A stretch of 29,810 nt of DNA. Origin: a virus. Position numbers and translations under genes: made by a program. Every line of letters starts with the position of its first letter. Position 1 is the first letter of the stretch. The notes below the pieces were generated by a model. That model worked only from the letters and a program-made list of their open reading frames with translations, ran no database searches and was not told where the DNA came from. The stretch lies in the IMG/VR virus record IMGVR_UViG_3300033571_002544, positions 1 to 29,810 of that record. One strand, written 5' to 3'. This document shows positions 1-29,810 of the stretch, piece after piece.

Positions 1-75
1 CTTGAGTGGGCCAGTCTTACCCTCGTTAAGGACTCTTAGATTCTGGATGATGAATACGTCTTGAATTTGTTGCAT
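1..75 (-). CDS. 5' end of an unidentified gene, cut by the left window edge
   Basis: An open minus-strand frame begins with ATG two bases after the TAA stop of the preceding gene and runs off the window edge after 25 codons. The peptide starts MQQIQDVFIIQN and continues with a hydrophilic stretch ending near a Lys-Thr-Gly-Pro-Leu-Lys. The tight spacing and shared strand make it very likely the next gene of the same late operon. Too little is visible to name it; a further virion or head gene would fit the context, but this is only inference. Confidence 0.6.
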   Translation of the reverse strand, partial: MQQIQDVFIIQNLRVLNEGKTGPLK

Positions 76-77
76 AG

Positions 78-488
78 TTATTTCTTGTCCTTAGACTTAT
101 ATTCTCTACTAGCTCCACTTGAATGACGAACCATTGTTCTAGTAGCGTACTTCTTTACGTCTTTAAATGACGAAGGTATTGAGCCTGGGGTGAATCCTTT
201 AGCTGTTCTACCAGCAACCATCTGCTCATCGTCTTTTCCCCACTTCTGCTTGGTAATGACATAGAGACGGTCGGCACCTTTGGTTGAGAAGATTTGGCCC
301 ATGTACCCGTTACGAAGAGCGTCAGTTATTGAGTTGTAAATTCTAACTCTAGACTTACCTGGAGTGGTGTGAGCTTTTTCTCTGCTACTTTTTTGAATAG
401 CTTGGCGACCCTCTTTTGAACCCCTGCCCTTCTCAGTTTTTCTTTCACTAATTGAAATCTCTTCTAACAGCGAGATAAGGTCTTTCAT
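78..488 (-). CDS. Small basic hypothetical phage protein (136 aa)
   Basis: I do not recognise this protein. It begins with a short amphipathic stretch (MKDLISLLEE), followed by a very basic, Lys/Arg/Ser/Gly-rich segment (residues about 15-48) that is probably disordered. A more structured core follows (about 48-120) with RVRIYNSITDAL, LYVITKQKW and KGFTPGSIPSSF, then a basic tail. It has no membrane segment or signal peptide. Its ATG overlaps the TGA of the upstream gene (ATGA), which implies translational coupling, and a GGTGA sits 4-5 nt upstream of the start. The basic charge could suit contact with DNA or with the acidic product encoded two genes upstream; that is speculation. Confidence 0.75.
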   Translation of the reverse strand: MKDLISLLEEISISERKTEKGRGSKEGRQAIQKSSREKAHTTPGKSRVRIYNSITDALRNGYMGQIFSTKGADRLYVITKQKWGKDDEQMVAGRTAKGFTPGSIPSSFKDVKKYATRTMVRHSSGASREYKSKDKK

Positions 489-955
489 TTGTCACCATAT
501 TTTCCTTTAAGCTTCATAATGCATCTTTCAAGTTTTGGACTTTTCTTTTTACCAACACTTGATTTGCATATAGCGTAAGGATTATTTTTGCTCTTGCTCG
601 CCATGTTAACACCAATGTTGCCAGTGCTTGTAGCACCAGAAGATATCTCTTCCATTATCTGCTTGGCCTCGGTAATTAAATTTGAAAGTCTATCTACTAA
701 GCTTGTCAACTTAGACTCTGAAGACTCTTTAATTTGGACTACTGGCTTCTTTGGCTGTGGCTTCTTGCCACCTAAAACTAGTGAAACATAATCATCAGAT
801 ACTTCTATTTTGCTAACATCAGGAGCACCAGCATTTTGTAATGTTGATTCCTTGAGCGCAGGCTTTAAAGCTTGAGATGGATTTTTTGCCATGTCCTTTA
901 ATAGGTCCATGGCAAAATCACCTACTGAAATATCTGGTAATTCTCTATTGCTCAT
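485..955 (-). CDS. Hypothetical phage protein with C-terminal NPYAIC module (156 aa)
   Basis: The function is unknown. The N-terminal half is helical and polar, with a stretch of Lys/Pro near residues 64-72 and a predicted coiled helix at about 80-105 (LTSLVDRLSNLITEAKQIM). The C-terminal 35 residues carry NPYAICKSSVGKKK followed by a second Cys (C130 and C144) in a Lys-rich helix. From memory, a short module of this shape (NPxAIC-x-SVG...C) recurs at the ends of otherwise unrelated phage proteins; I cannot confirm this without a search. No Shine-Dalgarno precedes the ATG; instead a set of complementary 6-nt repeats lies directly upstream (958-981). The stop overlaps the start of the next gene. 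Confidence 0.75.
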   Translation of the reverse strand: MSNRELPDISVGDFAMDLLKDMAKNPSQALKPALKESTLQNAGAPDVSKIEVSDDYVSLVLGGKKPQPKKPVVQIKESSESKLTSLVDRLSNLITEAKQIMEEISSGATSTGNIGVNMASKSKNNPYAICKSSVGKKKSPKLERCIMKLKGKYGDK

Positions 956-957
956 GC

Positions 958-981
958 AGTTAGACTAACTGAAGAAGTTAG
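958..981 (-). promoter_or_regulatory. Alternating complementary hexamers just upstream of a start codon
   Basis: On the transcribed strand the 28-nt gap holds CUAACU, UCUUC, AGUUAG, U, CUAACU, ending 2 nt before the AUG of the 156-aa gene. The middle AGUUAG can pair with either flanking CUAACU: upstream gives a 6-bp stem with a 5-nt loop, downstream gives a tighter 4-bp stem. The two pairings exclude each other. The downstream one would lie next to a start codon that has no SD. The sequence is certain; a regulatory role is inferred. Confidence 0.35.
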
Positions 982-983
982 CC

Positions 984-1412
984 TCAGCCTTTCTTGGCTG
1001 GCATATCAGCCTTCTTTCCCTTCATCTTAGCAAGGAAAGCTGGCATTTCCTTCTTCTTAGCTTCGGCGACTGGTTCGGCGTCCTCATCATCGGCAGCCTC
1101 CTCAGCAAGTTCCTCGCCATCCTCTGACTCATCGCCCTCGGTGAGTTGAGCCATTTCATCAATGATGTCGATCATAAGATCAATGTGCTCTGAGAGCTTA
1201 TCATCACTGATTGGAGCCTCTAAGTGTGACTCGCAAAGGGGGCAAACGTGAGCCTCCTCGTTGACAGCCTCGGTGGGAACCTCATCAGCGGGTTGCTCGA
1301 CCGTCTCAGCAGCCTCAGGGGCGGCATTCTCAGTTAACTTGATTCCACCCTTATTCCAGAAAGCTTGGCTAAGGATCTGATCAACCTCTTCCTTCAAAAC
1401 ATTGTTCTTCAT
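984..1412 (-). CDS. Acidic, GC-rich hypothetical virion/assembly protein (142 aa)
   Basis: The N-terminus (KNNVLKEEVDQILSQAFWN) looks like an amphipathic helix. Residues about 27-52 and 90-118 are dominated by Glu, Asp and Ala. Between them lies VCPLCESHLEAPISDDKL, where two Cys and a His resemble half of a zinc knuckle, then a helix. The last 25 residues switch to Lys-rich (KKKEMPAFLAKMKGKKADM). Strong charge segregation and low complexity resemble scaffold/prohead-core or internal proteins of T4-like phages, but no family can be named. Its GC content is visibly higher (about half) than the tail genes. It is the first gene behind the late-promoter motif, with GAGG 11 nt before the ATG, one of the few recognisable SD sites here. 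High expression is therefore likely. Confidence 0.8.
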   Translation of the reverse strand: MKNNVLKEEVDQILSQAFWNKGGIKLTENAAPEAAETVEQPADEVPTEAVNEEAHVCPLCESHLEAPISDDKLSEHIDLMIDIIDEMAQLTEGDESEDGEELAEEAADDEDAEPVAEAKKKEMPAFLAKMKGKKADMPAKKG

Positions 1413-1495
1413 AGTTAAAAAAACCTCGTAATCAATAATTAATTACCTATATCTATTTATGGCGGTGTTAAATATAATTTAATAAATTTTTAAAA
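1413..1495 (-). other. Largest intergenic gap, transcription-unit boundary
   Basis: This 83-nt gap, the longest between genes in the window, separates the PAAR gene from the acidic-protein gene. It is extremely AT-rich at the PAAR end. It contains the late-promoter-like motif at 1453-1460 and a GAGG Shine-Dalgarno near 1424-1427. No GC-rich hairpin with a U-tract is seen, so there is no clear intrinsic terminator for the tail operon. Confidence 0.5.
1453..1460 (-). promoter_or_regulatory. T4-type late promoter motif (NATAAATA)
   Basis: The minus strand reads CATAAATA, one base from the T4 late consensus TATAAATA and an exact fit to the NATAAATA form described for T4-like cyanophages. It lies in the only sizeable intergenic gap, about 40 nt upstream of the ATG of the acidic protein gene, leaving room for a leader of roughly 30 nt with a GAGG ribosome site. 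In T4 this motif is read by the gp55-type late sigma factor. The match is short and the DNA AT-rich, so position is the main argument. Confidence 0.55.
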
Positions 1496-1816
1496 TTAGT
1501 TAGCAAACACGTTATTTAATGGATTAGCTCCCACTTTATCCCCGCAACTTAAAGGATCCCCTAATCTTGCCACGGCATTTGTTTCGGTTCCAATAAAAAC
1601 ATTAGGGCTTCCTTGCAGGACTAAAGGAACGTGAGCAGTATCCCCGCAAGTAGTAGGGGAGTAAGCTTCATTTAAAACTACTATTGGGCTTACACCAACA
1701 TAAACTTTAAACTGACCACCTATTCCAGCTTCTTGTAAAACGTGAGTTACTGGCGCATGGCAGTGCCCTTCGGCTGGACCTAAGCTAGGATCAACGGCTG
1801 TAGCTATAACTGGCAT
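1496..1816 (-). CDS. PAAR-repeat tail-spike tip protein (106 aa)
   Basis: PAAR proteins form a small metal-stabilised cone that caps the trimeric spike of phage tails, R-type particles and T6SS and pierces the outer membrane. The length is typical of the family. Visible hallmarks are PAEGHCHAP (residues 14-22), a central TTCGDTAHVP with C57 and H62, SPNVFIG (70-76), and ARLGDPLSCGD with C91. H18/H20, H62 and the cysteines are candidate metal ligands. It starts one base after the stop of the 968-aa gene, with a weak GGAAA upstream. It sits at the far end of the tail-adhesin block rather than beside the gp5-like spike it presumably caps. No C-terminal effector or extension is present. Confidence 0.88.
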   Translation of the reverse strand: MPVIATAVDPSLGPAEGHCHAPVTHVLQEAGIGGQFKVYVGVSPIVVLNEAYSPTTCGDTAHVPLVLQGSPNVFIGTETNAVARLGDPLSCGDKVGANPLNNVFAN

Positions 1817-1817
1817 A

Positions 1818-4724
1818 TTAAGTGTTTCCGTAATAGAAGTTTAGTCTATCCCCTATGTTTATAATTATATTGTCATTTGGGATAATCCCTTCTACATCGG
1901 GAATACCTGTCCCAAATGCATTTAATTCATCTAATACTAATTTAACTTGATAACCATTACTAAACCCATTAGAAAGTTTATCAAGTAAAGGTCTTATATT
2001 AGAGAACATCATCCCGCCAATGTCATTAATCTTTAATCTAGTATAAATATCATACCACGTTAGGAAACCAAATAGTTCAGCATTTTCTGGATTTTCAGAA
2101 AAATATTCATTCAAAGCGGAAGTTAGTTTATTAGCTAAGTTAATTAAATTAGCTTCTGGCGACTGAACCCTAAGGCTTGATGCTGGTTGTACGCTTGTAT
2201 ACTCTCCACTTAAATAATAAGATTTCTCAAATGCAGATCCGCTGGGGTTGTAATTGTAAATAAATCCGTGATAGTCATTATTAAAATATTGTTCATACAG
2301 TCCAAAGTAATTGCTACTTAATTCAGAGTAAAGTCTAGTTTGTTCTAGGGCGGGTTTATCCACTTCTAAATTTGAAGTATAAATACTAGGTTCTATTTTA
2401 ATAACTCTTGAGACCGTTGAGTTTGAGTAATCCTGATAAACAGATTGACCGTTGAATGGATTATGGAAAGACCCACACCCAGGACTTAAGATAATTGCTT
2501 GGGGTAAATTTCTAAGCATTATCTTGTCTGTGTTTAATGTGCGATTCTTTCCAAAAGATCGTAAATTAAATTCATTAAATCTAAAATTTATAGAACTGCT
2601 ATTACCAGCATACTGAATAAATGGATCTCTAAAATCTATATTTGTTTTTATAACATTAAATCCATTATTCCTGGAATGGGCTACTGCTTCTTCATCTGTC
2701 AATCGTGTATAAATTGCAGAAGTAGTAGTTATTACTGAGTTAACATTTACAATATCCCCCACCGATACTAGGTCTAATTTAAAATAAACTGGAGCCAAGT
2801 CTGCTGAAGGATTATAAGTAGCTGTAAACTCATGTACATTTTGTAAAGAGCTAACTGTAAGAGTAATGGCAGGGTCAACATTTAAAACTTTTAAAATATT
2901 GTACCTATCTCTCGGCTCCAAGTAATAAGCACCCGACAATGAATTGAAGGTCATTAAAGGGTACTGGGCACTGGTCGAAAACATAGAAGAGAAATAATAC
3001 CCAGCCCCGTCTCCAAAGTTTAAAGCAACTCCACTAGCGGGATTAACTAAAAGCTCAACGGATTGTTCCGTTGGAATTCCTAAATTATTAGTGTACAGTT
3101 CGTATAGTTCCCCATCATCCTGAAGAACTGACACATAAGTTTCTAAGTCTTCCGCTAAGAATCTCATTCTTTTAAAATCATCATTTTGCTCTATAGAATT
3201 TTCAGAAGATTCATAATTTGGATTCTTTGATAATTGTTCAAAAATAGCAAAAGCTAAGTTTATTGTGTTGTTATTTTGTCCAGTTTGATTGTAAGTGTAT
3301 AGTGGGTCTGCTAACTGTTTTTCATACAAAGATATAAAAAAGTTTGCGTCAAACTCACCCATTGTTCCGCGAACTAAATGACTCTTAATAGCTTTGTAAA
3401 ATTGAGCGGAGTCTATTTTAGTATTTCCAACCCCATTTAAATTATTTATTGCTTGGAGTAAATTAGGTTTTAAACTAGAAGATATTTTTTCAATTGTTAA
3501 ATTAGTAATATTCTTCTCATCCCAAGACGCAGTGGTATTTTCTCTTTGCAAGAAATAAGAAACTTCTTTTGCAACTTCGTTTGAAAACACACTAAGATAC
3601 AAATCATTTGCAACAAATGAAGTTTCTTGAGTTACCGTTGTATTAAAAAAATTGTAGTATGGATGATATATTCCGGGGCAAGTTTCGCTGTCAGTGGATG
3701 AGGATGCATATCCTTGGTATACTGGATCAGCTACATTAACTTCTAATGGTTGTCTTACCTGTGAAGCTTGTTGAATTAACGAAGATTGCTGTGCAGCATT
3801 TGTTGTAGAAGTTGGAGAAGTTGTTATCTCTTGTATTTGTTGTGCTTGACGCAATCTTAATGAATTAACTCTTCTAAAGTATGCTTCGTTGGCAGCATTA
3901 ATTGATGCTGTTCTTTGAGCTATGGTAAGCGGTTGATTAAATAATGATTGCTGTGGTCCTAAAACTTGTCTTTGAGCATACTGAAATGACACCGAAGATT
4001 GTGGTTGGTTTGTAATAACTTCATTAGCTTGTAATTCAACAGAGCCTATGCTGGTGGTTACAACAGAGCCGCCAGTCGGTTCTTGATTGGGTTCTCCTAT
4101 TGGCTCTGAAAGACAATTGTTTGAACTATTCTGGCTTCTACATGGCGAAGCTAAACATTCGGCTTGAGAGTTGTGAATACATCCAGGTTGTGCTTCTATT
4201 TCATCTGGATTACATAGCGTACAATTTCTAGCTATTGCAGCTATCCTTCTTGCTTCTGGGGGCTGAATATTTTTGTCTTGCTGACAGTATATCGGAGTTG
4301 AAGTACAGCGATATTTTGTAACTCCTCCTCCTGTTGTCGGACCTGGGGTTCCCGGCCCAGTACCAGCAGGACCTCCCGTTGTTGGGCCAGCAGGCCCCCC
4401 TGTTGTAGGACCTCCTCCTCCTCCAGCAGGACCTCCCGTTGTTGGACCAGCAGGACCTCCCGTTGTCGGACCAGCAGGACCTCCTGTTGTTGGACCACCC
4501 CCAGGAACTCCAGGGGGTTGAGGAAGTCTAGGTATTGTGGGTGTTATTGGAGGAGGTTCTACGGGGGGAGGAGGACATCCAGGTATTGGAAAGGTTGGTA
4601 CTTCTGAGTTCCCCTGTGGTGTATAAGTTGGAGGTAGAGTATTAGAATTTTGTGTAGGCTGCCTTGGCTCCGTTCCAGGGACATAATCTCCACATGGAGA
4701 AATTCTAATCTCTAAGGATGTCAT
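1818..4724 (-). CDS. Large virion adhesin/fibre protein with Pro-rich stalk and GPTTGGPA repeats (968 aa)
   Basis: No enzymatic motif is recognised. The architecture in order: a short N-terminal strand (MTSLEIRISPC); a Pro/Thr/Gln-rich stretch to about residue 74 including PPPPVEPPPITP; a Gly-Pro-Thr repeat region (75-134); a cluster of eight cysteines (140-204, including CTLC); an Asn/Gln-rich helical region (about 220-330, with YAQRQ and RRVNSLRLRQAQQIQ); then a long C-terminal part (about 345-968) that alternates helical and beta segments. This looks like an exposed, stalked structural protein, between the PAAR tip gene and the other fibre-like genes, so a baseplate-borne adhesin is the likely role. 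No SD is evident; the start lies in AAATAATTTAAATG. Alternatives are a tail-tip decoration or a secreted-type surface protein. Confidence 0.7.
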   Translation of the reverse strand: MTSLEIRISPCGDYVPGTEPRQPTQNSNTLPPTYTPQGNSEVPTFPIPGCPPPPVEPPPITPTIPRLPQPPGVPGGGPTTGGPAGPTTGGPAGPTTGGPAGGGGGPTTGGPAGPTTGGPAGTGPGTPGPTTGGGVTKYRCTSTPIYCQQDKNIQPPEARRIAAIARNCTLCNPDEIEAQPGCIHNSQAECLASPCRSQNSSNNCLSEPIGEPNQEPTGGSVVTTSIGSVELQANEVITNQPQSSVSFQYAQRQVLGPQQSLFNQPLTIAQRTASINAANEAYFRRVNSLRLRQAQQIQEITTSPTSTTNAAQQSSLIQQASQVRQPLEVNVADPVYQGYASSSTDSETCPGIYHPYYNFFNTTVTQETSFVANDLYLSVFSNEVAKEVSYFLQRENTTASWDEKNITNLTIEKISSSLKPNLLQAINNLNGVGNTKIDSAQFYKAIKSHLVRGTMGEFDANFFISLYEKQLADPLYTYNQTGQNNNTINLAFAIFEQLSKNPNYESSENSIEQNDDFKRMRFLAEDLETYVSVLQDDGELYELYTNNLGIPTEQSVELLVNPASGVALNFGDGAGYYFSSMFSTSAQYPLMTFNSLSGAYYLEPRDRYNILKVLNVDPAITLTVSSLQNVHEFTATYNPSADLAPVYFKLDLVSVGDIVNVNSVITTTSAIYTRLTDEEAVAHSRNNGFNVIKTNIDFRDPFIQYAGNSSSINFRFNEFNLRSFGKNRTLNTDKIMLRNLPQAIILSPGCGSFHNPFNGQSVYQDYSNSTVSRVIKIEPSIYTSNLEVDKPALEQTRLYSELSSNYFGLYEQYFNNDYHGFIYNYNPSGSAFEKSYYLSGEYTSVQPASSLRVQSPEANLINLANKLTSALNEYFSENPENAELFGFLTWYDIYTRLKINDIGGMMFSNIRPLLDKLSNGFSNGYQVKLVLDELNAFGTGIPDVEGIIPNDNIIINIGDRLNFYYGNT
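4323..4502 (-). repeat. In-frame tandem repeat encoding GPTTGGPA units
   Basis: A degenerate 24-nt unit is repeated about five times, interrupted by short poly-Gly inserts, giving protein residues 75-134 of the 968-aa protein. Units differ mostly at third codon positions (gttgtt versus gttgtc, gga versus ggg), showing selection on the peptide rather than very recent slippage. The repeat is not strict Gly-X-Y collagen. It is likely a flexible linker between the Pro-rich stalk and the Cys cluster. Confidence 0.85.
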
Positions 4725-4729
4725 TTAAA

Positions 4730-7090
4730 TTATTTCAATGTTATTACCGAGTTACCATTTCTATTATTTAAGAATTGATTTTGTCCCCATCCAGATGGGT
4801 AAGCAATAACATCAAAAGTTACTGAAGGTAATGGGCAAGTTCCATAATTAGAAAATCCCTGATACGCATTGGGGGTAGTTGATACATTTTTTACAATTGC
4901 TGGAGGGATCACGCTAAATTTATTGTAATATGGAATATTAGTGTTATTAATAAGATCTCTGTTAGATTTAATTGTAAGTTGCTCTCCTTGCCAAGCAACA
5001 TGAATTCCCAAGGATACTGTCCCATCGGATCTTCTTTCTTTTGTAGTAAAAATACCACCTTGACCTAGATCCGCTGGACAACAGTTCAGGTATTGTACTC
5101 TTACATCCAAATCCACTGCCCATTGAATTTGTTGACTATTAATTAATAATTCTTTTGTTACCCAGTGCAAAGTAAGATTATCTTTAAATCTATTCGTTGC
5201 ATTAGTTTCAGTTATTCCATAAGTTGAATTTTTTATAAAACTTGGAAATGATGCGTACGCAATAGCGTCTGCATTAAAAATTACAGATCCGTTAGCTGTT
5301 GGCGGCTGTTCTGCATATGAAAAATAATTTATATAATCTCCAAGTTTTGATCCTATTGAATCGTTAGGAGATAACAATGATCTAGCCCAATGAGAGTAAT
5401 CCCAAGTGGGTAATCCATCTTGAATTGGAACTTGATAGAAAAATTCTTCTCTTAATTTTAAGGTAGCTTCATTAGTCGGAATGCCAGGGTACTTAGTTTT
5501 TATGTATTTTAACAAGACATATTCAGGACCATAAGTAGACCACCCACCGTATATTTTACCACTGTAAACTATTCTTGGAATTTGTTGTACTACTGGACTT
5601 TGAGTACCACCTCCACCACCACCTGTTGAAGTTCCTTGGGATATTAGTTCAATACGATTTGATAATTCTTTAGCAACAAGATCAACATAGTTTTCACTAG
5701 CGACAGGGTTAGCTACTGACACTTGAGGATGAGCAGCGGCAAGACCAGATCTTTCATTAAATGTTAATTCTGTTGTTCTAAAGAACGGGCGAATATCTAC
5801 AACATCCGCAGTGTTTATTATTGGAGTATTATTTGGGTTAAGAGCAGCAGTTTTCTTAACAACAACATAAGCTATAGGAAGAATTGATTGCCCAAGTAAT
5901 GCAAAATCATTATCAGATAATGTTTCTGACATCATAGGGGCTAAATTCATTAAATCATCTGGGGATGGGAAAGAACCCTTTACTCCATTAAATCCGATGT
6001 TTTGTCCAAGTTCATCTGAAATGTTTGGAATAATCATCTGGTCTGTTTCAGATTCTAAGGTGCGAACAGCATTTAAGGGAGTATTGACATTATAAGTTCT
6101 GTTATCTAAACTTATACCAATTCCCGCACCCCTCACAATCCCTAATTGAGGGCTGTAAATTTTAGTTGGAGTGTTGCTGCCGCTAGAGAATTTAAATATT
6201 GTAGCGGCTGAAGCATCAACTGGTTTAGCATAAATAAATACTAAATCAATTCTTTGAGTAGCTGAGTTTAAAGTTTGTCTTACGCCATTCTCATCAACGT
6301 ACCAAAAATCTTCTTGACGGAAAGATGGAATTTCAATTGATAACTCTTCGGGAATATCAACTACTGAAGTTCTAGTTACGCCTCTCCACTTCTTTATAAA
6401 GTTAGATTCGTGCCATGGGCTATTAATAAATCCATCAGCGTTGTTTTCTAAAGCTTTGGAATTTACAGAGCTTACAGCTAAGTTATAAATATACAACTGA
6501 CCATCAAAACTAGGGTATGGTATCTCGGGTGTATTAGCTGTACTTATTTGGTTATACCCAGGAGCATTAGACTTTAGATATTGAGAAGCATTATTTAAAT
6601 CTCTTGAAGCTCTAGTAAAGCATCTCTCAATTAAACCGTTCATCCCCATCGCATTCGATTCTAATTGAGTTTTAAATGTATTTAAAATACTTTTTAAAGT
6701 TCCGTCTCTATTTGTTTTAAAACTCCAAGAGTCTAAATACGGATCGTCGCTTAACTTTGAAATTATTTGTAAAGGCTGTAGATTAAATACGTCATTTATT
6801 CTAGCTGTAAATCTTCCTGGACGGACATAAACTACGTTATCCGAGTCATTTACATAAGGTTGGAGTTCGCTAAATGAAGCTCTACCCTGTGCAAGACTAT
6901 TATTAGTTATATTGCTTGTATTAAATATTTGAGTATATTCAAGTTTAGACAATTGATCTTTTAACCAGAGATCATTTTCTTGAAGTTGTTTTAGTGGAAT
7001 ATTATCTACTTCATAGTAAATAGGATCATTAGCCTTAAAGTATCTTACTGGGTCTGTAAAACGGAACGAGCTTTCAGAAAATTGAACCAT
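4730..7090 (-). CDS. Tail-fibre-like virion protein with N-terminal baseplate anchor (786 aa)
   Basis: The N-terminus (residues about 12-50) has RYFKANDPIYYEVDNIPLKQLQENDLWL in two overlapping motifs, closely comparable to the start of the 1199-aa beta-helix protein, so it is likely the virion-attachment segment. A central region (about 275-465) holds IDLVFIYAKPVDASAATI and VDIRPFFRTTELTFNERSGL, which I associate with fibre-like structural proteins of T4-like marine phages (recollection, not searched). A six-glycine linker at about 490-495 separates it from a C-terminal beta-rich domain (about 505-786) with several Trp and a CC pair. Its ATG overlaps the upstream stop as TAATG. A receptor-binding or fibre-connector role is inferred. 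Confidence 0.72.
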   Translation of the reverse strand: MVQFSESSFRFTDPVRYFKANDPIYYEVDNIPLKQLQENDLWLKDQLSKLEYTQIFNTSNITNNSLAQGRASFSELQPYVNDSDNVVYVRPGRFTARINDVFNLQPLQIISKLSDDPYLDSWSFKTNRDGTLKSILNTFKTQLESNAMGMNGLIERCFTRASRDLNNASQYLKSNAPGYNQISTANTPEIPYPSFDGQLYIYNLAVSSVNSKALENNADGFINSPWHESNFIKKWRGVTRTSVVDIPEELSIEIPSFRQEDFWYVDENGVRQTLNSATQRIDLVFIYAKPVDASAATIFKFSSGSNTPTKIYSPQLGIVRGAGIGISLDNRTYNVNTPLNAVRTLESETDQMIIPNISDELGQNIGFNGVKGSFPSPDDLMNLAPMMSETLSDNDFALLGQSILPIAYVVVKKTAALNPNNTPIINTADVVDIRPFFRTTELTFNERSGLAAAHPQVSVANPVASENYVDLVAKELSNRIELISQGTSTGGGGGGTQSPVVQQIPRIVYSGKIYGGWSTYGPEYVLLKYIKTKYPGIPTNEATLKLREEFFYQVPIQDGLPTWDYSHWARSLLSPNDSIGSKLGDYINYFSYAEQPPTANGSVIFNADAIAYASFPSFIKNSTYGITETNATNRFKDNLTLHWVTKELLINSQQIQWAVDLDVRVQYLNCCPADLGQGGIFTTKERRSDGTVSLGIHVAWQGEQLTIKSNRDLINNTNIPYYNKFSVIPPAIVKNVSTTPNAYQGFSNYGTCPLPSVTFDVIAYPSGWGQNQFLNNRNGNSVITLK

Positions 7091-10000
7091 TAGTTATCTC
7101 TTTGTAGATCAAAGGTATTTGGAGATTTTACTCCAGTCTCCGTGTAGGAGCTTCCAACTTTAACATTAGTATATGGGTAGTAAATTGATACTAGCTTAGA
7201 ATTATTTGATTTTCCTACAGAGCAATGCTTGGCATTAGCAAATGTTTCAGAAGATGATTCATCTAGTAAAATTTTTACATATCCATTAGTATCTGTTATT
7301 GTATTACCATAATAGTAGCCTGAAGCAACTATTTGATTTGATGAATTTCTTTGTAGTACGCTAGGATAGAGAGCACTAGCTCCAAAAGCACTACAAATTA
7401 ACGAAGCTGAAGGTTGATATCCTTGAGAATATATTTGAGGAATTACCTTGTAGGTTTCTGTATTTATATTAGTTAATACATTAGCAACGGGATTTATGGA
7501 GAAGTATAATCTAAATGGACCATAGTTATCCGCAGTTGTTTTTCCAAATGGGTTAGCGGAAGCAGCAGCATACCCAAAGTAGTCTAGAATAGACGCACTG
7601 CTTGTGTCGGGTGTAGAGCTTGGCAACCCAGAAGCTGGGATATTAGCACCGCTTAACCACATACCAGCAGGTCCAACATACCCAGCAGCCTTTGGATAAA
7701 GTCCACTCACTGATAAGTAAGAGGCTTTTAGTTGGGAGTTATCAGCTATGTTCCATATGAATAGCTTATAACACAGTCCACCATTGGTTGCGGCAATTGT
7801 ATTATCGTAATACGGGGAAGATGCATTCCACCAACCGCATGGGAAATTTACATTATGGACATTAACTAGACTTCCGTTTAGTGCTCTTACGCACATACCC
7901 CCGTTAGTAACTGAGCTATAATCATTTGAAGCTGTGTTAGTATCTTTTAGATAATAAAGATTTCTATTATTAGCAGCTAATGAGAAACTATTAGCCAGTG
8001 CTGTTACATTTGCTGCTCCTGGGAATGCATTTGAATCATAAGCTGTAAATGAATAAGTAGGAATTGGATTTGGATAGAACTGAAGACTTCCCGCACTGAC
8101 ATAAGCTTCAATTGAACTTAAATCTCCATAATCAAAACCACTTGTAACTCTATTACTATAGTAAGATCCAGTAAACTCCCAGTTGTACGCGAACGACCCT
8201 AAATCTCTAGCATTAAAAGAGGATTGCTTATCTACTACAACACAAGCTCTTGTGCTGTGTAATTCGACAGCAGTGTGGTTAAGCCTGTCAGCAAGATTGA
8301 ATGAGCTAACATCTAAAGTATTTTCCCCATTAAGTCTTTGAGGGTTGATATTGATATTAGATTTTTCTTCTGCTAAAATATCAATTCCATATTGAGCAAT
8401 TAAAGTAGGACCATTAAACTCAAGGGTTGAGTTATTGCCAGCATAAGCTGCGGCAATATTTTTTTGGTAGCCTCTATTTTGAGGTCCAATTATTTTTGTA
8501 GCTCTGTTCTTAGTTCCTATTAGTGTTGCTTTGGAATTATTAAGGACTGATAGTTCTGAACCTTTACAAGCTGTATCTGAATCTAAATAAACAGAGTGTT
8601 CTGAATTTCTAACTATGTTAGGAGCTACTAATACTGCTTGAGAATTATTTGATAACTCTATTCCAGGAACAAGCTCTCTATCCCCTAATGTGGGATTCTT
8701 AACTCCTATTGGATTATATGTGAAAAACTCATCGTAAATTGAATCCATTCCAGAAGTCATTACTGGTAATAGCTTCGATGAGTTAAGAACAATATGCTGC
8801 CCATTTTGCAAGAAGTGTAGCGGAGAGTGGTCTTCCGAGATATTTACATAATCAATTAAATTTTTATTGTAAGTTATATTTGAATTGTTGGCAAGCATTC
8901 CAACTTTTTGATTATAAATAAAACAAGCTTTATCAATTTCAAATACAGAAGAGTCTAATTTTATTCCATAAGAGTTTTCTATAAATGCTAGTTTCCCATC
9001 AAAAGAAATTCTTGAATTATTTGATCTAATTCCATGCTCTATGTTGTTATAGATATCCAGATAAATTGTGTTTAAATTGTCAGGAATTCCTTTAGAATTT
9101 TTACAAACCTCTCCACCTTCAAATGTAGAATTATTTAATATAATTCCATTAGCGTTTTTGCTAAATTCAAAAATGCAATTTTTGTTTGCGAATGGTAAGT
9201 AATCTGTTATTTGAAAAGGGGCACCTAAAGATACAGATTTTTCATAAACGTGTTGTCGTTCAATTTCTTCTTGAAATGTTCTAACTGAGCTTACAGTAAT
9301 TTTGCTATTATTAGCAACGAGTCCTGCACCCTCATCAAAAGTAGTTAGATAATTTCCTGTAGAGAAAGAATCGTATAAAGATTTTGAAGACCATGGGCCA
9401 GTCTTCCTAGTTCCATTAGAATCATAATCATAATTCCTGGTTGATATACAATTTCTAAGTAATTTAACTTCAGAGTTGTTAAATACTAAACCAGCTTTTC
9501 TATGACGAGTAGAGACAATATTTTCTAAATGAACATTCTTTGAATTATTAACTTCAATACCATAATTGTTATTTGTTCTTGAATATCCGCTTCCATCCAC
9601 AAAGAAATTTCTTATAAAAATTGGTCCTTCACAATTATTTACAATTATTTTGTTTATTCTATTTCCATAAAAAACAGCATTGTACCCGCTATCAAATGGA
9701 TTTGATCTTGTTGAATACAGATGAGTATTATTTTGTAAATAATCAAAAGTACTAACATCGTAAGTTGAAATGTATTGATTGGCATCTGAATTTAAATCAT
9801 AAGACTTAAATGTAAACCAATCAGCGTAGTTGGCCCCGGCATTATTGTATAAAGAAACATTATTATTAGATGCTAGTATAAGATTTGATTTTGTATAATT
9901 TGAATTATATTCAATAGTATCTAGCGGAATCGCAACCCAAGTGGAATTCATAGCGTGAGCTAAACTAACGAATCCATTTAATGTTGAACTTAATCTAGAA

Positions 10001-10689
10001 TCAGAAACAGGATTAAATTCTTGAGAGTTATCTAATCCGCTACAAACTCTGGAAGATAAACTTAAACAAGAAGCATCTCTAAATTGAATTTTAGGATCAA
10101 ATACATATTGTAAATCTATGTAGACTTCCGAGAGGACCCCATAGTTAGTATTAATTCCTGAAATATAATAGTATGGATTTGGGCTAGTATTGTCAGATCT
10201 CCCAGCGTGTAGAGCTATTCTGCCAGGAAGTGTTCCTGCCGCAAAACCTGCGGAAGCTTCAGAATCCGCTTTGGCAAAGTTTCTATTTATAATTTCAAGG
10301 GATCCCTTTGGACCAAACTTGAAATTATTTAAAACCATTTCCCCTAAGTCACCGAAGTTTGCAATCTCTATGAGTACAGGGAAATTAATCATCTCTGGCA
10401 GAGCGGCTATCGCAGCACTTACAGTTCTGAACACATTCTTATTGCAAGCGATATCTGAGTCTGAAGCATCTGCTGAGACAGCAAGAGCAATACCTGGAAT
10501 GCTAGAGGTTGGGAATCCCAGCTTCTCCCAGAGGTAGTGAGTCCGTTCTTCTAAATCGTAAACAGGCATATTATCCTGTTCCCAGTTATAGAAAGCACTT
10601 GAATCGAACTTCGTAACCTTATCGGTCCAGCAGTGCATCAGCTTAAGGGCTGTGCTGTTTACAGTGTAAATATCGCTTGTTATAAACAT
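7090..10689 (-). CDS. Right-handed beta-helix tail protein with Asn-Asn-Ser ladder (1199 aa)
   Basis: An N-terminal anchor (residues 34-57) reads FYNWEQDNMPVYDLEERT plus LWEKLG, matching the fibre-like protein downstream. A short domain follows with VFRTVSAAIAALPE, typical of the capping region before phage beta-helices. From about 340 to 800 the chain is a parallel beta-helix: the tripeptide NNS recurs at residues 391, 404, 460, 519, 557, 601, 681, 717 and 752, with DSS/NSS variants between, each in the same local pattern of hydrophobic-NNS-x-hydrophobic. The C-terminal third (about 800-1199) is Tyr/Ser/Asn-rich and beta-like. No catalytic motif stands out, so glycan binding or an unrecognised lyase is possible. 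It is 2 nt downstream of the 203-aa gene, without a visible SD. Confidence 0.78.
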   Translation of the reverse strand: MFITSDIYTVNSTALKLMHCWTDKVTKFDSSAFYNWEQDNMPVYDLEERTHYLWEKLGFPTSSIPGIALAVSADASDSDIACNKNVFRTVSAAIAALPEMINFPVLIEIANFGDLGEMVLNNFKFGPKGSLEIINRNFAKADSEASAGFAAGTLPGRIALHAGRSDNTSPNPYYYISGINTNYGVLSEVYIDLQYVFDPKIQFRDASCLSLSSRVCSGLDNSQEFNPVSDSRLSSTLNGFVSLAHAMNSTWVAIPLDTIEYNSNYTKSNLILASNNNVSLYNNAGANYADWFTFKSYDLNSDANQYISTYDVSTFDYLQNNTHLYSTRSNPFDSGYNAVFYGNRINKIIVNNCEGPIFIRNFFVDGSGYSRTNNNYGIEVNNSKNVHLENIVSTRHRKAGLVFNNSEVKLLRNCISTRNYDYDSNGTRKTGPWSSKSLYDSFSTGNYLTTFDEGAGLVANNSKITVSSVRTFQEEIERQHVYEKSVSLGAPFQITDYLPFANKNCIFEFSKNANGIILNNSTFEGGEVCKNSKGIPDNLNTIYLDIYNNIEHGIRSNNSRISFDGKLAFIENSYGIKLDSSVFEIDKACFIYNQKVGMLANNSNITYNKNLIDYVNISEDHSPLHFLQNGQHIVLNSSKLLPVMTSGMDSIYDEFFTYNPIGVKNPTLGDRELVPGIELSNNSQAVLVAPNIVRNSEHSVYLDSDTACKGSELSVLNNSKATLIGTKNRATKIIGPQNRGYQKNIAAAYAGNNSTLEFNGPTLIAQYGIDILAEEKSNININPQRLNGENTLDVSSFNLADRLNHTAVELHSTRACVVVDKQSSFNARDLGSFAYNWEFTGSYYSNRVTSGFDYGDLSSIEAYVSAGSLQFYPNPIPTYSFTAYDSNAFPGAANVTALANSFSLAANNRNLYYLKDTNTASNDYSSVTNGGMCVRALNGSLVNVHNVNFPCGWWNASSPYYDNTIAATNGGLCYKLFIWNIADNSQLKASYLSVSGLYPKAAGYVGPAGMWLSGANIPASGLPSSTPDTSSASILDYFGYAAASANPFGKTTADNYGPFRLYFSINPVANVLTNINTETYKVIPQIYSQGYQPSASLICSAFGASALYPSVLQRNSSNQIVASGYYYGNTITDTNGYVKILLDESSSETFANAKHCSVGKSNNSKLVSIYYPYTNVKVGSSYTETGVKSPNTFDLQRDN
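8428..9519 (-). repeat. Degenerate beta-helix coil repeats (NNS turns)
   Basis: This section encodes residues 391-754 of the 1199-aa protein, in which NNS or a near variant occurs eleven times. Spacing is irregular (13 to about 60 residues), as expected when one or two coils lie between marked turns. DNA identity between units is low, so the repeat is one of protein structure rather than recent duplication. Confidence 0.65.
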
Positions 10690-10690
10690 T

Positions 10691-11302
10691 TTAGAAACTT
10701 AAGCTCCATCTAAAAACAAGTGCAAAATCAGAAGTCTTTCTAACATTATTAAAATATCTGTACGCCACTAATATAGGGGCAACAGGATTTCCACTCTTAA
10801 TATTCTTTACAAATAGACCTATCTCATTCAAGTATGCGTCAGCTCCGTTTCTGGAAAGGCTATTGCAAGATTCTTGATCTAGAAATATAGTATATCTAAC
10901 TGTATTATCATCAACCCTGGTTATGTTGTGCTGAGGAATTATACCATACCAATTTGATTGAGAAACTACTGCATTATTTCGTATCTGGTATCCTGAAGTG
11001 GTTAATACATTTCCCGCAGCCCCAACATACTCAGATAAAGAACTTAGTGACCCAGTAAGTCTATTTGTAGTACTTACTTCGTAAGTAGTGCTACCAGAAA
11101 CTCCAATTTGAAATCTATCTACTTGATAATCTAAGATAGATGTAGACCCAGAGAGAGCAAACATATGAGCTAATGCTACTCCCATACCTGAGACGATAAT
11201 ATTATGATCATCAAAAATTAGCTCCTCGGTGTTATCCGAGTAAACCTTGCTAATTGTAAGGTGACCTTTAATATCTAATTCTTCTATAAAATTAAAATTC
11301 AT
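10691..11302 (-). CDS. Small tail/collar-like structural protein (203 aa)
   Basis: The N-terminus (IKGHLTISKVYSDNTEELIFDD and HNIIVSGMGVALA) and the C-terminus (EIGLFVKN, LVAYRYF, LVFRWSLSF) are beta-rich with a hydrophobic-aromatic final strand. The end pattern resembles that of the 323-aa neighbour upstream, which finishes in SLTISWYINFV, so the two may be diverged copies. It has no signal or membrane segment. The position between two large beta-helix proteins suggests a fibre-assembly, connector or receptor-tip subunit. Similar proteins are usually annotated only as virion structural. It begins 2 nt after the stop of the 323-aa gene with no SD. Confidence 0.68.
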   Translation of the reverse strand: MNFNFIEELDIKGHLTISKVYSDNTEELIFDDHNIIVSGMGVALAHMFALSGSTSILDYQVDRFQIGVSGSTTYEVSTTNRLTGSLSSLSEYVGAAGNVLTTSGYQIRNNAVVSQSNWYGIIPQHNITRVDDNTVRYTIFLDQESCNSLSRNGADAYLNEIGLFVKNIKSGNPVAPILVAYRYFNNVRKTSDFALVFRWSLSF

Positions 11303-11304
11303 AG

Positions 11305-12276
11305 TTATACAAAGTTAATATACCAAGATATAGTTAGTGACCCATCAGAAGTTAAAGAACCCCCAACCGAAAATAATTCTTTAATACCTGAAAGTCCTCC
11401 AAAATCAGTGCAATATAAAAGATCTTTACCAAAAGTTTTCTTGGCAAATAACTTATATTTTCTCTTATTATTTAGAGCATTAAAATTAAATGGAGGTGAT
11501 ATACCTTGTTTTAATGTTTCTTTTATGTCTAGAACCCATAACCCTATGTGGTAAAGACCCCCATAAAGTAGCAGGGATGCAGCATCCCCAGTTACCAAGG
11601 GTATTTTAATATTAATCCTGCTGGGGAAAGAAGAGTCACAATATCTGACTGCTCCTTGGGTATAGTTAGAAGCCGCCGCTAAAGCATTTTGAGCAGCAGC
11701 GTATCCATTAGCAAAAGTAAGGAATCCAGAGATATCCATTATTAAGTTTTTATTAAAAAAACTACTTAATGTGGCACTGACAATTAAAGATCCTGTGGCA
11801 TTCGCTACTGAGGATACCATCCAGAAATTAGTCCCACCTGAAGCTGGGAAACAGCCAATTAAGTGATGGAACGAACTTAGGGTTTGGTCTAATACCGTAT
11901 TAAGACAATGACCTATGTTAGGGACCCCAGAACTATAAACTGTTACGGTGCTTCCACGTTCAAGTCTAGTGTCGATTGGCGACGGGGATTGAGGGAGTAG
12001 CTTATAGGTTACTTCTAACGCAGAGGCTGTGGCCGAAGTATGATAACTACTAACTGTCCTAGATTCATAAGATAGAACTTTAATTACCCTTGTAGAGGAT
12101 GGGCTTATTATTTCATGAGCATGGTGCTGGAACCCTTCAGCGTCCTTCCCAAAAGAAACAGCCATCACAGTGTAATTAGAAGCATCTAAAATTGACGATG
12201 CAGATGGGATAGAAGCAAAGCTTCTGTTAGCTGTAAAAGCATCAACTATTATTTGTCCTGCACCGTCTACTAGCAT
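11305..12276 (-). CDS. Tail structural protein related to its 203-aa neighbour (323 aa)
   Basis: The protein is rich in Ser, Ala and small residues and predicted mostly beta. A hydrophobic N-terminus (MLVDGAGQIIVDAF) is not a convincing signal peptide. The middle contains FWMVSSVANATGSLIVSATL, typical of packed beta strands. The C-terminal 90 residues (YHIGLWVLDIKETL, KLFAKKTFGKDLLYC, then SLTISWYINFV) parallel the end of the next gene product, suggesting a shared fold. It lies 1 nt downstream of the tailspike gene stop, so it may be the tailspike's partner or chaperone or another baseplate appendage. The function is not known; the call rests on context and composition. Confidence 0.65.
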   Translation of the reverse strand: MLVDGAGQIIVDAFTANRSFASIPSASSILDASNYTVMAVSFGKDAEGFQHHAHEIISPSSTRVIKVLSYESRTVSSYHTSATASALEVTYKLLPQSPSPIDTRLERGSTVTVYSSGVPNIGHCLNTVLDQTLSSFHHLIGCFPASGGTNFWMVSSVANATGSLIVSATLSSFFNKNLIMDISGFLTFANGYAAAQNALAAASNYTQGAVRYCDSSFPSRINIKIPLVTGDAASLLLYGGLYHIGLWVLDIKETLKQGISPPFNFNALNNKRKYKLFAKKTFGKDLLYCTDFGGLSGIKELFSVGGSLTSDGSLTISWYINFV

Positions 12277-12277
12277 A

Positions 12278-15200
12278 TTAGTTATTTAGGGTTATGGCGT
12301 TTATAAAGTTTCCACCAGAAGATTTAGTAGTGGGATTCCATTCGGGGCTTTCGACATAGTTTATTCGACTTCCTCCGCTAGCCTCATACACCCCACTTGT
12401 GTAAGATCCAACTCTGCTGGCATAACCGAATGAGGAATACGCCCCAGCGATCTCATTAAAGTATTTTATTATATTAAGTAAATGAGTTCTGCTTAGATCA
12501 ACTCGATACTCTTTGCAGTACATCTCCCCAACTGGAGTCCCATTTAATTTTCCAGTAACAAATGGTTTAGACCATTTATTTAATGTTAAATCTATTAAAT
12601 TTAAATCATAGAATAAAGTAAATTTGTTATTGTTTTTGCAATTACTAAAAATTTCAATAACATAATTTTGATTTAGTCTATGCACATTGTTTGATACATT
12701 ATCAAAATAATCTTGAGGAACTTCTACAAATCTATTTCTGGTATTAAAGATTAATTCAAAATTAGTAAAGTCTGATTCAGCCAACGATGCAATAACATCG
12801 TTTTCTTTATTAGTATTATTAATGAGTCGGAACCTTGAACATCTAATGCTTGAACTCTCTAAATTTCTAGCTAGCTCTGGCATATTTAGTACATGGCAAT
12901 ATGTGTCAACTAAGTTACTTTCTAGTACAGAGGTAACACTATGCTGCACCCATGTCTTATCTTTGGTAAAAGTCCAGATCTTACCACGCTCTGGTTTGGT
13001 GTGAATCCAAACACTTAATGAATCGCCCCCGAAAGTTTCACCATTAAATGTTGAGATTAAAGACTTTAAATTTATTTTGAAATCATGTTCAGGAGTTAGG
13101 AAATTAGTAGAGACATCGTAACCTAATCCTGAGTCTACAGAATATTTCTTAATATCAAACGCAAATCTGCTGACGGAATTTAAAGACTTTTGTTTAATTA
13201 AAGTATTCTCATGCAATAGAGGATTGTATCGGTAACCAACTCTATTACTTTTATCTAATCTTATTACTGAAAATGAGTTTCTAGTGCTAGCACCAGATGG
13301 GTGAATAAACTCTATGTGGGATAGTATTCCTGAGTTTCTGAACTCATTTATTCTAGTTCCTCCATCAGTGTACATTAGAACATCATTTATGGTTGAAGCT
13401 GCATAAGTTCCTGATGCGTAACCAGAAGCTGAGAATAGTTCACTAGTTGCCTTAAAGTCCCTTACGTCTGCTAAACTAGATGTAATATATTGAGGATATG
13501 AGTTTGTAAAAGATCCATTCTCAGACAATTTTGAGTTAACTAGAATAGATCCAAAAGTGTGCCCAAAGATCGTAGGCCCATCTAAAATAGTTGTAGTTGG
13601 GATGGCTCGGTGTCTTTGAAAATTGTGAGTATACTCATAGTATAACTTTTGAAAATCTTTTCCAAATCTATAAGTTGTATAATCATCAAACGAATTTGGG
13701 AAAGCTCCACTTAATTGAGTTGCACTATTTGCATAGCTTTGGAGAGTGTTCTTCCACCAGCTATCTTGTGAGTACTCATCAAGATGATCGTCATAGTAAG
13801 CAGAAGCTTGCATTACTTTAGCTTGCTCTTGGATGTAATGCAGTGTGGCTACAAATGGGTGCAACTGCCCTCGATCCCAAAGATAGTCTACCCTCACTCC
13901 TCGCCTAGTTACATACCCATCTTCAATAGGAGCATCAAATAGGAATAATATTTTTGAATTGTACACATCTGGATTTGTTAGTGTTGAGTTTGCTCCAGAT
14001 GCCCAACTAATGAAGTAATCTTTTGTTGCATTAGTTAGATACATTCCATTTATTTTAATGTTTTCTAATGTTATATTAGATGGTCTACTGCTCGCATCTC
14101 TCCCCCATATTCTATTATTGTAAATTGCGGATGTATTGTATTCAGATCCACTTACCGTAATATCCCTAAATACTGCGCCAGAAATAAATCCAAATTCATT
14201 TCCACGGTCCCCAAGTTGAGGATCTGATGGATTGTCTGCAAATGGATCGGGGATATTACCAATCCAAAATAATTGAGTATCAATTGGATCCTCTACACGA
14301 ATATCACTGACAGTGATATTCTTAAGTCCCCAGGAAGTATATGTTAGATTAGGGCTATAAGCGTACAAGCTAGCCGATGCTCCTCTATCTACTGAAGACA
14401 AATCATTACATAAACGTATACAAGTTTCTGAATTTTGGCGATTAACAGAGTAAGATCCTATGTCACAATCATAAATTTTTATTGGATATGCGTGTTCTTC
14501 GTCAGAAAGAGCAGAATCATTGTAGTAATATACTCCATAGTAAGACACTACCAAAGGACCATTATTTACACTATAGAACTGACACCCGCTTATTGTCGTT
14601 GCGCCACCAGCACTCGTTCTAGCATAATAAAGTCCTTGATTTAATGGAAGAGAGGCAAAATAATTAATCTGAGCTTGAAATGTTGGACTTCCTGCATCAT
14701 TAGAGAAAGGGTAAATACAATCATCTGCTGTTAAAAGAAAACAATCTCTAACATAACAACTTTTTGTTGTTGGGTCGGGGACAGTGTAGATGCCATCTGT
14801 ATTGTACGACCAGGGACTTAGTATTTTTACATTCTCTACATTATTTACTCCTCTTATGTTATAAACTGGAGTATCTATAATTGTTATATCTTTTACATTT
14901 ATGCCAGAAGGAATATTATCTACTGTTGGAAGAGTGACATAATTACTTGGACCAATTTCAAATTGACTTACTATTTGATCGTATTCTGCGTTCCCAAAGA
15001 TTGATATAGCTCCTAAATCTCTAAGCCCAGGATAGGCAGCATTATGAGCGGATAAAGTTAATAATTTTTCCTTAGGCATATGTTGGACAGATAATATGCC
15101 AGGACCTTTAAATGTTATATTATGTCTATCTCGCACATCAAAAGTTCCTATTACATAAGAACCGCCATCTAAATATATTGTAAATGGTTGGCCTTCAACA

Positions 15201-15799
15201 TACCCGTAATGTTCATAACTTGAAAAATTTACTCCGTATAAAGAAGTAAAAACTCCAACCGCAGTAGTACCATAAACTCTCTCCACATGACCACCCGTAG
15301 CGGTAGGGGCTAGCGATGATACATAGTGAATGCCTGGGCCAAAATACAGATGAGCGTCCTGAGACGATGGCTTAAAATTATCACAAAATAAAAATAAAGG
15401 ACTTGAAGTTTCGTTATTTATAGTAGCCCAGACTTTATCATTTGGACTCATTTGAATATACGCTTTACCCGCAGTTACAGAATATTCAAAATTCTTTGAA
15501 GCTGGTCTTAATTTTATATCTGTGATAGCCTCATTTAATTTAGTTATTCTGACTGTGGTTTCCCCTGAGGCCCCAAATGTTAAGAAGCTAAGTTCTGGAG
15601 ATGATCCACTCACCCAAAGTTTATTTCTTGCTACTGGTTCAGAGCCAGTAACTCCATAAGCAGCTATAGCTTTTCTAGATCTACTAAAAGTAAAAGCTGA
15701 GAAATAAGTGTTGGTGTCATCATCGTAGACATCTACCCAGTACTTGGTAGAACTAAGTGCTCCTATTCCGGCTCCTGAGGGTGCGTAAACTTCAATCAT
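12278..15799 (-). CDS. Tailspike with GH28/GH49-like right-handed beta-helix, putative glycan depolymerase (1173 aa)
   Basis: An N-terminal beta-sandwich-like part (about 1-150) precedes a beta-helix (about 150-600). Entry motifs are FTIYLDGGSYVIGTF (206-220) and ITFKGPGILS (228-237), as seen at the start of polygalacturonase and dextranase/isopullulanase helices. The helix carries YNTDGIY with D335, then 24 residues on ADDC with D359 and D360. In clan GH-N these three Asp act in inverting hydrolysis. The GH28 G-H-G motif is not evident, which favours a GH49-like or divergent enzyme. The C-terminal half (600-1173) has SLSVWIHTK (about 928) and two copies of a GYAS...RIN segment. It follows the gpI-like wedge gene directly, the usual place for a tail appendage. 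It probably digests host capsule or exopolysaccharide; the substrate is unknown. Confidence 0.75.
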   Translation of the reverse strand: MIEVYAPSGAGIGALSSTKYWVDVYDDDTNTYFSAFTFSRSRKAIAAYGVTGSEPVARNKLWVSGSSPELSFLTFGASGETTVRITKLNEAITDIKLRPASKNFEYSVTAGKAYIQMSPNDKVWATINNETSSPLFLFCDNFKPSSQDAHLYFGPGIHYVSSLAPTATGGHVERVYGTTAVGVFTSLYGVNFSSYEHYGYVEGQPFTIYLDGGSYVIGTFDVRDRHNITFKGPGILSVQHMPKEKLLTLSAHNAAYPGLRDLGAISIFGNAEYDQIVSQFEIGPSNYVTLPTVDNIPSGINVKDITIIDTPVYNIRGVNNVENVKILSPWSYNTDGIYTVPDPTTKSCYVRDCFLLTADDCIYPFSNDAGSPTFQAQINYFASLPLNQGLYYARTSAGGATTISGCQFYSVNNGPLVVSYYGVYYYNDSALSDEEHAYPIKIYDCDIGSYSVNRQNSETCIRLCNDLSSVDRGASASLYAYSPNLTYTSWGLKNITVSDIRVEDPIDTQLFWIGNIPDPFADNPSDPQLGDRGNEFGFISGAVFRDITVSGSEYNTSAIYNNRIWGRDASSRPSNITLENIKINGMYLTNATKDYFISWASGANSTLTNPDVYNSKILFLFDAPIEDGYVTRRGVRVDYLWDRGQLHPFVATLHYIQEQAKVMQASAYYDDHLDEYSQDSWWKNTLQSYANSATQLSGAFPNSFDDYTTYRFGKDFQKLYYEYTHNFQRHRAIPTTTILDGPTIFGHTFGSILVNSKLSENGSFTNSYPQYITSSLADVRDFKATSELFSASGYASGTYAASTINDVLMYTDGGTRINEFRNSGILSHIEFIHPSGASTRNSFSVIRLDKSNRVGYRYNPLLHENTLIKQKSLNSVSRFAFDIKKYSVDSGLGYDVSTNFLTPEHDFKINLKSLISTFNGETFGGDSLSVWIHTKPERGKIWTFTKDKTWVQHSVTSVLESNLVDTYCHVLNMPELARNLESSSIRCSRFRLINNTNKENDVIASLAESDFTNFELIFNTRNRFVEVPQDYFDNVSNNVHRLNQNYVIEIFSNCKNNNKFTLFYDLNLIDLTLNKWSKPFVTGKLNGTPVGEMYCKEYRVDLSRTHLLNIIKYFNEIAGAYSSFGYASRVGSYTSGVYEASGGSRINYVESPEWNPTTKSSGGNFINAITLNN
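12350..13432 (-). repeat. Two copies of a GYAS...GG[TS]RIN segment inside the tailspike
   Basis: Residues 790-825 (GYASGTYAAST, then GGTRINEF) and 1123-1150 (FGYASRVGSYTSGVYEAS, then GGSRINYV) align as a diverged internal duplication, about 330 residues apart. The intervening piece may therefore be one of two related C-terminal modules. Nucleotide similarity is weak, so the duplication is old. Confidence 0.45.
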
Positions 15800-15805
15800 A
15801 AATTA

Positions 15806-18220
15806 TTAGTTTGGAATCCAACCTCTTACAGGGAAAGTGTTACTTACAATCAATCCAGAGTATATACTAGACGAAGACAAGTCTTCACATTTACCGTAAA
15901 TTGCTGGTATATTATTATAGTCAGTTATAGGTACAAACTGCATAGAAGAGGGTATTAGTCCTAAAGGCAGGAATGTTCCACTAAGACTTCCATTGACAAT
16001 ATAATGGTTTAATTGAGTCGGCATATTAAATCCGCCTCGGTCGTAATATCCTTCCTTCGGTAATATAAACTTAAGATCTCTTCTTCTGTGATTTCTTCTG
16101 GGTAAATTAGCAGTTGTAGCAGTTGGAGATCTTAAACTATCAGAAATACTATCCACCCCTCCCCTTGAGAACGTGGCAACTGAGGTTGGAGTAAGACCTC
16201 TTTTATAAGTTGACATTGCAAGGGCGGAGGCTCCATACCCAGCTATGGCTGCTCCACTTGAGTATTTAATTTGAGAATAATCCGCTTTAGGTACATTTAT
16301 AATTGGGAATTTGTAATCAGCGTATGACTCAAAAAATTCTTCTACTGACGATCTTGCAATCACATCTGGGTAAGCTTTTGCCGGAGAAAAGTCTTGAATA
16401 GCTTGAGAGATTAAATTTAAGATTTCGCTTGAATCAGCTTCTAGTGAAGTTTTTCCGAAGTTAAAAGAAGAAGTATCTAGCAAAACTTTAAAATGAGATG
16501 ATTTTCCATTCCATAAAGGAATGTAATCAATTCTTACGTTAGTAATATCTTTAATTACGTCAGACCAATTAGGTGGATACTCCGCACTTGGAGTAAACAT
16601 TAGCCAACTATTTTTTAAAGAATAATCTTCATCGGTCCCTGTAGTTAATCTTCTAATGTAATTTCCTACTTGGTTTGCAAAATTTTCTGACACCCCAAAG
16701 CAAATTAATCTATCAATAATTGCTTCAATCATTTGCTCCGTAAGAATTACGGAAGTGTAATAGGGTATCTCTTCAAACGGAGGAACTTTAGAAATTGATC
16801 CACGGTAATTAAATACAAAGTCTGAGGAACGTAAAGGGAAAGGCTTTCCAGCTAGTAAAAAGTTTTGAGGGAATTCATAAACTGTATCTTTTATAATTTT
16901 ATCTACACACAGCTTAATGTTCTCGTCCATACTACTAAAGTTGTAAGCCGGAATAGATAGGCTCTGTGAAATCTGGGGTGTCCAAGTATCAAAGCCTTTT
17001 AAATAACTGGAGTCAGTAGCCAGAGCATATTGAATTAAGAATGGGACATAAGATTCCCAAAGTTCTGTTATTTTTGAACTAGCGTCAAATACATCTTCTC
17101 CAAACATAGAATCTGCAACAAGCTTTAGACATTTCTTAGTTCCCATTGTTTTATAAATGTCTACCGCATTAGCTAGCTGAAGCCTCCATCTATCAGGCTC
17201 GGATCCAAAGAGTCTCCACCCTATTAGATCAGCCAGCAATGGAAGATATTCGTCTGGGCATTCTCCTAGATCGTTTAACGCTTCTATCCTATCTATTTGA
17301 TTTGAATAGTCTGCGAAAGAAAAAGAAAAGGCTTTAAGTAATTTTAAGAATGGACCTTGTAATTTTTTATCAGATAGTAAATAAGAGTTTTCTAAGTAAT
17401 CATCTATAGCATTTTTTACTCTAGTATCCCCGTCATCAATATAGAGAGGGGAATAGAGAACATCTATTAAAGTACAGAGTTTATCTAATTGCTGGGTTCC
17501 GCTTGTGAAGGTAGTACTAGTTATACTATTAACAGGTCTAAAATTACTTGGTAATACGCTTAACGATGACCAAGATTGAGTTGTGTAATTTCTCCAAATG
17601 TAATTAGTAAATCCTTTTATCCCGTCGTTTAAATTTATTTTTTGACCAGTAAAAAGTTTTTCAATCAAAGTATTTAAAACATACGAAGATGGATTGTATG
17701 CAAGTGAAGGTGGCCCACTAAGATTTAAAAAGTATAACCAGGATAAATTTGTAATGAGATAATTATGGTTGCTACTTGCGGACCCGCCATCTAAGAAATC
17801 TAATGTCGGAGCATTCAACTTTATTCCAGGTAGGAGTGTTCCAGTTAAATAATCTGAGAACTCTGCACTTGAATTAAAGTCTTTAAATGATGTTCCTAGG
17901 GGTATTAATATTTTTCTTTCAAAATCATTTGTATCTAAATCAGTTAGATTGTTTTGTTTAACAAAAAATTTAGACACCCCGTTTGCGGTATTTATTGAGC
18001 TATAAAGTGTACCAGCTATTGCGCTTATAGGGAGAATAGTTCCAATATTTCCGATACAAATTAAATTACTATTTATTACTTGGTCTAGTATATCTATTTC
18101 ATTTTGTTTTAAGTTATAGTCTTCTTCAAAATATAAAGATGGAACAATATACTTAAATACTTCACTGTAGTTTGATTTGTGAAATTGCCGGTTATCAATA
18201 AATTTTACTGGACTAGACAT
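15806..18220 (-). CDS. Baseplate wedge protein with P2 gpI/T4 gp7-type domain (804 aa)
   Basis: Tail protein I family members link the gp6-like wedge to peripheral fibres in contractile tails. The diagnostic segment is at residues 295-375: DRIEALNDLGECPDEYLPLL, then LADLIGWRLF, EPDRWRLQLANAVDIYKTMG and TKKCLKLVADSMFG. It follows the family pattern of a short Asp-rich lead, the L-IGW core and the R..L..A...Y..KGT helix. The first 290 residues and the last 400 have no recognised domain, making this much longer than P2 gpI (about 180 aa) and closer to large wedge proteins such as T4 gp7 and Afp12. Its ATG lies 8 nt inside the gp6-like gene, a frequent pairing in baseplate operons. The Arg-rich RRNHRRRDLKF near 715 is unusual. 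Confidence 0.82.
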   Translation of the reverse strand: MSSPVKFIDNRQFHKSNYSEVFKYIVPSLYFEEDYNLKQNEIDILDQVINSNLICIGNIGTILPISAIAGTLYSSINTANGVSKFFVKQNNLTDLDTNDFERKILIPLGTSFKDFNSSAEFSDYLTGTLLPGIKLNAPTLDFLDGGSASSNHNYLITNLSWLYFLNLSGPPSLAYNPSSYVLNTLIEKLFTGQKINLNDGIKGFTNYIWRNYTTQSWSSLSVLPSNFRPVNSITSTTFTSGTQQLDKLCTLIDVLYSPLYIDDGDTRVKNAIDDYLENSYLLSDKKLQGPFLKLLKAFSFSFADYSNQIDRIEALNDLGECPDEYLPLLADLIGWRLFGSEPDRWRLQLANAVDIYKTMGTKKCLKLVADSMFGEDVFDASSKITELWESYVPFLIQYALATDSSYLKGFDTWTPQISQSLSIPAYNFSSMDENIKLCVDKIIKDTVYEFPQNFLLAGKPFPLRSSDFVFNYRGSISKVPPFEEIPYYTSVILTEQMIEAIIDRLICFGVSENFANQVGNYIRRLTTGTDEDYSLKNSWLMFTPSAEYPPNWSDVIKDITNVRIDYIPLWNGKSSHFKVLLDTSSFNFGKTSLEADSSEILNLISQAIQDFSPAKAYPDVIARSSVEEFFESYADYKFPIINVPKADYSQIKYSSGAAIAGYGASALAMSTYKRGLTPTSVATFSRGGVDSISDSLRSPTATTANLPRRNHRRRDLKFILPKEGYYDRGGFNMPTQLNHYIVNGSLSGTFLPLGLIPSSMQFVPITDYNNIPAIYGKCEDLSSSSIYSGLIVSNTFPVRGWIPN

Positions 18221-19814
18221 AGGTAAAGTTTAAAGTATAATTATTTAGTTGAATTATTTCGTTGAAATTGACTTGCACAGTTTCTGGTACATTATCTATT
18301 GTTGCAAATCTAACTTCCTCTACTTCAAAAATAGAATACATTAGATCTTGTGGAATAAATGATTTTGCAAAATCATTGTTATCCATATTGAAGAAAGCTT
18401 CTATTTTAGATCTAACCTTTTGTCTAATTACAGTCTCTTGGTATTGATACCTTTTATCTAAACGTAAAGTTATTTGGAGGTCCAATGTTCTTATCAGTCC
18501 ATCAACAATAACAACCTCATCTGTTAGCATCTTTTTATCCTCCATCGCTTGAAGGATTTGACGCTTATACTCAGGTGTGGCTTTTCTAAGTTGTAGGTTA
18601 TTAGCTTTTTCTAAAACATACACATCAATAATATTAGCAGAGGAATACGCTCTTCTAGTAACAGCAGTAGCTTTGCCGATTGAGCCGTAAGAACTTATGT
18701 AACTGTTTACAAAAGCTTTAAAATCTGTAAGAGTAACTAATCTGCCTTGTGATCTAAACGCTAAAGGTCCATATCTTTTTACATTATCTATAGTCTCTGC
18801 GTCTGCTCCACCAGTGCCTTGGCTTGTGTTCTCTAATGTAGCTTGGTATGAGGTAGTTGCCATCCCATCTGTAAGTGTAAGGGATACTGGAGCATTTACT
18901 ACACTCTTTCCAATGTTACCTCTAGTTCCTCCACCAATTCTATAAATAACTGTATACTGGTCTCCTGCTTGAGGGACCTTTCCTAGGTTATTGTCTCCAA
19001 ATACAACTGTACCTCCATAATTATCATTTGATAAAAATTGGAATACTTTATCGTTGGAGCCAGAAGCGTAAAAGATGTTATCTACTTGCCGGTATCCACC
19101 ACTTGTAGAAGAATCTCCAGTTATAAAAGCTTGAACGCTTCCTTCAATAATTGGAGATTGCTGTAAAGGAACATTTTTTAATGATTCAGTATCTGCAAAT
19201 GATCCTTGCTCTATTACTAAAGATCCTTCTAATAATACAAGATTAGTTAAGGTTGTATTTGTGTTTTTTTCTGACTCGTAAATTACAATGTTGCCAGTTG
19301 AATTTGCTGAGTCAATATCCCCATCAGCCGCGACTTTGTAGATTGAATAAGTTATTGGGAGACTATCTTCTGGGGAAGTGATTGTTAAGACTCTATTCTC
19401 AGGGGTGATTGTAACATAAGAATTAGCATTAGCTAACCCAGGGGAAGGTAGTGTTAGTTTAGCATCGGCTGCCGCAGCGATTGGACCTTTCATTCGTATT
19501 CCGATCAACTGCATTAAATTCTTAACACTCTCTCTAGATCTAGCTGTCCTTAAGAAATTTTCGTTTGCTAGATAGTCAGCTTTGTAGGATAGAACGTGTC
19601 CCATATAGGCAACAAGTTCAAGCAACATTATCCCAAAGTCTGATTCAGAAAAATAATTGTAGTCTAAAGGGTAAACAGCTTTTATATAATTAAGAAGATC
19701 ATCCCTTAAAGATAGAAAGTCTGTGGATGCAAAATTAATAAAGTTTTGCTTGTCAATGTCCTTAACATTAGCAAGCTTCATGAAGTCAGAAGTTACAGTA
19801 CCTTTAAAAGCCAT
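18213..19814 (-). CDS. 6: Baseplate wedge protein, gp6/baseplate J family (533 aa)
   Basis: Gp6-like proteins form the iris ring of the contractile baseplate that opens on infection. The N-terminal hallmark is SDFGIMLLELVAYMGHVLSY followed by ADYLANENFLRTARSRESV and LMQLIG (residues 58-105), as in T4 gp6 and P2 gpJ. A central beta domain ends in FGDNNLGKVPQAGD and YRIGGGTRGN (272-300). The third hallmark, AETIDNVKRYGP plus SQGRLVTLTDF (339-365), matches the conserved J-family core. Length is between P2 gpJ (about 300) and T4 gp6 (660). Start and upstream stop share an A (TAATG), coupling it to gp25. Order gp25-gp6-gpI is the classic wedge cassette. Confidence 0.93.
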   Translation of the reverse strand: MAFKGTVTSDFMKLANVKDIDKQNFINFASTDFLSLRDDLLNYIKAVYPLDYNYFSESDFGIMLLELVAYMGHVLSYKADYLANENFLRTARSRESVKNLMQLIGIRMKGPIAAAADAKLTLPSPGLANANSYVTITPENRVLTITSPEDSLPITYSIYKVAADGDIDSANSTGNIVIYESEKNTNTTLTNLVLLEGSLVIEQGSFADTESLKNVPLQQSPIIEGSVQAFITGDSSTSGGYRQVDNIFYASGSNDKVFQFLSNDNYGGTVVFGDNNLGKVPQAGDQYTVIYRIGGGTRGNIGKSVVNAPVSLTLTDGMATTSYQATLENTSQGTGGADAETIDNVKRYGPLAFRSQGRLVTLTDFKAFVNSYISSYGSIGKATAVTRRAYSSANIIDVYVLEKANNLQLRKATPEYKRQILQAMEDKKMLTDEVVIVDGLIRTLDLQITLRLDKRYQYQETVIRQKVRSKIEAFFNMDNNDFAKSFIPQDLMYSIFEVEEVRFATIDNVPETVQVNFNEIIQLNNYTLNFTYV

Positions 19815-20278
19815 TAGACAATATCCAGTTTAATTTCAAAAGCTGTATCCTGCTCTGCCTTCAGAATACAAAATAATTTTACTACTAAAAAATTTCCACC
19901 TTGAGGAGTTGACGTTGAACCTGGGAATACCTGAAGTTTGGTTACCAGTACGTTAGCAGCGTATTTTGAAAAAGATTCTAAAATTTCTCTCTTAATCTGA
20001 CTCAAGGTAGCCTGATCTAGTGGCTCCATTAAATAATTTTTTAAGTTAGTTCCGTACCCAGGAAGCATAACTCTTTCTCCACGGGCGGTTAAAAGTAATT
20101 GCCTTAATTGACCTTTAACTAATTCAACGTCCGATCCTTGTTTAAGAAATTTTCCACTATCAATATCCCCCATCGGAAATACAAACCCATAGCGTTTCAA
20201 TGACTTCCTTTTATTTAAAAAGGAAGCTGCTTTTGGTATTCCACCGCCATAGATTTCTGTGGTATTTTGATAGACCAT
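19814..20278 (-). CDS. 25: Baseplate wedge protein, gp25/GPW family (154 aa)
   Basis: Gp25-like proteins join the wedge to the first sheath ring and are the most conserved component of contractile tails, including T6SS TssE and Afp9. The core signature is GERVMLPGYGTNLKNYLMEP (residues 67-86), preceded by QLRQLLLTA and followed by a helix with QIKREILESF. The length agrees with the family (about 130-150 aa). An N-terminal extension of some 30 residues (KRKSLKRYGFVFPMGD) precedes the fold. Two bases separate it from the LamG-protein gene. No lysozyme activity is expected despite the old family name. Confidence 0.93.
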   Translation of the reverse strand: MVYQNTTEIYGGGIPKAASFLNKRKSLKRYGFVFPMGDIDSGKFLKQGSDVELVKGQLRQLLLTARGERVMLPGYGTNLKNYLMEPLDQATLSQIKREILESFSKYAANVLVTKLQVFPGSTSTPQGGNFLVVKLFCILKAEQDTAFEIKLDIV

Positions 20279-20280
20279 GA

Positions 20281-22950
20281 TTATAACTTAGAAGTATCTA
20301 TATTCTTAAAGAAATTTTTATGAGTGTTATAGTTATTTAATACTTCAAAATTTGTAAGAGACTTAGAATAAAATTTAATACTGCCTAGATATCCTCTTAA
20401 GCCACTTATAATTCCCCCGTATACTCCACCCATAAAGTTTCCTTTATTGTAAAGTCCGTCAGTATACCCACCACCTACTATCCAAGGAGTAAAGTAAGGG
20501 TCAAGCTTTGGACCAGTTTTTAAACTAGCTGGGGCAGCAGCACCCACAGAAACTGAATTATACTCAAAGCTATTAGCTACCTTAAAGGATGGTAGGTTTG
20601 GCATTGTATTCGGTGATACCCCGAATACTAAAGATAAACTAGATGTAGATACTTTTTGACCATCAAAGTAGAAACTAACTTCATCGTCTCTAGGGTTAAA
20701 GGTTACTGTAACATGACAGAAAGTAGATGAGACAGTATTAAGACCCTCATCAACTCGCTTAACCATCGAGTGGTATTTGGTATACTCTCTGCACCCATAA
20801 CCTTCAAAGCCTGATCTATTTATTAACGTAGCAGCAGAAGGGGATACAGATTGAGTGGCCGCAATAAAGAATGAAGTTTGGTTTGCTGGATTAAGAGATG
20901 AGTCGTTAGATGCGGGTAACTCGCTTACTAATCTGCGATCTCTAGTGAATCCCATTAGGAATCCCTTAACAGAATTTGTATTATTATCGCGTGTAACGTA
21001 TTCAGTATCGGTAGAGCTTGTGTCCCCAACATACCCTACGTTCTCACTCGCAAGAACTAACCTATACAAACTCGATACATTTCCAACTCCAGTATCAGTT
21101 GTTATACTTGGAACGTGAACCCAGAAATCAATCGAAGCTCCGTTTCTATTGTAAAGTAGGTCATTGAAAGGTTGAGCAGCAGGTAATTTTACAAAGCTAC
21201 CCAACGCTGATGGAGTGGTGACACTTGTATTTGATTGCTTAGTTATTCCTTGTAGATACGGAATTCCTAGACCACGACTAAATACAGAATCTGTATTTGG
21301 GGCGACTAACTGAGCATAGTAGTCATCAGTTATTGAAGCAGAGTTTCTTACATAGAAAGCTGTTGAGGAAGGTTCGACAACATCAGTATCTAAGAAGTTA
21401 TACATTGCAAATAGACCATTCGTCGTAAGAGAATTTTCTGTTTGCAATATTACGCCATCAACAGCAGATACGCTGCTTCCATCAAAAATAATCGCACCAT
21501 CCCCGTTTTCTGCTAAAATAAGATGCTCAAGGCTTGAATTCTTAGTGTTTATTTTTGGAGTAACGTAAGAGTTTGCTAATTGAATTGGAGATATAATTCC
21601 AGAGACATCAGCTTGGCTAAAGGATAGAGCTTTCTGCTTTTGAATATCTAACGATATGTTCATCCCGCCCAAGTAAGAGAAGTCATTAATAGGAATTCCC
21701 CCTGGGCTGTAAGTTATGTTAGTGCCATATAAGGCTGGGAGAACTACTGCTAACTCTATCTGCTTCTTTCTTTTGTTTATTTTTTGAGCTAACGTAGAGT
21801 TCTCAGAAATTAACGATTGCTTGAAGTTTAGAATGATGGACTGGGGTGCGCCATCCGTTTCCAAGTCTTGGATCTGTGCAGACAGGTCGTAAATTCTTTT
21901 GTTTCTATTTCCTAGTAACTCTTGTAGGAACCCATCCTTGTCATAGTATTGACGAATGGATGCAGTCTCATTGATCACATTTGGATCTAAAATTGTATTT
22001 ACATACAACTTCAAATCATTGATAGAGAAGCCCTTGCCTCTTCCACCAAGATTTGGATCGTGGAAGAACTTCCAAATATCAGCCTTAGCGAGTTTTGATT
22101 TTTGATTGTTTATAAAAGTTAGAGCAGGTAGGATACCACTTGATTGAGAATCAAAATACAACCCATCTTGGGAGAGTATGAACTGACCAAAAGTAGCTTT
22201 TGGTGGACCATACACAAGTCTGAATATTTCTTTAACTTCTTGAGTCTTCTTGCCGCAATTAAAATTAAGACCTAACCCTGAGAAGTACAAGCAAGCTTCA
22301 TCAGTAAATTCAGGCTCAAGTGAGGGGTCCTTAGCTCTGTCGGATAAAATTCCACCTATAACATCTAGTTGATTGTTACCAGCTTCTATAAAAGCTAGCG
22401 CGGACTCAGCTTGAATTCTCTCTATTGCTAAGGATGAATCCAAGAAGTCTTGGAAAGCCTCGGGGGTCATAACCTCCTCAACTATTCCATTCTTGAACTC
22501 AAGGAAATCCTTGTAGCCCTTGATACAGTCGATCATTTGGTCGATCTGCTGTCTTAAAGCCTGATAGTTTGAGTATAGCTGGCTAACTGCTCCCGCCGCT
22601 CCAATGATGCCCCCCATCAAAGCCAGGATTGTAATTAAGTTAGAATCTGCTCCAGCGTTGAATAGTTTGGATATGAAGGTGAACAGCCCATCTTCAGTAT
22701 CCCACTCTGTTATTCCTAGCCAGTCCCTTATCTTAGCAAATATGGCTTTTACAACCCCGTCAGCGAGTCTCATTCCAGCTTGGATGCCACCGACTATGGC
22801 GGCTAGAATAGGGCTAGGAAGCAGCGACAGAACGTCTGCGGCTAGCTGTAATAGGCAGCTTGGGATTCCAAAGGAAGTCCCTATCGCACCTAAAGGATTT
22901 GCAGTTCCTCCAGCTAAAGAATTAAATAAACTGTAATCAAACGCTGCCAT
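20281..22950 (-). CDS. Baseplate-region protein with hydrophobic helical N-terminus and C-terminal LamG/ConA-like domain (889 aa)
   Basis: Residues about 28-70 and 104-124 are hydrophobic, Gly/Ala-rich helices (LLPSPILAAIVGGIQAG; LITILALMGGIIGAAGAVSQ). A helical middle part (about 125-410) has coiled-coil character near 345-400. The final 370 residues look like a concanavalin/laminin-G jelly roll: NGASIDFWVHVPS (603-615), HVTVTFNPRDDEVSFYFDGQ (746-765) and GYLGSIKFYSKSLTNFEV (853-870), the last being the usual closing strand and helix of LamG domains. It lies between the spike and gp25. A membrane-interacting hub or tape-measure-like N-terminus with a glycan-binding C-terminus is one reading. 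A standard T4 equivalent is not recognised. Confidence 0.75.
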   Translation of the reverse strand: MAAFDYSLFNSLAGGTANPLGAIGTSFGIPSCLLQLAADVLSLLPSPILAAIVGGIQAGMRLADGVVKAIFAKIRDWLGITEWDTEDGLFTFISKLFNAGADSNLITILALMGGIIGAAGAVSQLYSNYQALRQQIDQMIDCIKGYKDFLEFKNGIVEEVMTPEAFQDFLDSSLAIERIQAESALAFIEAGNNQLDVIGGILSDRAKDPSLEPEFTDEACLYFSGLGLNFNCGKKTQEVKEIFRLVYGPPKATFGQFILSQDGLYFDSQSSGILPALTFINNQKSKLAKADIWKFFHDPNLGGRGKGFSINDLKLYVNTILDPNVINETASIRQYYDKDGFLQELLGNRNKRIYDLSAQIQDLETDGAPQSIILNFKQSLISENSTLAQKINKRKKQIELAVVLPALYGTNITYSPGGIPINDFSYLGGMNISLDIQKQKALSFSQADVSGIISPIQLANSYVTPKINTKNSSLEHLILAENGDGAIIFDGSSVSAVDGVILQTENSLTTNGLFAMYNFLDTDVVEPSSTAFYVRNSASITDDYYAQLVAPNTDSVFSRGLGIPYLQGITKQSNTSVTTPSALGSFVKLPAAQPFNDLLYNRNGASIDFWVHVPSITTDTGVGNVSSLYRLVLASENVGYVGDTSSTDTEYVTRDNNTNSVKGFLMGFTRDRRLVSELPASNDSSLNPANQTSFFIAATQSVSPSAATLINRSGFEGYGCREYTKYHSMVKRVDEGLNTVSSTFCHVTVTFNPRDDEVSFYFDGQKVSTSSLSLVFGVSPNTMPNLPSFKVANSFEYNSVSVGAAAPASLKTGPKLDPYFTPWIVGGGYTDGLYNKGNFMGGVYGGIISGLRGYLGSIKFYSKSLTNFEVLNNYNTHKNFFKNIDTSKL

Positions 22951-22954
22951 TTAA

Positions 22955-24154
22955 TTATTTACCATAAGCATTAAACGCGGGTAGCTCTACTGTAGGTAAA
23001 TCTACAGAGGGGGAGTTACCAGCTTTATTTAGGTATAATGGCGTTCCAGCACCTAAATTAGTTTCGCCTAATCCATAAGCATTTAAAGTTGTAGTAGCCC
23101 CTATATTAGTTTGAGTTCCACTTTTAATATTAACTTCCCCTACTAAAGCTTGGATATTAACATTCCCTAATTCAGAAGTTAGGTCTATATCCCCTGCTGA
23201 TTGTATTAGGACTCTCCCTGTTCTACCAAATATTTTAACATCTCCATTAGCATTTATCTGAATCATTCCTTGGAGCGGAACTTGATTATTAGTTGAAATG
23301 TAAATATTGCTGTCAACATTAACTGTTGCTGGGCTTATGCCCCCCGCCACAGGGGGTGGATTGTCCGTATAGATATTAATATCTCTAAACTTAGATATTA
23401 AGTTAATATTGCCATACATTTTAAGTGGGTTTATTGGTCCAATTTGAGTAGGGTCTGGAACGTAAAATCCATTGCTGCCCCTTGATTCGTTTCTTAAAGT
23501 TATATCCCTACCGTCTACAATTGTTACTGAGTACTCTCCCTGGTCAACAACGCATCTGTGAGAGTTTAAAGATTTTAATGTTATTGAGCGTTCAATGATT
23601 GGAATATTTTTCTTAGGGGCGTACTCAGTTACTTCGCCACCTATCGTCATTCCGTCGCCATGCTTATTCCTAAGAATAACGCAATCCATATCTGGGCTAT
23701 CACTTAGTACTAATTCATGGTTTGTAGTGCTTTTTAATGTTACATTATTTACAGTCGGCTCGTTCTCAGCGTAGTAGCTAGTGATCTTAAGTCCAGCGTC
23801 TCTATGGTTTTTAAAGAACATTGCCGCAGGCTGTCCTGAAGGGGTATAAAATTTAGTTTCATTATACACCGGAGCAAATTTACCGTCTTCCGTTTTGCTC
23901 ACAGCACCTAGATGTTTAGAGTGATCTACAACTGTCGATAGGTAATAATAATCTTTACCATCATAAGCAATTAAAACTAAGGAGTGTTCTGGGGGAGGAG
24001 CAAATATACCATAGTAATTAGTTGAATAGTTTGGTGAGGTATAAAATACCTCAACCATTTCATCTCTTTTAGAGGGCCAAGTTAATTGAACTCTAAGTTT
24101 TCCAGATTTTGAAAAATCCTTGTGTGGCCCGACAACTCCCTTTAGTATTTGCAT
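22955..24154 (-). CDS. 5: Tail spike/needle protein, gp5-like, OB fold plus beta-helix (399 aa)
   Basis: This protein should trimerise below the hub and form the membrane-piercing needle. Residues 1-80 show the gp5 N-terminal OB fold: LKGVVGPHKDFSKSGKLRVQ, then YYGIFAPPPEHSLVLIAYDG and YYLSTV, like gpV, VgrG and Afp8. A middle beta domain (about 100-235) follows. The C-terminus (about 245-355) has short beta-helix repeats (GDVKIFGRTGRVLIQSAGD, then NVNIQALVGEVNIKSG) comparable to the VxVxxxxG octads of gp5C. It ends in a Pro-rich tail. The lysozyme domain of T4 gp5 is absent. It is immediately downstream of the hub candidate, the standard gp27-gp5 order, and would be capped by the PAAR protein encoded near the left end. 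Confidence 0.85.
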   Translation of the reverse strand: MQILKGVVGPHKDFSKSGKLRVQLTWPSKRDEMVEVFYTSPNYSTNYYGIFAPPPEHSLVLIAYDGKDYYYLSTVVDHSKHLGAVSKTEDGKFAPVYNETKFYTPSGQPAAMFFKNHRDAGLKITSYYAENEPTVNNVTLKSTTNHELVLSDSPDMDCVILRNKHGDGMTIGGEVTEYAPKKNIPIIERSITLKSLNSHRCVVDQGEYSVTIVDGRDITLRNESRGSNGFYVPDPTQIGPINPLKMYGNINLISKFRDINIYTDNPPPVAGGISPATVNVDSNIYISTNNQVPLQGMIQINANGDVKIFGRTGRVLIQSAGDIDLTSELGNVNIQALVGEVNIKSGTQTNIGATTTLNAYGLGETNLGAGTPLYLNKAGNSPSVDLPTVELPAFNAYGK

Positions 24155-24159
24155 AATTA

Positions 24160-26916
24160 TTAACTATTGTAATCTGTTCCAAGCGACTTTTGTAGCATAA
24201 ATTGTGAATAGCATTCAGTAGTTGTTATAACGTGTTTGAATGCTGCTATATTATACATTCCTGAGAAAAAATCTAAATTATTACTTACTAATTCATTTCT
24301 TGAATTTTGCATTAATATTTTTTTAGAAAATAAGAAACATGGCTTATAAGTCATTGTTCTAAACGAGCTTAAATGAAAGAACGGCAATGTTTTTAAGTTT
24401 ATTTTCCATCCATGTTGATTGAGGTATTTAAATAATTCTGCCGCTATGAGTTCCTGGGATAGTCCAAAATTCTTAGGAGAAAATATTAAACCAGTAACTT
24501 TGTCTAATTCAAATTTTGTTCCATCTTCATTAGGGAACTGAACATTGAACATACTTAATAAAACATTAGCCATCTCAAATAGTCTTTCTTCTTTAGCAAG
24601 ACTATCCTTATACCTTATAACTTTTAAAGCTTTAGTTTCTTTATCTCTTACTGTAATTAATTCTCTAGGGGAATTTTCCCCTTCGGTTGTGATTCTAACT
24701 GCTTGAGCTAATAGATATTTTTCAATATTTACATCTCCACCATTCTTAACTATTAGCCTTTCAAATCCTTTTAAAATTTCTTTTGCATCTTTTAATATTT
24801 CTTTTACTTCAGATTCAGAATAAAAATAATTTAATTTATTTTTTAATCTTAATTTTGCAGCATCTAATGTTTCGTATTCATTTAATTTATCTAGTCCAAC
24901 TAACGCTTCTCCCGCTCTAGCTGCCCTTTCCCCAGGGTCTCCAATAAACCCTCTGTCTGTTCTAATTTTTTTACCTACAACTTGTGTGGGCTTGACAGTT
25001 ATATCCCCTAAAACATCAAATAAATTTTTATTATCAATAGCTTCTTGAAGATTAATTTTTTGATCTTCCGCTAATAAAAATTGTTGAGCAATAATTTGTT
25101 GGAGTTTATTAAAAAAGATTTTATTAGTTAAATTACCATTTTGTAAAGATTTAACAAATTTATAGTAAGTATCAAAAATAGAACTTGTACTAACATTATC
25201 TATATTAACAATATCCCAATTTTTTTGTATTTGAGATAAATAAAATTTAGAAAAATTATCTCGGATAGATAAAGTTACTGCATTTATGTATAATTCGCTA
25301 TTTGTAAGTTGAAGGTCCAACACATTTGAATTTTTTAAGTTGTTTGTAAAAATTGGAATATCAAAAAATTCAAAAAGATTAAACCCCGAATTTTGCTGAG
25401 TTGAAAATTGTTTTACAAACTCTGAAGAGAGTTCATCAATGGCTAATTCATCTAAAGAAGTTTTTTCAAAAAAGTTTGAGGAAGTTTTCTTTTTAGATAT
25501 TGTATTAATAAAATTAAACCCATAGTTTGAATTATTAGTTTTTTCTTTTTCTTTTCCTTCCATGATTTGTAAAGTTGGCTTGAAGTTACCTAAAATATTA
25601 GTAGCTAATTGTTGAAAATTAGAAACTTCTTCAAGAGGCATATAGTTTCGATACAGATACTCATTAATCATCTGCTCAAATCCAAAAACAATACATTTTT
25701 CAGAAGAATTTTTTATTAATCCGTTATCTTTAAAAAAATCTAAAATTTTTGCATTAGTCTCTTCAAACACAATTAAATTATCAACTGTATTTAAATAAGA
25801 TTTTATAGTTTCATTAATTTTGTTTAACGGTTCGTAAGCGTCTGGAATACTTGGAAACAATTCAGATTTTGTAGATTTATCCCTAACTGAAGATTTTATG
25901 CAATAGCATGGTAAATCTTTTAAACTATTTGAAGTATTAGCTTCTAGCTGGCTGGTTTGAATATCTACATTTTTCGTCATACCTCTTTTAGTAACTGATT
26001 GAGTTACAAAATTATTTACAGCTTTAGAAGTTGAAGTATATTCAATACCTAAACTAGCAAATACGTCCAGTATTTCTGATCCGAAACCTCGTTTAATTAA
26101 TTCAACTATTGATATATCTCCCCTAAGTTCAGAAGGGGTTGATTGATAGAATAAATTTCCAAAATTTTTAAATGGAACAAATGCTGGAAGTACCCCGATG
26201 ATATTTTCTTGGGGTGTTGCGGTCAGAATGCTAATGTAACTCTTCATTAGTTTGTATACAACTCTTTCAAATGTATCGTCTTCACTTGTTGGAGCGTATG
26301 CGTAGAATCCGTCAATATTTTCTGTAAATAAAAATTCTCTTTGAGGATTTGGAGAATTTAAATTAAGAGTTAACTTAGGGCGGAATAACCCGTTGTTACT
26401 AGGATAAAAAGTAAAAGTAAATTTTCGTAAACCATTAGATAAGTCTAAATTAGTTTTTACTAAATTGAAAACATGGATGTCACTCCAATTTCTTAAATCT
26501 GACCCTACTCCAAAAGCTATAAAAATTCTAGCTTGCTGAGTTGCATAATTATTTAAATCAACTAAATTACTTTCTAAGTTGGATGTTTTTCTTAGTCTCT
26601 CCTCTTGAAGTCTTCTAGTAGTTAATGATTTAATAGAGTTTATTCTTGTCATAAAAAACTCTTGTTCAAAATTACCATCAGTATCAATAAACTCTAATAC
26701 CAATTTCATTTTTTCTGAGCTATCAAAATTATAAGACATTTCTAATGACTGCAAGTATTTATTATTTTTGCCAGAAATTAAAAAACTCTTACCGTCATTA
26801 TTTGGAAGACTGTTCATATCCAAATAATCTTTGTTAGTTAAAAACTTTCTAACCGCTCCATAATCATTCGTTATGAAAACATTTGGAGTTAAAATTTTCT
26901 GGCTATTTGTTTCCAT
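24160..26916 (-). CDS. Large baseplate hub candidate, gp27-like position (918 aa)
   Basis: No strong motif identifies it; the call rests on position between a gp53-like LysM protein and the gp5-like spike, where gp27/gpD hubs are encoded. The N-terminal part (about 40-190) is beta-rich, with SLEMSYNFDSSEKMKLVLEF and GLRKFTFTFYPS in the style of tube/hub domains. A long, Lys/Asn/Phe-rich helical insertion (about 330-800) contains KLRLKNKLNYFYSESEVKEI. The end (about 840-918) includes WKINLKTLPFFHLSSF. At 918 aa it is more than twice T4 gp27 (391 aa), so additional domains or a fused function are likely. Base composition is even more AT-rich than its neighbours. No SD is seen before the ATG. 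Confidence 0.6.
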   Translation of the reverse strand: METNSQKILTPNVFITNDYGAVRKFLTNKDYLDMNSLPNNDGKSFLISGKNNKYLQSLEMSYNFDSSEKMKLVLEFIDTDGNFEQEFFMTRINSIKSLTTRRLQEERLRKTSNLESNLVDLNNYATQQARIFIAFGVGSDLRNWSDIHVFNLVKTNLDLSNGLRKFTFTFYPSNNGLFRPKLTLNLNSPNPQREFLFTENIDGFYAYAPTSEDDTFERVVYKLMKSYISILTATPQENIIGVLPAFVPFKNFGNLFYQSTPSELRGDISIVELIKRGFGSEILDVFASLGIEYTSTSKAVNNFVTQSVTKRGMTKNVDIQTSQLEANTSNSLKDLPCYCIKSSVRDKSTKSELFPSIPDAYEPLNKINETIKSYLNTVDNLIVFEETNAKILDFFKDNGLIKNSSEKCIVFGFEQMINEYLYRNYMPLEEVSNFQQLATNILGNFKPTLQIMEGKEKEKTNNSNYGFNFINTISKKKTSSNFFEKTSLDELAIDELSSEFVKQFSTQQNSGFNLFEFFDIPIFTNNLKNSNVLDLQLTNSELYINAVTLSIRDNFSKFYLSQIQKNWDIVNIDNVSTSSIFDTYYKFVKSLQNGNLTNKIFFNKLQQIIAQQFLLAEDQKINLQEAIDNKNLFDVLGDITVKPTQVVGKKIRTDRGFIGDPGERAARAGEALVGLDKLNEYETLDAAKLRLKNKLNYFYSESEVKEILKDAKEILKGFERLIVKNGGDVNIEKYLLAQAVRITTEGENSPRELITVRDKETKALKVIRYKDSLAKEERLFEMANVLLSMFNVQFPNEDGTKFELDKVTGLIFSPKNFGLSQELIAAELFKYLNQHGWKINLKTLPFFHLSSFRTMTYKPCFLFSKKILMQNSRNELVSNNLDFFSGMYNIAAFKHVITTTECYSQFMLQKSLGTDYNS

Positions 26917-26917
26917 A

Positions 26918-27205
26918 TTAAATTCTGGGTATCAAAATTTGATCTCCAACATTTAGTTGTTGGAATGGGTCTTTTATATTATTAAACATTATTATTAACC
27001 AATCTTTTGTAACAGACCCGTAGAATAAATCTGATATCAAGTCTGGCCTATGGGCATACCCAGGGGGAATCACCCCTACTTCTGCCTCAAAGTTTTCTAA
27101 TGAGTTTAAATAATTAAATAAATCAATTGAATTTGATACTTCAATTTTTTTACCCTTATGGTCAATTGTTCTAGAGCCTAATGAATAATGATTAATGTAT
27201 ACCAT
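26918..27205 (-). CDS. 53: LysM-like baseplate wedge protein, gp53 type (95 aa)
   Basis: The C-terminal half shows the gp53/LysM pattern: YAHRPDLISDLFYGSVTKDW, then LIIMFNNIKDPFQQLNVGDQ and ILIPRI. In T4, gp53 connects neighbouring wedges; in Afp/PVC particles a LysM domain is fused to the tube-initiator protein. Here it is a free short protein 14 nt downstream of that gene. T4 gp53 is about 200 aa, so this is a minimal version. The N-terminal half (residues 1-45) is a short beta/helix extension. AAGAGA lies about 10 nt before the ATG as a possible ribosome site. Confidence 0.82.
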   Translation of the reverse strand: MVYINHYSLGSRTIDHKGKKIEVSNSIDLFNYLNSLENFEAEVGVIPPGYAHRPDLISDLFYGSVTKDWLIIMFNNIKDPFQQLNVGDQILIPRI

Positions 27206-27219
27206 GATTAAAAAATCTC

Positions 27220-28377
27220 TTAGCTAACTCTTATAGCACCTCTACCTTCCAATTCTTCAGTACCCTGGTTAAACCTACGAGCAGCTTCCTGATTATAACC
27301 TTGTTCCGCTTCTCTACGCTCTATTCCTTCATTTATTCGAGCAATCTCTTGATCTCGTTGCCGATCTCTTTCTGCCTTCGCTTCCTCTTCTTCGTAGTTA
27401 GCTAAATTAACTAAATCTTGATCGTATTCCCCAAATGTAGCATTCCAAGGATCTAGTGTTCTTTCTTCAATTATAGCTTCCCACCCAGTCCCATTTTCCC
27501 CATCAATTAATTGCATTGGAGTAAACGCTCCAAAATTACCAACTCTATTTTCAGATAAATTCATGCTAACCTCGATTTGTCTTGGAGTTAAACTATACAA
27601 ATCATAACCATTTGCAGTCACCAATCTTATAGAGTAATTTGTGCAAACACATGGAATATTATTATACATGGTTCCATGATTAATGTAGATCGTAGGGGGA
27701 CCTAAGCTAGTATTTTGTGAATTATTTAATGTTGAAGTTCTAATAACATTAACTAATAACATTAAATAATCTACTGAGTTTCTAACTTGTTTTGGGTCCG
27801 CTCTTTTAATTCCTAAAAAGTTTTCAAAATTTTGAATAGCATCCTCTGTCCATTTTGAAATATTTTGTAAAACTCTTTCTGAGGCAGTGGGAGGGGGAAG
27901 AAGAGCTGAAAATTTTTGATTAGCTAGTTGATAATAGCTAAATTTAGAAGTGTTACCATAATCAAGTTTATTAACTGGCTTTCCCGGCACTTGCCCGTAT
28001 CCACGCCCCGCGTCGTTCTTTCTAAGGAAAGCCCTCTTTCTTTGATCTCTTTCAGAATAAAAATATCTAAAAGAATCAGAAAATTGATCACTCAACCCAA
28101 TGTTTGTAAGATAATCTAACAAGTTAGGTAGAGTTAAATAAAAACGTAAATTAAATTCTCTAGATTTAGCTCCATGGTAAGAGTACAGACTACCCGCGCG
28201 CCCCAGCAAATCATAAGTTCCTAAATTAGGTCTTTGAGATTCAGATATTTCAACATTCTCAAGTAATGGAAAATAAAACTCAATAGCTCTATCAGTCGCT
28301 ACTTGAGGGTATTTGTAGTAAAGATAGGATCTCTCTGGAAGAAATCTAGATTTTACGTTTTTAAAAGCTGGTTTCAT
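27220..28377 (-). CDS. Tail-tube initiator/hub adaptor, gp48/gp54 or Afp7-like (385 aa)
   Basis: The central hallmark is GPPTIYINHGTMYNNIPCVC followed by TNYSIRL and LTPRQIEVSMNLSENR (residues 226-278). It resembles the CIS-tube/initiator fold, where a PP-x-V...G strand, a -C- strand and a final R-hydrophobic strand build a tube-like barrel. The N-terminus (GTYDLLGRAGSLYSYHG, SREFNLRFYL) carries the other half of the barrel, with a helical insert (about 95-200) between. The last 60 residues are a highly charged helix (EEEEAKAERDRQRDQEIARI), probably a coiled coil. AAAGG sits 6 nt before the ATG. It is encoded right after the tape-measure-like gene and before the LysM gene, matching the Afp7 order. 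It should start tube polymerisation on the hub. Confidence 0.72.
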   Translation of the reverse strand: MKPAFKNVKSRFLPERSYLYYKYPQVATDRAIEFYFPLLENVEISESQRPNLGTYDLLGRAGSLYSYHGAKSREFNLRFYLTLPNLLDYLTNIGLSDQFSDSFRYFYSERDQRKRAFLRKNDAGRGYGQVPGKPVNKLDYGNTSKFSYYQLANQKFSALLPPPTASERVLQNISKWTEDAIQNFENFLGIKRADPKQVRNSVDYLMLLVNVIRTSTLNNSQNTSLGPPTIYINHGTMYNNIPCVCTNYSIRLVTANGYDLYSLTPRQIEVSMNLSENRVGNFGAFTPMQLIDGENGTGWEAIIEERTLDPWNATFGEYDQDLVNLANYEEEEAKAERDRQRDQEIARINEGIERREAEQGYNQEAARRFNQGTEELEGRGAIRVS

Positions 28378-28380
28378 ATA

Positions 28381-29810
28381 TTACCTTTGAAGAGTCATGC
28401 CTGTCGGTCTATCCATTCTACTCATATTTGAAATATTAGTATTTATCTGGCCTAATAAAGCGACAGCTTGCTTTTGCGCGTCGGTAGATTCTTTTGTTTG
28501 TGTATCTGTTTGTGGTTGTAAAGATCTTACCATTCCACCTAGAACATCTAATAAAGTGGCTTGCCTTTGAACAGTTGAATCTGTCTTTACTGGATCAGGG
28601 ATTCTGGATGTATGGTCGGAAGTATTTTGAATTGGCTTCTGCATCATCCCTAAAATTCCATTTCCCGCTGATATCAAACCAGTGATTGCAAAAAGTCCGC
28701 CTGCAATCATGCCTAAAGGACCTCCAATAGCCCCAGCCGCTGCGCCTGCTCCAACCCTCCTCAATAAAGTCTTGGCTATAAAAGGAACTCCTAATCCAGC
28801 AGCAGCAGTAGCTAATCCTCCAGTAATAGCACCAGCCCCTTCTAATGCTCCACGAGGAATTTTTTCTACAATCTTTTCCAAGGCAACTGCTGATCTTTCA
28901 ATTGAATCGGCATATTGTTCCTCTGCCGATCTAAGTAATGCTAACTGTTGATTATTTGCATCAGTTTTTACAGACCCTTCTCTAACAGAAATTTCTAATT
29001 GACGATATGCTGCAACAACATCCATCCCACCAAACATATTTGCAATCACTTCTAATTGACGTTTATCCGCAGCACTACCCGTCAAACCCCTAGTCATAGC
29101 TTTAAATCTTTCATTAAATATTCTAATTGACTCGTAAGTTAATTTAACTTGCTCTTCCTTAGAAGTCGTTAAAAATTTATTTTGAATGTCAAATAACCCT
29201 GCCATCATGGCTTCAGATTCTTTCCCTATACCCGTTAAAAAATCTGCTGCAACTTTCAATGGTTCAATTGCTCTTTCCCCTAATGAAGCTCCTAACTCTG
29301 AAAACGCTTCTAAGGTTTGTTGTCCTTTTCCAAACAAGCTTGCAGTTTTTATTGACTCCGATAATGTGTTAGCCATTCTGAACAACGCTTCTTGAGTTGT
29401 TCCATAAGCTCTTGCAGTCTTTTCTAGATTAATAGAAAGATTTTGTATCTCAGTGTTGTTAGCTAAAATACTAAGCGAAGTTTTAGCTAAGAATTCTTTT
29501 AATGAAGCTGTACTTTGACCAGTCAACTTCATCGTGGTCATTAGCTTCATGTTAGATATATCTAAATTCTTAAAACCAACTTCACGAAGATCGAGAATTT
29601 CACTAGCTAACTTTGAGAATCTAATACCTAAGTCTGGGATTACTTGGTCTGAAAGTTTAGTATTACTAGCCATGAATCTGGCTTGCAATTCATCTATGGA
29701 CCTTACAGTCCCTATAAGTTGATTTGTATATTTTCCGAAGACTGCTGCGCGTCCTTGGTTAGTATCATCATTATCACCAGGAGGCTGATTACCTCCACCT
29801 CCACCTCCTC
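28381..29810 (-). CDS. C-terminal part of a tape-measure-like tail protein, 5' end beyond the window
   Basis: The frame stays open to the right edge, so the true start is outside the window; the first possible start codon inside it (TTG at 29688) is not the real start. The visible 476 residues begin with a Gly/Pro/Asp-rich linker (GGGGNQPPGDNDD), then long helices (LSDQVIPDLGIRFSKLASEI; IQNLSINLEKTARAYGTTQE). A Gly/Ala-rich hydrophobic stretch (nt about 28640-28850, GAGAAAGAIGGPLGMIAGGL) comes before a Gln/Thr-rich end. Long helices with membrane-like Gly/Ala segments are typical of tape measures, and the gene directly precedes the tube-initiator gene. A large structural or internal protein of another type is possible. 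Confidence 0.65.
   Translation of the reverse strand, partial: GGGGGGNQPPGDNDDTNQGRAAVFGKYTNQLIGTVRSIDELQARFMASNTKLSDQVIPDLGIRFSKLASEILDLREVGFKNLDISNMKLMTTMKLTGQSTASLKEFLAKTSLSILANNTEIQNLSINLEKTARAYGTTQEALFRMANTLSESIKTASLFGKGQQTLEAFSELGASLGERAIEPLKVAADFLTGIGKESEAMMAGLFDIQNKFLTTSKEEQVKLTYESIRIFNERFKAMTRGLTGSAADKRQLEVIANMFGGMDVVAAYRQLEISVREGSVKTDANNQQLALLRSAEEQYADSIERSAVALEKIVEKIPRGALEGAGAITGGLATAAAGLGVPFIAKTLLRRVGAGAAAGAIGGPLGMIAGGLFAITGLISAGNGILGMMQKPIQNTSDHTSRIPDPVKTDSTVQRQATLLDVLGGMVRSLQPQTDTQTKESTDAQKQAVALLGQINTNISNMSRMDRPTGMTLQR

Follow-up and report, generated by a model that had tools for sequence, protein, structure and literature searches.

A putative GH49-like glycan hydrolase as a probable insert in the gp7/P2-I-like wedge protein of a T4-type phage baseplate

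GH28 and GH49 are glycan hydrolase families of a single clan, and GH49 enzymes are monomers. The catalytic triad of GH49 has been named as D376, D395 and D396 of Dex49A (PMC6723167). In phage tailspike depolymerases the anchor is N-terminal and constant, whereas the enzyme is C-terminal and varies (PMC6966330). The gp7-like part of contractile systems is lateral and a hotspot for re-engineering (PMC8894135), and in XM1, whose gp15-gp16-gp17 are the counterparts of T4 gp25-gp6-gp7, flexible parts of gp17 take part in spike binding (PMC10457771). The subject here is a stretch of viral DNA of 29,810 nucleotides (the window, meaning the whole stretch analysed), whose source is a freshwater virus of bacteria and in which one minus-strand ORF (12278..15799, 1173 aa) encodes, as we read it, a GH49-like enzyme together with the C-terminal half of a wedge protein of the baseplate. 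That three of its Asp residues form the catalytic site of a GH49-like beta-helix glycan hydrolase, inserted at a fixed slot of a gp7/P2-I-like wedge protein of a T4-type myophage, is the explanation that we favor, with a probability of roughly 70%.

A first-pass annotation had drawn attention to D335 in NTDGI and D359-D360 in ADDC as a catalytic pattern of the clan GH-N type, and it had the positions right. NTDGI comprises residues 333-337 (14789..14803, minus strand) and ADDC residues 358-361 (14717..14728, minus strand), so that 14720-14803 runs exactly from N333 to D360. The motifs said to lie upstream are there too, YLDGGSYVIGTF at residues 209-220 and GPGILS at 232-237. From D335 to D359 the spacing is 24, that from D376 to D395 in Dex49A being 19, and the GH28 G-H-G motif is indeed nowhere in the sequence of the ORF; to our knowledge GH49 enzymes likewise do without it. 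An alignment of 23 rows, in which the window enzyme is joined by seven phage-encoded relatives and fifteen from bacteria, is invariant only at P99, F138, G156, G232, G234, D335, D359 and D360, which leaves the three Asp, 23 times out of 23, as its sole invariant polar residues. A profile-profile alignment independent of this one pairs the same residues. Judged by these alignments, the Asp motif is more than chance.

Single-sequence searches fail with this enzyme because of its divergence. The enzyme part (residues 1-634; 13898..15799, minus strand), identified by the structure model, fold search and phage-only profile described below, matched no family of Pfam, PHROGs or NCBIfam, and no solved structure in a single-sequence phmmer search of the PDB; the Pfam GH49 model PF03718 matched nothing anywhere in the window at E ≤ 10, nor did the GH28 model PF00295 match the enzyme part at that threshold. 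Weak matches to DNA primase, kojibiose phosphorylase and Flp_N were rejected as chance. Relatives were instead reached stepwise, starting from the conserved neighboring baseplate gene (17 viral loci) and going on with alignments of the enzymes, which were searched in viral contigs and then in bacterial genomes, the latter search giving 14 loci with a best E of 6e-19, a value that refers to the candidate stretches. When a profile of seven phage enzymes was compared with all PDB sequences, the top match was the Penicillium dextranase Dex49A (E 4.9e-6), followed by a GH28 exopolygalacturonase at E 0.089, and the alignment to Dex49A (1OGM) placed NtDg at T375-D376-G377 and the Asp pair at D395-D396. 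The phage profile matches the bacterial one at E 1.2e-43, and the latter in turn matches GH49 chains of the PDB at E 1e-30 to 7e-42, GH28 chains scoring 2e-8 or weaker. A Persicobacter protein, itself found as a weak relative, matches GH49 structures directly (about 5e-12). As an aside on the bacterial side, a Chitinophagaceae MAG (L036:2092-5837) has two adjacent GH49-like genes, the first of which includes an additional fused domain; they belong to a larger bacterial GH49-like family mostly missed by Pfam.

The AlphaFold2 model made with an alignment (pTM 0.81, mean pLDDT 71.8) has an N-terminal beta-sandwich at about residues 1-145 and a right-handed beta-helix at about 147-620, with pLDDT in ten-residue blocks of 79 around D335 and 93 around D359-360, and below 50 in several loops; a model made without alignment (pLDDT 31) was discarded. 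In a Foldseek search of the PDB, GH49 structures take every one of ranks 1-7 (E 4e-17 to 5e-14), with polygalacturonase (GH28) next at 9e-5. VIA-align gives GH49 chains Z 23.7-26.5 over 441-454 residues, spanning 1-621 and including the N-terminal beta-sandwich, and GH28 Z 17.4 over about 300 residues of the helix only. A BFVD search returned generic beta-helix matches only (best E 8e-5). Since bacterial GH49-like sequences were in the alignment behind the model, the fold evidence is not independent of the homology evidence. The beta-helix foreseen in the first-pass annotation is thus what is predicted, as one part of a GH49-type two-domain architecture, and from alignment to Dex49A and isopullulanase we infer that D335, D359 and D360 would meet in one groove.

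Might the domain nonetheless be a GH28-type, polygalacturonase-like hydrolase? The best plasmid tblastn match (E 9e-5) is a Bacteroidota protein that is annotated GH28 and scores with PF00295, and GH28 structures do match the helix with Z 17. However, GH49 is ahead in every profile and fold test (4e-17 against 9e-5 with Foldseek, Z 26.5 against 17.4, 4.9e-6 against 0.089 with the profile), only GH49 covers the N-terminal sandwich, and the GHG motif is missing from the window, all of which makes a GH28-type enzyme very improbable. A position closer to GH49 than to GH28 is supported, and kinship at the level of the clan is well supported. The enzyme is not filed as GH49, since neither the curated model nor the substrate-site residues fit; going by sequence, it would work like GH49 as a member of a diverged sister group, a distant relation of fungal and bacterial dextranases.

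Within VNNGPLVVSYY (residues 411-421; 14537..14569, minus strand), Y420 falls at the position of Dex49A W425, a substrate-site Trp conserved in GH49, according to counts over the alignment column and the residue list in PMC6723167. Tyr is present there in 8/8 phage enzymes, where 15/15 bacterial ones have Trp, and the Lys that follows the Asp pair is lost in 7/8 phage enzymes, being kept in all the bacterial ones but one. The GH49 Asn417 position is Asn412 in the window and is not kept in all phage copies; the same holds for the T-D-G motif seen in the window. A maximum-likelihood tree puts the seven myophage enzymes together in a clade (99/98) that, with the enzyme of a podophage (L021) added, is again a clade (100/99) and stands apart from all bacterial enzymes; L021 is on a long branch, so its placement is less sure. 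The clade has two branches. Both are found in L010 and in L040, as single copies in an identical order, and the window has one only; a likely interpretation is a tandem pair of old standing from which a copy was lost later. The suggestion that the enzyme represents a new, diverged, phage-borne group is supported by a clade of its own, by the replacement of Trp by Tyr throughout and by the want of a Pfam match. Given the changed substrate-site residues of the phage clade, dextran is probably not the substrate.

Non-catalytic beta-helix phage adhesins exist, and a beta-helix that is inactive and only binds a host glycan would accord with the replacement of Trp by Tyr across the eight phage enzymes and the loss of the Lys in seven of them. 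Against this, none of the phage copies has lost any of the three Asp, although most other positions have diverged to 20-50% identity, and what relatives carry at the same place instead is other enzymes, carbohydrate-active or oxidative. Mere binding is accordingly an unlikely role, and we continue with a GH49-like hydrolase.

What is the enzyme attached to? Upstream of its ORF the gene order is gp25-like, gp6-like and then P2-I-like. The gp25-like baseplate wedge protein (19814..20278, minus strand) matches phrog_261 at E 1e-11 and phrog_43 at 2.5e-11, and the gp6/J-like wedge protein (18213..19814, minus strand) matches phrog_219 at E 2e-41 and Baseplate_J at 2.5e-5. The 804-aa product of 15806..18220 (minus strand) is taken as the P2 gpI/T4 gp7-like N-terminal half of the wedge protein because of gene order and relatives, PF09684 (Tail_P2_I) reaching only E 0.0088 and 16.4 bits, below its cut-off of 20.6. 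That ORF ends in VSNTFPVRGWIPN, after which come two in-frame stops, tandem TAA codons that lie one codon before the new ATG of ORF 12278-15799. Residues 635-1173 of the latter (12281..13897, minus strand) are 44-67% conserved in related phages and are elsewhere continuous with the P2-I-like protein; residues 1-634 are not so conserved. One long readthrough polypeptide was considered, the two ORFs being in frame, but was rejected in view of the tandem stops and of differing frames in L010, L011 and L015. With the wedge protein split into two ORFs at the insertion, its halves would have to assemble as separate chains. The label 'tailspike' used in the first-pass annotation is imprecise in that only residues 1-634 are enzyme and residues 635-1173 are a gp7/P2-I-like wedge part.

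Some other features of the window may be recorded here. A 1199-aa protein with repeated NNSxI motifs (7090-10689, minus strand) looks like a right-handed beta-helix and has no family match; PAGPTTGG-type repeats in 24/60-bp units (4363-4497) are near the N-terminus of the 968-aa ORF 1818-4724; and most ORF starts lack a clear Shine-Dalgarno and have A/T-rich stretches before them, as in Bacteroidota, which is a possible hint of the host.

In related contigs the junction between the P2-I-like and C-terminal parts is variously occupied. It is empty, the two parts being a single protein of 1317-1379 aa, in seven of them (L014, L016, L046, L048, L049, L050 and L052) and is likewise unbroken in L017 and L053, which are cut by contig ends, making nine in all, in which the linker is about 5 to 25 residues long. 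A sialate-O-acetylesterase-like (SASA) domain is within one polypeptide at this place in L003, L005 and L018 (PF03629, E 6e-10 to 9e-9), and an esterase starts at the junction in three contigs with both flanks complete, or five if truncated ones are counted. L011 has a GH49-like and an SGNH-like domain there and L010 a GH49-like, an SGNH-like and a second GH49-like one, the SGNH-like assignments having been made by eye with Pfam nearly silent. L015 has a galactose-oxidase-like gene (PF09118, E 2e-17) and then a second domain fused to the C-terminal part. The borders are VSNTxPxRG(W) on the left and DRGQLHPF or a close variant on the right. The junction recurs in contigs of different metagenomes, though the counts are of contigs and not of independent events, as some viral records are fragments and some near-identical (L046/L052 and L048/L049/L053, for instance). 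A T4-type gp23 capsid protein (PF07068, E 1e-68) is encoded in the record with L005, a relative that bears the slot. The galactose-oxidase-like protein at the slot of L015 (L015:14054-17680) has 1208 aa; an oxidase at a phage tail is unusual.

It is fair to ask whether there is anything here beyond an ordinary tailspike gene that follows a gp7-like gene, its C-terminal part a mere virion anchor. The window, L010, L011 and L015 do encode the enzyme separately from the P2-I-like gene, in an ORF that lies downstream of it, and the XM1 spike gene likewise comes after the gp7-like gene (PMC10457771). Yet the nine unbroken contigs have this C-terminal part joined straight to the P2-I-like protein, and in the three esterase contigs with complete flanks the esterase is inside one polypeptide at the junction. 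An ordinary tailspike therefore seems improbable to us, and we read the junction in these sequences as an enzyme exchange slot.

The same enzymes also occur as free genes. Where the slot is empty in the L052 record, a GH49-like plus SGNH-like cassette is a free gene among fibre-like genes, and L040 and L041 have GH49-like enzymes as free genes before a tail sheath gene whose product shares 49-54% identity with that of slot-bearing records. A broader proposal, which we hold to be somewhat better than an even bet, is that the wedge protein of a group of freshwater T4-type myophages has an internal enzyme socket, either empty or occupied by non-homologous modules, with cassettes that may also be free tail genes; host-surface enzymes would then be swapped as wedge cargo and not as tailspikes, and the GH49-like modules would, as part of this proposal, be a new phage-specific family. 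A 980-aa GH49-like plus SGNH-like protein (L061:2322-5264) is the product of a free gene in a phage with an empty wedge slot. In a podovirus contig (L021:3158-5506) a GH49-like domain precedes, in a fusion, the tail tubular protein, which is T7 gp11-like (PF17212, E 2e-36); this is a second, unrelated way of fixing such an enzyme to a tail.

How might the assembly work? We infer that the enzyme would be on the outer side of the baseplate, in one copy per wedge, with the two wedge halves of the window phage assembling as separate chains. One Asp would protonate the glycosidic oxygen and the other carboxylates would activate water, so that hydrolysis would proceed by single displacement with inversion, as it does in GH49. 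The substrate would be a host capsular or exopolysaccharide, the cutting of which would let the baseplate reach the cell surface.

By tblastn with the window protein, its L010 relative, the podophage enzyme L021 and a bacterial GH49-like protein, no relative was found in 50,697 phage records, and scanning viral contigs with the bacterial GH49-like profile revealed no further viral relatives. The 595-kb phage LR756511, with which the gp25-gp6-P2-I order is shared, has neither the enzyme nor the C-terminal part by tblastn. In the open-access literature no description was found of phage GH49 or of enzymes inserted in gp7-like wedge proteins. With a GH49-like enzyme in no named phage record searched, confirmation would add a type of glycan hydrolase to the phage arsenal and provide a source of enzymes for freshwater bacterial polysaccharides. 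The slot raises a testable question: can contractile-tail wedges carry swappable enzymes directly, and how does a split wedge assemble?

Comparison with known systems brings out both the familiar and the unfamiliar. Dex49A (1OGM/1OGO), AoDex (6NZS) and isopullulanase (1WMR/3WWG) have, like the window enzyme, a beta-sandwich and a right-handed beta-helix, an Asp with an Asp-Asp pair 19-24 residues on, and T-D-G around the first Asp. The window enzyme differs from them in its identity of about 15%, its spacing of 24 rather than 19, its long insertions, its fusion into a virion protein, its Tyr420 for Trp425, the loss of Lys after the Asp pair and the lack of a match to Pfam GH49. The GH49-like proteins of Bacteroidota, Verrucomicrobiota and Planctomycetota (L025-L038) share both domains and the triad, but outside a phage context. 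P22, Sf6, HK620, CBA120 and Klebsiella depolymerases also have a right-handed beta-helix on the tail and a likely glycan target (Z about 13-16), whereas the window enzyme is between two constant parts, one upstream and one C-terminal, and is GH49-like in fold and catalytic layout. With T4 gp7, XM1 gp17 and P2 gpI the window has in common the gp25-gp6-gp7 order, a putative P2-I-like domain and a probable role in spike or fibre attachment; what sets it apart from them is an exchangeable insert between the P2-I-like half and a C-terminal part of 540 aa.
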